Shown here one piece after another: positions 1 through 64,000 of a DNA stretch of 64,000 bases. Source of the stretch: Magnetospirillum aberrantis SpK (GTDB lineage: Bacteria > Pseudomonadota > Alphaproteobacteria > Rhodospirillales > Magnetospirillaceae); the NCBI RefSeq assembly GCF_011022235.1, contig NZ_JAAIYP010000037.1:1-64000 (forward strand). Reading direction: 5' to 3'. A program made the position numbers and the translations under genes. Position 1 is the stretch's first letter; every line of letters starts with the position of its first letter. The notes under the pieces are model-generated. The model saw nothing but the letters and a program-made list of their open reading frames with translations. It was not told where the DNA came from and made no database searches.

Positions 1-873
1 ACGGTCGGCGACACCTTCCAGGATGACCCAGGTGGGGTCCTTAAGCGTTTCGGGGCGGCTCACCTCGAGCGGTTTCCATTCCGGGTCCTTGGCGGTCTTG
101 GGGGCCACTTCGTCGGTGATGGGGATCGGGGGCGGGGCGTCGGAACCGGCTTGCCGCCGCGGCGCTTCACCCGGCAGCAGATGGCGGCGGACACCACCCT
201 TGTCGGCGGTGTTGGCGCCGGGCCGCATCCAGGCGCGGGGTTGCTGGCCGCCGGTGACCTGGGCGGCGATGATCGAACGCATCTCGCCGACGGCGTTGTC
301 GATGGCCGCCAGGTTGAACGATCCGTCCGGGTTCAGGCCATCTTCGAGCGACACCTCGGCCGCCAGCGCCAGCGGGATGTCGCCGCCGACGAACTGGTCG
401 CCGACCAGTCGCGTTCCCAGTTCCTGGGCGATGATCAGGGCACGCCGGCGGCCTTCGGAATTGTCGCAGGTGCGGAAGATCAGGACGAAGCAATCCGCGC
501 CCTGGCGGCAGAAGATGTTGCCGGCGCCGATATGGGCGTTGATGACGCCTTCGGCGATCATCAGCACCTTTTCCGCCAGCTTCGGCCATTTGTCGCCCAC
601 CGCCTCGTGGAACTCCACCAGCGAGACGACATGCAGCTTGACCTGGAAGGCGCCGTCCTCCTGTCTCGCCAATTGTTCGGCGAACAGACGGAAATTGTCG
701 TCGGTCATGCGGGCCGGCGCCTTGTCGGCTTCGGCCAGCGCCGCCTCCATCAACTCGTGGACCTCGTTCTCGTCCCATTCGTCCTGGTTGCGCCTCACCA
801 CCTTGCGCGCCGCCTTGGCCAACGGCGCGGCGATGCGGGACAGCAGGCCGGAACGGGAGGGACGCTTGGCCAT
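1..873 (-). CDS. GGDEF-like protein with degenerate active site (3' end cut by window)
   Basis: The frame is open from an ATG at 873 to the window edge, giving 291 codons without a stop, so the C-terminus is missing. The N-terminus is basic (MAKRPSRSGLLSRIAAPL). Around residues 110-150 the run CRQGADCFVLIF, followed by a helix ending AQELGTRL, looks like the RxGGDEFxxxL segment of a diguanylate cyclase, but GGDEF reads GADCF, so cyclase activity is unlikely. The rest after about residue 210 is proline-rich and probably disordered. ATG 873 lies 2 nt after the stop of the upstream carbonic-anhydrase-like gene, so the two are probably cotranscribed. The GGDEF relation is inferred from motif shape only; I do not recognise the protein as a named family. 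Confidence 0.7.
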   Translation of the reverse strand, partial: MAKRPSRSGLLSRIAAPLAKAARKVVRRNQDEWDENEVHELMEAALAEADKAPARMTDDNFRLFAEQLARQEDGAFQVKLHVVSLVEFHEAVGDKWPKLAEKVLMIAEGVINAHIGAGNIFCRQGADCFVLIFRTCDNSEGRRRALIIAQELGTRLVGDQFVGGDIPLALAAEVSLEDGLNPDGSFNLAAIDNAVGEMRSIIAAQVTGGQQPRAWMRPGANTADKGGVRRHLLPGEAPRRQAGSDAPPPIPITDEVAPKTAKDPEWKPLEVSRPETLKDPTWVILEGVADR

Positions 874-875
874 GC

Positions 876-1400
876 TCAGCCGAGCTCTTCTTGGTACTGC
901 GCGGCCAACTTGACGTAATTCTCGGCCGAACGGGGGAAGAAGGCCACGTCCTCGGGCTTCAGTTCGCGCATCATCTTGGCCGGGTTGCCGGCCCACAATT
1001 CGCCGGACTTGACCCTTTTCCCCGGCGTCACCACCGCGCCGGCCGCCACCATGGCCCCCGATTCGATCACCGCACCGTCCAGGATGGTGGCGCCCATGCC
1101 GACGAAACAGCCGTCTTCCAGCGTGCAGGCGTGCAGGATGGCGCCATGGCCGATGGTGATGTCGTTGCCGATATAGGTGCCGAACTTGCCGGCGGTGACG
1201 TGGACGATGGTGCCGTCCTGGATGTTGGTGCGTTCGCCGATGCGGATTTCGTGCACGTCGCCGCGGATGACCACGTTGAACCAGACGTTGGTGCCGGTAC
1301 CGATCACCACGTCGCCGATGATCGTGGCGTTGGGGGCGACGAAGCAGTCGGCGGCGATGGTCGGAAGCGTGCCCCGATAGGGCAGGATCAGGCCAGGCAT
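876..1400 (-). CDS. Gamma-carbonic-anhydrase-like hexapeptide-repeat protein
   Basis: The 174-residue protein is a left-handed beta-helix built of hexapeptide repeats (IIGDVVIG, IRIGERTNI, TIGHGAILH, VGMGATILDGAVI). The three histidines expected to bind zinc or iron in the gamma-CA/YrdA family are visible at about H67, H85 and H90. The length matches the family. Members may hydrate CO2 or act as acyltransferase-like scaffolds; the substrate cannot be told from sequence. It starts 10 nt after the argC stop and is followed after 2 nt by the next gene, so it sits inside an argC operon. Confidence 0.85.
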   Translation of the reverse strand: MPGLILPYRGTLPTIAADCFVAPNATIIGDVVIGTGTNVWFNVVIRGDVHEIRIGERTNIQDGTIVHVTAGKFGTYIGNDITIGHGAILHACTLEDGCFVGMGATILDGAVIESGAMVAAGAVVTPGKRVKSGELWAGNPAKMMRELKPEDVAFFPRSAENYVKLAAQYQEELG

Positions 1401-1410
1401 GGGAACTCCT

Positions 1411-2451
1411 TTACGGGAACAGCGGCTGCTGCGCCAGGTTGGTGGTCTCGGGCAGGCCGAACATCAGGTTCATGTTCTGAAGCGCCTGGCCCGACGCGCC
1501 CTTGACCAGATTGTCGATCACCGAAGTGACGATGACCCGGCCGGGCTGACGGTCGTCGAACACGTTCATCAGGCAGAAATTCGAACCGCGCACATGCCGG
1601 GTGGCCGGCACCGCGCCCTCGGGCAGCACGCCGACGAAAGGCTCGGCCGCGTAGACGCGGCTCAGCTCGGCCCGCAAGTCGGCGGCCGTGGCGCCCTTGG
1701 CGGTGCGGACATAGATGGTGGACAGCATGCCCCGGCTCATGGGCATCAAATGCGGCGTGAACGACACCAGCACGTCTTGGCCGGCGGCCAGCCCCAGTTC
1801 CTGCTCGATCTCGGGGGCGTGGCGGTGGCTGGCGATGCCATAGGCGTGGATGCCTTCGGTCACCTCGCAATAGAGGTTGGCTTCCTTGGCTGAACGTCCG
1901 GCGCCCGAGGTGCCCGACTTGGCGTCGATGATGATGTCCTGGGCCTCGATCAACCCGGCCTTGAACAGCGGCACCAGCGGCAATTGCACCGAGGTCGGAT
2001 AGCAGCCGGGATTGGCCACCAGCCGGGCGGTGCGGATGGCGTCGCGCTTGATCTCGGTCAGGCCGTAGATGGCTTTTTTCTGAAGCTCGGGCGCCTTGTG
2101 CTCGTGGCCGTACCATTGGGCATAGGCGTCAAGCGAGGTCAGGCGGAAATCGGCCGACAGATCGACAACCGACACATGCTCGGGCAGGCCGGCGATGACC
2201 TCTTGCGTGGTGCCGTGCGGCAGACAGCAGAACACCGCGTCCACCTGACTGAAATCCACGTCGGCGATGGCCACCAGATCGGGAAGCTTGAGCATGCCCA
2301 GATGCGGGAACACCGAGGCCAGCGGCTGGCCGGCCTTGCGGTCGCCGGTCAGCACGGTGACGCGGAACTCGGGATGACCCGCCAGCATGCGCACCAGTTC
2401 GGCGCCGGTATAGCCGCTGGCTCCCAGGATGGCGACACGCACCTCGGACAT
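1411..2451 (-). CDS. argC: N-acetyl-gamma-glutamyl-phosphate reductase
   Basis: ArgC carries out the NADPH-dependent reduction of N-acetylglutamyl phosphate in arginine biosynthesis. The 346-residue protein has the N-terminal dinucleotide motif GASGYTGAE (about residues 10-18) and the catalytic cysteine in VANPGCYPTS (C150), followed by SGAGR and the GIHAYGI/HRHAPEI region. It is the type 1 full-length form. ATG 2451 is chosen because GGAGG lies 6-7 nt upstream; a GTG directly before it at 2454 is in frame but badly spaced. It leads a likely operon with the gamma-CA and GGDEF-like genes. Confidence 0.95.
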   Translation of the reverse strand: MSEVRVAILGASGYTGAELVRMLAGHPEFRVTVLTGDRKAGQPLASVFPHLGMLKLPDLVAIADVDFSQVDAVFCCLPHGTTQEVIAGLPEHVSVVDLSADFRLTSLDAYAQWYGHEHKAPELQKKAIYGLTEIKRDAIRTARLVANPGCYPTSVQLPLVPLFKAGLIEAQDIIIDAKSGTSGAGRSAKEANLYCEVTEGIHAYGIASHRHAPEIEQELGLAAGQDVLVSFTPHLMPMSRGMLSTIYVRTAKGATAADLRAELSRVYAAEPFVGVLPEGAVPATRHVRGSNFCLMNVFDDRQPGRVIVTSVIDNLVKGASGQALQNMNLMFGLPETTNLAQQPLFP

Positions 2452-2531
2452 CACGAACCTCCGCTTTCACTGCGAACAAACAGGAAGCGGACGATAGCAG
2501 GGGTGCAGTGCGAAGAAAACCCTCGCTTCGG

Positions 2532-2831
2532 TTACTCGGTACCCGGATGCGGTTCGGCGCTTTGCGGCTGCGGTTCCTGCCACTGCGGAAGGGTCTGGGT
2601 CTGGCCGCGTACCGCGTATGGAATGTTGCCGTTGGCGTCGGCCGGCGGACTGGCCACCGTGCTGCCGCTGTGGGGGGCGTAGGTGTCGGTGAACGGCAGC
2701 GGCGCATAGGTCGGCTGTGGCGGGCTGGGTTGCGGCCAGCCGGGATGTTCGCCCGGCGCCGGCGCCAGACGTTCGTCGGCGCAGGCGGCCAAGGCCAGGG
2801 GCAGGGCGAGAAGCAGCAGGGTCTTGTTCAT
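2532..2831 (-). CDS. Small proline-rich lipoprotein
   Basis: A 99-residue protein starting MNKTLLLLALPLALAACADE, with a clear lipobox (LAAC) for lipidation and outer- or inner-membrane anchoring. The mature part is short, rich in Pro, Gln and Thr, and probably unstructured. ATG 2831 is 8 nt past the stop of the upstream gene and has GAGG about 7 nt upstream; an in-frame upstream start at 2849 would overlap that gene and spoil the signal peptide. It is the last gene of the COG3014/YcfL/LpoB-type operon. No family is recognised. Confidence 0.75.
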   Translation of the reverse strand: MNKTLLLLALPLALAACADERLAPAPGEHPGWPQPSPPQPTYAPLPFTDTYAPHSGSTVASPPADANGNIPYAVRGQTQTLPQWQEPQPQSAEPHPGTE

Positions 2832-2839
2832 GGTATGCC

Positions 2840-3766
2840 TCATTTCCACTGGCGCATCAGGCCGTCCATGGTGTTGTAGGCGAGGTTGCGGGCGATCTTG
2901 GACAGTTTCGGCGGCTTGCGCTTGCGTTCGAAGCCGGTGGCGGTGGCGCGGTACTTGTCCTCGCCCTTGGGGCCGAAATTCTCGTCGTCGTCATCCTCGT
3001 CGGGAACGGAAAAGCCGTTGGGGCCGACGGTGGTTTCCTTTTCCGGGTTCCACTCGCGCAGGTTCTTCGAGTTGACCATGGCGACGATGGCCCCGGTCTT
3101 CACGTCCAGGATGCGGGTGCGCAGTTCGTAGCCGGTGCTGGATTTCCAGTTGGGCGACACCAGCACCTCAAGCACGTAATCTGCCTTGCCCTGAAGGCCG
3201 CGCACCTCGACGGTTTTTTCCGAGGCGCTGGCGTTGTCGGCTGCGGTGAAGCGCATCATGGCGCCGCGGTCCACCACCGTGGCCCCGGCTTCCAGGAAGG
3301 GCGCCAGGAACGCTTCCTGGAATTCCCATTCGAAGCTTTCGTTGAGCGTGCCACGCCGTGTGTCGTGGGTCCGGCGCTGGATCTCCAGGGTGTTCTGGCT
3401 GTTGGACGACTGGTTCAGGGTGAAGTCGCCGGACATGGTGGAATTGTCCTGGCTGGAATTGACCACGCGGGTTTCCGAATACCAGTCGGACAACGCCTCG
3501 GACAATTGCTGGTTCCAGTAAAGCGCCAGCCGGGGCTTGCCGTTGCGGGCGTAGGAATCGGCGAAGCCGGCGACGGTGGAACCGCGTTCGCCGAACGCGC
3601 CGCCCGAAGGGGTGGCGCGGGACGGTTTGGCCATGACCTGACCGTCGCGTTCCGGCGGCCCCACCGGGGCCGGCGGTTCGTAGGGCGGCACGCCTTGCGC
3701 CGCGACGGCTGCGGGAAGCAAGGTTCCGGCGGTGGCCGCCGCCAGCACGAGACGGCGCAAGGACAT
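2840..3766 (-). CDS. Exported protein of the LpoB/YcfL/COG3014 operon
   Basis: A 308-residue protein with a signal peptide (MSLRRLVLAAATAGTLLPAAVAAQG). No lipobox is seen. A central region (about 75-250) has alternating strands and looks globular, with the phrases GAIVAMVNSKNLREW and LEVLVSPNWKSSTGYELRTRI. These resemble the periplasmic fold of outer-membrane lipoprotein partners, where a conserved block follows a 'ILDVKTGAIVA' strand. An acidic stretch (DEDDDDENFG) is followed by a basic tail. Its ATG overlaps the TGA of the YcfL-like gene by one base, showing translational coupling. I do not recognise a named family; the role is inferred from context as cell-envelope assembly. Confidence 0.75.
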   Translation of the reverse strand: MSLRRLVLAAATAGTLLPAAVAAQGVPPYEPPAPVGPPERDGQVMAKPSRATPSGGAFGERGSTVAGFADSYARNGKPRLALYWNQQLSEALSDWYSETRVVNSSQDNSTMSGDFTLNQSSNSQNTLEIQRRTHDTRRGTLNESFEWEFQEAFLAPFLEAGATVVDRGAMMRFTAADNASASEKTVEVRGLQGKADYVLEVLVSPNWKSSTGYELRTRILDVKTGAIVAMVNSKNLREWNPEKETTVGPNGFSVPDEDDDDENFGPKGEDKYRATATGFERKRKPPKLSKIARNLAYNTMDGLMRQWK

Positions 3767-4245
3767 CAGCGGGTCTCCTTCAACTCGACCATGTAGTATT
3801 GCACGGTTCGCGTGCCGATCGAGTTCTCGGAGTAAGTATTGAACGTGCGTGGGGCGAGATTAAGGCGCTTCCACGCGCTGACCTGTTCGGACGGAGCCTG
3901 GGCCTGGTCATAGAACTGGGTGCGGGCCTCGACGTTCAGCGGATAGTCGGTGCAGTTGACGATCTGGCTGACCACCTTGACCGTGCCGGTGGGGGTGCGC
4001 TGGGCGACGACGTTGCGCACGAACAGCTTGTTCATGACGGTGTAGTCGGTGATCGACACCGAGTTGAGCGGCATTTCCAGCAACGGCGACGGCTCGTTCG
4101 GAGCGGCGGCCGGCAGGGCCACCAACTGGCGCTGGGCGGCGATGCCGGCCATGTTGCAGATGGGGGCCGGTTCCTGTACCTGGGTGCAGCCGCCCAGCGC
4201 GGCGATGCCGGCCAGTCCGGCCATGGCGGCAAACACTTTGTTCAT
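3766..4245 (-). CDS. YcfL-like lipoprotein (DUF1425 type)
   Basis: A 159-residue lipoprotein with lipobox ALGGC (C20). The C-terminal half has the YcfL-like pattern: a strand ending VMNKLFVRNVVAQRTPTGTVKVVSQIVNCTDYPLNVEARTQFYD, continued by a W-K-R-LNL segment and a final strand. In gammaproteobacteria ycfL sits directly before lpoB and COG3014 genes, and here it lies between a COG3014-like gene (23 nt upstream) and a further exported protein, so the neighbourhood supports the call. The molecular role of YcfL is unknown. Confidence 0.75.
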   Translation of the reverse strand: MNKVFAAMAGLAGIAALGGCTQVQEPAPICNMAGIAAQRQLVALPAAAPNEPSPLLEMPLNSVSITDYTVMNKLFVRNVVAQRTPTGTVKVVSQIVNCTDYPLNVEARTQFYDQAQAPSEQVSAWKRLNLAPRTFNTYSENSIGTRTVQYYMVELKETR

Positions 4246-4268
4246 GGCGTGTCCCCTTCGTTCGGGTG

Positions 4269-5723
4269 TCAGGATTGCGGTTCGGAATCGGATGTGGGTT
4301 CGCTTTTGACCGCCGGGGCGTATTCGGTCGGCTTGTCGCCCGGCAGAACGCCGCCGGTGGCCGATGGCGGCGGCGGCAGTTCCACCGGTTCGACCATGGT
4401 TTCCTTGGGCGCGCTGTTGGGGGCGCGTGGATTGGCCGGCAGAGCCGAATCACCGCGCACCCAGGCGACGCCGCAGGGGCCGGCATGGGTGACGGCCGCC
4501 TCGCGGGTGCGCAGCAACGTGCCGTCACTGGCCAGGAAATCCACCGACAAGGCGGAAACCGTCGGCGGCAGGGTCAGTGTGGCGGCGTGGACGCGGTCGG
4601 GCAAATTGTCCCAATAGCGGGTGTCGGCCTCGGCCTCGGTGGCGGCGGCGACGCCCTTGGCCATCAACCCGACCAGCAGCAAGGCGCCGGCGGCGACGGC
4701 GGCGTCGCGCTGACGTTCCGAATTCTGCCGCTCCGAAGCGACCATGGCCGCCGCCGCCGCGCCGACCAGGGCGGCGTCGCCGATGGTGTCGGTGATGCTT
4801 TGGAACTGTGCCTTGCCGTCCAGGATGGCGTCGAACTGACGCCCGCCACGGGTCGAAGCCTGGAAGAAGACGTCGTCCAACTGGCCCAGGGCCAGCGATT
4901 TTTGGGTCGAGGGGGAGGCCGGCGCCTTGCCGCCCTTCTTGGCCGGGGCCAGCGGCGAGGGGACGCTGACCCGCGCCGTCTCGCTGGCGCTGACCCGGCG
5001 GACTTTCAGGTATTTTGGAACGCTGCCGCCTTTCGCCGCCTCGGCGAATTTGACGGGCGCGCTGCCGGTCTCGGCCAGCACCAGGACGTTGTCGCTTTCG
5101 GCCGGCAACGGGAAGTCGGCGTTGATCGCCTTGAACTCCTTGAAGTCGTCGGCGGTGGTGACGGCGTTGCCGCGGCAATGCGAGGCCCAGCCCTGAAGGA
5201 ACTGCAACAGCCCGAAATCGGCGCGGTTCTGGTCTTCCTCGGCAAAGGAATCCTGAAGGAAGCCACCCTTGAAACTGGCGCGGGCGTTGTCGTAATCCCC
5301 GGCGCGCAGGTACAGAAGGCCGCGATAGTAATAGGCCATGGCCCGTTCATAGGGCTCGCCCTTGAAATCCTTGACCGCTTCCTTGACGAACAGCGAGCGC
5401 GCCTGGGCGGCGTCGGGATTGTCGACGTAGACGGTCTCGATGTTGGCCAGCGCGTCGTCGAACAATTGCTCGGCCAGGGCGGTTTCGCCCATGTCCATGC
5501 TCGCCAGGCCCAGGCGCATGTCGTTGAGCACCTGGTTGCGCTTGCCCTGGTTCAGGGCGACCATGAAATGGCGTTTGAGGGGCTTTGGCTTGTCTTCGAG
5601 ATAGGCATAGGCCACCTCGGGCTTGATCTTGGCCTCCTGTTCGCGGGTGGTCTGGCACGCGCCAAGCAGCGTGGCCAGCGCGGTCGCACCGGCCACGGGT
5701 GCCAGCCGAAGGCGGCGGGACAT
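4269..5723 (-). CDS. COG3014-like TPR lipoprotein
   Basis: A 484-residue lipoprotein. The lipobox LLGAC places the lipidated cysteine at about residue 23. Residues 40-200 form helical, TPR-like repeats (ALAEQLFDDALANIETVY, YYYRGLLYLRAGDYDNARASF), as in COG3014 proteins. An Ala/Gly/Val-rich hydrophobic stretch follows near residues 320-370 (ALVGAAAAAMVAS, AVAAGALLLVGLMAKGV), and the tail is a beta-rich region. ATG 5723 is chosen because it gives a proper lipoprotein signal; an upstream in-frame start at 5813 would bury it. It starts 13 nt after the LpoB-like stop. Confidence 0.8.
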   Translation of the reverse strand: MSRRLRLAPVAGATALATLLGACQTTREQEAKIKPEVAYAYLEDKPKPLKRHFMVALNQGKRNQVLNDMRLGLASMDMGETALAEQLFDDALANIETVYVDNPDAAQARSLFVKEAVKDFKGEPYERAMAYYYRGLLYLRAGDYDNARASFKGGFLQDSFAEEDQNRADFGLLQFLQGWASHCRGNAVTTADDFKEFKAINADFPLPAESDNVLVLAETGSAPVKFAEAAKGGSVPKYLKVRRVSASETARVSVPSPLAPAKKGGKAPASPSTQKSLALGQLDDVFFQASTRGGRQFDAILDGKAQFQSITDTIGDAALVGAAAAAMVASERQNSERQRDAAVAAGALLLVGLMAKGVAAATEAEADTRYWDNLPDRVHAATLTLPPTVSALSVDFLASDGTLLRTREAAVTHAGPCGVAWVRGDSALPANPRAPNSAPKETMVEPVELPPPPSATGGVLPGDKPTEYAPAVKSEPTSDSEPQS

Positions 5724-5736
5724 GATTGGGCGCGCC

Positions 5737-6357
5737 TTAGCGGTAGATGACGTCGTCGGTGGCGGCCTTGGCGAAATCGTAGATGCCGCTCCACACGATC
5801 TCGCCGCTTTCAAGGTCGGCCATTTCGAACACGATCTGGGTATAGCGCTGGGTCATGCCGCTTTTGGAATCGCGCGAATCAAGCGAGGTGATGCGCCCGC
5901 CCAGCCGATAATCGCCGCCCTTCTGCGCGGCGGCGGCGGGGTTCTTGCCCTGGTCGATCACGCCCTGGCGCTTCAGCTTGCGTTCCGCGTCGACCATGTT
6001 GGCGTAGTGACGGCCGACGAACTGCATGCGGCCCTGGGCTGCGCGCTGAAGGCCGACGCGCAAGCGGTCGGTGATGGTGTTGCGGTTGAGCCGCGACGAG
6101 CTTTCGTTGACGAAGTATTCGGCGTCGATGATGACGTTGGGCGGCGTCGCGGCGTTGCCCAGGCGCGGTTCGGCCAGCATGTCGCGCATCATCTGGTCGG
6201 TCATGCTGATGATGTCCTGACTTTCGATGCCGACCCCCTTGACCGGCCCCAACGTGCTGGGATCGACATAGGTGGTGGGGGTGCCGGCGGTGTTCTGGAC
6301 GGTTTGGCACGCGCTCAGAAGCAACGCGGCGGCGGCCACGAAAGTCAGTCGACGCAT
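5737..6357 (-). CDS. LpoB family penicillin-binding protein activator
   Basis: A 206-residue lipoprotein with lipobox LLSAC. The body matches the LpoB architecture: VKGVGIESQDIISMTDQMMRDML, a strand NVIIDAEYFVNESSSRLN, then DRLRVGLQRAAQGRMQFVGR, and the closing QIVFEMADLESGEIVWSGIYDFAK. LpoB in E. coli reaches through the peptidoglycan and activates PBP1b. The E. coli protein has a long disordered linker after the lipobox; here only about 15 residues separate the lipid from the domain, so reach must be short. It is the first gene of the five-gene envelope operon. Confidence 0.85.
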   Translation of the reverse strand: MRRLTFVAAAALLLSACQTVQNTAGTPTTYVDPSTLGPVKGVGIESQDIISMTDQMMRDMLAEPRLGNAATPPNVIIDAEYFVNESSSRLNRNTITDRLRVGLQRAAQGRMQFVGRHYANMVDAERKLKRQGVIDQGKNPAAAAQKGGDYRLGGRITSLDSRDSKSGMTQRYTQIVFEMADLESGEIVWSGIYDFAKAATDDVIYR

Positions 6358-6476
6358 GATCCGGGCATCTCCCTCAGGCTGGTCGGACAAGGTCGCGTCA
6401 TGCGACCCGAAGACCATAATGCAACTGGCGGCGGTTGCAATGGGGGTTTTTCGTCCCTGGCGCGTCGCGCGTGGCG

Positions 6477-6932
6477 TTACTTGTAACGGCCCGATCCACA
6501 GATGTACTTGCCGTGCACCAGCACGGAATAGACGTCCTTCATTTCGATCTTCTTGGTGATCGAGTTGGGCCATTTGTATTCCACCCAGCCCTTGCCGTCC
6601 CTCAGCACCTTTTCGAAGATCAGGCGGTTGACGTAGCGCCCGTCGGGGTCCTTGATTTCGAGTACGCCACCCTTGCCGACCATGTTCGGGTTGCCGCCGT
6701 GGGCGACGTTGATGCCCGCCAGATTGTGGCAGAAAGGATAGAGTTCCCCCTGAACCCACGGCCCCTTGATTTCGCTGAAATCGGCGAAAGCCTGTTCCTC
6801 GCCGACCGCTTCGATATGGGCCAGCATCTTGTCGACGAAAGCCACCACCTCTTCCTGGGTGACGGTGGCGGCCTGGGCTGGGGTGACGGCCAATCCGGCG
6901 GCGATCATGATTGCGATGGCAACGCGCTTCAT
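6477..6932 (-). CDS. Periplasmic single Cache-domain protein
   Basis: A 151-residue protein with a signal peptide cleaved near AQA-ATV. The mature part looks like a stand-alone sCache_2 sensor domain: an N-terminal long helix (EEVVAFVDKMLAHIEAVGEEQAFADF), followed by the strands LYPFCHNLAGINVAHGGNP and GKGGVLEIKDPDGRYV, and a last strand YKWPNSITKKIEMKDVYS. There is no transmembrane output domain, so it probably works as a soluble ligand-binding partner of a sensor. It lies 119 nt upstream of the lpoB-like operon on the same strand and is divergent from the PhnD-like/kinase pair. Confidence 0.8.
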   Translation of the reverse strand: MKRVAIAIMIAAGLAVTPAQAATVTQEEVVAFVDKMLAHIEAVGEEQAFADFSEIKGPWVQGELYPFCHNLAGINVAHGGNPNMVGKGGVLEIKDPDGRYVNRLIFEKVLRDGKGWVEYKWPNSITKKIEMKDVYSVLVHGKYICGSGRYK

Positions 6933-7154
6933 GATTCTATTCCTCCCTTTCGTCTTCTTGCGGACGTTCTCATCATTTCATTGGGATATTTTGCTGAAAA
7001 TTTTCTCGTAATGCCATCGGATTTCCACCTTGCCGCAAGTGCTTTCAAGACAAGGCACGCACAATGCGCAAGGGTGGCTGCTGATCTTTGATTGCTATAA
7101 GGGGTTGCACTCTGCTGCCGAAACGGGAAAAATCGTCCGTCAGGGAGACGCAGA

Positions 7155-8075
7155 ATGGCTCGTTTCGGGGGATTGATCCGCAAGCTGTTGGGGATTGTGG
7201 TTCTGGGGGTGCCGCTGTGGGGGTGCGACGACAACGGTGCTGCGGATTATCAGCCGGACTACACGATAAAGTCGTCTGTTCGTGAGAACAGCTACCGCTT
7301 CAGCTGTCCGTTTTCAACCCCTGAGACATTGTTCGCCACCTATCTGCCGTTGGTGGAATATGTGAACGCCCGCATGGGTGGTCCCAAACTGAAGCTTGAG
7401 GCGTCGCGGGATTACGAATCCTTCGAACAGAAGCTTTATTATCGCAATCTCGACTTTGCCTTGGCCAATCCTTACCAGACGGTGATGGCGGTGCCCAACG
7501 GCTATCGTATCTTCGCCAAGATGGCCGACGATTCCCAGTTTCGCGGCCTGGTTCTGGTCCGACGGGATTCCGGCGTCCAGTCGGTGGACAATCTGATCGG
7601 CAAGGCGGTCAGCTATCCGGCCAACAGCGCGCTGGCTTCGACCTTGCTGCCGCAGGCGTTCTTTCACGAGAACGGACTCGATATCAAGACCGACATCGAC
7701 AACCGCTATGTGGGGTCCGAGGAATCGGCCATCCTGAATGTTTTCCTGGGCAATGCCGTTGCCGGCACCACCTGGCCCCAGGCCTGGGCGCGGTTCCAGC
7801 GTGACGACCCGCTCAAGGCGGCGCAATTGAAGGTGCAATGGGAAACGAAAAGCCTGCCCAACAACGGCTGGGTCGCCCGTGACGACGTGCCGCCCGAGGT
7901 GGTGGCCAAGCTGACCGAGATCCTGGCCGGCATGCCCAATGACCCCGAAGGCCGCAAGGTGCTGGAACACATCATGGTTTCCGGTTTCGAGCCGGCCGAC
8001 GACGCGACCTTCGCGCCGGTCCAGGACTTCCTGAGGCATTTCAACGAAACGGTGCGGGAGGTGGCGCTGCCATGA
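7155..8075 (+). CDS. PhnD-like periplasmic binding lipoprotein (sensor partner)
   Basis: A 306-residue phosphate/phosphite/phosphonate-type binding protein. The N-terminus ends in LWGC, a lipobox (C24). The PhnD-like pattern is clear: STPETLFATYLPLVEYVNARMG, SYESFEQKLYYRNLDFALANPYQ-like helix, LVRRDSGVQSVDNLIGKAVSYPANSA and GWVARDDVPPEVVAKL near the C-terminus. The stop overlaps the ATG of the histidine kinase (ATGA), and no ABC permease or ATPase is nearby. It is therefore probably a ligand-sensing subunit of the kinase rather than a transport component. Ligand unknown. A GGGAG ribosome site precedes ATG 7155. Confidence 0.85.
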   Translation: MARFGGLIRKLLGIVVLGVPLWGCDDNGAADYQPDYTIKSSVRENSYRFSCPFSTPETLFATYLPLVEYVNARMGGPKLKLEASRDYESFEQKLYYRNLDFALANPYQTVMAVPNGYRIFAKMADDSQFRGLVLVRRDSGVQSVDNLIGKAVSYPANSALASTLLPQAFFHENGLDIKTDIDNRYVGSEESAILNVFLGNAVAGTTWPQAWARFQRDDPLKAAQLKVQWETKSLPNNGWVARDDVPPEVVAKLTEILAGMPNDPEGRKVLEHIMVSGFEPADDATFAPVQDFLRHFNETVREVALP

Positions 8076-9595
8076 ACTGGTGGACGGACCTCAGGGCGCG
8101 AACGCGCGTTCTTCTCGCCGGTTCGATCCGGCGCCGGCTGGTGGTCAGCATCGCCGTGGTGCACGCGGTGCTGATGACGTTGTTCGTGGTCGATCTGGTG
8201 CATCGCCAACTGGTGTTCCTCAAGGGGCAAAGCCATACCCGTGCCGAGGGGCTGGCGCATGTGATCGCGGTCAACAGCGTGTCGTGGGTGCTGGCCGACG
8301 ACGTGCGCGGGTTGTCCGAGGTGGTGCGGTCGCTGCGCAGCCACCCGCACCTGATGTACGCCATGGTGGTCGACCCGCGCGGTCAGGTGTTGGCCCACAC
8401 GGACCGTGACCGTATCGGCTATTACGTGTCCGATCCCCTCAGCATGGACATCCTGTCGGGCGAACCGACCTTGCGGACGGTGATCGAGAGCACGCGCATG
8501 GTCGAGGTGGCGACGCCGGTGCTGTCGCAGAACCGGGTGATCGGCTGGGCCCGCGTGGCGCTGGACCAGCAAGAGGAAATCGCGAACATCCATTCCACCA
8601 CGGTCGAAGGCGTGTTCTACATCCTGTCGGCCATCGTGGTCGGCACGGTGTGCGCGCTGTGGATTTCGCGGCGGCTGACCTCGGACTTCCTGCAATTGGG
8701 CGAGGCGGTGGACCAATTGCGCAAGGGCAAGCGCGAGATCCGTTCGCTGGATCAGCCGGCTCACGAGATCGCCCGCGTCGAACAGGCCTTCGTCGCCATG
8801 GCCGACACCATCTGGCGTCGCGAGGACGAACTGCGCCACACCATCAACCAGTTGGCGGCGTCCAACACCGACCTTGAGCGCTTCGCCTATATCGCCTCGC
8901 ACGATCTGCAAGAGCCGTTGCGAACCGTGGTCGGCTTCGCCCAATTGCTGGAAAAGCGTTACAAGGGCAAGCTGGATGCCGACGCCGACCAGTTCATCGA
9001 GTTCATCGTCGAGGGCGGCAAGCGCATGTCGATGCAAATCCAGGGTTTGTTGGATTTCTCGCGCATCGACGCCAAAGGGCAGGCGTTCAAGAACGTCGAT
9101 ATGGAGCAGGTGGTCCACTCCGCCCTGGACAATCTGGCCGATTCCATCCGTCAGGCCGGTGCCGAGATCGAGGTGGAGAAGTTGTTGCCGGTGCATGGCG
9201 ACGACATCCAATTGATGCTTTTGTTCCAGAACATCCTGAGCAACGCCATCAAGTTCCGCCGGGCCGACGAGGTGCCGCGCATCCACATTTCCTGCACGCA
9301 ATTCGACGGCATGACGGAATTCCGCATCAGCGACAACGGCATCGGCATCGATCCCGACCGTGCCGACGAAATTTTCATGATCTTCCGCCGTCTGCACAAT
9401 TCGCCGCAATATTCCGGCCGGGGCATCGGCTTGGCCATTTGTCGCCGCATCGTCGAACGTCATGGCGGCCGCATTTCCGCTGAGCCCTGTCCCGAGGGAG
9501 GCACCTGCTTCGTCTGTACCTTGCCTTCGGCCATGGCGGCCGAGGCGAAGGGAAAGGACAAGGACACTCAGGGCGGGCACAGCCAGGTGGCGTGA
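8072..9595 (+). CDS. Membrane sensor histidine kinase coupled to a PhnD-like protein
   Basis: A 507-residue kinase with TM1 near residues 23-45, a periplasmic region of about 130 residues, TM2 near 175-195, and a HAMP-like linker. The HisKA box is IASHDLQEPLRTVVGF with phospho-acceptor H277. The ATPase domain shows N box NILSNAIKF and G1 box DNGIGIDPDRADEIF, then GRGIGLAICRRIVERHGG. The 'HDLQEPLR' form is typical of the phytochrome-like HK group that pairs with Rcp-type response regulators. It overlaps the PhnD-like gene by 4 nt, so the two are co-expressed. The cognate regulator is not next to it. Confidence 0.9.
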   Translation: MNWWTDLRARTRVLLAGSIRRRLVVSIAVVHAVLMTLFVVDLVHRQLVFLKGQSHTRAEGLAHVIAVNSVSWVLADDVRGLSEVVRSLRSHPHLMYAMVVDPRGQVLAHTDRDRIGYYVSDPLSMDILSGEPTLRTVIESTRMVEVATPVLSQNRVIGWARVALDQQEEIANIHSTTVEGVFYILSAIVVGTVCALWISRRLTSDFLQLGEAVDQLRKGKREIRSLDQPAHEIARVEQAFVAMADTIWRREDELRHTINQLAASNTDLERFAYIASHDLQEPLRTVVGFAQLLEKRYKGKLDADADQFIEFIVEGGKRMSMQIQGLLDFSRIDAKGQAFKNVDMEQVVHSALDNLADSIRQAGAEIEVEKLLPVHGDDIQLMLLFQNILSNAIKFRRADEVPRIHISCTQFDGMTEFRISDNGIGIDPDRADEIFMIFRRLHNSPQYSGRGIGLAICRRIVERHGGRISAEPCPEGGTCFVCTLPSAMAAEAKGKDKDTQGGHSQVA

Positions 9596-9660
9596 TTTTT
9601 CGTGGCCGGTCCCCAAATGGGGGTCTGGACACAAGGAATAGGCGGATAGGATGTGTCTCA

Positions 9661-9695
9661 TCGGCATCCGCCCTGCCCCATATATCGGATGCCGA
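9661..9695. repeat. Perfect 10-bp inverted repeat after the kinase gene
   Basis: TCGGCATCCG at 9661-9670 is the exact reverse complement of CGGATGCCGA at 9686-9695, with a 15-nt loop. It sits between the kinase stop and the stronger hairpin at 9700-9732. It may be an RNA hairpin or a protein site; the sequence does not decide. Confidence 0.6.
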
Positions 9696-9699
9696 CGCG

Positions 9700-9732
9700 A
9701 AGCCCCGCCACCCCCCCTGCTGGCGGGGCTTC
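9700..9732 (+). terminator. Intrinsic terminator hairpin
   Basis: AAGCCCCGCCA at 9700-9710 pairs fully with TGGCGGGGCTT at 9721-9731 around a C-rich loop, followed by TCTTATTG. It lies 105 nt after the kinase stop and before the sfp-like gene, so it probably ends the PhnD/kinase transcript. The U-tract is weak. Confidence 0.65.
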
Positions 9733-9799
9733 TTATTGCCCGCTGGTCTTGTGCGCCCTGCTTCGTCACACTGTCGGGCCGAAACGGGCGGAGGTGAGT

Positions 9800-10558
9800 G
9801 TGAAGCCAGGGCAGGCGGAAGTATGGTGGATGGCGGTCGAGGCGGTGGAAGACAGCCGTTGGCCGCGTCTGTTCGCGCTGTTGGACGATTCCGAGCGGCA
9901 CCGTGCCGGCCGTATGGGGGACGAGGGACAGCGGCGAACCTATGTCGCCGCCCATGCCCTGGGGCGCGGCCTGTTGTCCCATTGGGCCGGCCAGGCGCCG
10001 CAACATTGGCGTTTCGTGGCGGGGGAACACGGCAAGCCCGAGGTGGTGACCACCGTCGGCCAGCCGCGTCTGCGCCTCAACCTGTCCCATACCCGGGGAT
10101 TGGTAGCCGCGGCGCTGACCCTTGACCACGACATCGGCATCGATGTGGAATGGCTGGACCGAAAGGCCGCCGGCATGGCGGTGGCACGGCGGTTCTTCGC
10201 CGCCGACGAATGTCGCCAACTTGAACAACTGGAGCCAGAGCGCCAGGACGAGGCGTTCTTGTGGTTCTGGACCCTGAAAGAGGCTTATGTGAAAGCCATC
10301 GGCAAGGGGTTGGCGCAGCCTTTGGCCAGTTTCGCCTTTACCTTGGAGCCGCTTTCGATCCGGTTCGACCATGTTCCTGCCGTCGAGGCGGGACGTTGGC
10401 ATTTCTACCGGTTCCGCCCGGCTGCGCGCCACGTCATGGCGCTGGCGGTGGCTGGCGATGTGGCGGTGAAGATTGTCGGGCAAGATGCCGACGGTCTGGC
10501 CCGTGTCGGCGGCGGCCCGGATTATTTTCCGATGGGGGCGCCGGCGGTCCGGCCGTAG
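9800..10558 (+). CDS. Sfp-type 4'-phosphopantetheinyl transferase
   Basis: It attaches the phosphopantetheine arm of CoA to carrier proteins. The 252-residue protein has the two Sfp motifs: GIDVE (magnesium-binding D115 and E117) and WTLKEAYVKAIGKGL (K160, E161). The GTG at 9800 is chosen because GGAGG at 9790-9794 lies 5 nt upstream; the frame stays open further upstream but runs through the terminator hairpin. The last 37 nt overlap tail-to-tail with the next gene on the other strand. No polyketide or peptide synthetase is nearby, so its carrier protein is unknown; fatty acid synthase ACP is possible. Confidence 0.9.
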   Translation: MKPGQAEVWWMAVEAVEDSRWPRLFALLDDSERHRAGRMGDEGQRRTYVAAHALGRGLLSHWAGQAPQHWRFVAGEHGKPEVVTTVGQPRLRLNLSHTRGLVAAALTLDHDIGIDVEWLDRKAAGMAVARRFFAADECRQLEQLEPERQDEAFLWFWTLKEAYVKAIGKGLAQPLASFAFTLEPLSIRFDHVPAVEAGRWHFYRFRPAARHVMALAVAGDVAVKIVGQDADGLARVGGGPDYFPMGAPAVRP

Positions 10559-10758
10559 GCCGCGTCCAAAAGGCGCGTACACTTTTCCTGGGCGTCGCCG
10601 TCCAGCGCGCCGCATCGCGCCATCCAGTCGTCGGCGTAGACGCCTGAAATCTCAGGCGCCTTTTCCGGTGTTTCCGAAGACGGCACCGGGCGGGTCAGCC
10701 AATAGGCGCCCGCCACCGTGGCGACGATCAGAACAATCAGCAACAGCCGCTTGTGCAT
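10522..10758 (-). CDS. Small single-span membrane protein
   Basis: A 78-residue protein with one hydrophobic segment (LLLIVLIVATVAGAYWL, residues about 5-21) and a short periplasmic tail with two cysteines (CGALDGDAQEKC), which could form a disulfide. It starts 16 nt after the irr stop on the same strand, so it is probably cotranscribed with irr. It overlaps the 3' end of the sfp-like gene by 37 nt in the opposite direction. No known family is recognised. Confidence 0.7.
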   Translation of the reverse strand: MHKRLLLIVLIVATVAGAYWLTRPVPSSETPEKAPEISGVYADDWMARCGALDGDAQEKCTRLLDAAYGRTAGAPIGK

Positions 10759-10774
10759 GGCGTGGGTCCGAAGT

Positions 10775-11176
10775 TCAGGACGCCTTGCGCAACCGCACGA
10801 TGACGTCGACGCCCTCGACCTCCATTCCGACCGGCGGCGGCGGCAGGTCGAGAACGCGCGGCTGCGGGCCGGGGATGTCCTGAACCCGGCCGGTCTGAAC
10901 GTCGTAGAAATGGTGGTGGTCGGCGGTGTTGGTGCAGAACCAGCTGCGGTCGCCCACGGCCACGTGCTTGACCAACCCGCCTTGGGCGAATTCGTGCAGC
11001 GTGTTGTAGACAGTCGCCAACGACAGGCGGACGCCGGACGACAACGCTTCCTGATACAGGCTGTCAGGGGTGAGGTGTCGGTGCCCTCCCTCGCGGATCA
11101 GCCGCAGGATGGTCAGGCGTTGGCGGGTGGGGCGAATTTGGGCGGTACGTAGAACCGCCTCGTCATTGCAATGCAC
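10775..11176 (-). CDS. irr: Fur-family regulator, Irr type
   Basis: A 133-residue Fur-family DNA-binding protein. The winged helix is clear (PTRQRLTILRLIREGGHRHLTPDSLYQEA...SLATVYNTLHEF). The dimerisation part has DHHHFY (H87-H89), the histidine-rich haem/metal motif of Irr, and it lacks the C-terminal CxxC zinc pairs of ordinary Fur. Irr in alphaproteobacteria senses haem and represses or activates iron genes. The DNA just upstream contains the palindrome AGTTTAAACT. Its position next to nor and near Fur-boxed genes fits an iron-response role. Confidence 0.85.
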   Translation of the reverse strand: MHCNDEAVLRTAQIRPTRQRLTILRLIREGGHRHLTPDSLYQEALSSGVRLSLATVYNTLHEFAQGGLVKHVAVGDRSWFCTNTADHHHFYDVQTGRVQDIPGPQPRVLDLPPPPVGMEVEGVDVIVRLRKAS

Positions 11177-11215
11177 GGACGACCTCTCTCTCTCACACCG
11201 GTAATGACCCTACGC

Positions 11216-11225
11216 AGTTTAAACT
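11216..11225. promoter_or_regulatory. Palindrome in the irr / small-cysteine-gene divergent region
   Basis: AGTTTAAACT is a perfect 10-bp palindrome, 40 nt upstream of the irr start and 131 nt upstream of the divergent four-cysteine gene. It could be an operator for either gene. It does not match a consensus I can name with confidence. Confidence 0.35.
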
Positions 11226-11356
11226 TAGTCCAGAAGGCTGCGCAACGAATTGCACGCAGGTTTCCCGGTAAATTGCAAACAAACCGTCACTGGTCTGCCT
11301 GGGGGCGGGCCGCATAGAGTCCGCTCGCCACAGGGGGGCGAGGCGAGGAGGATCGA

Positions 11357-11530
11357 ATGACCGAACAGGGAAAGTCCGCCAAGCGATGCGCCCAATGCGC
11401 CTATTGGGATCGCGGAACGTGCCGTCACGGCATGGTTGCCGAGAACGAACGCGGGCGGGGCAGCGGCTGTGCGTTTTTCACCCGCGACGCCAGCGCCTTC
11501 GCTTTTTTCGTCAAGGAATGGCGCTGGTAG
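11357..11530 (+). CDS. Tiny four-cysteine protein
   Basis: A 57-residue ORF beginning MTEQGKSAKRCAQCAYWDRG, with GAGGAGGATCG just before its ATG. Cysteines at 11, 14, 22 and 38 (CxxC-x7-C-x15-C) could bind zinc or an Fe-S cluster. An aromatic cluster follows (FF, FAFFV, WRW). The clean ribosome site and lack of an overlapping gene support it. It ends 8 nt before the convergent norD stop and is divergent from irr. No family is recognised; a small metal-binding or regulatory role is only an inference. Confidence 0.7.
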   Translation: MTEQGKSAKRCAQCAYWDRGTCRHGMVAENERGRGSGCAFFTRDASAFAFFVKEWRW

Positions 11531-11538
11531 GATGAAAA

Positions 11539-13434
11539 TCAGCCCGTCAGGTGACGGTAGACGCGCGGCAAGGCGGCGGACAATTGCGCCAGATGGTGGA
11601 CGATGGCGAAGCCGCCGCGCCCGAAAAGATGCGGGAAATAGGTCTGGGCCTTGCGGTCGATGGTGACGCCGAACACCGCCAGCCCCTTGGCTCGGGCTTC
11701 CTGGATGGCCTTGCGGGTGTCCTCGATGCCGTAGCGTCCTTCATAATGGTCGATGTCGTTGGGTTTGCCGTCGGTGATGACCAGAAGCAGCCGATGGCGG
11801 TTGGGGCGTGCCTCCAACTCGGCGGTGGCATGGCGCAACGCGGCGCCGATCCGGGTGTAATAGCCGGGTTTCATGGCGCCGATCCGGCGCATGACGGTTT
11901 CGCCCATGGTCTCGTCGAAATCCTTTAGGGTGTCGACCCGCACCCATGCCCGCTTGCGCGAGGTGAAGCCGTAGATGGCGAAAGGGTCGCCGCACGCCGC
12001 CAGACCGTGGGCGAACACCGCCAGCGCTTCCTTGGCCACGTCCAGCACCCGGCGGTTCTCGACCCAGGAATCGGTGGACAGGGACGAATCCACCAGAACC
12101 GCCACCGCCAGGTCGCGTTCCATGGGCCGGCGTTGCATCCACACCCGGTCCGAACACTGACCGGACGCGGCCAGATCGGTGCGGGCGCGGACCACCGCCT
12201 CGGTATCCAGTTCGCTGCCGTCCATCTGGGCGCGCAGGATCAGCGCCTTGGTGCGCAGCGCCTCGAATTGACGTTTGACCTGACGGATGCGGCGCTTGGC
12301 CTGTTCGTCGGGCACCCAGGTCTCGCCGTCCTCGGGGGCGGTGCGGGTCACGACCTGGCAATGGTCGCGATGATAGCTGGCGGCGCGATGGTCCCATTCG
12401 GGATAAAGCCGGCCGCCGGTCAGCCGGGTGGGGTCGGTGGCCTCGGGTGGCAGGTCCAGGTCGAACTTCAACTTGGTTGCCGCTTTCTTGCCGTGGCTGG
12501 AGATGACGATCTTGTCCATCTCCTCGGCGGCGCGCTTGGCTTCTTCCTCGTCGGGGTCGTCGGCGCCACGGTTGACGTTGACCATGTCGGCGAAGGCCAG
12601 CACCTTCTCGAAACGGTTCAGGATCAACGGGTCCTTGCGGTCGGCGTTGTCCTGGCGCTTGCGCTCGGCGCGTCGGCGTTTGTCCTCGCTGTCCTGTTCC
12701 TCTTTCTTGGCGCCGGGTTCGGCGGTTTCCTCTTCGGCGGTACGATGTTCGGGCGGGCGGTGTAAGGCCTCGCCCCACAGCGGCACCGGCAGGAACGGCT
12801 TGTACCCGGCCGGTGCGACCGCGTCGGCCGGAAGGTCGGGTACAGCCTCGCCGCCCAGCATGGACATCACCATTGCCTCGACCTGGGCTTCGACGCCGGC
12901 CAACGGGCGTTGAGGGCGCAAGGCGCGCAGATGTTCGCACAACAGGCGATGACGCGCGGCCATGCCGGGGAATTGCGCCAGGACAGCATCGGAAGCACGC
13001 CGCGCGCGGATCAGAAAGGCGATGTCGGCACGCAACGGATCGGCGGGCGCCGTCTCGGCCGGTTCCAGCGCGGCGAAGAACGCCGCCAGCCAGAAATAAA
13101 GGTCGCGGTTGTGACGGGGATCGGCGAAGACGTCCAAACTGTCGGGCAGCGACAGCGACACCTCGTCGCGCGACGCGACGACCAAGCGTTCGTCCTCCAT
13201 GCCGACGCGCTGTTTCCAGGTCAGGCGGTGGACCGAGGTGCGGGCGCTTTGCGCGGTGACGGCCACCCCCTTGTCGCCGCCCAGGCCGCGAAAGAACACC
13301 GCCAACTGGCCCCGCACGCTGTCCAGGCTGACCGCCGCCTCGGGGTGGCGGGGCCAGGACGGGCGCTCGCCCACCAGTCGGTGCCAGAAACGGCCGACCC
13401 GTTCCTCGAGTTCGAAGATTTCGGTCCAGGACAA
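11539..13434 (-). CDS. norD: Nitric oxide reductase activation protein NorD
   Basis: A 631-residue VWA protein needed for activation of nitric oxide reductase. It has an N-terminal helical domain, an acidic-basic linker (about 230-300: EEETAEPGAKKEEQDSEDKRRRAER), and a C-terminal von Willebrand A domain with MIDAS motif DSSLS (near residue 450) and later ITDGKPND. NorD works with the NorQ AAA+ ATPase. The start is a TTG at 13434, 7 nt after the norQ stop; no in-frame ATG lies close, and the N-terminus from TTG fits the family. It is the last gene of the norCBQD cluster. Confidence 0.9.
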   Translation of the reverse strand: MSWTEIFELEERVGRFWHRLVGERPSWPRHPEAAVSLDSVRGQLAVFFRGLGGDKGVAVTAQSARTSVHRLTWKQRVGMEDERLVVASRDEVSLSLPDSLDVFADPRHNRDLYFWLAAFFAALEPAETAPADPLRADIAFLIRARRASDAVLAQFPGMAARHRLLCEHLRALRPQRPLAGVEAQVEAMVMSMLGGEAVPDLPADAVAPAGYKPFLPVPLWGEALHRPPEHRTAEEETAEPGAKKEEQDSEDKRRRAERKRQDNADRKDPLILNRFEKVLAFADMVNVNRGADDPDEEEAKRAAEEMDKIVISSHGKKAATKLKFDLDLPPEATDPTRLTGGRLYPEWDHRAASYHRDHCQVVTRTAPEDGETWVPDEQAKRRIRQVKRQFEALRTKALILRAQMDGSELDTEAVVRARTDLAASGQCSDRVWMQRRPMERDLAVAVLVDSSLSTDSWVENRRVLDVAKEALAVFAHGLAACGDPFAIYGFTSRKRAWVRVDTLKDFDETMGETVMRRIGAMKPGYYTRIGAALRHATAELEARPNRHRLLLVITDGKPNDIDHYEGRYGIEDTRKAIQEARAKGLAVFGVTIDRKAQTYFPHLFGRGGFAIVHHLAQLSAALPRVYRHLTG

Positions 13435-13441
13435 GGCCGGC

Positions 13442-14239
13442 CTACCCGAAGACCGCCAGGACCACTTCGTCCAGGCCTTTCTTCACGTCGGCATCGTCGG
13501 TCAGGGGTTCGATCATCGCCGCCTGCACCGCCTCGCGCAGGTTCATGCCGGCCTGGACCAGGGTGGCGCAATAGACCAGCAGACGGGTGGAGACGCCTTC
13601 CTCGAGGTCATGCCCCTTGAGCGAACGCAGCCGCCCGGCCAGCATCACCAGGGAATGGGCGCGTCCTTCGTCCAGGCCGGTTTCGGCCACCACCACCTTC
13701 CGCTCGACCTCGGCCGGCGGGAAGTCGAACTCGATGGCGACGAAGCGTTGGCGGGTGGACGGCTTCAATTGTTTGAGAACGTTCTGGTAGCCGGGGTTGT
13801 AGGACACCACCAGCATGAAGTCGTCGGGCGCCTGTAACAGCTCGCCGGTGCGGTCCAGCGGCAACAGGCGGCGGTCGTCGGTGAGGGGGTGCAACACCAC
13901 GGTGACGTCCTTCCTGGCCTCGACCACCTCGTCCAGATAGGCGATGCCGCCCTGGCGGACGGCGGCGGTCAACGGCCCGTCGGTCCACACCGTGTCGCCG
14001 CCCTTGAGCAGGTAACGGCCGGTCAGGTCGGCCGCCGTCAGGTCGTCATGGCAGGAAACGGTGTAAAGCGGGCGCCCGACGCGGGCCGCCATGTGGGCGA
14101 CGAAGCGGGTCTTTCCGCAGCCGGTGGGACCTTTCAGCAACAGCGGCAGCCGATGGGCGAAGGCCAGTTCGAACAGCCGGCATTCGTTGCCGACCGGCAG
14201 ATAGAAGGGAATCTCGGGGATTGGGGCGGGAGGAGACAT
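13442..14239 (-). CDS. norQ: AAA+ ATPase NorQ
   Basis: A MoxR-type AAA+ ATPase of 265 residues. The Walker A is GPTGCGKT (about 37-44), Walker B is IAYLDEV, and the sensor region VVSYNPGYQNVLKQLKPSTRQRFVAIEF is typical of NorQ/CbbQ proteins. It acts with NorD to insert or activate the catalytic iron of cNOR. ATG 14239 is preceded by TCTCC-complement spacing (GGAGGAGAC on the plus strand reading gives a poor site on the coding strand); the choice rests on family alignment of MSPPAPIPEIPFYLPVGNE. It is separated from norB by a hairpin terminator. Confidence 0.9.
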   Translation of the reverse strand: MSPPAPIPEIPFYLPVGNECRLFELAFAHRLPLLLKGPTGCGKTRFVAHMAARVGRPLYTVSCHDDLTAADLTGRYLLKGGDTVWTDGPLTAAVRQGGIAYLDEVVEARKDVTVVLHPLTDDRRLLPLDRTGELLQAPDDFMLVVSYNPGYQNVLKQLKPSTRQRFVAIEFDFPPAEVERKVVVAETGLDEGRAHSLVMLAGRLRSLKGHDLEEGVSTRLLVYCATLVQAGMNLREAVQAAMIEPLTDDADVKKGLDEVVLAVFG

Positions 14240-14258
14240 GAAAGGCGCGCTCCGAAGG

Positions 14259-14294
14259 AAAAAAGGGGCGGCCGCAGGGGAACGCGGCCGCCCC
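14259..14294 (-). terminator. Intrinsic terminator between norB and norQ
   Basis: On the minus strand an 11-bp GC-only stem (arms at 14284-14294 and 14265-14275) with an 8-nt loop is followed directly by six T residues. It lies 14 nt after the norB stop and 20 nt before the norQ start. It should reduce read-through from norCB into norQD. Confidence 0.85.
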
Positions 14295-14307
14295 GTCGGG
14301 ACAGCAA

Positions 14308-16117
<1,810 letters not shown>

Positions 16118-16220
16118 GGTCGCTCCTCGGATGAGGGATGAACTCCACCTGCCGCGGTTTTCCCCCCGCCGGCGGCTGAATTCCGTTGATTTCGTGGGGA
16201 TATTCCCCACCTCCGAGGTC

Positions 16221-16263
16221 AACTTAGGCGGCGGCGCCAGTAACCAGCTTTAACATTGGTCAA
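16221..16263 (-). promoter_or_regulatory. norCB promoter with FNR/NnrR-type box
   Basis: On the minus strand, TTGAC-CAAT-GTTAA occupies 16263-16250, a near-perfect CRP/FNR-superfamily dyad. A possible -10 element TAAGTT lies at 16226-16221, so the box centre would be about 41 bp upstream of the start site, the class II arrangement of FNR, Dnr and NnrR promoters. It would put norCB under oxygen or NO control. Which regulator binds is an inference. Confidence 0.7.
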
Positions 16264-16320
16264 GCCCCGACAAACCCAGGGGGCTTGCGGTCAGGCGCGC
16301 TTCGCGGACGGAAGGGAAGT

Positions 16321-16749
16321 TCAGGGGCCGGGGGACAGAACCCGGCGGGTGACCGTCCAATTGGCCAACAGGCGGTCGAAGCCGCGATGGTGGCGGGCCA
16401 GCCAGCGGTTGACCGCTTCCCGCACCACCTGACGGTCGCGGTCGGCGCACAATCCGGCCTCGGTCATGGCGGCCAGTTGGTTCAAGAGGGCTTGGTGCTC
16501 GGCCTGATGGTCGGCGTGCAAGGGATAGGCTGCGTCGGCCATCAAAGTGTCCTGGCGGATGAAGCCTCGCTGGACATAGGCGCGGATGGCGGCGATGCGG
16601 CTGCAATTGGAGTGGTCACAGACGCCGTTACACCGGCGGCATTCCACCAGGGGATCGAAGATTCGCGCCATCAGGAAGCACAAGCCCTCGATATCCGCGT
16701 CGATCTCTCGTACGCCGGTCGACATTTCTGTCGGTTCCAGCACGGCCAT
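16321..16749 (-). CDS. Hemerythrin-like protein with degenerate di-iron site and Cys cluster
   Basis: A 142-residue hemerythrin-fold protein. Family landmarks are the opening STGVREIDADIEGL, the YPLHADHQAEHQALL helix (H81, H85) and RWLARHHRGFDRLL (H120, D125). Three expected ligands are absent: the first helix has I20 where His is usual, and the second has G62 and Q66 where His and Glu are usual. Between helices 1 and 2 is an extra loop with C37, C40, C44, H46 and C49. A full oxygen- or NO-binding di-iron site is therefore unlikely. It lies directly downstream of nothing on its strand and just before the norC promoter. ATG 16749 is the likely start; the frame is open to 16872. Confidence 0.75.
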   Translation of the reverse strand: MAVLEPTEMSTGVREIDADIEGLCFLMARIFDPLVECRRCNGVCDHSNCSRIAAIRAYVQRGFIRQDTLMADAAYPLHADHQAEHQALLNQLAAMTEAGLCADRDRQVVREAVNRWLARHHRGFDRLLANWTVTRRVLSPGP

Positions 16750-16966
16750 TGGATGTCCCCAAAACACCAGATGAGCCGGTCCAGACGGAAGGTTGGACCT
16801 TTCGTTTCTGAGCCGGTCCGCAAAATCAATGAATCGTGGGCGCACTGTACGCTCGGTGACCGGGGGCGGCAACCTCGGAATGTGCGCAAAGTGTCATATT
16901 TCATTACGGTTGTGGCCGGGGGTGTCAAAGGGGTTGATTTCCCCGTCGGCTGTGGCATTCTCGTGG

Positions 16967-16985
16967 GCAAATGATAATCATTCGC
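16967..16985 (+). promoter_or_regulatory. Fur box upstream of the PadR-like gene
   Basis: GCAAATGATAATCATTCGC matches 15 of 19 positions of the classical Fur consensus by direct comparison, and lies 23 nt before the ATG at 17009. Its core ATGATAATCATTCGCA recurs upstream of bfd at 35755. Confidence 0.8.
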
Positions 16986-17008
16986 AATTAAGTTTGGCGG
17001 AGGCGGTC

Positions 17009-17590
17009 ATGGGGTTCATCGGAAATCTGTGGGGGACGTCCCTGTCCCAGCGCGAAATGGGAACCCGTGATTTCATCTGGCTGGCGGTCCTGGGGACGGC
17101 GGCACGGGGACCGGCCGGGATCGAGGATTTCTGCCACGCCATCGACGTCATCACCATCGGGCAATGGTTGCCGGTGGGCGAACTGGTCTGCGCCAGCGTG
17201 GACGAGATGTTGCGCGGCGGTCATCTCGAGCTGATGGGGGCGGGCGACAATCGTCTGGTGCCGACGGAACGGGGGCGCGAGACGCTGGCATTGCTGCTCG
17301 GCCAGCCCATCGCCCGGCCAACCTCCGTGCTTGGGCAGGTGGGGCTGCGCCTCAAGCTGGCGTTCCTGGATCTTCTTGAAGGGCTTGAGCGGCGTGCCGT
17401 CCTGGACGGGCTGATCGGCCAATACGACCAGGAACTGTCCCGCCGTCAGCAGGGCGAGGAATTCTGCCCCGTGCGTGGCAGCTTTGGCGAATTGTGGCGT
17501 GGCCACGATCTGGAGCGGGTTCGCCGTGACGTCGCCTTGCTGCGCAGCATGGCCGGGATGGCGGCGGAAAACCCGGCGTTCCGCCACTGA
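17009..17590 (+). CDS. PadR-like winged-helix regulator, Fur-boxed
   Basis: A 193-residue protein. The N-terminal half fits a PadR winged helix: TRDFIWLAVLGTAARGPAGIEDF, a recognition helix region VGELVCASVDEMLRGGHLELM, and a wing ending NRLVPTERGRETLALLL. The C-terminal half is helical (LGLRLKLAFLDLLEGLERRAVLDGLIGQYDQELSRR), like the PadR dimerisation domain. GGAGG at 16998-17002 is 6 nt before ATG 17009. The Fur box 23 nt upstream suggests repression by iron, similar in logic to Fur-controlled PadR proteins such as YqjI. The family call is moderate. Confidence 0.65.
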   Translation: MGFIGNLWGTSLSQREMGTRDFIWLAVLGTAARGPAGIEDFCHAIDVITIGQWLPVGELVCASVDEMLRGGHLELMGAGDNRLVPTERGRETLALLLGQPIARPTSVLGQVGLRLKLAFLDLLEGLERRAVLDGLIGQYDQELSRRQQGEEFCPVRGSFGELWRGHDLERVRRDVALLRSMAGMAAENPAFRH

Positions 17591-17604
17591 CCCTCACATC
17601 CCGT

Positions 17605-18423
17605 TCAGTTGAACAGCTTCTCGTACAGGCTGAGCACGATCTCGAACACGATCAGCGCGACGATGTACCATTCCACCCTGAGCGAGCGCGTGGCGTGAAC
17701 CAGATCGAGCAGGGTTTCGGCGGTGTTGCTGATCACCTCGAGCTTGTTGTCCAGGGCGCGGGACCTTTCGCGGATTTCGTATTCCCGCTCCAGGCGTCCG
17801 AACAGCCCTTCCAGTTCCGGGGTGTACCAAAGCACTTCGGGCTTCTCCAGCACTTCGGCGCGACCGACCATGCGGTGTTGGGTCAACAGCACGTCGCCGA
17901 TCTGGCTCAGCAACTCGCGCACCTTGAAGTTGCGGCTGCCGTTGCGCTTGAGTTGGGCGGCCAAGGGTTCGACCCGGTCGAACACGCCGGCGGCCTTGAC
18001 CTCGAAATAATCCAGCATGACGTCCTTGGCCAGGACGTCGGCGACGATCTGCATACGCTCCGGTGACAGTTCCGACAGCACGATGTTGCCGTCGGGATCG
18101 ACGTGTTCGGCGCTGCCGGGAACAATGTCCACATGGGCCTGATCGCGGCCCGGCTCGGGCAAGGGGTCGGTGACCAGCCGGTTCAGGTCCGAAAGGCAAT
18201 GGGCTTCCTCTTCGGCGGTGACGTCGAACAACACCACCGCGCCATAACGGAACAGCACCGCATAGCCGCTGCGGCCCATGCGCACGGTCAGGGGGGTGGT
18301 GGCCAGGGCCTGTTTTTGTTCGAAGCCGCGGATATCCAGCCGTTCTCCCAACAGGAAGGCGCGGACGATGACAGTGCGGCGCTCGCCCTGGGGGGCGGCC
18401 GGAGACGGGATATGATCGTTCAT
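17605..18423 (-). CDS. RMD1/DUF155 family membrane protein
   Basis: A 272-residue protein of the RMD1 (sporulation/meiotic division, DUF155) family. Diagnostic segments are GYAVLFRYGAVVLFDVT, IVLSELSPERMQIVADVLAKDVMLDYFE, and ERSRALDNKLEVISNTAETLLDLVHATRSLRVEWYIVALIVFEIVLSLYEKLF, with one C-terminal membrane helix (about 247-266). Mitochondrial members are linked to mitochondrial translation or nuclear-mitochondrial organisation; bacterial function is unknown. It is convergent with the PadR-like gene, 14 nt away. Confidence 0.85.
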   Translation of the reverse strand: MNDHIPSPAAPQGERRTVIVRAFLLGERLDIRGFEQKQALATTPLTVRMGRSGYAVLFRYGAVVLFDVTAEEEAHCLSDLNRLVTDPLPEPGRDQAHVDIVPGSAEHVDPDGNIVLSELSPERMQIVADVLAKDVMLDYFEVKAAGVFDRVEPLAAQLKRNGSRNFKVRELLSQIGDVLLTQHRMVGRAEVLEKPEVLWYTPELEGLFGRLEREYEIRERSRALDNKLEVISNTAETLLDLVHATRSLRVEWYIVALIVFEIVLSLYEKLFN

Positions 18424-18535
18424 GGCTGGGGATGGTCGCGCGAAGGCGGGGCCGAATCAAGTGAACCCTGTGAGTCAGAGGTTTTGCTTGATGGCGTTCA
18501 GGGGGCCGCATATGCTTTTTGTCTAGGGTGCAGAC

Positions 18536-20539
<2,004 letters not shown>

Positions 20540-21476
20540 ACGCCCGCCCCAAAGCGTCCGCGGCTTCGGCGATGGCCGCCGCTGCCGGTGCCAGATGGGC
20601 GCTCATCTGGACAAAGGAATGGGGGACGCCCTCGTAAACCGACAAGCGAACCTCGGTGCCGGCGGTTTCTAGCTTGGCCGCCAGCCGCAGGCTGTCGTCC
20701 AGCAAGCAATCCAGACCGGCACCGATCACCACTTGCGGCGGCAATCCATCCAGGTCGGCCAGCAACGGCGCCGCCGCAGGGTTGTCGCGTTGGGCGCGGT
20801 CGGCCAGATATTGCGACCAGAACCAATCCATGCGCTCGGTGGTCAGGCCAAAGCCGCCGCCGCCGAATGCCCGATGCGATGGACTGTCGAGTTCGGCCGA
20901 GAACATTCCATAGAACAAGATGCCCAGAAGCGGGGCAGGCTTTCCCTGGTCACGTAGCGCCAGCATGGAGGTCAGCGCCAGGTTGGCCCCGGCCGAATCG
21001 CCGCCCAAGGCCAGCCGTGTGCCGTCCAGGCCGAACGAAACGGCGTCCGTGCGTGTCCAGGCGACGGCCGCCAGCGCCTCTTCGATCTGGCCGGGAAAGC
21101 GCAGTTCCGGCGCCAGTGAGTAACCGACGCCGACCACCGCCGCCCCCGAGCGCAAAGCCATCAGGCGCATGAGCCGTTCATGGGTATCGACGCCGTTCAG
21201 CACGAAGCCGCCGCCGTGGAAATAAAGCAGGACCGGCAGGTCCGAACGGCGGCGGTCGGGATAGAAGATCCGCAGCCTGATCGCGTTGCCGCGAGGAGCC
21301 CGCACCGATGTTTCGGCGACGCCACCGATCTCCGGCATGGGGGTGTTCCACAGCATCTGGTAGTCCCAGGCCCGGCGCCGTGCCTCGGCCAAGGGCTGGC
21401 GCAAGGGGTCGGCTGGCGCCAGGCCGGAATGGGCGGCGATCCGTGCGATGGTGTCGAGATGGGGGTGGTCGGCCAT

Positions 21477-21906
21477 GACGCTTCTCCATGCGGTTGGTCG
21501 GAAGGCTAAACAACACTCATTTGTGCGTCAATGATAAAATGATATTCCACTAGATTGATGGATTATAAGGTTGGCGGCGGAACCGTGCCGTATGCAAAGG
21601 CTTCGCCTGCAAATATTTGCATTTTGGCGACGGCAAAGGCATCCTCTCGCGGGATGCATAGTCCAACCCTAGCCAAAATAGGGGCGGACCAGACTTTCAA
21701 GGGTTATCGCCCCATGTCTTCTGTTACCCGGTGACAGGAGGATGGGGACGACTCGTCAGGCTTGGATATCCGTGGTGCGACACGAATCCTTGTGCTGACG
21801 ACACAGATGGACCGGCATTTGCGAAGCGGGGGCCGCCTTCGTTGATGTCTCCTTCAGGGCGGCCCGGAAATTCATGCGCAGAACAGGCGCGATGAAGGGG
21901 CGGCAC
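21477..21906. other. 430-bp gene-free stretch with AT-rich patch and two symmetric elements
   Basis: Between the esterase and the coiled-coil gene I see no convincing coding ORF. The part from about 21515 to 21640 is clearly more AT-rich than the surroundings, consistent with divergent promoters. It holds a perfect 14-bp palindrome at 21608. Near 21828-21863 GGGCCGCC pairs with GGCGGCCC to form a weak stem shortly before the coiled-coil gene start. Confidence 0.5.
21608..21621. promoter_or_regulatory. Perfect palindrome TGCAAATATTTGCA
   Basis: TGCAAATATTTGCA is a perfect 14-bp dyad in the AT-rich patch. Its TGCAAAT half-site resembles operators of the Fur/Mur family in alphaproteobacteria, but spacing differs, so the binding protein is unknown. 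It lies 286 nt from the coiled-coil gene start and 132 nt from the esterase start. Confidence 0.45.
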
Positions 21907-24801
21907 ATGGGTGAGACGACGATCGAGCGTGACGAAGCCGAGGGACAGGGAAGCGACGCCCTTGACGACGCGACGTCCAGCCAGAAGGCCGCTCCGCCGG
22001 TTCCGCCGCGTCTGAGGGCCGAACCCCTGGCCTATGTTCCCGCCAAGCCCAAGCGAGGTTTCGAACGGCTCCTGCATTTGGGGACGCTGACGGTGACCGT
22101 GTTGTGGGTCGCCGCCTGCGCCGTCTATGTGGACAACAACATCGGCTGGGACAACCTTCAGGTGTTGCAACCGCAGGAACTGGGCGGCTTGGCCGGGGCG
22201 GGGCTGTTGCCGCCGGCTTTCCTGTGGCTGGTTCTGGCATGGCTTGACCGCGGCCGGGTGATGCGCCAGGTGGCCGAGCGTCTGACCGCCGATCTGGCGC
22301 GTCTGACCTATCCCTCCGAGGATGCCGAGGACCGGGTGCGCCAAGTGTCCGACGCGCTCAGGTCCCAGACCCGCGAATTGTCCGAGGCGTCGGGGCTGGC
22401 GCTGGCCGAGGCCGAGGCGGTACGCAAGGTCCTGGCCGGTCAGGTCGAAGCCATGGGCGGTCTGGTCGGGCGTATCGGCGGCGAAGCGCGTAGCGTGCTC
22501 GACGCCTTGCGCGGCGAGGTCGACCGGCTGACCCAGGCCACCGACACCGCCACCTTGCGGGCGCGTGAGGTCGAGCACATGCTGCGCCTCCAGACCCAGG
22601 AAATGGCCTCCGTCACCGAGATTTCGGCCTTGAAGGTCCGAGAATTCGGCGAAGCTATGCATGCCCAGGCCACGCAGATCGAGGAGACCTCGACCCGTGC
22701 CGCCGAACGTGCCGAGATGCTGTCGGGCCGCGTGCGTCAGGATGCCGAGGAACTGGACCGGGTGTCGGCCCTGGCCGTCCAGCGGGCCGAACAGGTCGGC
22801 GAATTGTTCGCCGGCCAGTCCGCCCGCCTGCAACAGACCGCCGACGCGGTCACCGACCGCGCCGAACGTGCCGCCGGAACCCTTGGCGACCGCGTCGATG
22901 CTCTGGACACGCTGTTCGCCCGGCAGAACGCCAACCTCGACAGTTCCGCCGAGCGTCTGGCCGAACATACCGCTCGTATCGCTTCGTCGTTGCAGACCCA
23001 GGCCATCAGCCTGGACCAGACCACCGACCGTGTGCTGTCGCGTATCAAGATCGTCGAAGAGGCGTTGTCGGTGCAGACGCGCGAGCTGTCCTCGGCCTCG
23101 GATCAGGCCATGGGCCGCTTCCGCGAAATGGAGGAGGTGCTGGGGCGTCACGCCGACCATCTCAGCGCTACCGCCGACGAAGCCAGCGCCCAACTGGGGC
23201 AGGTGGGCGAGGTGTTCACTTCCCGCAAGGACGAGATGGACGCCGCCGTCGAGCGTGCGCTGGCCCGCGTGCGCGAGGTGGGCGAGGCGTTCCAGGGGCA
23301 GACCCGCGCCCTTTCCGCGTCGTCGGACCAGATGCAGGCCCGTGCCCGCGAGGTTTCGGAAACGCTGCGCCTTTATATCGAGGATTTGGGCAAGGGCTCG
23401 GAAAAGGCTGCCGGTCAGGCCGAAGCCATCCGCCAGAGCCTGCGCAAGCAGGCCGACGAACTGGCCGACGCCGCCAACGTGGTTTCGACCCAGTCGCGTC
23501 TGTCGGAAGCCTCGCTGAACCAGCAGTCGCGCCACCTGATGTCCTCGGCCGATCAGGTCATGGCCAAGGTCAAGACCATTGCCGACACCTTGCGCCAGAA
23601 CACCAACGACCTGATCTCGGTGTCGTCGCGTGTCGGCGTCGAGATCGAGGCGGTCGGCGAGGGGTTGCGCCAACGCACCAGCGAGGTCAGCGTCGCTTCG
23701 ACCCGCGCCATCGCCGAGACCGGCAACGTCTCCGAATTGCTGGAACGTGTGGCCGGCGGCGTCGCCGTCGCGTCCCAGGAAGCGACCGGACGGGTCAAGG
23801 ACGTGGTCGAGGTGCTGCGGCGTCAGACCGAGCAGGTGGTGGCCTCGGCCGACCAAACCCAGGCCAGCGTCGGCGCGGTGGGCGAGAAGCTGGGCGGACA
23901 GGCGTCCGCCCTGGCCCGTGTCGCCGACGATTCGTCCGAGGTGCTGAAGGCCTTCGGCCAAGCCATCGCCAAGCATGCCGCCGAGGTGGGCGAGGCCGCG
24001 CAAAGGGTGTTCCACAATTCCCAGACCGCCGGCGACGCCTTGCGCCAGATCGGTCGCGATTTCGAGGAAACCTCGAACAAGACCGCGGCCCAGGTCACGG
24101 CGGCCGGCGACATGTTGCGCGCCGGCATCCGCGACCTCACGCAATCGTCGGAACGGATCACCGCTTCGGTCCGCAACGCGGGCGATTCCTTGCGTCGTCA
24201 GGCCCAGGATTTGGAGGAATCCACCGAACGGACCGGCGCCAAGCTGGAAAGCGCGTTCGAGATGATCCGCCAGAAATCCAACGATCTGGGCATCACCGGT
24301 GATCGTCTGGCGCAACAGGCGGAAAGCATGGCCGCCACCTTCTCGCGCCAATCGGCCGATCTGGTCAACGCCTCGAAACTGGCCGAGGTTCGGGCGCAGC
24401 AACTTGAGGAACGCCGCGCCAGCGCCTCGGTCGAGCATTTCCTGCAAAACGCCGCTTTCATCGTCGAAAAGCTTCAGTCGCTGTCGGTGGACATCGCCCG
24501 CATCTTCTCGACCAACATCGACGAAAAGGCGTGGAAGGAGTTCCATGCCGGCGATCAGAGCGTGTTTGTCCGCAAAATTCTGAAGAACCTGGACAAACAC
24601 CAGATCGCCGCCATGAAGAACAAGTTCGAGGACGATGGCGAGTTCCGCGAATACGTCACCCGCTACCTGTCGGAATTCGAGGCGCTGCTCAATCAGGCCC
24701 GCCAGTCCGACTACGCCGACGTCCTGACCGGCACCTTCACGTCGTCCGAGGTCGGCAAGCTCTATCTGGTGCTGGCCCGTGCCTTGGGCCGACTGGAATA
24801 G
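21907..24801 (+). CDS. Large membrane-anchored coiled-coil protein
   Basis: A 964-residue protein with a disordered N-terminus, two membrane helices (about 58-76 and 95-114), then a predicted coiled coil from about 120 to 870 made of many similar helical blocks (patterns such as RAREVE, VGEAFQGQTRALSASSDQMQARAREVSETL, SADQVMAKVKTIADTLRQ). A globular tail (FIVEKLQSLSVDIARIFS ... YADVLTGTFTSSEVGKLYLVLARALGRLE) closes it. Layout resembles the polarity factor TipN of Caulobacter (N-terminal helices plus a long coiled coil), but homology is not shown. Start 21907 has AGGGG 7 nt upstream; ATGs at 21874 and 21892 are in frame. A terminator follows. Confidence 0.8.
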   Translation: MGETTIERDEAEGQGSDALDDATSSQKAAPPVPPRLRAEPLAYVPAKPKRGFERLLHLGTLTVTVLWVAACAVYVDNNIGWDNLQVLQPQELGGLAGAGLLPPAFLWLVLAWLDRGRVMRQVAERLTADLARLTYPSEDAEDRVRQVSDALRSQTRELSEASGLALAEAEAVRKVLAGQVEAMGGLVGRIGGEARSVLDALRGEVDRLTQATDTATLRAREVEHMLRLQTQEMASVTEISALKVREFGEAMHAQATQIEETSTRAAERAEMLSGRVRQDAEELDRVSALAVQRAEQVGELFAGQSARLQQTADAVTDRAERAAGTLGDRVDALDTLFARQNANLDSSAERLAEHTARIASSLQTQAISLDQTTDRVLSRIKIVEEALSVQTRELSSASDQAMGRFREMEEVLGRHADHLSATADEASAQLGQVGEVFTSRKDEMDAAVERALARVREVGEAFQGQTRALSASSDQMQARAREVSETLRLYIEDLGKGSEKAAGQAEAIRQSLRKQADELADAANVVSTQSRLSEASLNQQSRHLMSSADQVMAKVKTIADTLRQNTNDLISVSSRVGVEIEAVGEGLRQRTSEVSVASTRAIAETGNVSELLERVAGGVAVASQEATGRVKDVVEVLRRQTEQVVASADQTQASVGAVGEKLGGQASALARVADDSSEVLKAFGQAIAKHAAEVGEAAQRVFHNSQTAGDALRQIGRDFEETSNKTAAQVTAAGDMLRAGIRDLTQSSERITASVRNAGDSLRRQAQDLEESTERTGAKLESAFEMIRQKSNDLGITGDRLAQQAESMAATFSRQSADLVNASKLAEVRAQQLEERRASASVEHFLQNAAFIVEKLQSLSVDIARIFSTNIDEKAWKEFHAGDQSVFVRKILKNLDKHQIAAMKNKFEDDGEFREYVTRYLSEFEALLNQARQSDYADVLTGTFTSSEVGKLYLVLARALGRLE

Positions 24802-24828
24802 GCGGCGGTTTTCCTCCGTGCAATTAAC

Positions 24829-24853
24829 AGGGCGCCTTCGGGCGCCCTTTTCT
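24829..24853 (+). terminator. Intrinsic terminator with TTCG tetraloop
   Basis: AGGGCGCC at 24829-24836 pairs exactly with GGCGCCCT at 24841-24848 around a TTCG loop and is followed by TTTTCT. It ends the coiled-coil transcript 27 nt after its stop. Confidence 0.9.
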
Positions 24854-24892
24854 AGCGCCAGGGTGGAATATTTCGCGAACGCACAAAATATG

Positions 24893-24922
24893 TTGCACTG
24901 CACAATGAGGTGTGGCTAGGAT
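24893..24922 (+). promoter_or_regulatory. Predicted promoter of the GNAT gene
   Basis: TTGCAC at 24893-24898 and TAGGAT at 24917-24922 are 18 nt apart and lie shortly before ATG 24950. The surrounding TGTTGCACTGCACAA contains TGC-ACT-GCA, and the 11-mer TGTTGCACTGC is repeated before grxD at 44543. Confidence 0.5.
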
Positions 24923-24949
24923 GGGTCATCGCAGAAACGGAGGCCCCAC

Positions 24950-25513
24950 ATGCTGATTCGCAAGCTGCATGGGCACGAGCGTCCGCTGTTTGCGGACCAT
25001 CTTAAGCGTTTGTCCGCCGACGACCGGCAATTCCGCTTCGCCCGCGCCAACGTCAGCGACGAAGTGATCGACGCCTATGTGGCGTCCATCGCTTCCGACC
25101 ATCTGGTGGTGGGATGCTTCATCGATGACCGATTGGTGGCGGGTGTGCACGTGGCTTTCGATCACGGCCTCGCCGAGGTCGGGGTGTCGGTGGACATGGA
25201 CCATCGGGTCAAGGGAATCGGTGCCGAGCTGTTCCGTCGGGCCATCCATTGGGCGCGCAACCGGCGGGCGGAAAAGCTTTATACCCTGTGTCAGTCGGAC
25301 AACCGGGCCATGGTGGCGCTGGCGCGCAAGCTGGACATGCAGGTTCACCGCGAAAGCGGCACGGCCGAGGCGTTCCTGGCCCTGACTCCCCCCGACCTGT
25401 TGAGTGTTTCCGACGAACTGTCCATGGGCATGAGCACCGTGTACAGCGAATGGGCCGACATGGTTCGAACCTGCCAGGACGCGCTGCTGCCGCCCCAGCG
25501 CGGCGAGCGCTGA
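24950..25513 (+). CDS. GNAT family N-acetyltransferase
   Basis: A 187-residue acetyltransferase. The GNAT core is visible from about residue 25 to 125: VVGCFIDDRLVAGVHVAFDHGLAEVGVSVDMDHRVKGIGAELFRRAIHWARNRRAEKLYTLCQSDNRAMVALARKLDM. The acetyl-CoA loop is RVKGIGAELF, a Q/RxxGxG/A variant. Substrate unknown. A TTGCAC/TAGGAT promoter lies upstream and the stop is 9 nt before the convergent small membrane gene. Confidence 0.85.
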   Translation: MLIRKLHGHERPLFADHLKRLSADDRQFRFARANVSDEVIDAYVASIASDHLVVGCFIDDRLVAGVHVAFDHGLAEVGVSVDMDHRVKGIGAELFRRAIHWARNRRAEKLYTLCQSDNRAMVALARKLDMQVHRESGTAEAFLALTPPDLLSVSDELSMGMSTVYSEWADMVRTCQDALLPPQRGER

Positions 25514-25522
25514 AAACGGGGG

Positions 25523-25765
25523 TCAGCGAACCGTCTGGGCGGTGTCGCCGGTGGCCGACAATTGGATGGCGTCGGGTTGTGGGCCGGTGTCCCAGCGCCG
25601 CGCTTCCTCGCGCCAACGGGCCATGTCCTCGGAGCCTTGCAGAACGGCGAAACGGTCCTGGGATACCGGGCGCGGCGTCTCGTTCGACGGCCACAACCAT
25701 ACGCCGGCCGTCAGGATCAGGGCGAAGACGGCGGCGGCGGTGCCGGTCCAATCGCGATCATCCAT
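25523..25765 (-). CDS. Small membrane protein
   Basis: An 80-residue protein with one hydrophobic helix (AAAVFALILTAGVWLW, about 10-25) and a short polar tail containing the helical segment DMARWREEARRW. It is convergent with the GNAT gene. No family is recognised, but a plausible start and a coding-like membrane segment support it. Confidence 0.55.
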   Translation of the reverse strand: MDDRDWTGTAAAVFALILTAGVWLWPSNETPRPVSQDRFAVLQGSEDMARWREEARRWDTGPQPDAIQLSATGDTAQTVR

Positions 25766-25868
25766 GTTCGCCTCCTGGTTCGTGACGACGGTTCCACCTT
25801 ACCTTGCCCCTCTAGATGGGGCCATTCGGCTTCGGTTGTAAGGGGCACCTTCCGAAGGGGGAGGGGCT

Positions 25869-27254
25869 TTACCGCCCTTTGATACGGTCATAGGCGGAAA
25901 GCGCGGCCTGACGCGCGGCGGCATGGTCCACCATGGGCGGTGGATATTTCAGTCCAGCCCGCAGCAATGGTGGCGCAGCCCACGGTTTGTGGACGTATTG
26001 GTCGGGCAGGCCGGCCAGTTCCGGCAGCCAGCGCCGCACGTAATGGCCGTCTGGGTCGAATTTCTCGCCCTGGGTGACCGGATTGAAGACCCGGAAATAG
26101 GGGGCGGCGTCGGCGCCGCAACCGGCGACCCATTGCCACGACGCGGCGTTGGCGGCGACGTTGGCGTCTATCAGCGTGTCCCAAAACCAGCGCTCGCCCC
26201 ATTGCCAGGGCACCAATAGATCCTTGACCAGGAACGAGCCGACGATCATGCGCACGCGGTTGTGCATCCAGCCGGTGGCCCATAATTGCCGCATGCCGGC
26301 ATCGACGATGGGATAACCGGTGCATCCCTGTTTCCAGGCGTTGAACGCCGTCCGGTTCTCGCTCCAGGGGAAGGCGGTGAAAGCGGGGTGGAGCGGTTGT
26401 TCCTGAAGCTTGGGGAACGCGGCGACCAGGGTGTGGCTGAACTCGCGCCACCCCAGTTCCTTGAGGAAACAGTCGGCGCCGGCCGACGGTGGCCGGGTTT
26501 GGACCGCATGCCAGATCTGGCGAGGCGATATCTCGCCGAACGCCAGATGCGGCGACAGGCACGAGGTGCCATTGCAATCGGGACGGTCGCGCCGTGTTTC
26601 ATAAGTGGATAGGCCGGTATCAAGAAAATTGGTCAGCCGTTTGGCGGCGCCGGCTTCACCCGGTTGCCACGTCTCGGCCATGGTGCGCCACCATGGCTTG
26701 GCCGGCATCAGTTCCAGCGCGTCCAGGGGAAGGCTGTCCGGGACGGAAGGAGGAAGTTCGAAGCCCTGCGGCGCCGGCAGCGGCCGGGCCGGGGGCGGCG
26801 CGGCCAGGGCAGCGCGCCAGAAAGGGGTGAACACCTGGAACGCTCCGCCGGTCTTGGTCCGCACCGTTCCGGGTTCAAACAACAGATCGGCGGCGAAAGC
26901 GCGGCCTTGGCATCCCTGTTCCCCCAAACGCCGGAGCATTTCCGCTTCGCGCTCGGGTTCGCCCGGTTCCCAGCGGCGGTTCCAATGAACGGCCTGGGCA
27001 CCGACCGTCGTCGCCAATCGGGGAATTTCCGTCAGGGCGTCGCCGCGCGCCAGCACCACCCGGCCGCCGCGTGCATTCACGTCGGCGGTCAGGGCGGCCA
27101 GGGATTGGTGCAGCCACCAACGAGACGCGGCTCCCGGCCGCCAAGGCCCGGTGCCGTCAAGGACGAAGGCCAGCACCACCGGGCCATGGGCCGCGGCCAG
27201 GGCGGGGTTGTCGGACAGGCGCAAATCCTGGCGCAGCCAGACCAGAACTGTCAT
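25869..27254 (-). CDS. phrB: Deoxyribodipyrimidine photolyase
   Basis: A 461-residue light-driven DNA repair enzyme. The N-terminal photolyase domain starts MTVLVWLRQDLRLSDNPAL, and the FAD domain has KELGWREFSHTL, the GCTGYPIVDAGMRQLWATGWMHNRVRM core, DLLVPWQWGERWFWDTLIDANVAANAASWQW and FNPVTQGEKFDPDGHYVRRWLPEL. These are hallmarks of class I CPD photolyases. ATG 27254 overlaps the TGA of the PdeM-like gene (ATGA), so the two are coupled. Confidence 0.93.
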   Translation of the reverse strand: MTVLVWLRQDLRLSDNPALAAAHGPVVLAFVLDGTGPWRPGAASRWWLHQSLAALTADVNARGGRVVLARGDALTEIPRLATTVGAQAVHWNRRWEPGEPEREAEMLRRLGEQGCQGRAFAADLLFEPGTVRTKTGGAFQVFTPFWRAALAAPPPARPLPAPQGFELPPSVPDSLPLDALELMPAKPWWRTMAETWQPGEAGAAKRLTNFLDTGLSTYETRRDRPDCNGTSCLSPHLAFGEISPRQIWHAVQTRPPSAGADCFLKELGWREFSHTLVAAFPKLQEQPLHPAFTAFPWSENRTAFNAWKQGCTGYPIVDAGMRQLWATGWMHNRVRMIVGSFLVKDLLVPWQWGERWFWDTLIDANVAANAASWQWVAGCGADAAPYFRVFNPVTQGEKFDPDGHYVRRWLPELAGLPDQYVHKPWAAPPLLRAGLKYPPPMVDHAAARQAALSAYDRIKGR

Positions 27255-27901
27255 GCGGGCTCCCGTATCGGTGGAGGTGGGGGCGGTTCCAGCCGGGCGC
27301 GCGGTCGGGTGACGATGCGATTGCCGGCCAGTACCAGCGCGTTGAACGGTCGGCGGAACATCTGGGCAAAGGCCGGTGCCAGCACGTTGACGCCGTCGCG
27401 CCGTCCTCCGAAAGCCGGGATCACCATGCGCCGGCCATCGAATACGAAACACGACCACAAGGCGCCGTCCAGCCCGGCCACCGGCCACGGGCTGGCCGAT
27501 ACCTCGCCCAATGCCGACGACCCGGACAAACCGGCGGCACGAAAGGTCAGTCCCGCCGTCTTGAGCTCGATGGCGGCGGAACCGGGCAATTCCGCCGCCA
27601 AGCCCTCTCCCAGCCAATGCCAGTCATGGTCCCGGCACAGCCGGGCGATTTCGTCGGCGTCGCGTTTGGCCAGGCCGTTGCGGGACAGCAAGTTCGGTAG
27701 GGCGTCGCCCAACCACACCACCTGTGCCGGGCGGCGCTGGCGTAACACCGCGGTCAGCCGTTTCAGGGCCTCGGCCGCCAGGGCCGGAGCCTGACGCGCC
27801 GTCGGGTCGCCGATGGGGTCGGACACCGCCACCAGCCGTTCCTTGGGACAGATCAATGCCCCGGACAGGTCGGGCAACAGATGAACGCCGTTCAACAGCA
27901 T
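27251..27901 (-). CDS. PdeM-like phosphoesterase relative with lost metal site
   Basis: A 216-residue protein with the PdeM (DNA-ligase-associated metallophosphoesterase) fold signature. The opening LSGALICPKERLVAVSD, LKRLTAVLRQRRPAQVVWLGD and closing CFVFDGRRMVIPAFGGRRDGVNVLAPAFAQMF match the family. Metal ligands are missing: DLHxEKG reads DPIGDPT (28-34), GDSFHD reads GDALPN (65-70), the GNHDP block reads GEGLA, and the GHLHP block reads ASPWP (136-140). Only D28 and D66 of the usual set remain. A scaffold role in DNA repair, with phrB, is an inference. It starts 4 nt after the HIT gene stop. Confidence 0.75.
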   Translation of the reverse strand: MLLNGVHLLPDLSGALICPKERLVAVSDPIGDPTARQAPALAAEALKRLTAVLRQRRPAQVVWLGDALPNLLSRNGLAKRDADEIARLCRDHDWHWLGEGLAAELPGSAAIELKTAGLTFRAAGLSGSSALGEVSASPWPVAGLDGALWSCFVFDGRRMVIPAFGGRRDGVNVLAPAFAQMFRRPFNALVLAGNRIVTRPRARLEPPPPPPIREPA

Positions 27902-27905
27902 GGCG

Positions 27906-28307
27906 TCACGCGAACAGAGCCCGCAATTCCGCAACCTTGGCCGTCAACGTGTCGTCGTCGTACGGTTTGGTCGGCAAAACACCCCAAATCGGCCGGGGCC
28001 AGGCGGGATCGTCGGTGAAGCGGGCGATGACGTGCACGTGCAGTTGCGGCACCACGTTGCCCAGGGCGGCCACGTTCATCTTGGCCGCCTTGACGTGGTT
28101 CTGAAGCCGGCGGCTGGCATCGGCCACCTCTTCCGTCAGGGTCTGGCGGTCGGCGGGGTCCAGTTCGTGAAGTTCCGACACGCCATGACGGCGTGGAACC
28201 AGGACCACCCAAGGATAATTGGCGTCGTTGAGCAACAGCACCCGGCATAGCGGCCAGTCGGTGACGAAGGCGGTATCGGCGTCAAGACGCTCATGCAGGA
28301 CGAACAT
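27906..28307 (-). CDS. HIT domain protein
   Basis: A 133-residue histidine-triad protein. The triad is [10 protein letters not shown] near residues 93-102, and the upstream part [34 protein letters not shown] fits HIT nucleotide hydrolases that cleave AMP-linked compounds. Length is normal. The third part of the family's HxHxHxx motif is I instead of a third His, which is common in this subgroup. It is the first gene of the HIT, PdeM-like and phrB run. Confidence 0.85.
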
Positions 28308-28392
28308 GGTGTTATTTTCCCTCCTCGATTGCCCTGGCCCGGCTTTCGCGCTATGACCAGACCTCAGGTTCCCAGCATCCGAGCAAGCCCCC

Positions 28393-29565
28393 ATGCGCCG
28401 ACGCCGTTCCCGCAATCACGACGAGTCCAATTCCCTTGGCCTGACGGTCGCTCGGCTGGGAAAGCTGACCTTGGCCGCCGTGGTCGCCCTTGGCCTGGGC
28501 GAATGGGGGGCTGGGCTGGCCATGGGCAAGATACGCCAGAATCGGGCCGCCGCCACCCCCTCGCTCAATGATCTCGACATCGCGCGTCTGTACGACACCG
28601 ACAATCCGGCGGTCTATCGCGACGTCTTGGCCGAATTCTCGCGTTTGGGGCCATCCGTCTACACGCCGCTGGTCGAATATCGCTTGCCGGCCCATGCCGG
28701 GCACAGTCTGACGATTTCCGAACAGGGCTGGCGTGGCAACGGCACGCCGCAAGAACTTGAGGCTCCGGGAACCAAGGTCTTCGTGTTCGGCGGTTCGACC
28801 ACCTTCGGCATCGGCGTCGCCGACAGCGAGACCTTGCCGGCGCAATTGGGCGAAGTGCTGAAGGCGGCCGGCAAGGACGTGCAGGTCTTCAATTTCGGCG
28901 CCCCTTCCTACTACTCGACCCAGGAACGCATTCTGCTTGAGCGGCTGTTGACCGCCGGTATTCGTCCCGACGTGGCGGTGTTCGTCGACGGGCTCAGCGA
29001 TTTCCAGGCTTGTACGCTGCCCGACCGGACCGCATGGAGCGGACGGTTGGAACAGGCGACGCGGGTGGCGGCGCGGCTGCCGTTGACTTCGGAGCTGGCG
29101 GGACGCTCCAACCTTTTGGCGTTTGGCCGCTGGCTGATCGGCGAGGAACGGGCCGAGGCGCCCAACCGCGTCGCGCCATGCGGTTCCGACGCCGAGGTGG
29201 ACGCGGTCATCCGTCGTCTCGACGTCAACCGGCGCATGGTCGCCGGCATGGCCGACCGGCTGGGCTTCAAGGCGGTGTTCGTGCAACAGCCGGTTCCCAC
29301 CTATTCCTACGACAACGCCAAGCGGCCGGTGCCGGTGGATACCGAATTGCTGGCCAACCACATGAATTCCGCCAAGGGCTATCCGCGCATGGCGGAGATG
29401 CGTGCCGCCGGCCAGTTGCTGGCCGACAACGTGTTGTGGCTGACCGAGCTTGAGCCGGCCGAGGGCGCGGCCTATGTGGACACCGTCCATTACAGTCCGC
29501 GCTTCAATCGCACCCTGGCCGAGACCATCGGCCAGTTCATGCTCGACGCCTCGATGGTGCCGTGA
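28393..29565 (+). CDS. Membrane-anchored SGNH-type hydrolase
   Basis: A 390-residue protein with one N-terminal helix (about 22-44) and an SGNH/GDSL catalytic domain outside the membrane. Block I is [10 protein letters not shown] with nucleophile S135, and the acid-His pair is D363-T-V-H366 in VDTVHYSP. The oxyanion Gly/Asn blocks are present as [13 protein letters not shown] and FVDGLSDF. It may act on envelope carbohydrates or lipids; the substrate is unknown. The next gene starts with a GTG that overlaps its stop. Confidence 0.85.
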
Positions 29566-30458
29566 ATTCCCGCAGGCTCTGGCTGATCCTTCTGGTGGTG
29601 CCGCCGCTGTTGTGGGCGGGCAACGCCCTGGTGGGCCGTGCGGTGGTTGGACGTCTTGACCCGGTCGAGTTGTCGGTCTGGCGCTGGACGGTGGCCTTGG
29701 CCGCGCTGTTGCCCTTTACCTTCCGCTCCTTGCTGCTGTACCGCCGGGTTCTGTTGTCCGCTTGGCCGGCGGTGGTGGCCATGGGGGTGTGCAGCGTCGG
29801 CGCCTACAACACCTTGCTTTACATGGCCATGCACACCACCACCGCCATCAACGCCACGCTGATGGGGTCGGGTATGCCGCTGATGATCCTGATATTGGCG
29901 CGGCTGTGGCTGGGCGATCCCATCCGGCCGGCCCAGTTGGCGGGCATCCTGGTTTCCGCCTGCGGCATGCTGGCGGTGGTGACGCGCGGCGACGCCGGCC
30001 GTCTGTGGTCGCTGGAACTGACGCCGGGCGACGGGCTGATGATGCTGGCCACCCTGGCCTGGGCGGTCTATTCGGTCATGTTGCGCCGTTTCGCCTTGCC
30101 GGTTCCCGCCCTCACCCTCTTGACCGCGTTCATCGTGGTCGGACTGGTGGCGCTGACCCCGTTTTACCTTTTGGGCGACGGGCACGCGGCCTTGTCGGAA
30201 TTGGGACCGTGGGAATGGGGGGCCGTCGCCTATACTGGTCTGTTCGCCTCGCTGGTGGCGTTTTCCTTTTGGAATCATGGCGTCGCCGCCGTGGGGGCGG
30301 CAACCGCCGGCCAGTACTCCTATCTCATTCCGCTGTTCACCGCGTTGCTGGCGATTCCGCTGCTGGGGGAGCGTCTGCATTGGTATCACGCCCTGGGCGG
30401 CGGATTGATTTTCGCCGGTATTTTCCTGGCGACCCGACGCAAGGCGGCGACGTCCTGA
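29562..30458 (+). CDS. EamA-family (DMT) transporter
   Basis: A 298-residue inner membrane protein with ten hydrophobic helices in two EamA repeats. Typical segments are WAGNALVGRAVVGRLDPVELSVWRW in repeat 1 and PLLGERLHWYHALGGGLIFAGIFLA in repeat 2. Direction and substrate unknown; the family exports or imports metabolites. It uses a GTG start whose GTGA overlaps the hydrolase stop, indicating translational coupling. Confidence 0.88.
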   Translation: MNSRRLWLILLVVPPLLWAGNALVGRAVVGRLDPVELSVWRWTVALAALLPFTFRSLLLYRRVLLSAWPAVVAMGVCSVGAYNTLLYMAMHTTTAINATLMGSGMPLMILILARLWLGDPIRPAQLAGILVSACGMLAVVTRGDAGRLWSLELTPGDGLMMLATLAWAVYSVMLRRFALPVPALTLLTAFIVVGLVALTPFYLLGDGHAALSELGPWEWGAVAYTGLFASLVAFSFWNHGVAAVGAATAGQYSYLIPLFTALLAIPLLGERLHWYHALGGGLIFAGIFLATRRKAATS

Positions 30459-30587
30459 GCGCGTGCATCGCAGGCTTGCAAATCGGCGTATTGCGTGGGA
30501 CCCGGCTCCTCAGCAAAATGGCGCCCAAACCAGGGAGGACGGAGACCGCAATGTACGGGCTCCGCGCAAAAACTAGCGGGAGGAGAG

Positions 30588-32327
30588 ATGGCCTTGCCGA
30601 ATAACGGCACGACCGCGGACGATTCTCGATTCGACTGGAATTCGGCGCGCACTTTGCTGGCGGGGCTACCCGGCGGCGGAATCAACATCGCCCACGAGGC
30701 CGTGGATCGCCATGTGGCCGCGGGCCAGGGCGAACGCACCGCGCTGGTTTCGTTAGGGCGTCATTACGAACGCCACAAGATCAGCTATGGTCAACTGGCC
30801 GCTGCCTCGGCCCGCGTCTGCGCCGTGTTGCAGGAACTGGGGGTCCAGCCGGGCGACACGGTGGCGGTGCTGCTGGGCCGTTCGGTCGAGCTGTATCAGG
30901 CGGCCTTGGGCATCTGGAAAGCAGGGGCGGTGTTCTGTCCGCTGTTCGGGGTGTTCGGTCCCGGTCCGTTGCGATCGCGCCTGGAACTGTCGCGGGCCAA
31001 GGTGCTGATCGCCACCGAAACGCTTTATTCCCGCAAGGTCTTGTCGATACGGGGCAATCTGGCCGACCTTCGGCATGTGCTGCTGGTCGCCGATGAACCC
31101 GAGCAGAGCATCGGCGACCATGCCGGCTGCGACGATTTCCGTGCTCGTGTCGCCACTGCCCAGCCGGCGGCGACGGTGGCGACCACCGAGCAGTCGCCGG
31201 CCTTCATGCATTTCACTTCCGGCACCACCGGCATTCCCAAGGGCGCGGTGCATGTCCACGGTGCGGTGGTTTCGCACCTGTTGACTGGCCAACAGGTGTT
31301 CAAGCTGGTTCCAGACGACGTCTATTGGTGCACCGCCGATCCCGGCTGGATCACCAATACCGTCTATGGCCTGATCGTACCCTTGGTCAACGGCTGCACC
31401 GCCCTGGTGGACGAGGCCGAGTTCGATCCCCGCCGCTGGTACGGCGTGCTCAAGGATGAAGCCGTGACGGTGTGGTACACCACACCGACCAACATTCGCA
31501 TGATGATGCGCTATGGCGCCGCCTTGGCCCGGACCTACCGCGAGAATTCATTGCGGTTGGCCGCCAGCGCCGGAGAACCCCTGGGCGCCGAAGCCGCGAC
31601 CTGGGGCGAGAAAACGCTGGGGGTCCAGTTCAACGACACCTGGTGGCAGACCGAGACCGGGGCCATCGCCATCGCCAACCTTGCCGACGACGGTCGGCCG
31701 GGCAGCATGGGCCGCCCGTTGCCAGGAGTCCAGGCGGCGGTGGTCAACCGCAACCTGTCCAAGGTCGAGGTGGTGAACGACCCCGACGCGGTGGGGGAAT
31801 TGGCGTTGCGTGCCGACCTGCCGTCGCTGTTCTCGTCCTATATCGGCGACACCTCGCGCTTCCAATCCTGTTTCATCGATGGCTGGTATCTGACCGGCGA
31901 TCTGGTGCGGCGCGACGCCGACGGCTTTTTCTGGTTCGTCGGGCGTTCCGACGACATGATCAAGTCGGCCGGTCACACCATCGGCCCGTTCGAGATCGAG
32001 GCGTCGATGATGGTTCACCCGGCGGTCGCCGAGATCGGCGTGGTGGGCAAGCCCGACCTCTTGCTGCGCGAGGTGCCGGTGGCGTTCGTGTCGCTCAATC
32101 CCGGTTTCGAGGAAGGCGACGCGCTGCGGACCGAGTTGCTGTATTACGGCCGCCAGCATCTGGGGTCGGCCATTGCCCCGCGCGAAATTCAGTTCGTCGA
32201 GGCCATGCCCAAGACCACTACCGGCAAGATCTTGCGCCGTGCCCTCAAGGCCAAGGCGTCGGCGGAACCGGACGAGGACGCGGTATTGCCGACATCCGGC
32301 TATCCGGGACGTTTCGACGACGAATAA
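30588..32327 (+). CDS. acsA: Acetate--CoA ligase (AMP-forming)
   Basis: A 579-residue enzyme that makes acetyl-CoA from acetate, ATP and CoA. The N-terminal GGGINIAHEAVDRH is typical of AcsA of the shorter, archaea/Bacillus-like group. Further motifs are FTSGTTGIPKGAVHVHG (P-loop), WWQTETG with the Trp that limits acyl size, WYLTGD, and FVGRSDDMIKSAGHTIGPFEIE. The PKTTTGKILRR end holds the lysine that is acetylated in this family. ATG 30588 is preceded by GGGAGGAGAG, a strong ribosome site. A hairpin terminator follows. Confidence 0.9.
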   Translation: MALPNNGTTADDSRFDWNSARTLLAGLPGGGINIAHEAVDRHVAAGQGERTALVSLGRHYERHKISYGQLAAASARVCAVLQELGVQPGDTVAVLLGRSVELYQAALGIWKAGAVFCPLFGVFGPGPLRSRLELSRAKVLIATETLYSRKVLSIRGNLADLRHVLLVADEPEQSIGDHAGCDDFRARVATAQPAATVATTEQSPAFMHFTSGTTGIPKGAVHVHGAVVSHLLTGQQVFKLVPDDVYWCTADPGWITNTVYGLIVPLVNGCTALVDEAEFDPRRWYGVLKDEAVTVWYTTPTNIRMMMRYGAALARTYRENSLRLAASAGEPLGAEAATWGEKTLGVQFNDTWWQTETGAIAIANLADDGRPGSMGRPLPGVQAAVVNRNLSKVEVVNDPDAVGELALRADLPSLFSSYIGDTSRFQSCFIDGWYLTGDLVRRDADGFFWFVGRSDDMIKSAGHTIGPFEIEASMMVHPAVAEIGVVGKPDLLLREVPVAFVSLNPGFEEGDALRTELLYYGRQHLGSAIAPREIQFVEAMPKTTTGKILRRALKAKASAEPDEDAVLPTSGYPGRFDDE

Positions 32328-32342
32328 ACGCCAAGATAAACG

Positions 32343-32374
32343 AAGCCCCCGGTTCGTCGTGAACCGGGGGCTTT
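32343..32374. terminator. Bidirectional terminator between acsA and doxX
   Basis: AAGCCCCCGGTTC at 32343-32355 is the exact complement of GAACCGGGGGCTT at 32361-32373, loop GTCGT. It sits between two convergent genes (acsA stop at 32327 and doxX stop at 32378). Confidence 0.85.
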
Positions 32375-32377
32375 GTC

Positions 32378-32851
32378 TTAGAATTCGTGGCCGATGATCC
32401 GGTCCAAAGAGAACCATCCGCCGCCACGGATGGCGTAGGACAGCGTGACGATGGCCCACAACAGGGGATATTCGTAGCCACCGCTGGTCCAGAAGAAACC
32501 GGCGCCGAGGTGCACCTGAAGGGCCGCCACCGCCAGCAGGCCGGTCGCCAGCACCGCCACCGGCCGGGTCAGCAGGCCGGCGGCCAGGGCAAGGCCGCCA
32601 AAGAATTCGATCATTCCCGCCACGGTCGCCAAGCCGGCGGGCAGGCCCAGCTTGCTGGCGAAGAACTGGCCGGTGGCGTCCAACCCGTAGCCGCCGAACC
32701 AGCCGAACAGCTTTTGCGCGCCGTGCGGCACCAGGGTCAGGCCGGCGACGATGCGCACCATGGGTTCTGCCAAAGGCGACAACAGGGCGGTCAGCGGGGC
32801 GACGAACGCAAGGATCGGCTTGGTCGGGGCGCCGGAAGAGGCAAGGGACAT
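32378..32851 (-). CDS. DoxX family membrane protein
   Basis: A 157-residue inner membrane protein with four helices. Family marks are RIVAGLTLVPHGAQKLFGWFGGYGLDATGQFFASKLG, GMIEFFGGLALAAGLLTRPVAVLATGLLA and the final helix. DoxX proteins are linked to quinone or thiosulfate redox chemistry and envelope stress, but this member's role is unknown. Confidence 0.88.
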   Translation of the reverse strand: MSLASSGAPTKPILAFVAPLTALLSPLAEPMVRIVAGLTLVPHGAQKLFGWFGGYGLDATGQFFASKLGLPAGLATVAGMIEFFGGLALAAGLLTRPVAVLATGLLAVAALQVHLGAGFFWTSGGYEYPLLWAIVTLSYAIRGGGWFSLDRIIGHEF

Positions 32852-32975
32852 GGCGAGAACTCCGTCAGGGAATGGGGCGTCGGCCCCGTTGTCATGACGA
32901 GAGTGTCGCTCTGGGCTTTGTTGGAGACAATCTGGCGATTTCGCACAGAACTGTTTCCCTATGGAAACAGTGACT

Positions 32976-35105
32976 TCAGACCCCGTGTTGCAACAAGGCG
33001 GTGAAGCGTTCGGCGCTGATTGGCGGGCTGAACAGATAGCCCTGCATGGAGGTAACGCCCTTGGTCAACAGGTACTCGGCCTGGTCCGGGGTCTCCACGC
33101 CTTCGGCGATGACGTCGAAGCCCAGGTTGCTGGCCAGGGCGACGATCGAGGCGACGATGGCGCCATCCTTGCCGTTGCCGGGCAGTTCCTTGACGAAAGC
33201 GCGGTCGATCTTGAGCGTGTCCACCGGGAACAGCTTGAGATAGGCCATGGACGAATAGCCGGTGCCGAAATCGTCGATCGACATGCGCACGCCCATTGCC
33301 CCCAATTGGGTCAGGATGGAGATGGCGCGGTCCACTTCGGTGGCCATCATGGTCTCGGTGATTTCCAATTCCAGATCGCTGGGCGTCAGATGATTGGCGG
33401 CCAGGGCGCGCTCGACCTTTTCCTTGAGGCCGGCGTCGTGGAACTGGGCCGGTGACAGGTTGACCGACACGCAGCCGAAATCCAGTCCCAGGTCGCGCCA
33501 GCAACGCATCTGGTAACAGGCCTCGCCCAATGCCCAGTCGCCGATGGCGCCGACCAGACCGGCGCGTTCGGCCACCGGGATGAACAAAGCGGGGCTGACG
33601 TCGCCGCGCACCGGATGGGACCAGCGGATCAACGCCTCGGCGCCGACGATGCGGCGGGTGCGGGCGTCCAGCTTGGGCTGGTAATGCAGGCGGAACTGGT
33701 TCTCGGCGATGGCGTGGCGCAGGTCATTTTCCAGGTTCACCCGCTCTGCCGCCTGGCGGTTCATGTCCTGGTCGTAGAAGCTGTAGCCGCGTCCGCCCGC
33801 CTTGCAATGGTACATGGCGGCGTCGGCGTTGGAGAGCAGTTGCTCTGCCGTGTCGGCGTCGTCGGGATAAAGCGCGACGCCGATGCTGGTCGAGCAGTAG
33901 AGGTCGCGGTGCGCTACCGAGAACGGTTCGGAAAAGGCGTACAGAATCTTCTCGACACAGGCGACCGCGCCCGTGGGGTCGCTGATGTTGGGCAACGCCA
34001 CCACGAATTCGTCGCCGCCCAGCCGGCCGATGATGTCGGAGGCGCGCACGCATCCCTTGAGCCGGCGGGCCACCTGACGCAGCAATTCGTCGCCGGCGGC
34101 GTGGCCGAAACTGTCGTTGACGTCCTTGAAGCGGTTGACGTCGAGGAACAGCACCGCCAGGCGGTGGCCGCCCACTTCGGCGCGGACGATGGCGTCGGTC
34201 AGCGCTTCCATCACCGTGTGGCGGTTGGCCAGCTTGGTCAGCGTGTCGTGGCTGGCGTGGAAGCGGATGCGCTGTTCGTCCATCTTGCGGCGCGTCACGT
34301 CATGCGCCAGCAACACGAACGATCCGACATGCCCGTCCTCGCCGACTACGCCGGTGATGGCCAATGCGGCGGGAAAAACGTCGCCGTCGGCGCGGCGTGC
34401 CCACACTTCGCCTTGCCAGATTCCGCCCTTGGCGGCAGTGACCCAGGCTTCCTCGATCAAGGCCGGTTCGTTGACTTCGGCGGCGAACAGCGACAGGCGC
34501 ACGCCGACCACGCCCTCGGCGGCGAAACCGGTCATGCGTTCGAAGGCCGAGTTGACGGCGCGAACCATCTGGTCGCGGTCCACGACCACGATGGCTTCGC
34601 CCACGTTGTCGAACACCGCCGCCGCCAGCCGCAGCCGTTCCTCGGCGGCCTTGCGGGCGGTGATGTCCTGGACGGTGCCTTCGTAGCAGACGACCTCGCC
34701 ATCGTCGTCGCGCACGGCGCGGGCGTTTTCGGCGATCCAGATGACGCTGCCATCCTTGCGGAAAACCTGCGCCTCGAAATTGCGCACTTCGGAATCGACG
34801 GCCAGGGCGCGTTTGAAGCGGTCGCGGTCGGCGGGGTTGACATAAAGATTGCGGGCGATGTCGGTCAGGCCGGAAATCAACGCCTGGGGACCGTCATAGC
34901 CGTAGACGCGGGCAAGTGCGGGGTTGGCGGCTAGGTAGCGGCCATCGGGGGTGGTGCGGTAGATGCCTTCGATGGCGTTCTCGAACAGCGAGCGGTACTG
35001 GTCGAGCGCATGGCACGGCGCGTTGAGCACCGCGCCGGACGGCGCTTCAGGCGTCACGCCGGACGGCGCTTCGGGCGTCACGCCGGACGACGTCTTGTCA
35101 ATCAT
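32976..35105 (-). CDS. PAS-PAS-GGDEF-EAL signalling protein
   Basis: A 709-residue c-di-GMP turnover protein, cytosolic (no membrane helix). Two PAS domains lie in about residues 30-270 (YRSLFENAIEGIYRTTPDGRYLA; FDNVGEAIVVVDRD). The GGDEF domain has RLGGDEFVVAL, so cyclase activity is possible. The EAL domain has GAEALIRWSHP, LEITETMM, DDFGTGYSSMAYLKLFPVD and IAEGVET, a full set for phosphodiesterase activity. The N-terminus carries an 8-residue tandem repeat (SGVTPEAP) encoded by a 24-bp DNA repeat. ATG 35105 is preferred; ATG 35132 and GTG 35144 are in frame alternatives. Confidence 0.9.
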   Translation of the reverse strand: MIDKTSSGVTPEAPSGVTPEAPSGAVLNAPCHALDQYRSLFENAIEGIYRTTPDGRYLAANPALARVYGYDGPQALISGLTDIARNLYVNPADRDRFKRALAVDSEVRNFEAQVFRKDGSVIWIAENARAVRDDDGEVVCYEGTVQDITARKAAEERLRLAAAVFDNVGEAIVVVDRDQMVRAVNSAFERMTGFAAEGVVGVRLSLFAAEVNEPALIEEAWVTAAKGGIWQGEVWARRADGDVFPAALAITGVVGEDGHVGSFVLLAHDVTRRKMDEQRIRFHASHDTLTKLANRHTVMEALTDAIVRAEVGGHRLAVLFLDVNRFKDVNDSFGHAAGDELLRQVARRLKGCVRASDIIGRLGGDEFVVALPNISDPTGAVACVEKILYAFSEPFSVAHRDLYCSTSIGVALYPDDADTAEQLLSNADAAMYHCKAGGRGYSFYDQDMNRQAAERVNLENDLRHAIAENQFRLHYQPKLDARTRRIVGAEALIRWSHPVRGDVSPALFIPVAERAGLVGAIGDWALGEACYQMRCWRDLGLDFGCVSVNLSPAQFHDAGLKEKVERALAANHLTPSDLELEITETMMATEVDRAISILTQLGAMGVRMSIDDFGTGYSSMAYLKLFPVDTLKIDRAFVKELPGNGKDGAIVASIVALASNLGFDVIAEGVETPDQAEYLLTKGVTSMQGYLFSPPISAERFTALLQHGV
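35033..35088. repeat. 24-bp tandem repeat in the N-terminus of the PAS-GGDEF-EAL gene
   Basis: Units start with CGCCGGAC at 35033, 35057 and 35081. The two full 24-bp copies differ by one base (A/G), and a third partial copy follows. The repeat is in frame and adds the octapeptide SGVTPEAP, so copy number could vary by slippage without breaking the frame. Confidence 0.85.
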
Positions 35106-35311
35106 GGCGTCGCCGCCGTCCAAAGTTTGCATCCCCTCACGCACAAGCCAGTGTCGCTGCGCACACTCATAGGCAATCAGTGTGCCACAATTCGCGACAG
35201 GGATGCCATTTGTAAGGCCTTGATTTCAAGAGATTCCGCAAGAGAGCCTTCACATGGCTGCCGTGATTGCCGCGCGGGTGTGCATTTTTCGCGCGATAAG
35301 ATGCCCGCTTT

Positions 35312-35533
35312 TCAGGCACCTTCACAGGCGCAGGCGTCGCCACAGCGGCCGCAGCCAGTGGTGGCCGGGCTTTGGGCGGCGCGAACCATGTCATGTACTG
35401 TCGAAACGCACTTCCCGCATTGCGGCTTGCAGGAATAATGGCGGTAGACCTCGGCGGCAGAGCCGGCCTGACCTTCGTCGATGGCCGCGCGGACCTGACG
35501 GTCGTTCAATCCGTGACAGAGACAAACGTACAT
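35312..35533 (-). CDS. bfd: Bacterioferritin-associated ferredoxin
   Basis: A 73-residue [2Fe-2S] protein that reduces ferric iron in bacterioferritin. The cluster ligands are CLC near residues 4-6 and CKPQCGKC around 36-43. The C-terminal tail has four additional cysteines (CGRCGDACAC), which ordinary Bfd lacks, so it may bind another metal. A Fur box at 35751 lies about 218 nt upstream, and the leader between them contains a long inverted repeat. Iron-repressed expression is likely. Confidence 0.88.
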   Translation of the reverse strand: MYVCLCHGLNDRQVRAAIDEGQAGSAAEVYRHYSCKPQCGKCVSTVHDMVRAAQSPATTGCGRCGDACACEGA

Positions 35534-35571
35534 GGCGCCTCGGCGAGGTTGGCGGCGAAAGCCGAAGGTGC

Positions 35572-35612
35572 GGCGGGGAGGGGGGAGAGAAGAGAGGAGA
35601 CCCCTCCCCGCC
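35572..35612. repeat. Perfect 12-bp inverted repeat in the bfd leader
   Basis: GGCGGGGAGGGG at 35572-35583 is the exact complement of CCCCTCCCCGCC at 35601-35612, with a 17-nt purine loop on the plus strand. It lies between the Fur box and bfd, about 40 nt from the ATG, so in the transcript it would form a strong hairpin next to the ribosome site. Confidence 0.7.
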
Positions 35613-35750
35613 ACCGCAAGGCGGATCATCATCCGCGCTTGGGACTGGTGCCCGGTCCGATCCACTCGTCCCCGGCGTCCAGACAGGACATCCGATCACC
35701 TTTCGGCCTTATCCGCGTGCTTCCTTTCGGAAGCGGTGCTGCTGTCTGTT

Positions 35751-35769
35751 GTTTATGATAATCATTCGC
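35751..35769 (-). promoter_or_regulatory. Fur box upstream of bfd
   Basis: Read on the plus strand, GTTTATGATAATCATTCGC matches 15 of 19 positions of the Fur consensus and shares ATGATAATCATTCGC with the site at 16967. It is in the gap between fbpA (stop 35818) and bfd, so it should control bfd. Confidence 0.8.
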
Positions 35770-35817
35770 ATTTACGGATGGCAACAGCTTTTTTGTGGTC
35801 ACCGCACGAAACCGGCG

Positions 35818-36837
35818 TCATCGCCAGCCGACGCGGTCGAAGATGCGGATGGCTTCGGCGCGGTTTTCGCCCAGCATGGCGACGTTGATGTCTTCGGCCT
35901 TGAACACTCCCCAGGCGGCGACCACCGGCGAAGCGGCGACGCCGGGGCGGACCGGGAACTCGTTGTTGGCCTGGGCGAACAGTGCCTGGGCTTCGGGACC
36001 GGCCATGAATTCCAGCAATTGCACGGCTTCTCCCCGGTTTTTGGCGGAGGCGGTGACGCCGGCGCCGGCCACGTTCATGTGGGCTCCGCGTCCTTGCTGA
36101 TTGGGAAAGGCGATGCCGACCTTGGCGGCGGCTTCACGCTCGGCTTCCTTGGTCGAGGTCAGCATGCCGCCGTAATAATAGGTGTTGGCGATGGCGATGT
36201 CGCATTGGCCGGCGGCCACGGCGGAAATCTGGTCGCGGTCGCCGCCCTGGGGTTTGCGGGCCATGTTGTCGGCGACACCCTTGGCCCAGGCTTCGGCCTT
36301 AGTCGGGCCGTTTACCGCGATCAAGCCGGCCAGCAACGACTGGTTATAGGTGGAGGACGACGACCGCACGCAGATGCGGCCCTTCCATTTTGGGTCGGCC
36401 AGATCCTCATACGTGGTGATCTCGGACGGCTTGACCCGGTCCTTGGCATAGAACACCACGCGCGAGCGCGCCGACAGCCCGGTCCAATAGCCCTGTGGAT
36501 CGCGATAGGCGGCGGGGATGGCCGTCTCGATCGCCTTGCTGGTGACCGGCTGCAATACCCCGGCGACGCGGGCGGCGTGCAGATGGGCGACGTCGGTGGT
36601 GACGAACAGGTCTGCCGGGCTGTCCTTGCCCTCGCTTTTCAGGCGTTCCAGCAACTGGTCCTCGCTGGCCGACAACAGGTTGACCTTGATGCCGGTCTTG
36701 TGGCTGAAGGCATCCAGAACCGGCTTCAACAGATGGTCCTTGCGGGCGGAATAGACGTTGACCTCGGCGGCTTGAACGGTGCCGACGGTCAAGGCGCAGG
36801 TCAGCGTGGCGACAGCGAGGCGGGATAGACGGCGCAT
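35818..36837 (-). CDS. fbpA: Ferric iron ABC transporter substrate-binding protein
   Basis: A 339-residue periplasmic Fe(III)-binding protein. A signal peptide ends VQAAEV, and the mature start NVYSARKDHLLKPVLDAFSHKTG is typical of FbpA/IdiA. Tyrosine residues in ANTYYYGGM match the tyrosine pair that coordinates ferric iron. It is 81 nt after fbpC on the same strand and may have its own iron-responsive promoter. Order in the block is B-C-A rather than the common A-B-C. Confidence 0.92.
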   Translation of the reverse strand: MRRLSRLAVATLTCALTVGTVQAAEVNVYSARKDHLLKPVLDAFSHKTGIKVNLLSASEDQLLERLKSEGKDSPADLFVTTDVAHLHAARVAGVLQPVTSKAIETAIPAAYRDPQGYWTGLSARSRVVFYAKDRVKPSEITTYEDLADPKWKGRICVRSSSSTYNQSLLAGLIAVNGPTKAEAWAKGVADNMARKPQGGDRDQISAVAAGQCDIAIANTYYYGGMLTSTKEAEREAAAKVGIAFPNQQGRGAHMNVAGAGVTASAKNRGEAVQLLEFMAGPEAQALFAQANNEFPVRPGVAASPVVAAWGVFKAEDINVAMLGENRAEAIRIFDRVGWR

Positions 36838-36861
36838 GGAGTGTTCCCCTTGTTCGACATG

Positions 36862-36876
36862 ATGATGCGAATTAAT
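36862..36876. promoter_or_regulatory. Possible iron-responsive operator before fbpA
   Basis: TGCGAATTAATCGCA is a 15-bp dyad (TGCGA/TCGCA around ATTAA) 25 nt upstream of fbpA. It resembles the TGCxAAT half-sites of the two clear Fur boxes but has weaker overall match. Confidence 0.4.
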
Positions 36877-36918
36877 CGCAATAACTGCCTTTTCCAAGAG
36901 GGGCCGGGAAAATTTTCG

Positions 36919-37968
36919 TCAGCCGGTAAGGGGGGGGGCGAAGACGAGGGCTCTGTCGATGCTGATTGCCACCCGTTCTCCTTCGGCGGGGATGCCGGCA
37001 CCGGACAGGCGGCACCGCAGGTCGAGTGGCGAACCATCAGGTTGGGGCAGTTCCAGCAACACCTGGGTTACCGCCCCCAGGGGGCGGACGGCGCGGACCA
37101 TCGCGACGCCATCGGCGCTGGGGTGTGGGGTGATGGCTTCGGGGCGCACCACCACCTGGACGACGGCGCCGTCGGGGGTGCCTGTCGCCGGAAAGCGCCC
37201 CAAGGGCGTGTCCACGTTCTGGTCGCGCACAATTGCCGCCAGCGTGTTGACCTCGCCGAAAAAGGCGGCGACGAAGGCGTCGGCAGGGGCGTCGTACAAG
37301 GTTGCCGGACGACCCATCTGCACCACGCGGCCGTCGCGCATGATGGCGATGCGGTCGGCCATGGCCATGGCTTCCTCGGGATCGTGGGTGACCATCATTG
37401 TGGCGACGCGGTTGCGTTTGAGCACGCCCAGGGTCTCGTCGCGAATCTGGTCGCGCAGACGGCGGTCAAGCCCGGAAAACGGTTCGTCCAACAGCATCAG
37501 GCCGGGGGCCGGCGCCAGGGCGCGGGCCAGGGCGACGCGCTGTTGCTGGCCGCCGGACAATTGATGCGGCCAGGATTTGGCGTAATCGGCCATGCCCACC
37601 TGTTCCAGCATGTCGAGCGCGCGGGCGTGTCGTTCGGGGGGCGGTCGGTGGCGGATGCCGAATTCCACGTTGGCACGCACGTCGAGATGGGGAAACAGCG
37701 CGTAATCCTGAAACAGGAAACCCACATGGCGTCCCTCGGGCGGGACATGCCGGCCATCGCCCGACACGATCCGGTTGTTCAGCACCACCCGGCCATGCCG
37801 CGCGGTCTCCAGCCCGGCAGCCAGACGCAAGGTGGTGGTCTTGCCACAGCCCGATGGCCCCAGCAGGCAGACCAACTCGCCCGGCGCCACATGCAACGAC
37901 ACGTCGCGCACCACGGCGCGGGTGCCATAGAAATGGGACAATCCCTCGATCTTCAATCCCTCGGTCAT
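36919..37968 (-). CDS. fbpC: Ferric iron ABC transporter ATPase
   Basis: A 349-residue ABC ATPase. Walker A is GPSGCGKTT (about 37-45), the signature is LSGGQQQRVALARALA, and Walker B is LMLLDEPFSGLD. The C-terminal part (residues about 245-349) is a TOBE-like regulatory domain as in FbpC/PotA transporters. It overlaps the fbpB stop by 4 nt (ATGA), so the two are coupled. The subunit powers ferric iron import across the inner membrane. Confidence 0.93.
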   Translation of the reverse strand: MTEGLKIEGLSHFYGTRAVVRDVSLHVAPGELVCLLGPSGCGKTTTLRLAAGLETARHGRVVLNNRIVSGDGRHVPPEGRHVGFLFQDYALFPHLDVRANVEFGIRHRPPPERHARALDMLEQVGMADYAKSWPHQLSGGQQQRVALARALAPAPGLMLLDEPFSGLDRRLRDQIRDETLGVLKRNRVATMMVTHDPEEAMAMADRIAIMRDGRVVQMGRPATLYDAPADAFVAAFFGEVNTLAAIVRDQNVDTPLGRFPATGTPDGAVVQVVVRPEAITPHPSADGVAMVRAVRPLGAVTQVLLELPQPDGSPLDLRCRLSGAGIPAEGERVAISIDRALVFAPPLTG

Positions 37969-39623
37969 GAGTGGTCTCCTGGGCGGGACCGGGCGATGGC
38001 CCGGCTCAGCAACACCACCGGCGCCAATCCGGCGGCGACGATGGCCAGGGCCGGCAAGGCGGCGTCGGCCAGACGCTCGTCCGAGGCCAGGGTGAAGGTG
38101 CGGGTGGCCAAGGTGTCGAAGTTGAACGGGCGGATGATCAGGGTCGCCGGCAATTCCTTCATGACATCGACGAACACCAGCAACGCCGCCGACAACAGGC
38201 TGCCGCGCATGATCGGGGCATGGACGCGGCGCAGTGTCGCCAGCGGTGAAAGCCCCAGGGTGCGGGCCGCCGCTTCCATGTTGGGGGTGACCTTGTCCAG
38301 GCTGGCCTCGACCGTGTTGGCGGCCACCGCCAGGAAACGCACCAGATAGGCGTAGACCAGCGCCCCCACCGATCCGGTCATCAGCAAGCCCACGCCCAAT
38401 CCCAGATGCTGGCGGGCGAAAGCGGCGATTTCCCGGTCCAGGGCGGTCAGCGGCACCAGGATGCCGACGGCGATGACTCCGCCGGGAATGGCGTAACCCA
38501 ACGAGGTCAGCCGTAGCAGGACGGCCAGGAAGAGGGTCGGATGCAGGCGGCGGCCGAAGGCCAGAACCAGCGCCACCAGAACCGCCAGACCTCCGGTGAC
38601 CGTGGCCAGGATCAGCGAGTTGCCGGCTAAAGCGACGAACGCGGCGACATCGGTTTCGCTTCCGCTTGACCATGCCGCCAGGGTGATCGCCGGGATCGCG
38701 AAACCGAATGCCACCGGCGCCGCGCAAAAGACGAAGGCCAGGAAAGCGCGCCAGCGGCGCAGGCGGATGCGGGGCAAGCTGCGATAGCGCGGGGTGGTGT
38801 GGTGGGCGCGTGCCGCGCCCCGCGACAGCCGTTCCACCACGATCAGCACCAGCACGAACAGCATCAGCATCGCCCCAAGCTGGGCCGCCACCGCCGGCTG
38901 TCCCATGCCCATCCAGGTGCGGTAAATGCCGGTGGCGAAGGTGTCGACGGCGAAATACTGCACGGTGCCGAAATCATTCAGTGTTTCCATCAGCGCCAGG
39001 GCGACGCCGGCGGCGATGGCCGGGCGGGCCAGCGGCAGGGCGACGCCGACAAAGGCCTGCCATGGCGTGCGCCCCAGGGTGCGGCTGGCTTCGAGCACGC
39101 ACACCGATTGTTCCAGGAAGGCGGTGCGCGCCAGGATGTAGACATAGGGATAGAGCACCAGCGTCATCACCGTTACCGCCCCACCCAGCGAACGGATTTC
39201 CGGGAACCAGTAATCCCGCGCGCTGGCCCAACCGCCAAGGAGCCGCAACGCACCCTGGACCGGCCCGGCAAAGTCTAATAGTCCTGTATAGGTGTAGGCG
39301 ACGACATAGGCCGGCATGGCCATGGGCAGCAACAGCGCCCATTCCAGGCCGCGGCTGCCGGGAAAACGGCACATGGTCACCAGCCACGCCGCGCCCACGC
39401 CGCCGACCGCCACGCCCAGGCCGACCCCCAACATCAGCAACAGCGAATTGCCCACATAGGCCGGCAGCACGGTGGCGGCCAGATGCCGCCAGATGTCGAG
39501 CGACGGTGCCGCCAGATTGGCGACCACCGCCAGAACCGGCAGCGACACCAACCCGGCCAGAACAGAGATTGTCAGGACCCAGGCGTTGGGAGGGCGACAG
39601 GCCGTTTGTGGACGAAGGAGCAT
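37965..39623 (-). CDS. fbpB: Ferric iron ABC transporter permease (fused two-domain)
   Basis: A 552-residue permease with about 12 membrane helices in two BPD repeats. Each half has the ATPase-contact loop: EASRTLGRTPWQAFVGVALPLARPAI in the first, EAAARTLGLSPLATLRRVHAPIMRG in the second. ATG 39623 is chosen over an in-frame GTG at 39668, since a Fur-like operator lies at 39639-39657 and would fall inside the longer version. It is divergent from purQ, 138 nt away. Confidence 0.92.
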   Translation of the reverse strand: MLLRPQTACRPPNAWVLTISVLAGLVSLPVLAVVANLAAPSLDIWRHLAATVLPAYVGNSLLLMLGVGLGVAVGGVGAAWLVTMCRFPGSRGLEWALLLPMAMPAYVVAYTYTGLLDFAGPVQGALRLLGGWASARDYWFPEIRSLGGAVTVMTLVLYPYVYILARTAFLEQSVCVLEASRTLGRTPWQAFVGVALPLARPAIAAGVALALMETLNDFGTVQYFAVDTFATGIYRTWMGMGQPAVAAQLGAMLMLFVLVLIVVERLSRGAARAHHTTPRYRSLPRIRLRRWRAFLAFVFCAAPVAFGFAIPAITLAAWSSGSETDVAAFVALAGNSLILATVTGGLAVLVALVLAFGRRLHPTLFLAVLLRLTSLGYAIPGGVIAVGILVPLTALDREIAAFARQHLGLGVGLLMTGSVGALVYAYLVRFLAVAANTVEASLDKVTPNMEAAARTLGLSPLATLRRVHAPIMRGSLLSAALLVFVDVMKELPATLIIRPFNFDTLATRTFTLASDERLADAALPALAIVAAGLAPVVLLSRAIARSRPGDHS

Positions 39624-39638
39624 GGGAATGATGCTATT

Positions 39639-39657
39639 GAAAATGATTGTTGATAGC
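39639..39657 (-). promoter_or_regulatory. Fur-like operator of fbpBC
   Basis: Minus-strand GCTATCAACAATCATTTTC matches 13 of 19 positions of the Fur consensus and lies 16 nt before the fbpB ATG. Match is moderate, so confidence is limited. Confidence 0.5.
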
Positions 39658-39761
39658 AATCGCCGCACCGCGGCAAGCGGTTTGTCCCCCTTCGGGCTGG
39701 AAAGTGGATGGGTTCCGTATTAAGAAGACGGTTTCCGACCCAATTCTCTCAGGGATCGCCC

Positions 39762-40447
39762 GTGAAAGCCGCCGTCATCGTTTTTCCCGGCTCCAACTGC
39801 GACCGCGACGTCGCCGTGGCGCTTGAGGCCAGCCTGGGGGCCAAGCCGTATATGGTTTGGCACCGCGACACCGAACTTCCCGCCGTCGACCTGATCGTCG
39901 TTCCCGGCGGCTTTTCCTATGGCGACTACCTGCGTTGCGGCGCCATGGCCGCCCATTCGCCGATCATGCGCGAGGTCAAGGCCCGCGCCGACCAGGGCGC
40001 CCGCGTTCTTGGCATCTGCAACGGCTTCCAGATCATCACCGAGGCGGGGCTGCTGCCCGGCGTGCTGATGCGTAATGCCCAACTGAAATTCATCTGCAAG
40101 GATGTCTATCTGCGGGTCGAGAACGACCGCACCGACTTCTGCCGCTATTACCGCTCGGGCGACGTGGTGCGCTATCCCATCGCCCACGCCGAAGGCAACT
40201 ACTTCGTCGAGCCGCATACCTTCCGCGAGATGGAAGACAACGGTCAGATCGCCTTTCGCTATTGCGACAAGAACGGCCGGGTGGCGCCCGAGTTCAATCC
40301 CAACGGATCGTTGGGCAACGTGGCCGGCGTCTACAATTCCAAGTTCAACGTGCTGGGCCTGATGCCGCACCCCGAGCGTCTGGCCGAGGATCTGCTGGGC
40401 GGGTCCGACGGCAAGCTGATGTTCGATTCGCTGGTGGAGGCGCTGTC

Positions 40448-40451
<4 letters not shown>
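39762..40451 (+). CDS. purQ: Phosphoribosylformylglycinamidine synthase, glutaminase subunit
   Basis: A 229-residue class I glutamine amidotransferase of purine synthesis, step 4. The N-terminus [15 protein letters not shown], the nucleophile elbow LGICNGFQ, and the C-terminal MPHPER triad region are family marks. It starts at GTG 39762 (AGGGA 7 nt upstream), which gives the family's normal length. PurQ supplies ammonia to PurL. No purS lies upstream; the neighbour is the divergent fbpB. Confidence 0.95.
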
Positions 40452-42652
<2,201 letters not shown>

Positions 42653-42676
42653 TCCTCGGCTGTCCGCGCGTTTCAA

Positions 42677-42708
42677 GGGGGCCGTCCGGTGTCGGGCGGC
42701 CCCTTTTT
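42677..42708 (+). terminator. Intrinsic terminator after purL
   Basis: An 11-bp stem (GGGGCCGTCCG with CGGGCGGCCCC, one G-T pair) around the GTGT loop at 42689-42692 is followed by five T residues. It lies 25 nt after the purL stop. Confidence 0.85.
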
Positions 42709-42765
42709 GCTTGATGCTTTTCGTGGTAGTGATGCGGCGATAAAGTCCAGATAGTGGTGATATCC

Positions 42766-43257
42766 ATGCGCGTCATCGCCGTTTTATTGCCCTTGGCTCT
42801 TGTCCTAAGCGTGTCGGCTTGCGCTAACCGGCCTGTGGTCAAAACCTATCCGGTGAGCGGCGAGGTGATGATGGATGGCAAGCTACGCATCCTGTCCTCG
42901 CTGATGGCCATTCGCGGAACCCAGTTCCAGGTGGACAACGCGTTTCGCGTGCGCCCTGATGGTGACCGTCTGAGCGTTTGCATGTCCTATGTCTATCGTG
43001 GGCCGGCATCGCTGTGGGAACAGGCGCGGCGCGAATATCCCGGCATGTCGGCGGTGACCATCACGCCGCCAGCCGCGGAAAAGGCGCAACCGGTGACCAT
43101 CGCGCTTGACCCGGCGCCCGGTTACCGCTTGATTCCTGGGGTCCGCATGGGGGTCCAGGAATTGAAGACCATGCGCATGGCCTGTGTGACCACCGAATTG
43201 GCGTGGTCGACCGCGTATGAAGGAAAGGACGTCACGTTCGCCATCCTTCCGCGCTGA
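42766..43257 (+). CDS. Putative lipoprotein
   Basis: A 163-residue protein with a signal peptide and lipobox VSAC (MRVIAVLLPLALVLSVSAC). The mature part holds short strands with motifs QVDNAFRVRPDGDRLSVCMSYVY and MRMACVTTELAW. No domain is recognised. Upstream in-frame GTG codons at 42754/42757 would only extend the signal peptide. It is followed immediately by the RarD-like gene on the same strand and may be cotranscribed with it. Confidence 0.75.
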   Translation: MRVIAVLLPLALVLSVSACANRPVVKTYPVSGEVMMDGKLRILSSLMAIRGTQFQVDNAFRVRPDGDRLSVCMSYVYRGPASLWEQARREYPGMSAVTITPPAAEKAQPVTIALDPAPGYRLIPGVRMGVQELKTMRMACVTTELAWSTAYEGKDVTFAILPR

Positions 43258-43272
43258 TCAAGGAATGCCCAA

Positions 43273-44145
43273 CTGAAACATCATACCGCCCGTGCCGGTG
43301 CCCTTGCGGCTTTTGGTGCCTTCTTGTGTTGGGGATTGTTTGGCCTTTATTTCAAGGCGCTGGGCGAGATCCCCGCCCCCGAGGTGCTGGCCCATCGGGT
43401 GCTGGGTGGGGCGGTTTTCGCCGCCATCTTGCTGGCGGCGCTTGGCGGCTGGGGCGAGTTGCGGCCGCTCTTGTCCGATCGCGCCCGCTTGTTGCGGCTG
43501 GGGGCGTCGGCGCTGGCCATCGCCATCAACTGGGGGGTGTTCGTGTGGGCGGTGGCCCGTGGCCGGGCGCTCGAAGCATCGCTGGGCTATTACATCTATC
43601 CCTTGGTGTCGGTGCTGCTGGGGCGGCTGTTGCTGGGTGAACGGCTGAGCAACCGGCAATGGGGGGCGGTGGCCTTGGTGGCCCTGGGTGTCGGCTGGCA
43701 GGTGTCGCACGGCTCGGGCGTGCCGTGGGTGGCCTTGATCCTGGCGGTCAGCTTTGGTGTCTACGGCTTGCTGCGCAAGACCATCGCCGTGCCGGCCCTG
43801 GCCGGGTTGCTGGTGGAAACCGCGTGGCTGGTGCCGCTTGCCCTGATCTATCTGGTGGCGGTCAAGGGCGGCGCGGCGCCCGGCATGGGCGGCGGCACCC
43901 TGGCCTTGCTGGCGCTGGCCGGGCCGGTGACGGCGGTGCCGCTGGCGCTGTTCGCCTTTGGCGCCCGAAGGCTGAGCCTCTCGGCCATCGGCCTGATGAT
44001 GTACATGAACCCCACCGTCCAGATGCTGGTGGCGGTGTTCGCCTTGGGCGAGGTCTTCACCACCGCCCACGCCGTCACCTTCACCGCTATCTGGGCGGGC
44101 GTGGCGCTGTATGCGTGGCCGTCAACGGGACGACGGCCGGGGTGA
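43273..44145 (+). CDS. rarD: RarD-like EamA transporter, probable CTG start
   Basis: A 290-residue protein with about ten membrane helices. The RarD N-terminal pattern GALAAFGAFLCWGLFGLYFKALGEIPAPEVLAHRVL and later NWGVFVWAVARGRALEASLGYYIYPLVSVLLGRLLLGERLS are typical of the family. No ATG, GTG or TTG lies at the N-terminus: the frame has only CTG at 43273 before the first TTG at 43324, which would cut into the first helix. AAGGA lies 9 nt upstream of the CTG, so CTG is the probable start. An out-of-frame ATG (43265) would code for only three residues. Confidence 0.85.
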   Translation: MKHHTARAGALAAFGAFLCWGLFGLYFKALGEIPAPEVLAHRVLGGAVFAAILLAALGGWGELRPLLSDRARLLRLGASALAIAINWGVFVWAVARGRALEASLGYYIYPLVSVLLGRLLLGERLSNRQWGAVALVALGVGWQVSHGSGVPWVALILAVSFGVYGLLRKTIAVPALAGLLVETAWLVPLALIYLVAVKGGAAPGMGGGTLALLALAGPVTAVPLALFAFGARRLSLSAIGLMMYMNPTVQMLVAVFALGEVFTTAHAVTFTAIWAGVALYAWPSTGRRPG

Positions 44146-44245
44146 CGGCCATGTTCCGCGCCACTCGCCGATGCGGCTTTCGTTTGTCGCGGCAAGCGGG
44201 CACAATACGGCGCCCGCCTCACTCACAGCGACAGGAGTTTCGCCC

Positions 44246-44503
44246 ATGCCCATGGAAGCCGGTGACATCGAACGCATGATTCGCGAAGCTTTCCCCGATG
44301 CCCGCATCGTCATCGAGGATCTGCGCGGTGACGGTGACCATTATTCCGCCCTGGTGGTGTCCACGGCCTTTCAGGGGAAAAGCCGGGTGCAGCAGCATCA
44401 GATGGTTTATGGCGCGCTGCAAGGCAAGATGGGCGGCGAGTTGCACGCCCTGGCGCTTCAGACCGCGACGCCCGAGACCATGCCCGATTGGGCCAAGGAT
44501 TGA
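44246..44503 (+). CDS. BolA/IbaG family protein
   Basis: An 85-residue BolA-fold protein. It has the family helix-turn and strand pattern IERMIREAFPDARIVIEDLRGDGDHYSALVVSTAFQGKSRVQQHQMVYGALQGKM. The RVQQHQMVYGAL block corresponds to the BolA 'FxGxSRVxRHRxVY' motif. It partners monothiol glutaredoxins in Fe-S cluster trafficking and is followed by grxD 109 nt later. CAGGAG precedes the ATG. Confidence 0.9.
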   Translation: MPMEAGDIERMIREAFPDARIVIEDLRGDGDHYSALVVSTAFQGKSRVQQHQMVYGALQGKMGGELHALALQTATPETMPDWAKD

Positions 44504-44544
44504 CCGGGCTCAAGGCCGTTCCCATCTGAGGCAGGCAAGGAATG

Positions 44545-44573
44545 TTGCACTGCCCACAAACGCGGCTTAGATT
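44545..44573 (+). promoter_or_regulatory. Predicted grxD promoter
   Basis: TTGCAC (44545-44550) and TAGATT (44568-44573) are separated by 17 nt and lie 40 nt before the grxD ATG. The -35 region shares TGTTGCACTGC with the GNAT promoter at 24891. It indicates that grxD can be expressed separately from bolA. Confidence 0.55.
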
Positions 44574-44612
44574 GAAGTCATTCTAAATCCCTCCCTTTCA
44601 CAAGGCCGAGCC

Positions 44613-44945
44613 ATGACCAACCCCGTCTTCGAACGCATCAAGCAAGACCTGACCGAAAACGACGTCGTTCTCTACATGAAGGGAACCCCCATGTTCCCGC
44701 AATGCGGTTTTTCCGCCGCCGTGGTGCAGGTGCTGACCGAGTTCGGCGTCAAGTTCAAGGGCGTCGACATCCTGGTCGATCCCAGCTTGCGCGAAGGCAT
44801 CAAGCAGTTCAGCAGCTGGCCGACCCTGCCGCAGCTCTACGTCAAGGGCGAGTTCATCGGCGGCTGCGACATCGTGCGCGAGATGGCCGGCAACGGCGAA
44901 CTCAAGGCGCTGTTCGACCAAAAGGGTGTCGCCACCGCCGCCTGA
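44613..44945 (+). CDS. grxD: Monothiol glutaredoxin (Grx4 type)
   Basis: A 110-residue monothiol glutaredoxin with the CGFS active site (C31) and the TWPTLPQLYVKGEFIGGCDIVREM-like region (here SSWPTLPQLYVKGEFIGGCD). It carries [2Fe-2S] clusters with glutathione and BolA. It lies 109 nt after the bolA gene with its own predicted promoter, and is followed by a terminator. Confidence 0.95.
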   Translation: MTNPVFERIKQDLTENDVVLYMKGTPMFPQCGFSAAVVQVLTEFGVKFKGVDILVDPSLREGIKQFSSWPTLPQLYVKGEFIGGCDIVREMAGNGELKALFDQKGVATAA

Positions 44946-44967
44946 GGCCGGCTTCGCCTTCCTCAAG

Positions 44968-45000
44968 AAGCCGTCTTCCATCTTGGAAGGCGGCTTTTTT
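44968..45000 (+). terminator. Intrinsic terminator after grxD
   Basis: AAGCCGTCTTCCA (44968-44980) pairs with TGGAAGGCGGCTT (44984-44996, one G-T pair) around TCT, followed by a six-T run. Confidence 0.9.
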
Positions 45001-45055
45001 CGTTTGGTTTGGCGCTGTTTGACGGCACCATGCGGCGCAACCACGGAGTTCCACC

Positions 45056-45652
45056 ATGCCCCAGCTTCCCCGCACACCGCGGACCACGCCCCGCCGCAAG
45101 GCCGACCGGGTCAGCCATGACCTTGAAGCCATCGCCGCCGTGCTGGACGAAACCTTGGTGGTTCATGTGGGGCTGGTGCAGGACGGCCAGCCGCTGGTGT
45201 TGCCGTTGAACGCCTGGCGGGTGGGGGGGCACCTGTATTTTCATCTGGCAAGGGGCAGCCGCTTGGCCCAGGCCATGGCGGCGGGGGCGGAATTGTGTGT
45301 CACCGCCACGGTGTTGGACGGCTTGGTGCTGGCCCGTTCGGCCATGCATCATTCCATGAACTACCGTTCCGTGATGCTGTTCGGGGTCGCCCACGAGGTG
45401 ACGGACGAGGCCGAGAAAACCCAGGTGTTGACCGCTCTGGTCGATCATGTGGTTCCTGGCCGCGCATCGCAGGTGCGTCCGCCGGAGCCGAAAGAGGTGG
45501 CGGTCACCGCGGTTTTCGCCCTGCCTGTCGCCGAGGCCTCGTTGAAAGCCCGTTCGGGGCCGCCAGTGGATCGCCCCGACGACCGGGACCGGCCGGTGGC
45601 GGCGGGGGTGGTGCCGTTGACGCTGGCGCGGGGGACGCTGGAACCGGACTGA
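45056..45652 (+). CDS. Pyridoxamine-5'-phosphate-oxidase-like FMN-binding protein
   Basis: A 198-residue protein of the FMN split-barrel (NimA/FMN-binding) group. Family segments are LVVHVGLVQDGQPLVLPLNAWRVGGHLYFHLARGSRLAQAM, CVTATVLDGLVLARSAMHHSMNYRSVMLFGVAHEV. Members bind flavin nucleotides and often reduce nitro compounds or are putative. Substrate unknown. The C-terminus is Pro/Asp-rich. Confidence 0.8.
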   Translation: MPQLPRTPRTTPRRKADRVSHDLEAIAAVLDETLVVHVGLVQDGQPLVLPLNAWRVGGHLYFHLARGSRLAQAMAAGAELCVTATVLDGLVLARSAMHHSMNYRSVMLFGVAHEVTDEAEKTQVLTALVDHVVPGRASQVRPPEPKEVAVTAVFALPVAEASLKARSGPPVDRPDDRDRPVAAGVVPLTLARGTLEPD

Positions 45653-45779
45653 CTTTCATGGCACCCGACCCGTTTAGCGGGAATTGCCCGCTTCCGGCGC
45701 ATGGCTGCCTTGGCGTGTTGCCGGTTTGACATTAAAGATGTACCGGCAATACTTGACGTTGTGCTCTCCTTTCGCGCGG

Positions 45780-46592
45780 ATGGCACGAATGGAAAATAAC
45801 GGTACGGTGTTGCCAATGATGCCCTCAAGGGATGTGAATGACCGGGGTGTGGACGCGCCGGACGTTCAGGTGGTGTTGGGCATGCTGCATCACGCCACGA
45901 CCGAATTGGCGCGGGTCAATGCCGAAATGGATCTGCTGGTTCAGGCGGTGTCTCACGATCTGCACGAACCGTTGCGCATGGTCAACGCCTATGCCCAGCT
46001 TTTGGCGCGGCGCTATGCCGGCCAACTGGATGCCGAAGCCGACGATTTCCTGACCTTCGTGTCCGACGGCGCGCAGCGCATGCATGGCCTGACCGAGGAT
46101 TTGCTGGCCTATGGCGCCGCCGGCCGTTCCCCCCTTCGGCGGGGGACATGCGACAGTGCCGCCGTTCTGGAGTTGGTGTTGGCGCAATTGGCCCCGGCCA
46201 TCGCCGAAAGCGGGGCGTCGGTCGTCGCCCAAGGCATGCCGCTGGTGGTAGCCGATCCCGAGGCCTTGTACCGTCTGTTTTCCAATCTGTTGGACAACGC
46301 GATCCGCTATCGCCATCCCGCCCGCCCGCCTTCCGTTCAGGTGGTAGGCACCGAGGTCGAGAGCGGCTGGCATTTCCGTGTCACCGACAACGGCCTGTCG
46401 CTGCCTGTGGGCGAGGTGGACCGTATTTTCATGGTGTTCCAGCGCCTGCATGGCAGCGAGATGCCGGGAAGCGGCCTGGGGCTGTCCATCTGCAAACGTA
46501 TCGTCGAACGCCATGGCGGCCGTATCTGGGCGGAACCTCACGAAGACGGTGTCGGCGCCACCTTCCACTTCACCTTGCTGCGGCTGTTGTAG
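45780..46592 (+). CDS. Short soluble histidine kinase with altered G1 box
   Basis: A 270-residue kinase without membrane helices or a recognisable sensor domain. HisKA is VSHDLHEPLRMVNAYAQLLARRY with H59, of the same group as the kinase at 8072. The ATPase has NLLDNAIRYRHPARPP (N box), but the G1 box DxGxG reads DNGLSL (second Gly replaced by Ser), then SGLGLSICKRIVERHGG. The change may lower ATP binding. Start ATG 45780 or 45789 are both possible. No response regulator adjoins. Confidence 0.82.
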   Translation: MARMENNGTVLPMMPSRDVNDRGVDAPDVQVVLGMLHHATTELARVNAEMDLLVQAVSHDLHEPLRMVNAYAQLLARRYAGQLDAEADDFLTFVSDGAQRMHGLTEDLLAYGAAGRSPLRRGTCDSAAVLELVLAQLAPAIAESGASVVAQGMPLVVADPEALYRLFSNLLDNAIRYRHPARPPSVQVVGTEVESGWHFRVTDNGLSLPVGEVDRIFMVFQRLHGSEMPGSGLGLSICKRIVERHGGRIWAEPHEDGVGATFHFTLLRLL

Positions 46593-46603
46593 CCATGAAC
46601 GCA

Positions 46604-46633
46604 AAACGCCCCGGCCGTCTGGCCGGGGCGTTT
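46604..46633. terminator. Bidirectional terminator between the kinase gene and rpsD
   Basis: AAACGCCCCGGCC at 46604-46616 is the exact complement of GGCCGGGGCGTTT at 46621-46633 around GTCT. It serves the convergent kinase and rpsD transcripts. Confidence 0.88.
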
Positions 46634-46655
46634 CGGGTCGGAACTCCCGCGCTGA

Positions 46656-47273
46656 TTAGCGCGAGTAGAATTCGATGACCAGGTTCGGTTCCATCTGCAC
46701 CGGATACGGCACGTCGGCCAGCTTGGGGGCGCGGATGAACTTGCCCTTCATGTCCTTGAGGTCGACTTCGACGTATTCGGGGATGTCGCGCTCGGTCGAG
46801 TTGGCGGCTTCCACGACGATGGCCAGGTCCTTGGACTTGGTCTTCACCTGGATCAGGTCGCCGTCCTTGACCTGATAGGACGGAATGTTGACGCGCTTGC
46901 CGTTCACCATGATGTGGCCATGGTTGATGATCTGGCGCGACTGGAACGGCGACACCGCGAACTTCATGCGGTAGACGACCGCGTCAAGGCGGCGCTCGAG
47001 CAGCTCGATCAGGTTCTCGGAGGTGTCGCCACGGCGGCGCACGGCCTCGTCATAGAGCTTGCGGAACTGCTTTTCCGAGATGTTGCCGTAATAGCCCTTC
47101 AGCTTCTGCTTGGCCATCAACTGGGTGCCGAAATCCGACGGCTTCTTGCGGCGGGCGCCGTGCTGGCCGGGAGGGTTCTCCTTGCCGCGAGCCAGCGGGC
47201 TCTTGCCACGGCCCCACAGGTTCACGCCCAGACGGCGGTTGATCTTGAATTTCGCTTCGACGCGCTTGGTCAT
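46656..47273 (-). CDS. rpsD: 30S ribosomal protein S4
   Basis: A 205-residue S4 protein that nucleates assembly of the 16S rRNA 5' domain. Family marks include [56 protein letters not shown] and the S4 RNA-binding domain [48 protein letters not shown]. Here it stands alone, outside the alpha operon. It has a well-formed promoter at 47395. Confidence 0.98.
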
Positions 47274-47372
47274 GTTACGTCCTTAAACAGTCCCGGCTGT
47301 TACCGGTTGGGGTTTGTCCCGATAGTCCCTGCCCGGCAAGCCGGAGGCGTGGTGAACACACACGTCACCCAC

Positions 47373-47384
47373 ATTCTCGAGAAT
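47373..47384. repeat. Palindrome ATTCTCGAGAAT in the rpsD 5' leader
   Basis: A perfect 12-bp palindrome at 47373-47384, a few bases downstream of the predicted start site. It may be a protein site or an RNA hairpin in the leader. Function unknown. Confidence 0.45.
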
Positions 47385-47394
47385 GAAGCGGTGC

Positions 47395-47423
47395 TTATAG
47401 GCGTGGCGTGCGGCCCGAGTCAA
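47395..47423 (-). promoter_or_regulatory. Sigma-70-type promoter of rpsD
   Basis: On the minus strand TTGACT (47423-47418), a 17-nt spacer and CTATAA (47400-47395) are placed 122 nt before the rpsD ATG. This is the best housekeeping-type promoter seen in the window. Confidence 0.8.
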
Positions 47424-47433
47424 GGGCGTAGCG

Positions 47434-48276
47434 TCACTTTGCCGCAGGCAGCGCCACCACGTGGCCGTCTGTGTCGGCGGTGGCGTCGGTGTCTTCGTCG
47501 TCGAGAACCGTGCTCAGCAGTTTCTCGCCGTCCTTCAACTCGATCTTCTGCGCTTTGTCGCGCAGGGCCAGGGCCTTGCCGGCGGGCAACGGCAGGATGA
47601 CCGAGGCGCGGGTGACGGCATGGCCCACCATGTCGAACGGGACCAGGGCACGGCCGCAATGGGTGCCGTAGCCGTTGGTGGTCTTGATCACCATGGCGGC
47701 CACGCTCTGGCCGTCGGCGGCCAGCACGAAATCGGCGATCTTGCCCAACAGGTCGCCGGCGGCGCCATGCACGCTTTTGCCCTGCACGGCGCGGAAGGTC
47801 CATTGCCTGACCGGCGGCGGCGGTGGCGGGACCGGGGTCGGCGGCGGGGTGATCTTGGGAACCGCACGCACCATCAGCTTGTCGAGCAAGGCGAAGGTCA
47901 ACTGGCCGTCGGCGGGCAATCCCTTGTCGGTCTGGAACGCGGTCAGCGCCTTGCGGGTCATGGGACCCATGCGGCCATCGATGGGGCCGGGATCGTATCC
48001 CAGCGCGGTCAACTCGCGCTGGGCCACCGCCACCAGACCGCGCGGCACCGGGATGTTGGGGGTTAGTTCTGGCAATGGCGCCGGCTGAACCGTGGTGGGC
48101 GGCGTCTCGGCGATCACCTCGCGCACCTGGGCGCGGATGCCGGGACTGGGCTGGTACAGCGGCGACGACGGCGTGGTCAGCGGGTCCTGGGACGGAGGCG
48201 GCGCCGGGTCGGCGCCATATGCGGCGGCGGACGTCAGGCAGAAGGCGACGGCAAGCAAGCGGCCAGCGAACGGCAT
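47434..48276 (-). CDS. Exported peptidoglycan-binding / PRC-barrel-like protein
   Basis: A 280-residue exported protein with a signal peptide (MPFAGRLLAVAFCLTSAAAYGAD), Pro-rich linkers and two domains. Residues about 82-135 are a peptidoglycan-binding domain 1 (AQRELTALGYDPGPIDGRMGPMTRKALTAFQTDKGLP). Residues about 160-235 look like a PRC-barrel (GKSVHGAAGDLLGKIADFVLAADGQSVAAMVIKTTNGYG). It starts 36 nt after the SSS-kinase stop and is probably in the same operon. Role is likely envelope-linked. Confidence 0.8.
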   Translation of the reverse strand: MPFAGRLLAVAFCLTSAAAYGADPAPPPSQDPLTTPSSPLYQPSPGIRAQVREVIAETPPTTVQPAPLPELTPNIPVPRGLVAVAQRELTALGYDPGPIDGRMGPMTRKALTAFQTDKGLPADGQLTFALLDKLMVRAVPKITPPPTPVPPPPPPVRQWTFRAVQGKSVHGAAGDLLGKIADFVLAADGQSVAAMVIKTTNGYGTHCGRALVPFDMVGHAVTRASVILPLPAGKALALRDKAQKIELKDGEKLLSTVLDDEDTDATADTDGHVVALPAAK

Positions 48277-48312
48277 GGACCGGGCTCCGTGATCAAGGGA
48301 CAGGAAGGACGG

Positions 48313-51036
48313 TTATGCCCCATTGGGGGGCGTGCCACAACCCTCGGGCGGCGTTTCCAGGCGCGGCAGGAACACCATGAACACCGCGCCCTGTCCTTCC
48401 TCTCCCTCGACCCAGATCCTTCCGCCCAGATGTTCGACGATGGATTTCGAGATGGTCAGGCCCAGGCCGGTGCCTTGCGGTTTGGCGGTCATGGTGTCGC
48501 CGACCTGATGGAACTTGTCGAAAACCTTGTCACGGGCCTGTGGCGGGATACCGGGACCGTTGTCGGCCACCACCAGCCGCAGGCCGCCGAAATCGGGCTC
48601 CAGCCGTACCGAGACCCGGCCGGTGTCGGGGGGGGCGAACTTGACGGCGTTGGACAACAGGTTGACCACCACCTGGGTCAGCTTGTCGCGATCGGTGAAA
48701 AGCGGCGGCACAGGCGCCAGGGATTGCGACAGCGTTACGCCACGGTCCTCAAACAAGGCGTAGGTGGCGGCGATGGCTTGGCCGACGATTTCCGACGGGT
48801 CGGTTTCCTGCCAGGTCCAGGTCATGCGCCCGGAATCCATCTTGGCCATGTCCAGCACCTGATTGATCAGCCGGGTCAGGCGTTCGCTTTCCTTGATGAT
48901 GATTTCCAGGAAGTCCTGGCGCTGGCTTTCCGCGAGGCCGGGATTGTCGAACAGGATTTCCGAGAACGAGCGGATCGAGGTCAACGGCGTGCGCAATTCG
49001 TGTGTCACCGTCGCCAGGAAGTCGTCCTTCATCCGGTCCAGTTCCTGAAGCCGGTCGTTGGCGGCGCGTAATTCGCTGGTGGCGCTTTCCAGTTTCTGGG
49101 AATAGGCCAGGATCTGGCTGGCCTCGTCCAGGATGTCCATGACCTCGTCCAGGCTGATGTCGTCGCCCTGGGCGACGCTGTCCACCATGACACGGGCCGA
49201 GGCGGTACCGATGGCGCCCGCCAGCAAGCGTTCGGCCAATTCCACCAGATCGGGCGGCGCGCGTTCGATCCGGCCCAGGTCCAGGCCGCGCCCTGCCGCC
49301 CAGTGGGAAAAAGCGGCCATGGCCCGTTTGCGCCCGACGAAACGCACCACCAGGGTCGACAGATCCTCGACCGCCGCCGTGCCGCGCCACAGCCGGGGCT
49401 CGTTTTCGTTCAAGGGGCCAAGGGCATCGACGAAACGCGCTGCCTGGACGTGCTCGACCGCGCTGGCGCGGCTGCACAGGGACACCGCCACATAGGCACC
49501 GACATTGGCCATCAGGCTCCACACCAGGGCGTGGGTCAACGGCCGCATGCCCTCGAGCCCGAACAGGGCATGCGGCCGCAGCAGGTCGAGGCCAAGGATG
49601 CCGGAATCGACGAAAGCGCGCGGCATCAGCCCGGAACTGGCCAGGCTGGGCAACAGCAAGGTGTAAAGCCACACCAGGAAACCGGCCGACAACCCGGCCA
49701 GCGCCCCCTTGGCGGTGGCGCCCTTCCACATCACGCCGCCGACCAGGGCGGGGGCGAACTGGACGGCGGCGCAAAAGCTGACCAGACCGATCGAGGCCAG
49801 GGCGCGCGATTCGCCGGCCAGATGCACATAGGCGTAGCCCAGGCCCATGACGGCGACGATGGACCCGCGCCGGATGGTCAGCAACAATCCGGTCAGGTCG
49901 CCCCGGCCCGCCAGACCCAGGCCGCGGATGCGCAACAGAACCGGCATCACCAGATCGTTGCAGAGCATGGTGGACAGCGCCACGGTCTCGACGATGACCA
50001 TGCTGGCCGCCGCCGACAATCCGCCCAGGAACGCCACCACCGCCAAGGCGTCGGCACCGTTGGCCAAGGGCAGGGCCAGCACGTAAAGGTCGGGATCGAC
50101 GCCGTCGCCGAAGGCCAGCCGGCCGGCCACCGCGATGGGCAGCACGAACAGGTTGATCAGGAACATGTAAAGGGGGAACAGCCACATGGCGCGGTTCAGG
50201 TGGCGTTCGTCCACGTTCTCGATCACGCTGACCTGGAATTGACGCGGCAGGCACAGGATCACCAGCATGGACAGCACGCACAGGCTCACCCAGTCGCCAT
50301 AAGCCGCCGGTCCCGACAAGGTGAACAGGCGGGCGATCTCGGGGTGGGCGGCGCCTTGGGTGAACACGTCGCCGAAACCGGAATAAAGGCCGTAGGTGAC
50401 GAACACGCCGACCGCCAGGAACGCCAACAGCTTGGCGATCGATTCGAAGGCGATGGCGGCGACCATGCCTTCGTGGCGTTCGGCGGCGTCGATCTGGCGG
50501 GTACCGAACAGAATGGCGAAAACCGCCAGGATGACGGCGACCACCGCCACGCTGTCGCCCAGCCAGGGCAGCGGCGCTCCCGTCCGGTCGGGCCAGCTTG
50601 TCAGCACGGTGAAGGTGGCCGACACCGCCTTGAGCTGAAGCGACACATAGGGCATGACGCCGATCACGGCGATCACCGTGACCAGTCCGCCGACCAGGGC
50701 CGACTTGCCATAGCGGGCGGATATGAAATCGGCGATCGAGGTGATGCGGTGCTGTTTGCTGACGCGCACCATCTTGACCAGCACCACGCCGGCCAGACAA
50801 AAGGTCAGGGTCGGGCCAAGATAGATGGGCAGGAAGCCCATCCCCTGTTCAGCGGCAAGACCGACCGAGCCGTAGAACGTCCAACTGGTGTGGTAGACGG
50901 CGATGGACAAGGCATAGGTCAGCGGGTTGCCGATCAGTGAACGCCCCTGTTCCGCCCGGCGGTCGCCGATCCAGGCGATGGCGAACAGCAGGCACAGGTA
51001 GCCCAACGAGATGGCGGCGACCAAGGGGGTGTTCAT
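48313..51036 (-). CDS. Sodium/solute-symporter histidine kinase (CbrA-like)
   Basis: A 907-residue transporter-kinase fusion. Residues about 1-530 form an SLC5/SSS transporter with about 13 helices. A STAC-type domain follows (about 590-645: PPDLVELAERLLAGAIGTASARVMVDSVAQGDDISLDEVMDILDEAS). The kinase has VTHELRTPLTSIRSFSEIL (H679), NLLSNAVKFAPP, DNGPGIPPQARDKVFDKFHQ and GTGLGLTISKSIVEHLGG. CbrA and relatives sense solutes such as histidine or acetate. Here the operon also has a small membrane protein and a response regulator. Overlaps the small gene by 4 nt. Confidence 0.9.
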   Translation of the reverse strand: MNTPLVAAISLGYLCLLFAIAWIGDRRAEQGRSLIGNPLTYALSIAVYHTSWTFYGSVGLAAEQGMGFLPIYLGPTLTFCLAGVVLVKMVRVSKQHRITSIADFISARYGKSALVGGLVTVIAVIGVMPYVSLQLKAVSATFTVLTSWPDRTGAPLPWLGDSVAVVAVILAVFAILFGTRQIDAAERHEGMVAAIAFESIAKLLAFLAVGVFVTYGLYSGFGDVFTQGAAHPEIARLFTLSGPAAYGDWVSLCVLSMLVILCLPRQFQVSVIENVDERHLNRAMWLFPLYMFLINLFVLPIAVAGRLAFGDGVDPDLYVLALPLANGADALAVVAFLGGLSAAASMVIVETVALSTMLCNDLVMPVLLRIRGLGLAGRGDLTGLLLTIRRGSIVAVMGLGYAYVHLAGESRALASIGLVSFCAAVQFAPALVGGVMWKGATAKGALAGLSAGFLVWLYTLLLPSLASSGLMPRAFVDSGILGLDLLRPHALFGLEGMRPLTHALVWSLMANVGAYVAVSLCSRASAVEHVQAARFVDALGPLNENEPRLWRGTAAVEDLSTLVVRFVGRKRAMAAFSHWAAGRGLDLGRIERAPPDLVELAERLLAGAIGTASARVMVDSVAQGDDISLDEVMDILDEASQILAYSQKLESATSELRAANDRLQELDRMKDDFLATVTHELRTPLTSIRSFSEILFDNPGLAESQRQDFLEIIIKESERLTRLINQVLDMAKMDSGRMTWTWQETDPSEIVGQAIAATYALFEDRGVTLSQSLAPVPPLFTDRDKLTQVVVNLLSNAVKFAPPDTGRVSVRLEPDFGGLRLVVADNGPGIPPQARDKVFDKFHQVGDTMTAKPQGTGLGLTISKSIVEHLGGRIWVEGEEGQGAVFMVFLPRLETPPEGCGTPPNGA

Positions 51037-51278
51037 GGCCCGTCACCCTTGGTGCCGCCTCGCTCCATCACCAGGGCGAGGACGACGATCAGCGCCAGCC
51101 AGCCGCCGAACAGCCACACGAACAGCGAGGGCACGCCGCCGATCGTCACCTGGCGCGAGGCGACGTTCAGGAACGGCGGCAGGAACAGTGCCACCCCCAA
51201 CAGGAAAACAGCGGCTAGTCGCTCGGTCCGCCGGCCGGGACGTGGCGAAGCTCCAGGACGCGGCGAAGGGCCGGGCAT
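51033..51278 (-). CDS. Small two-helix membrane protein (CbrX/DUF4212-like)
   Basis: An 81-residue protein with two hydrophobic segments: LAAVFLLGVALFLPPFL (about 22-38) and LFVWLFGGWLALIVVLALVME (about 53-72). A basic N-terminus precedes them. In Pseudomonas a small protein of this type (CbrX) sits before CbrA, and small subunits often accompany SSS transporters. It starts 2 nt after the response regulator stop and overlaps the kinase start by 4 nt. Confidence 0.75.
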   Translation of the reverse strand: MPGPSPRPGASPRPGRRTERLAAVFLLGVALFLPPFLNVASRQVTIGGVPSLFVWLFGGWLALIVVLALVMERGGTKGDGP

Positions 51279-51280
51279 GG

Positions 51281-51652
51281 TCAGGGGACGCCGAGGAAGT
51301 GCCGGACCTTTTCGACCACGTCGCGGGTCGAGAACGGTTTGGTGATGTATTCGTTGGCGCCGGCGTCCATGCCCATCCGGCGGTCGGAATCCGATCCGCG
51401 CGCGGTCAGCATGATCACCGGCATGTCGGCCCAGTCGGCGCTGGCGCGGATGGTGCGGCACACGTCGTAGCCGTCGCGTTTGGGCATCATCACGTCCAAC
51501 AGCACCAGATCGGGCTTGGCCAGGGCGATTTCGGCCAACGCCTGTTCGCCGTCGCGGGCGACCCGCACCTCGTAGCCGACTTGTTTGAGCAGGAATTCGA
51601 ACGACAGGACGATGTTGGGTTCGTCGTCGACCACCAGAACGCAAGGGGGCAT
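51281..51652 (-). CDS. CheY-like single-domain response regulator
   Basis: A 123-residue receiver. The acidic pocket is DDE (9-11), the phospho-acceptor is D53 (DLVLLDVMMPKRDG), with T83 and K105 (YITKPF). It has no output domain. First gene of the operon with the SSS kinase, which is its likely partner; the output would be protein-protein interaction or phosphotransfer. Confidence 0.92.
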   Translation of the reverse strand: MPPCVLVVDDEPNIVLSFEFLLKQVGYEVRVARDGEQALAEIALAKPDLVLLDVMMPKRDGYDVCRTIRASADWADMPVIMLTARGSDSDRRMGMDAGANEYITKPFSTRDVVEKVRHFLGVP

Positions 51653-51835
51653 GGCGTTTCTCCCGTTCAGGAGGCTCTCTCTGACGGAGAGCTTTCTGAG
51701 GAAGAGGTTAGCATGCCCCCGGTGGGGCTGTCATGGCCGCCCAAGGGCCAAAGGGTGGCACCAGCCAGAAGGCGGGGAACCGTCCGCCAAAGGGCGGGGA
51801 TGGAAACGCGGGTTCTCAAGCCGACCGCAGCCCCT

Positions 51836-52327
51836 TCATAACGGTCCCATCTCTTCCATGCGGTCCTTGAGGCGGTCGTGCTTCTTGCGCAAGGTCTCCT
51901 CCATGCGCTTGATGCGGCGATCAAGGTCATCGATATGGGCCAGCCGTTCGGCACGGCGCCGCCGGCTCCAGTCTCCGCCCACGCGGCGCAAGCCCCATTC
52001 GACGCCGACGAAGAACAAGGCGGCACCGGCCACCAGGGCGACCAAGGCGGCGATGCCGCCATAGGCGTGGTCCACCGCCACCACCGCTCCCCAAAAGCCG
52101 ATGCTGACCAGCGAGGCGGCGGCTACCACCAATCCCCGTCCGACCGAGCGGTCGTGGTCGGCATGGCGCTTTTCCACGGCGCGGATGGCGTTGGTGATCT
52201 CTTCGCGGGCGATGGCCTGCCAGGTGCGGAACGACATGCCCTTGACCGTGCGGTTGTCGCGGATGGTCTGTTCCAGCTTGCGTACCAGATAATCGGCCTG
52301 TTGTTCCGGTGTCGGCCCGTCGGCCAT
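51836..52327 (-). CDS. Membrane protein with coiled-coil tail
   Basis: A 163-residue protein. An N-terminal helical region (QADYLVRKLEQTIRDNRTVKGMSFRTWQAIAREEITNAIRAVE) is followed by two membrane helices (about 72-90 and 96-112) and a highly charged C-terminal coiled coil (ERLAHIDDLDRRIKRMEETLRKKHDRLKDRMEEM). ATG 52327 is the first good start. No named family is recognised. It is divergent from the TauE-like gene, with an 81-bp gap holding both promoters. Confidence 0.7.
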   Translation of the reverse strand: MADGPTPEQQADYLVRKLEQTIRDNRTVKGMSFRTWQAIAREEITNAIRAVEKRHADHDRSVGRGLVVAAASLVSIGFWGAVVAVDHAYGGIAALVALVAGAALFFVGVEWGLRRVGGDWSRRRRAERLAHIDDLDRRIKRMEETLRKKHDRLKDRMEEMGPL

Positions 52328-52408
52328 GCCATGTACCCCGAATATGGCGGTCCTCAAGACGGCGCAGTCTAGCACCGGCGCGGAAAAGCACGTATACCGC
52401 CATGTATC

Positions 52409-53230
52409 ATGAATGACATCTCGCAATTGCTTCCCTTCGCCGGGTTGTTGCTGGTGGCCGGTGCCGGCGCCGGCATCATCGCCGGGCTGTTGGGCGTCGG
52501 CGGCGGCATCGTCGTGGTGCCGGTGCTGTTCCATCTGTTCACCACCCTTGGCGTGGACGAGGCGATCCGCATGCAGGTGGCGGTGGGAACCTCGCTTGCC
52601 ACCATCGTCGCCACCGCCTGGTCATCGGCCCGGGCGCATTACAAACGGGGCACGGTGGATCGCGACTTCCTGCGCGGCTTTGGCCCGTTCATCGTCGTCG
52701 GCGTGCTGATGGGCGCGGCGGTGGCGGCGGCGGTCAAGGGGCCGGTGTTGACTGCGGTGTTCGCCGTGGTGGCGTTGGTGGTGGCGGCGCAGATGTCGTT
52801 CGGCAACCCCGATTGGAAGCTGGGCGAGACGTTGCCGACCGGCTGGCCGCGTGCCGCCTATGGCACGGTGATCGGGGCGTTGTCGTCCATGATGGGAATC
52901 GGCGGCGGCACCATGACGGTGCCGCTGATGACCATGTACGGAGCGCCGGTTCACCGCGCGGTGGGCACCGCCGCCGCCACCGGTTTCGTCATCGGCGTGC
53001 CGGGCATGCTGGGCTTCGTGGCGGGCGGGTGGAACGCCGCCAACCTGCCGCCGGGCAGCCTGGGCTTCGTCAGTCTGGTGGGGCTGGCGCTGGTGGCGCC
53101 GACATCTGTGCTGTGCGCGCCATTGGGCGCGCGTCTGGCGCACCGTCTGGACACCAGGATGCTCAAGCGCATCTTCGCCCTGTTCCTGGCCTTCACCTCG
53201 GCCCGGATGGTCTATTCCATCCTGACCTGA
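52409..53230 (+). CDS. TauE/SafE family sulfite-exporter-like membrane protein
   Basis: A 273-residue inner membrane protein with about eight helices and two GG-rich repeats: AGLLGVGGGIVVVPVLFHLFTTLGV in the first and GALSSMMGIGGGTMTVPLMTMYGAPVHRAVGTAAATGFVIGVPG in the second. Members export sulfite, taurine-derived anions or other organic acids. Substrate unknown here. Confidence 0.9.
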   Translation: MNDISQLLPFAGLLLVAGAGAGIIAGLLGVGGGIVVVPVLFHLFTTLGVDEAIRMQVAVGTSLATIVATAWSSARAHYKRGTVDRDFLRGFGPFIVVGVLMGAAVAAAVKGPVLTAVFAVVALVVAAQMSFGNPDWKLGETLPTGWPRAAYGTVIGALSSMMGIGGGTMTVPLMTMYGAPVHRAVGTAAATGFVIGVPGMLGFVAGGWNAANLPPGSLGFVSLVGLALVAPTSVLCAPLGARLAHRLDTRMLKRIFALFLAFTSARMVYSILT

Positions 53231-53361
53231 AGGCTTGATGTCCCGCGCTCTTCCGGCCGGCGGCCATGATGACGGCCAAAGGTGCCGCCGGACGCGGAAG
53301 AGGCGGGCGCGGGCGGGAGGCTCTTGCCCGCGACGCGCGGGAAACGGTGGGGCTCTGTGGG

Positions 53362-54024
53362 TCAGCCGACCCGCCACGCGGTTCCCTCAAGGGTGGACAT
53401 GGGCGCTTTGCCCGCTGTCGGCAAGGGGGGCTCGTGCGCGCGTTCCAAACGCCGTTCCGGGCCGGAATAGGTCGGGTCGGGGGTGGCCCGGCGGTCGGCT
53501 ATCTGACGGTGGTGGCGCCGTTCGCTTCCGGGCCAGCGCAGATGGTGGCGGCGGCGGTCGGGACCGAAGAAACTCTCGCATTCCACGAACGGGCGCGGCA
53601 TGCGCACGATGGCCTGAAGCCGGCTGGCCACCACCTGCTTGGAAAACGGCCGCAGCATGAACTCGGTCGCTCCGGCGTCGCGGGCGCGCAGCACCTCGTC
53701 GATGCCGCCATAGGAGGCCACCACCACCACCGGCACATAGCGTTCCGGGCTACCCGGTGAGCGCAGCATGCGCAACACGCCGGGGGCGTCCATGTCACCG
53801 GACCAGTCGAGGAAGAAGACGTTGACGCCGCCCTTTTGCAATTCGCCCCAGGCGTCGTCGATCATGGCGACGCTGACCACCCGTTCGCAACGCAGGTCGG
53901 ACAGGATGTCGTGCAGCAGGCGGCGGTTGGCGAGAGCGGGATCAAGGATCAGGGCGCGACATCCGGCGAAACCGATGCGCTGGTTTTGAAGCATCCGTTG
54001 GGCGTTGGGCATGAAGACAGCCAT
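53362..54024 (-). CDS. Atypical receiver-domain protein with GP[DE]RR repeats
   Basis: A 220-residue protein with a REC domain at about residues 22-140. Phospho-acceptor D73 is present (VFFLDWSGD), but the second acid of the pocket is absent (LILDP) and the usual KP lysine is R (FMLRPFSK). After the REC domain a basic tail has repeats of the form GPDRR, GSERR, ADRR and GPERR, a motif seen in many alphaproteobacterial signalling proteins. GGAGG lies 5 nt before ATG 54024. Probable output is protein binding. Confidence 0.75.
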   Translation of the reverse strand: MAVFMPNAQRMLQNQRIGFAGCRALILDPALANRRLLHDILSDLRCERVVSVAMIDDAWGELQKGGVNVFFLDWSGDMDAPGVLRMLRSPGSPERYVPVVVVASYGGIDEVLRARDAGATEFMLRPFSKQVVASRLQAIVRMPRPFVECESFFGPDRRRHHLRWPGSERRHHRQIADRRATPDPTYSGPERRLERAHEPPLPTAGKAPMSTLEGTAWRVG

Positions 54025-54125
54025 ACGAGCCTCCCTCGCAAGCGGACTGTGCCTTATGCCATTCTACCCAAGGTGACGGTGTGCGGGCATTGCGCGCTGT
54101 GCGCAGCTGCCATGAAACGGCGCTT

Positions 54126-55736
54126 TCAGGGGGCGCTTTTCAGTTCGGCCGGGGCGCGGAAGGTGAAATTGGCCGGCGCCGCCATCACGGCGGTACGGGC
54201 GCGAGCCAACCGGTTCTTCAACTCGGTCGGCAAGCGGTTTTCGCCGCCGCCGGCGCGGGCGATCTCGACCAGCGACGGCAATCCCTTCTCGCCGCCGGTG
54301 ATGCGGGCCTCGCTGCGGCGGGTAAGGTGCAAAAGATCGTGGATCAGCGTGCGCTTGCACGCCAGCACCGCCTGTCGCGCCCCGGCCAGCGCCGCCTCGG
54401 CCCCTTCCGGGGCGAAGACGGTGACGCGGTGGTGCGGGTCGATGCCGTGTGGCAAAAGGTGGCCATAGGCGGACAATTCCACCTCGATGCCGGTGGTCGC
54501 CAGTTCGCGGCCCAACGCCCGGATGGCGCCACGATAATCGGCATAGGCGGCCAGCACTTCGGCGATGGTGCCGGTGTCGGCCGGCGCCGCCACGTTGACG
54601 TCGGTGGAAGAGGTCCACGGCTTGAGCTTGCCCGGCGGCTTGACCCGCGCCTTGGTGCGGGCCATGTCGGGCGCTCCCTCGCGGATGGCGCGGAAGGTTT
54701 CCATTTCCTGGCCCGAGGAGAAGCCGACGCCGTATTCGATCATCACCCCGCCGATGGTTTCGGTCTCTGGGTCCATCAGGGAAAACAAGACGTCGTCGAT
54801 GCCGTCTTCCGACCAGCCGGTAATACAGGCCAACTGGTCGGCGCCGGCATATTCGCACGATTGCAGCAAGCCTTGCGCCTTGGTGCGGGCCGGCTCTGGG
54901 GCGTGCGCGACGAAGGCTTCAAGCGAGTCCTTGCTGACCAGTTCGACACCGTTGACCACCGTGCCGTTGTTGCCCAGGCGGCCGCCGGCCTCCGGCAGGC
55001 TGATCCGGGTCCACGGGTCCAGGTACGACAACAATCCGGCCACCGCGTCCACGTCCGATCCCTGAACCGGCAGGACAAGGCCGAATTCCGAGGCCGGAAC
55101 CTCGTAAAAGCGGAACACCGCCGCCGCCACCATGCCGGTCCAGCCCTGAAGCCCCTCGACTTGGTCCAAATCCTCGCCGGACAGCACGCGGGCCGGGCCG
55201 CCATCGGCCAGCACCACCGCCTCCAGCGTGGAACTGGGGCGCATGCGCATGGGGCCCATGGCACCGGTGGCGACAACGCCGCCCACATAGGCCGAGCCGA
55301 TGCTGGTCAGATCGACCAATACGCGGGCGGTGGGGCCGACGTGTTCGGCCAGAAAGGAATTGACCTGGGTGAAGGTCAGGCCGGCGCCTGCCGCGACCTT
55401 GCCGGCCTGGGCGTCGACCATGATCTGGTTGGTGGCCAACCCTTCGGGCGGGGTTCCTTCGGGGGCCGGTTCGGGGCTCACCGCGCCCTTGGGGCGGATG
55501 GCGACGACGCCGGTGAAGCCCGACACCGTTTCCCTCTTGTAGTCGAACGAACCGATGGCGCTGGTCAGGCCGCCGGTGGGCATCACCGCGTAATTCTGGG
55601 CCACCGCCTGCGCCACCGCGCCGACGATGTCCGAGGTGACCAGAAGCGCCGCGTCCACAGCCCGGCCGCCATCGTCGGCAAGTTCGGCATGGGGAAGGCT
55701 GGCGAAATCGACGGGCTGCGCGGATGCCGAGGTCAT
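54126..55736 (-). CDS. FAD-linked oxidase (GlcD-like)
   Basis: A 536-residue flavoprotein of the FAD_binding_4 class. A PCMH-type FAD domain is seen in about residues 30-235 (VAQNYAVMPTGGLTSAIG; VAAGAGLTFTQVNSFLAEHVGPTARVLVDLTSIGSAYVGGVVATGAMGPMRMRPSSTLEAVVLADGG). The C-terminal half would bind the substrate (FSSGQEMETFRAIREGAPDMAR; HGIDPHHRVTVFAPEG). This looks like a D-2-hydroxyacid or lactate dehydrogenase relative, without a visible Fe-S domain. The substrate is unknown. Confidence 0.8.
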   Translation of the reverse strand: MTSASAQPVDFASLPHAELADDGGRAVDAALLVTSDIVGAVAQAVAQNYAVMPTGGLTSAIGSFDYKRETVSGFTGVVAIRPKGAVSPEPAPEGTPPEGLATNQIMVDAQAGKVAAGAGLTFTQVNSFLAEHVGPTARVLVDLTSIGSAYVGGVVATGAMGPMRMRPSSTLEAVVLADGGPARVLSGEDLDQVEGLQGWTGMVAAAVFRFYEVPASEFGLVLPVQGSDVDAVAGLLSYLDPWTRISLPEAGGRLGNNGTVVNGVELVSKDSLEAFVAHAPEPARTKAQGLLQSCEYAGADQLACITGWSEDGIDDVLFSLMDPETETIGGVMIEYGVGFSSGQEMETFRAIREGAPDMARTKARVKPPGKLKPWTSSTDVNVAAPADTGTIAEVLAAYADYRGAIRALGRELATTGIEVELSAYGHLLPHGIDPHHRVTVFAPEGAEAALAGARQAVLACKRTLIHDLLHLTRRSEARITGGEKGLPSLVEIARAGGGENRLPTELKNRLARARTAVMAAPANFTFRAPAELKSAP

Positions 55737-56013
55737 GGTCCGACGGTCTTGGGGCGTGGTTCGAAAAAAGAGGGGCGGACCATACCACCAACGACGCGGC
55801 GGAATAAACCATTCTATGACGGCGCTTTCGTCGATACGGCCATGCATGCCTCGGCACCGACCCGCACGGGTTGGCAGTCCGTCACCCCAACAGGCGGGAG
55901 ATCCTGGCCTTGGTTGATGGCGTGCCTTGCCATGCGTATGGATGGTTGTGTCCTGGTGGATTTGCTCGTTCAATTACGCTACCCTTGCGAGAATTTTCTT
56001 CAAGGGGGCGGCC

Positions 56014-58086
56014 ATGGCGGATTCCATCTGGCGGCAAAGGCGTCGTGAAGAGCTTATCAAGGCAGAGATGGCCCGGATTGGATGTGCCAGCGCCGATCCT
56101 AACAAGTTGGTGGGGTTGGCGTTTTCCGGTGGCGGCATCCGTTCCGCCTCGTTCGCGCTGGGGGTGGCCCAGGCGTTGGAAAAGAACGAGCTCTTGGAGC
56201 GCCTGCATTACCTCTCCACCGTGTCGGGCGGCGGGTACACCGGTTCGGCCATCACCTGGCTGCGTCACACCCACAGCAAACAGGCCGAGGCCGACGTGCG
56301 TGCCGCCGCCCAGCGCGACAATCCGCCCGACGGTTCGCGTGACAGCACGGCCTTCGCCGGATTGCTGGAGCGTTTCGCCGATTACCTGCGCTCGCGCGGC
56401 AACTACCTCGACCCGACCCAGCGCTTGAACGTGCTGTCGCTGTTGGGGATCGTGCTGCGCACCATGCTGGTCAACGCCACCGTCTATCTGGGGGCGGTGG
56501 TGGTGGTGCTGGCCCTGGCACGCTGGGCGGTCGGGGCGTTGTTCGGCGACGCCCAAGTGCTGTTCGACGCCTTGCTGGTCCTGGCCGTCGGGGTGGCGGT
56601 GGTTCTGGTGCTGGCCGCGTGGTATTTCGCGCTGGGCACCGGACGGATCGGAACCGGCGGCGGCTCGGCGGAAACCGCCCGCTATCGCCTGCGCACCTGG
56701 TTCCAGGTGTGGTTCGGGCGGTTGTTGGGGCTGGCGGGCGGTTTGGCCCTGGTCGGCGTGCTGCCGTGGGCCGAGGCGGCGGTCGCCGAGTGGCTGGAAC
56801 CGGGATTGGTGGGCGCGGTGGGCAGCGTGATCGGCGCCATCCAGGGCTTTGCCCAGTTCCGCAACGCCCAGGCCGGCAAGGCCGGGGAAAAGCTGACGTC
56901 GGGCCTGACGCTGTGGTTGTCGGTGGGGGCGGGGCTTTACGGTCTGTTGCTGTTGGCCGACTGGCTGGCCCAAATGCTGTTGGGGGCCGGCGACACCGGA
57001 ATGGTGGTGTGGGGGGCGCTGGCGCTGCTGGTCGGCGTGCTGGCGGTTCGGGCCAACGTCAACATGGTGACGCCGCACCGCATGTACCGCGACCGGCTGA
57101 TGGAAGCGTTCATGCCGTCGCCCGAGGACATGACCGGCAAGCGCTCGCGCTTGGCCGAAGCGGCCAACCAGGCGCCCCTGGCCGCCATGTGCGCGGACAA
57201 GCCGCCGCTGCATCTGGTCAACACCAACCTGATTTTGGTGGATTCCGCCGACACCCTTTATCGCGGTCGCGGCGGCGACAATTTCGTGCTGAGCCCCGCC
57301 TTGTGCGGCGGCGACGCGATCGGATGGGCGACGGCCGCCGATTTCGCCGGCAGCGGCCCCGAGGGGTTGACGCTGGCCACCGCCATGGCGGTTTCCGGCG
57401 CGGCGGTGAACGCCCATTGCGGCGGTGCCGGCCAGGGACCCATGCGTAACGCCCTGGTGTCCATGCTGATGACCTTGTTCGGTCTGCAACTGGGCTATTG
57501 GGTGTCGCGGCGCGGCTGTACGGCGGCCACCCCCAATTTCGTGCTGGCGGCCAAGACGTCGCTGGTGGGGCGCGGCTTCGACGAACGCGCCGATTTCCTG
57601 CAATTGTCCGATGGTGGGCATTTCGAGAATCTGGCCCTTTACGAGTTGGTGCGGCGCCGGGTGCGGACCATGATCGTGGTCGATGGCGGCGCCGACCCGG
57701 ATTTCCAATTCGCCGATCTGGGCAACGCGCTGGAACGGGTGTTCGCCGATTTCGGCGCCTCGATCACCTTTTCCGGCGACGGGTTGGACGAGGTGGTGCC
57801 GACCAAGGGCGACACCTATCCCGCCACCTTGGGGTTGGCGCGCAAGGGGTGGGTGTTGGGATCGGTGACCTATGCCGACGGCTTCCGCTGCGATCTCTAT
57901 TACGTCAAGGCGACGCTGCGGCCGGACCTGCCGGAAGCCATCTACGCCTATAAAGCGGCCAATTCCGAGTTTCCCCATCAGAGCACCGCCGACCAGTTCT
58001 TCGACGAGGCCCAGCTCGAGGCGTATCGCCGCCTCGGGTTCGAACTGGCCGGTGACCTGTCGGATCAACTGGCGGCAACCTTGTAA
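56014..58086 (+). CDS. Patatin-like phospholipase split by a membrane-helix insert
   Basis: A 690-residue protein. The N-terminal patatin core has the oxyanion loop SGGGIR (38-43) and nucleophile S71 in STVSGGGY. A hydrophobic section with about six or seven helices (residues about 145-355) follows. The core resumes and the catalytic Asp is D533 in SDGGHFENL. Patatins cleave acyl chains from phospholipids. AAGGGGG lies 5-6 nt before ATG 56014. A lipoprotein gene follows after 40 nt. Confidence 0.85.
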   Translation: MADSIWRQRRREELIKAEMARIGCASADPNKLVGLAFSGGGIRSASFALGVAQALEKNELLERLHYLSTVSGGGYTGSAITWLRHTHSKQAEADVRAAAQRDNPPDGSRDSTAFAGLLERFADYLRSRGNYLDPTQRLNVLSLLGIVLRTMLVNATVYLGAVVVVLALARWAVGALFGDAQVLFDALLVLAVGVAVVLVLAAWYFALGTGRIGTGGGSAETARYRLRTWFQVWFGRLLGLAGGLALVGVLPWAEAAVAEWLEPGLVGAVGSVIGAIQGFAQFRNAQAGKAGEKLTSGLTLWLSVGAGLYGLLLLADWLAQMLLGAGDTGMVVWGALALLVGVLAVRANVNMVTPHRMYRDRLMEAFMPSPEDMTGKRSRLAEAANQAPLAAMCADKPPLHLVNTNLILVDSADTLYRGRGGDNFVLSPALCGGDAIGWATAADFAGSGPEGLTLATAMAVSGAAVNAHCGGAGQGPMRNALVSMLMTLFGLQLGYWVSRRGCTAATPNFVLAAKTSLVGRGFDERADFLQLSDGGHFENLALYELVRRRVRTMIVVDGGADPDFQFADLGNALERVFADFGASITFSGDGLDEVVPTKGDTYPATLGLARKGWVLGSVTYADGFRCDLYYVKATLRPDLPEAIYAYKAANSEFPHQSTADQFFDEAQLEAYRRLGFELAGDLSDQLAATL

Positions 58087-58126
58087 CGGCCCGGACAAGA
58101 ACGACGGGGCAAGTCAGGAGGCGGGT

Positions 58127-59119
58127 ATGGCACCTTATCTGCGGTTGCTGGCGGCGTTGTCCGCATTGTTCGGTCTGTCCGCCTGTTCCGGGGTGTTGAT
58201 GGCCCCGGACCTGGCGCTTCGCGATCCTCAGGCGTTGCACGACTGCCAGGGCACCACGTTTACCTTGGTGCGTGACGGCAAGACGGTGAACGGCACGGTT
58301 GCCGGCGCCGACGGCAACCTGACCTTGGATTATTACGAATATGTCGGCCGGGACCTGGACAACATCGAACTGCTGCTCGATTGCGGGATGGGACGCGCGC
58401 CGACGCCGGAACTCAAACTGTTGCGCGGCCACATGCTGGTGGCGCTGGCGGCGAAATACGCTCAGTTCAACGTCACCGGCCGCGTCGGCCCCTCGGTCAA
58501 CCTTGGCTTCAAGTCCTATGACGGCATGGAAGACGACGCGGCGGCCATCCTGACCCATGTTTACAACAGCGAACTGGGCATGCGTTACGGATTGGCCCAG
58601 TTGACCCAGAGCGCGGTGTTGCCCAGTCCCACGCCCGACGTCGATCGGGTGGTGGAACGGATACTGCCGGTGGTGGTGCTGGCGTTGAAATCCGAGGCGC
58701 CCGGCCTCAACCGCGGGCGGACGCTGGTGGCTTCGGCATTGAAGGTGGCGTCGGGCGACATGCTTGAACTGCGCGACGCCGGTCAGGTGGTGGCGGGCGC
58801 GGTGGGCAAGGTGCTGGTGCTCGACACCTTGGGATCGGCCTATTTCAAGGATGCCCGGCTGTCCATGGCCATCGCCGCCAATTGCGCGACGGCTAGCGGC
58901 TGCGCAACCTGGAAGGCGGGTTTGGCCCAGCCCCTGGACCCGTCATCGAGCAAGTTGCTGACCATGGCGGATGGCGGCGGAGACAAGCTGTTTTCGCTGG
59001 TGTGGCAGCAATGGGACGGCAAGCTGTCCCAGGCCTGTTCCGCCCTGGCGCAATTCGCCGGAACCCAGCCGCGTTGCATTCCTACCGATTCCGAGGCGGC
59101 AAAGGGCTTCCAGGGTTAA
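58127..59119 (+). CDS. Lipoprotein partner of the patatin gene
   Basis: A 330-residue lipoprotein with lipobox LSAC (C20, MAPYLRLLAALSALFGLSACSG). The body contains helical segments (LKLLRGHMLVALAAKYAQFNVTGRVGPSVNLGFKSYDGMEDDAAAILTHVYNSELGMRYGLAQL), and four cysteines in the mature part. No known domain is recognised. It starts 40 nt after the patatin stop with AGGAGG 6-7 nt upstream, so it is in the same operon. Its stop overlaps the DUF445 stop on the other strand in a TTAA. Confidence 0.8.
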   Translation: MAPYLRLLAALSALFGLSACSGVLMAPDLALRDPQALHDCQGTTFTLVRDGKTVNGTVAGADGNLTLDYYEYVGRDLDNIELLLDCGMGRAPTPELKLLRGHMLVALAAKYAQFNVTGRVGPSVNLGFKSYDGMEDDAAAILTHVYNSELGMRYGLAQLTQSAVLPSPTPDVDRVVERILPVVVLALKSEAPGLNRGRTLVASALKVASGDMLELRDAGQVVAGAVGKVLVLDTLGSAYFKDARLSMAIAANCATASGCATWKAGLAQPLDPSSSKLLTMADGGGDKLFSLVWQQWDGKLSQACSALAQFAGTQPRCIPTDSEAAKGFQG

Positions 59120-60363
59120 CCTAGAAGCCGGGAAATCCCGTGGATGGCCAGTCCCACCAGACCGCCGACCACGGTGCCGTTGATGCGGATGTATTGCAGG
59201 TCCGGGCCGACCTGAAGTTCCAGCCGGCGGGTCAGGGTGCGGCCGTCCCAGCGTTCGACCACGCCGGCGATGAAGTCGCCGATGTCGGCCCGGCGCGGGA
59301 CGGCGACCCGGTCCACGGCCCGGCGCAGCCACCGGTTCAACACGGCCCGCAAATGTTCGTCGCCGGCAAGGCGGGCCCCGGCCTTGCGCAGCAATTGCTC
59401 GATGGGGGCCGCCAGCGGGGCGTTGTCGGAAGCAAGCGCATCGCGCAGACGGTCGCGGGCGGCGATCCAGGCGGCGTCCAGAGCCGCGGCCATTTCTGGA
59501 TGATTCAACATCTCTGCCTTCAACGACTCGCCGCGCGCCACCAGATCGGGGTCGCGGGTCAGCCGGTCGCACCATTCCAGCACCAGGACCTGCGCCTCCA
59601 GTCGCCAGGGATGGTCGGGGGCGTGCATTTCGGCCAAGGCGGCGCGTGATCCGTCCACCATCTTGTCCGCCAGCTTGCGGTCGACCCAACGCGGCAGCCA
59701 TTTCCACGACCGCTCGGCCATCCGCTCGCGGATGGTTTCGCCGTGACCGTCCAGCAAGCCGGCGGCAGCGTCCAGCAACTGGTCGAACAGGGATTGGTGG
59801 TGCCCCGATGTCGCCAATGCCGCCACCAGTCGCGCCAGCAACGGTGCCGCCGGCACCGCCGCCAACCCCTGACGCAGGCCGGCGCGGGCCAGCGGGCCGG
59901 CGGTGTCGGCGTCGAGCGATTCAAGCAAGGCGGGGGCCAGTCCGGCCAGCCGTCGCGCCAGCCGGGTGGCATTGTCGCCCTGGTTCAGCCAGCGCGCCAG
60001 CCAGCCGGCGGCGTCCAGCGAGTCGAGCTTGGCCGCCACCACTTCGGGGGCCAGGAAGTGGTTGGCGACGAACTCGCCCAGCGCCCGGCCGATACGGTCC
60101 TTGTTGCGCGGGATGATGGCGGTGTGGGGAATGGGCAGCCCGAAGGGGCGGCGGAACAACGCCACCACCGCGAACCAGTCGGCGACGGCGCCGACCATGG
60201 CGGCTTCGGCGAAGGCGCGAACATAAGCCAAGGCGGGCCAGCGATCCTGGGTCAGGCTGGCGGTGACGAACAAAACCACCATCAGCGCCAACAGGCCACC
60301 GGCCAGGATTTTCATGCGGCGCAACCGGGTGGCACGGTTGGAATCGGCGAAGGTCGGCGCCAT
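59116..60363 (-). CDS. DUF445 family membrane protein
   Basis: A 415-residue inner membrane protein of the DUF445/YjiN family. Helices at the N-terminus (about 19-38 and the helix MVGAVADWFAVVALFRRPFGLPIPHTAIIPRNKDRIG region) and C-terminus (VVGGLVGLAIHGISRLL) flank a long soluble helical middle. ATG 60363 is selected because AGGGA is 6 nt upstream; ATG 60369 leaves no spacing. Function unknown. It is divergent from the COG3146 gene with only 33 nt between starts. Confidence 0.85.
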   Translation of the reverse strand: MAPTFADSNRATRLRRMKILAGGLLALMVVLFVTASLTQDRWPALAYVRAFAEAAMVGAVADWFAVVALFRRPFGLPIPHTAIIPRNKDRIGRALGEFVANHFLAPEVVAAKLDSLDAAGWLARWLNQGDNATRLARRLAGLAPALLESLDADTAGPLARAGLRQGLAAVPAAPLLARLVAALATSGHHQSLFDQLLDAAAGLLDGHGETIRERMAERSWKWLPRWVDRKLADKMVDGSRAALAEMHAPDHPWRLEAQVLVLEWCDRLTRDPDLVARGESLKAEMLNHPEMAAALDAAWIAARDRLRDALASDNAPLAAPIEQLLRKAGARLAGDEHLRAVLNRWLRRAVDRVAVPRRADIGDFIAGVVERWDGRTLTRRLELQVGPDLQYIRINGTVVGGLVGLAIHGISRLLG

Positions 60364-60396
60364 GTTCATTCCCTGGAGCGCGGAAACGGAGGGTCA

Positions 60397-61587
60397 ATGC
60401 CCAGTATCCATCTGGCCGGCGCCATGGCCGATATCGACAAGGCGGCGTGGGACACCTGTATGGGAACGGACAATCCGTTCGTCCGCCATGCCTTCCTGGA
60501 GGCCCTGGAACGTTCCGGTTCGGCCGTTCCCGAAACCGGCTGGCATCCCCGCCATATGGTGGCGACAGAAGATGACGGCAAGGTGGTGGCCTGTGCGCCC
60601 ATGTATCTCAAGACCCATTCCTATGGCGAATACGTGTTCGACTGGGGCTGGGCCGAAGCCTATACCAGGGCGGGCGGCCGCTACTATCCCAAGCTGCAAT
60701 GCGCGGTTCCCTTTACCCCGGTGGCCGGCCCGCGTCTGGGCCTGCATCCCGAGGCGCCGGCGGGGCTGGCGGACGCCTTGCCCGCCGCCATGATCGAGGC
60801 GACGCGGGTGCTGGGGGCGTCTTCGGTGCATGTCACGTTCCTTGGCGACATTTCAGCGGAACCGTTCGAGCGAAACGGTTTCGTGCGCCGTCTGGGCCAC
60901 CAGTACCACTGGCATAACCAAGGGTACGACAGTTTCGACCATTTCCTGGCGGCGCTGTCGTCGCGCAAACGCAAGCAGATCCGCAAGGAACGCGCCGCCA
61001 TGGCGGCGTCCGGGCTGACGCTTCGAACCCTGGTCGGCGACGACGTCAAGGCACGCCATTGGGACGCCTTTCATCGTTTCCATCAGGTGGTGGTGGATCG
61101 CAAATGGGGATCGGCCTATCTGACCCGAGATTTTTTCGACATGCTGTCGGCTTCCGAATTGGGCGGGCAGGTGGTGCTGATATGGGCCGAGGATGATGGC
61201 GAGCCGGTCGCCGCGGCTTTCAACATGCTGGGCGGCGACACCCTTTACGGCCGCACCTGGGGGGCGGGGCGGGACGTTCCCTTCCTGCATTTCGAGGCGT
61301 GCTATTACCGTGCCCTCGATTTCGCCATCGTCCATGGCTTGGCCCGTGTCGAGGCCGGCGCCCAGGGCGAACACAAGGTGGCGCGGGGCTATGAGCCGGT
61401 CGCCACCCATTCCGTCCATTGGCTGGCCGATCAAGGATTGCATCAGGCGGTGGCGCGGGCCGTCGCCGCCGAACGGTTGTCCGTGGCCGCCCACATGATG
61501 GCGGTCCTTGATGATGGGCCGTTTCGACAGAACGTCCGGGGGGGGCTTGATCAATGTCAAGAAACCGTTAAAAAGAACGTTGTCTGA
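60397..61587 (+). CDS. COG3146-like peptidogalycan biosynthesis acyltransferase-like protein
   Basis: A 396-residue protein of the GNAT-related COG3146 (DUF482) family. Typical features are the start ADIDKAAWDTCMGTDNPFVRHAFLEALERSGSAVPETGWHPRHMVA, YVFDWGWAEAYTRAGGRYYPKLQCAVPFTPVAGPRL, the basic helix SSRKRKQIRKERAAM and the late EAGAQGEHKVARGYEPVATHSVHWL block. Members are thought to act in cell-wall or peptide modification. GGAGGG precedes ATG 60397. It ends 5 nt before a palindrome and a gene-free region. Confidence 0.85.
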   Translation: MPSIHLAGAMADIDKAAWDTCMGTDNPFVRHAFLEALERSGSAVPETGWHPRHMVATEDDGKVVACAPMYLKTHSYGEYVFDWGWAEAYTRAGGRYYPKLQCAVPFTPVAGPRLGLHPEAPAGLADALPAAMIEATRVLGASSVHVTFLGDISAEPFERNGFVRRLGHQYHWHNQGYDSFDHFLAALSSRKRKQIRKERAAMAASGLTLRTLVGDDVKARHWDAFHRFHQVVVDRKWGSAYLTRDFFDMLSASELGGQVVLIWAEDDGEPVAAAFNMLGGDTLYGRTWGAGRDVPFLHFEACYYRALDFAIVHGLARVEAGAQGEHKVARGYEPVATHSVHWLADQGLHQAVARAVAAERLSVAAHMMAVLDDGPFRQNVRGGLDQCQETVKKNVV

Positions 61588-61592
61588 GCGGA

Positions 61593-61608
61593 GTTGACGG
61601 AAGTCAAC
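61593..61608. promoter_or_regulatory. Perfect FNR/NnrR-type palindrome
   Basis: GTTGACGGAAGTCAAC is a perfect dyad. Its TTGAC-N4-GTCAA form equals the CRP/FNR-superfamily half-site pair, similar to the norC site (TTGAC-CAAT-GTTAA). No protein gene begins within 350 bp downstream on the plus strand. Confidence 0.55.
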
Positions 61609-61680
61609 GAATTCATTGGCTCTTTGTGTCAGTCTTCAACCATACCCATTGACGCTCTGCCGAACGCTCCGGGTAAACAA

Positions 61681-61725
61681 GGCCGGGTCCGCGATCCCCC
61701 CTCAAAGCGGACCCGGCCGACTTTG
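61681..61725 (+). terminator. Strong hairpin, candidate terminator
   Basis: GGCCGGGTCCGC (61681-61692) is exactly complementary to GCGGACCCGGCC (61707-61718). The following GACTTTGTCTT is only moderately T-rich. It may end the COG3146 transcript or a short RNA that starts after the palindrome. Confidence 0.6.
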
Positions 61726-61885
61726 TCTTGGCATGTTTTCTTCTTGTAATGATGTCGAGAAACTTTGGCGGAGGCCGTGCGTCGCGCCACGGTGGAAAAT
61801 GGGTAGTGACCTTGCGCCTTTCGGCGCGAAGGCGGCAAAAACCCAAAGGAAACGCACGACTCATGCTTTCGGCTTAGCAAGGTCG

Positions 61886-61914
61886 TTTTCAACGAGCCTG
61901 AACGACATTATAGT
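61886..61914 (+). promoter_or_regulatory. Possible promoter of the Rcp-like response regulator gene
   Basis: TTTTCA (61886-61891), 17-nt spacer, TATAGT (61909-61914), 44 nt before the GTG start at 61958. The -35 match is weak. Confidence 0.4.
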
Positions 61915-61957
61915 CCTTGGGATAAGCCCGTTATCCGGGATCTCGAGGAGCCGCCCT

Positions 61958-62404
61958 GTGAGCTTGCGAACCGCCCCCGAAACCTTCGACATCCTGTTGG
62001 TCGAAGACAATCCCGGCGACGCCCGACTGGCGCAGGAAGCGCTGAAGGAAGGGCGGATGTCCAGCCGCCTCAAGGTGGTGGTGGACGGCGTGGAGGCCAT
62101 GACCTACCTGCGCCGCGAAGGAACCTTCAACGACGCGCCGCGCCCCAATCTGGTGCTGCTTGACCTCAATTTGCCACGCAAGGATGGCCGCCAGGTGTTG
62201 GCCGAGATGAAGGCCGACCCGGAACTGCGCCGCATTCCGGTGGTGGTGCTGACCACCTCCCAGGCCGAGCAGGACATCCTCAGGTCCTACGACCTGCACG
62301 CCAATTGCTACATCACCAAGCCCGTGGACCTTGACCGCTTCATTTCGGTGGTGCGCTCCATAGAGGAATACTGGTGCTCGGTGGTCACGCTGCCGCCGCG
62401 TTGA
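61958..62404 (+). CDS. Rcp-type single-domain response regulator
   Basis: A 148-residue receiver of the Rcp1/phytochrome-partner group. It has VEDNPGDARLAQEAL (acidic pocket), D69 in VLLDLNLPRKDGRQVL, VVVLTTS, and CYITKPVDLDRF. A GTG start at 61958 is chosen: GAGGAG is about 8 nt upstream and the protein fits the family from MSLRTAPETFDILLVEDN. It is followed after 10 nt by a REC-PAS-GGDEF gene and probably acts with HDLxEPLR-type kinases, of which two lie in this window. Confidence 0.9.
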   Translation: MSLRTAPETFDILLVEDNPGDARLAQEALKEGRMSSRLKVVVDGVEAMTYLRREGTFNDAPRPNLVLLDLNLPRKDGRQVLAEMKADPELRRIPVVVLTTSQAEQDILRSYDLHANCYITKPVDLDRFISVVRSIEEYWCSVVTLPPR

Positions 62405-62414
62405 GGCCATAGCC

Positions 62415-64000
62415 ATGGCAGAGGCCCCGTCCTCACGCCGCACCGTCCTGGTTGTCGAGGACAATCCCGGCGATGCCCGTCTGGTGGAACTGTTCCTGCG
62501 CGAGGAAACCGCCGACCCGTTCCGCATCCTCAAGGCGGGGGTGCTGGCCGACGCGCTGACGGTTCTGACGGCGGAACATGTGGACGTGGTCCTGTTGGAC
62601 CTGTCGTTGCCCGATTCCTTCGGGCTCGCCACCTTGGCCAGTGTCAAGTCGGTGCGGCCGTTGGTGCCGGTGGTGGTGTTGACCGGCACCAAGGACGAGA
62701 TGCTGGCGCTTGAGGCGCTGCGGCGCGGCGCCCAGGATTATCTGGTCAAGGGCGGCGACGATGGCGAGCTGTTGCGGCGCGCCATCCGCTACGCCATCGA
62801 ACGCTCGCGCGTCGAGGTGGCGCTCAGGCTGTCCGAGGACCGGTTCCGTGCGGTGTTCCAGAACGCTGGCGTCGGCGTCTTGCTGTCGGCTGCCGATGGC
62901 CGTTTCCTGCAAGCCAATCCCGCCTTTTGCACCATGGTCGGCTATGCCGAGGACGAACTGGTCGGGCGGTGTTTCGAGGACATCAGCCATCCCGAGGACG
63001 CGGCCCGCAACAGGTCGTTGCGCGACGAGATGCTGGCCGGCGGGCGCGAATCCTACAACCTGACCAAGCGTTACATCGCCAAGGACGGCCGCGTGGTGTG
63101 GGGGCGGATGACCGTGACCATGGTCCGTGGCACCGACGACGACGACGAGGCCATCCGCTTTACCGTGACCGTGGTCGAGGACGTGACCGAAAGGAAGCGT
63201 CTGGAAGACCACATGCGGCTTGCCGCCACGGTGTTCGAGAATTCCGGCGACGGCCTGTTCGTCACCGACGACCATTGCAACATCGTCCACGTCAACCCGG
63301 CCTTCAGCGAGATCACCGGCTTCGAACCCGAGGACGTGCTGGGCAAGACGCCCAAGGTGCTGTCGTCGGGACGCCATGGTCCCGATTTCTACGAGCGCAT
63401 GTGGGAATCCCTGCGCAATAACGGCAAATGGCAGGGGGAAATCTGGGATCGCCGCAAGTCGGGCGAAATGTTCGCCGGCTGGCAGAACATCGCCGCCGTG
63501 CGCAATTCCTTGGGCGAGATCACCAATTATGTCGCGGTCATCAGCGACATCACCTCGCGCAAGCAGGTCGAGGAACGGCTGTCCTATCAGGCCAACCACG
63601 ATCCCCTGACCCGGTTGCCCAACCGCACCTTGTTCCACGAACGCCTGTCGCGCGCCGTGGCTCGTGCCCACCGCAACCAAAGTCTGGTGGCGTTGCTGTT
63701 CATCGACCTCGACCATTTCAAGGAAGTCAACGACACCTTGGGCCATCTGGCTGGGGACATGCTGTTGCAGCAGGTGGCCGAACGCCTGACCGGCGCCACC
63801 CGTCAGGGCGACACCGTGGCCCGTCTGGCCGGCGACGAGTTCACCGTGATCCTGGAAGACGTTCAGGACCCGCGCGACGCCGCCGTGGTCGCCCACAAGA
63901 TCCTGCACATGCTGGTCGAGGATTTCGATCTTGCCGGTCATGTGGCCCATATCAGTTCGTCCATCGGCGTGGCCCTTTATCCGGTGGACGCCGGCGATTC
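62415..64000 (+). CDS. REC-PAS-PAS-GGDEF protein (3' end cut by window)
   Basis: The frame is open from ATG 62415 to the window edge (528 codons, end missing). Domains: REC at about residues 10-130 with D62 (VVLLDLSLPD), PAS at about 140-250 (RFRAVFQNAGVGVLLSAADGRFLQANPAF), PAS at about 270-385 (TVFENSGDGLFVTDDHCNIVHVNPAFSEITGFEPEDVLG), and GGDEF from about 390 (NHDPLTRLPNRTLFHERL). The GGDEF motif reads AGDEF, a variant that is often still active. An EAL domain might follow beyond the window. It lies 10 nt after the Rcp-like regulator. Confidence 0.92.
   Translation, partial: MAEAPSSRRTVLVVEDNPGDARLVELFLREETADPFRILKAGVLADALTVLTAEHVDVVLLDLSLPDSFGLATLASVKSVRPLVPVVVLTGTKDEMLALEALRRGAQDYLVKGGDDGELLRRAIRYAIERSRVEVALRLSEDRFRAVFQNAGVGVLLSAADGRFLQANPAFCTMVGYAEDELVGRCFEDISHPEDAARNRSLRDEMLAGGRESYNLTKRYIAKDGRVVWGRMTVTMVRGTDDDDEAIRFTVTVVEDVTERKRLEDHMRLAATVFENSGDGLFVTDDHCNIVHVNPAFSEITGFEPEDVLGKTPKVLSSGRHGPDFYERMWESLRNNGKWQGEIWDRRKSGEMFAGWQNIAAVRNSLGEITNYVAVISDITSRKQVEERLSYQANHDPLTRLPNRTLFHERLSRAVARAHRNQSLVALLFIDLDHFKEVNDTLGHLAGDMLLQQVAERLTGATRQGDTVARLAGDEFTVILEDVQDPRDAAVVAHKILHMLVEDFDLAGHVAHISSSIGVALYPVDAGD

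Follow-up and report, generated by a model that had tools for sequence, protein, structure and literature searches.

A probable pseudonuclease of PdeM/MPE descent, orphaned from its cluster and stripped of its metal site in Magnetospirillum and close genera

PdeM/MPE is the nuclease of the Lhr-ligase-exonuclease cluster. Calcineurin-like phosphoesterase domains are found in the B-subunits of the eukaryotic replicative DNA polymerases (e.g. Dpb2), where they are inactive and structural. Published work places MPE near bLhr in 276 of 319 genomes (PMC8301817). The paper describing PdeM gives the motif D-X-H...GD...GNHD...H...GH-X-H, and names two Asp, one Asn and four His residues as the ligands of the two metals of the superfamily (PMC4320098). 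VPS29, of the retromer, is described as a rigid, metal-independent scaffold built on a phosphatase-type fold rather than a working metalloenzyme, and is reported still to bind metals weakly (PMC3101248).

In the window, by which we mean the whole 64,000-nucleotide stretch of DNA that was analysed, a descendant of the PdeM/MPE family lies in the middle of a tight run of three genes on the minus strand. This open reading frame (27251..27901, minus strand), which we call pdeM', starts with ATG and encodes 216 amino acids, just as a preliminary description of the locus had it in frame, strand and coordinates; its assignment as a ligand-poor PdeM/MPE descendant draws on homology, a tree, a predicted fold and a count of ligands. 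A HIT-domain protein of 133 aa (27906..28307, minus strand), placed by domain match and spacing, ends 4 nt upstream. Downstream lies phrB (25869..27254, minus strand), a DNA photolyase by its FAD_binding_7 and DNA_photolyase domain matches, whose start overlaps the stop of pdeM' by 4 nt (ATGA), and the coupling of these two genes that had been proposed earlier is thus present as a gene overlap.

The PdeM ancestry claimed for this protein is borne out. It matches TIGR04123, the NCBI model for the PdeM ligase-associated endonuclease, at E 1.1e-11 and 44.6 bits, under the curated cut-off of 150 bits; all 12 scanned members of an alignment of its orthologues (A1) match the same model, and when the profile of A1 is run against the PDB it picks out MPE, the nuclease of P. 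putida (6nvo, 6nvp; E 1.5e-5). As a single sequence, the window protein returned one irrelevant PDB match (E 0.13). Its Pfam scan gave DUF4407 only (16.8 bits, under that model's cut-off of 31.3) and no match to PF00149 (Calcineurin-like phosphoesterase) at E 1. The proteins of G010, G007 and G027 (genomes are given as G numbers, the window's own being G000) are likewise without a PF00149 match, and the model matches the PdeM of G022 at 3.5e-7. A comparison of the predicted structure with PdeM, as the preliminary description had recommended, points to a retained fold. The AlphaFold2 models are confident (mean pLDDT 90.8 for the window protein and 92.6 for the 181-aa orthologue of G007), and the best PDB match of both is MPE 6nvp (E 3.3e-9 and 6.2e-10, respectively), with 6nvo also matched (E 2.9e-8 and 5.9e-9) and no entry other than those of MPE below E 0.001 for either model. 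The window model superposes on 6nvp with TM 0.65/0.70. Because the shortened 181-aa form still matches MPE best, the fold is predicted to survive without the catalytic loop.

The metal site has fared differently. Seven ligands (D-H-D-N-H-H-H) were counted from the motif of the PdeM paper (PMC4320098), and their positions in the window protein were read by alignment with 16 motif-carrying relatives of the same order. Two are kept, D28 and D66. At the remaining positions stand I, G, A, S and W, of which the G, in place of the Asn, falls within a gapped part of the alignment; the earlier claim that only two aspartates remain is therefore right for the window. Counted from the start at 27901, and all on the minus strand, the former DxH block is now D28-P29-I30 (27812..27820), the former GD block is G65-D66 (27704..27709), the former FRH ligand histidine, which was absent from the blocks listed in the preliminary description, is A122 (27536..27538), and the former GHxHP block is ASPWP at residues 136-140 (27482..27496). 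Among the 13 ligand-poor orthologues, window included, 14 of 91 ligand cells are kept, or 0-2 of seven in each protein: ten at the first Asp, one at the second, two at the FRH His, one at the last His and none elsewhere. D28 is present in 10 of the 13 (S in two, E in one) and D66 is private to the window (1/13). The 16 canonical relatives retain 111 of 112 cells, the exception being a Gln in G249. A clean replacement of all histidines, as first described, is true of the window and does not extend to the clade, where the FRH histidine survives in G009 and G010, and one GHxH histidine in G004. The stretch around the GNHD block is 28 residues long in G022 and 12-13 in 8 of the 13 orthologues, the 181-aa form among them. 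G027 is an intermediate, with four of the seven ligands (D, H, D and the last H).

These counts come from searching 317 genomes of the order with a profile, which matched in 30 of them: the 13 ligand-poor genomes, G027 and the 16 canonical ones. Within the window's genus 10 of 13 genomes, its own included, carry the ligand-poor gene, and so do G014, G061 and G073, which belong to the same family. Among the named records that have it are Magnetospirillum moscoviense BB-1 and M. sulfuroxidans J10. The gene is absent from 3 of the 12 other genomes of the genus (G001, G003 and G006, of which G003 is 79% complete) and is therefore dispensable. In a maximum-likelihood tree the 13 ligand-poor proteins fall on one side of a single branch (support 100/99). 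The shared losses themselves might have drawn these proteins together, but the clade stays when 33 motif columns are removed (100/97); the next branches in that tree are G027 (94/86) and then G022 (97/99). The ligand losses thus recur, as it had been proposed to check, within one clade, and none of its members retains the His/Asp set. The trees are unrooted, with a midpoint used for drawing only, so that the direction of loss is read from the wide occurrence of the canonical state. With that state taken as ancestral one loss explains the data, and from this we infer the direction and order of the losses, with the ligands lost once, in the common ancestor of the 13. Repeated loss across the class was considered and not seen: in a class-wide sample of 385 genomes, 133 had a match (the window's own included), and the best 29 of the other loci all carry the four motif blocks (29/29). 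The loci read were the best-scoring ones, so low-scoring ligand-poor copies could be missed.

The cluster partners are also gone. No second TIGR04123 match was found in the window's genome at E 0.001, which speaks against a normal PdeM hidden elsewhere in it, and the search for ligase and Lhr partners that the preliminary description had suggested likewise found none over cut-off in this genome. Across 33 chosen genomes the ligase (TIGR04120) is over cut-off in 13 and the exonuclease (TIGR04122) in 14, all of them with a canonical PdeM; neither is over cut-off in the 13 ligand-poor genomes, in G027 or in G001, G003 and G006. Of the 16 canonical genomes, G171, G247 and G249 lack the ligase or have it under cut-off, and the same is true of the exonuclease in G247 and G249 (completeness 71% for G247 and 79% for G249). 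The Lhr model (TIGR04121) is over cut-off in 3 of 119 relatives, a set without the other 13 canonical genomes, and these three (G022, G113 and G117) are the same three that have a PdeM over cut-off; no ligand-poor genome, nor G027, has an Lhr over cut-off. Weaker TIGR04121 matches, such as any helicase would produce, occur in all 119; among the ligand-poor genomes the strongest is a partial one near a contig start in G009 (231 bits against a cut-off of 850). Frames of 1443-1626 aa in G028, G065 and G066, which have no PdeM over cut-off, score 443-473 bits with the Lhr model and are perhaps of the longer Lhr-HTH type. Since G027 has no partner over cut-off yet keeps half of the ligands, the loss of partners probably came before the full loss of ligands.

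In G022 the ligase and exonuclease share a strand, opposite to that of HIT, Lhr and PdeM, and the five genes span about 8 kb. The HIT neighbour of pdeM' therefore looks inherited, which suggests that it is a leftover of the old cluster; a HIT gene beside PdeM was not found in the three other canonical stretches examined (L105, L106 and L107). As an observation on the neighbour itself, the histidine triad is HxHxH, and the HIT protein at 27906-28307 (minus strand) carries Q-L-H-[VI]-H, with Q where the first His of the triad would stand, as do all 11 of the 11 HIT neighbours read.

The clade has acquired residues of its own. Five are fixed in all 13 orthologues and rare in the 16 canonical proteins (P29, W63 and P185, found in none, and R56 and R183, found in one each); P29 and W63 stand beside the former metal blocks, and G027 has only R183 of the five. 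H7 and A25, found in 0 or 1 of the 16 canonical proteins, are older, since they also occur in G022 and G027. Altogether 43 residues are invariant across the 12 aligned orthologues. Canonical PdeM has 58 conserved columns besides the ligands, of which 18 are lost in all 13 orthologues and 15 are kept in all, and by this measure the ligand columns are only mildly worse than other conserved columns (P 0.036, by column). The mean charge is +7.8 in the ligand-poor proteins and +3.4 in the canonical ones (Mann-Whitney P 0.002, a comparison in which relatedness and GC content are ignored).

The reading frame is open in 13 of 13 orthologues, with no internal stop. For four near pairs (G004-G007, G008-G011, G008-G012 and G000-G010, the order used throughout), the NG86 dN/dS of pdeM' is 0.222, 0.222, 0.318 and 0.263, and the lowest value among 200 neutral simulations per pair is 0.46, 0.46, 0.49 and 0.67; of 300 neutral simulations per pair, 211, 217, 269 and 289 gained a stop. 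The test is limited to near pairs because dS is saturated for most pairs. The dN/dS of HIT in the same pairs is 0.08, 0.13, 0.10 and 0.13, below that of pdeM' in all four, and that of phrB in the first three is 0.22, 0.20 and 0.18 (G010 has no phrB), with pdeM' equal to it or above it in all three. Over all 91 pairs with NG86 dS < 3, which are mostly distant and saturated, the medians are 0.544 (pdeM'), 0.368 (phrB) and 0.359 (HIT), and the YN00 medians over all pairs are 0.176, 0.104 and 0.073, respectively. Purifying selection on pdeM' is real but weaker than on its neighbours.

We consider it fairly probable that pdeM' is a lineage-specific pseudonuclease, which was orphaned, lost its metal site once and was kept as a basic scaffold or nucleic-acid binder. 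By this account, an ancestral PdeM/MPE of the Lhr-ligase-exonuclease cluster would have been left alone when the lineage of Magnetospirillum and its close genera lost the partners; the orphaned protein would then have lost its metal site in the common ancestor, by way of a partly stripped stage still seen in G027, and its fold would have stayed under purifying selection meanwhile. The ligand count suggests that the protein no longer cuts nucleic acid. It is moderately likely, on analogy, that it serves as a basic, Arg-rich scaffold for, or binder of, nucleic acid or a protein partner; by the example of VPS29, the newly fixed residues and the charge may reflect a pocket that has been filled or altered, in a protein serving as a basic scaffold. 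Of the marks of a pseudoenzyme with a scaffold role, pdeM' combines lost catalytic residues with purifying selection on the protein; enzymatic inactivity and a known binding partner would complete the set.

The closest rival to the pseudonuclease reading is that pdeM' is slowly decaying, an orphan left without a catalytic role once its partners were lost and now eroding under residual selection on folding only. This would account for the gaps in distribution within the genus and for dN/dS values above those of HIT, and the shortened GNHD stretch in eight orthologues is what relaxed constraint would give; the 18 conserved columns lost throughout the clade point the same way. It does not account for the newly fixed residues among the 43 that are invariant, and frames stay open in every orthologue though most neutral simulations gain a stop. 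Simple decay is further weakened by the dN/dS of the four near pairs, which lies below the lowest neutral value, and by the survival of the gene in lineages separated by long branches, and we regard slow decay as unlikely. The view of the preliminary description, that the protein is kept in a non-catalytic role and is not decaying, agrees with the recurring ligand loss, these dN/dS values and the MPE-like predicted fold; stops or frameshifts in relatives, which would have spoken for decay, do not occur in the 13 orthologues, though the gene is absent from three genomes of the genus. That the protein might still be a hydrolase, through an active site that has been rebuilt or works without metal, or on a different substrate, could appeal to the predicted fold and to D28, but D28 is itself replaced in three orthologues and no new invariant His/Asp/Glu set has taken the place of the lost ligands in the 13. 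The only invariant residues of these kinds (H7, D11, E133 and D155) also occur in canonical relatives (1, 9, 16 and 12 of 16), and a surviving hydrolase seems to us very improbable.

The gene neighbourhood bears on two further readings. For 10 of the 13 orthologues, as for G027, the gene directly downstream is phrB, and 9 of the 10 show the 4-nt overlap (-4 nt), which is what would be expected of a dedicated photolyase accessory, co-translated and helping light repair. Seven of the 13 have both HIT and phrB as neighbours, G002, G009 and G014 have phrB only in the stretch fetched, and G010, G061 and G073 have HIT only; the recurrent phrB linkage looked for earlier thus holds for the ten and G027 and fails in the last three, whose genomes keep pdeM' but have no photolyase match at E 0.001. 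G010 is 91% complete, but the genes on either side are present there and about 670 nt stand in the place of phrB; the G010 branch is shorter than the window's (0.17 vs 0.34). Conversely, G006 lacks pdeM' and has HIT and phrB, separated by 11 nt if GTG is the phrB start (L062, about 1760-1810). The photolyase of G001 and G003 lies in different surroundings, and the stretch fetched shows no HIT there. Since pdeM' persists in genomes without a photolyase match it does not need the photolyase, and given G006 each of the two genes is dispensable to the other. The functional tie to photolyase that had been proposed does not stand as the main reading, and a photolyase accessory is improbable. The close packing of the genes (among the 10 orthologues with HIT, a gap of 1-4 nt after it in 9 and a 10-nt overlap in the other, and the overlap into phrB) would suit a mere operon spacer that couples translation of HIT and phrB. 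That proposal is at odds with purifying selection at the protein level, with the retention of pdeM' where phrB has no match and with the direct HIT-phrB arrangement of G006, and we give it the least credence of all.

Set against the described systems, the pseudonuclease proposed here shares descent, predicted fold, the C-terminal PAFG block and a similar length with PdeM/MPE (TIGR04123; P. putida 6nvo, 6nvp), and differs from it in having two of seven metal ligands in the window (0-2 across the clade) and no ligase, exonuclease or Lhr partner over cut-off. It thus lies inside the family on homology and predicted fold and outside it on ligand set, cluster and score cut-off. A possible parallel is VPS29, a phosphoesterase-type fold that acts as a scaffold without metal catalysis (PMC3101248), although it is a eukaryotic trafficking protein. 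The polymerase B-subunits are, unlike pdeM', large multi-domain subunits, and Foldseek pairs the 181-aa form only weakly with that of human Pol alpha (4y97_A, E 0.14). A bolder version, which we put forward tentatively as something short of probable, is that a repair nuclease became a metal-free nucleic-acid-binding or protein scaffold once, via a surviving intermediate and with its own fixed residues (P29, R56, W63 and P185), and would be a bacterial counterpart of VPS29 and the polymerase B-subunits, with a new role unrelated to the old cluster. In the literature as judged by titles and abstract openings, most subscription journals lying outside it, we found no description of the ligand-poor clade.

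The stages of a stepwise passage from enzyme to non-enzyme would still be visible in living genomes: intact with partners in G022, partners gone and ligands half lost in G027, and ligands lost with the fold kept in the 13. Such an order opens to test the general question of why a genome retains a dead enzyme once the pathway it served is lost. For the ligand-poor clade, annotation by family name as "PdeM endonuclease" would mislead.

Two minor observations concern the surroundings of the gene. The window also encodes a repetitive protein of 975 aa (21874-24801, plus strand), with an open frame of 1059 aa on the opposite strand, and relatives of the repetitive protein lie near pdeM' in L044, L045 and L051. 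Finally, a contig labelled Stygiobacter sp. (L100, VBWB01000025.1) carries the Magnetospirillum-type gene, and its label is probably wrong.
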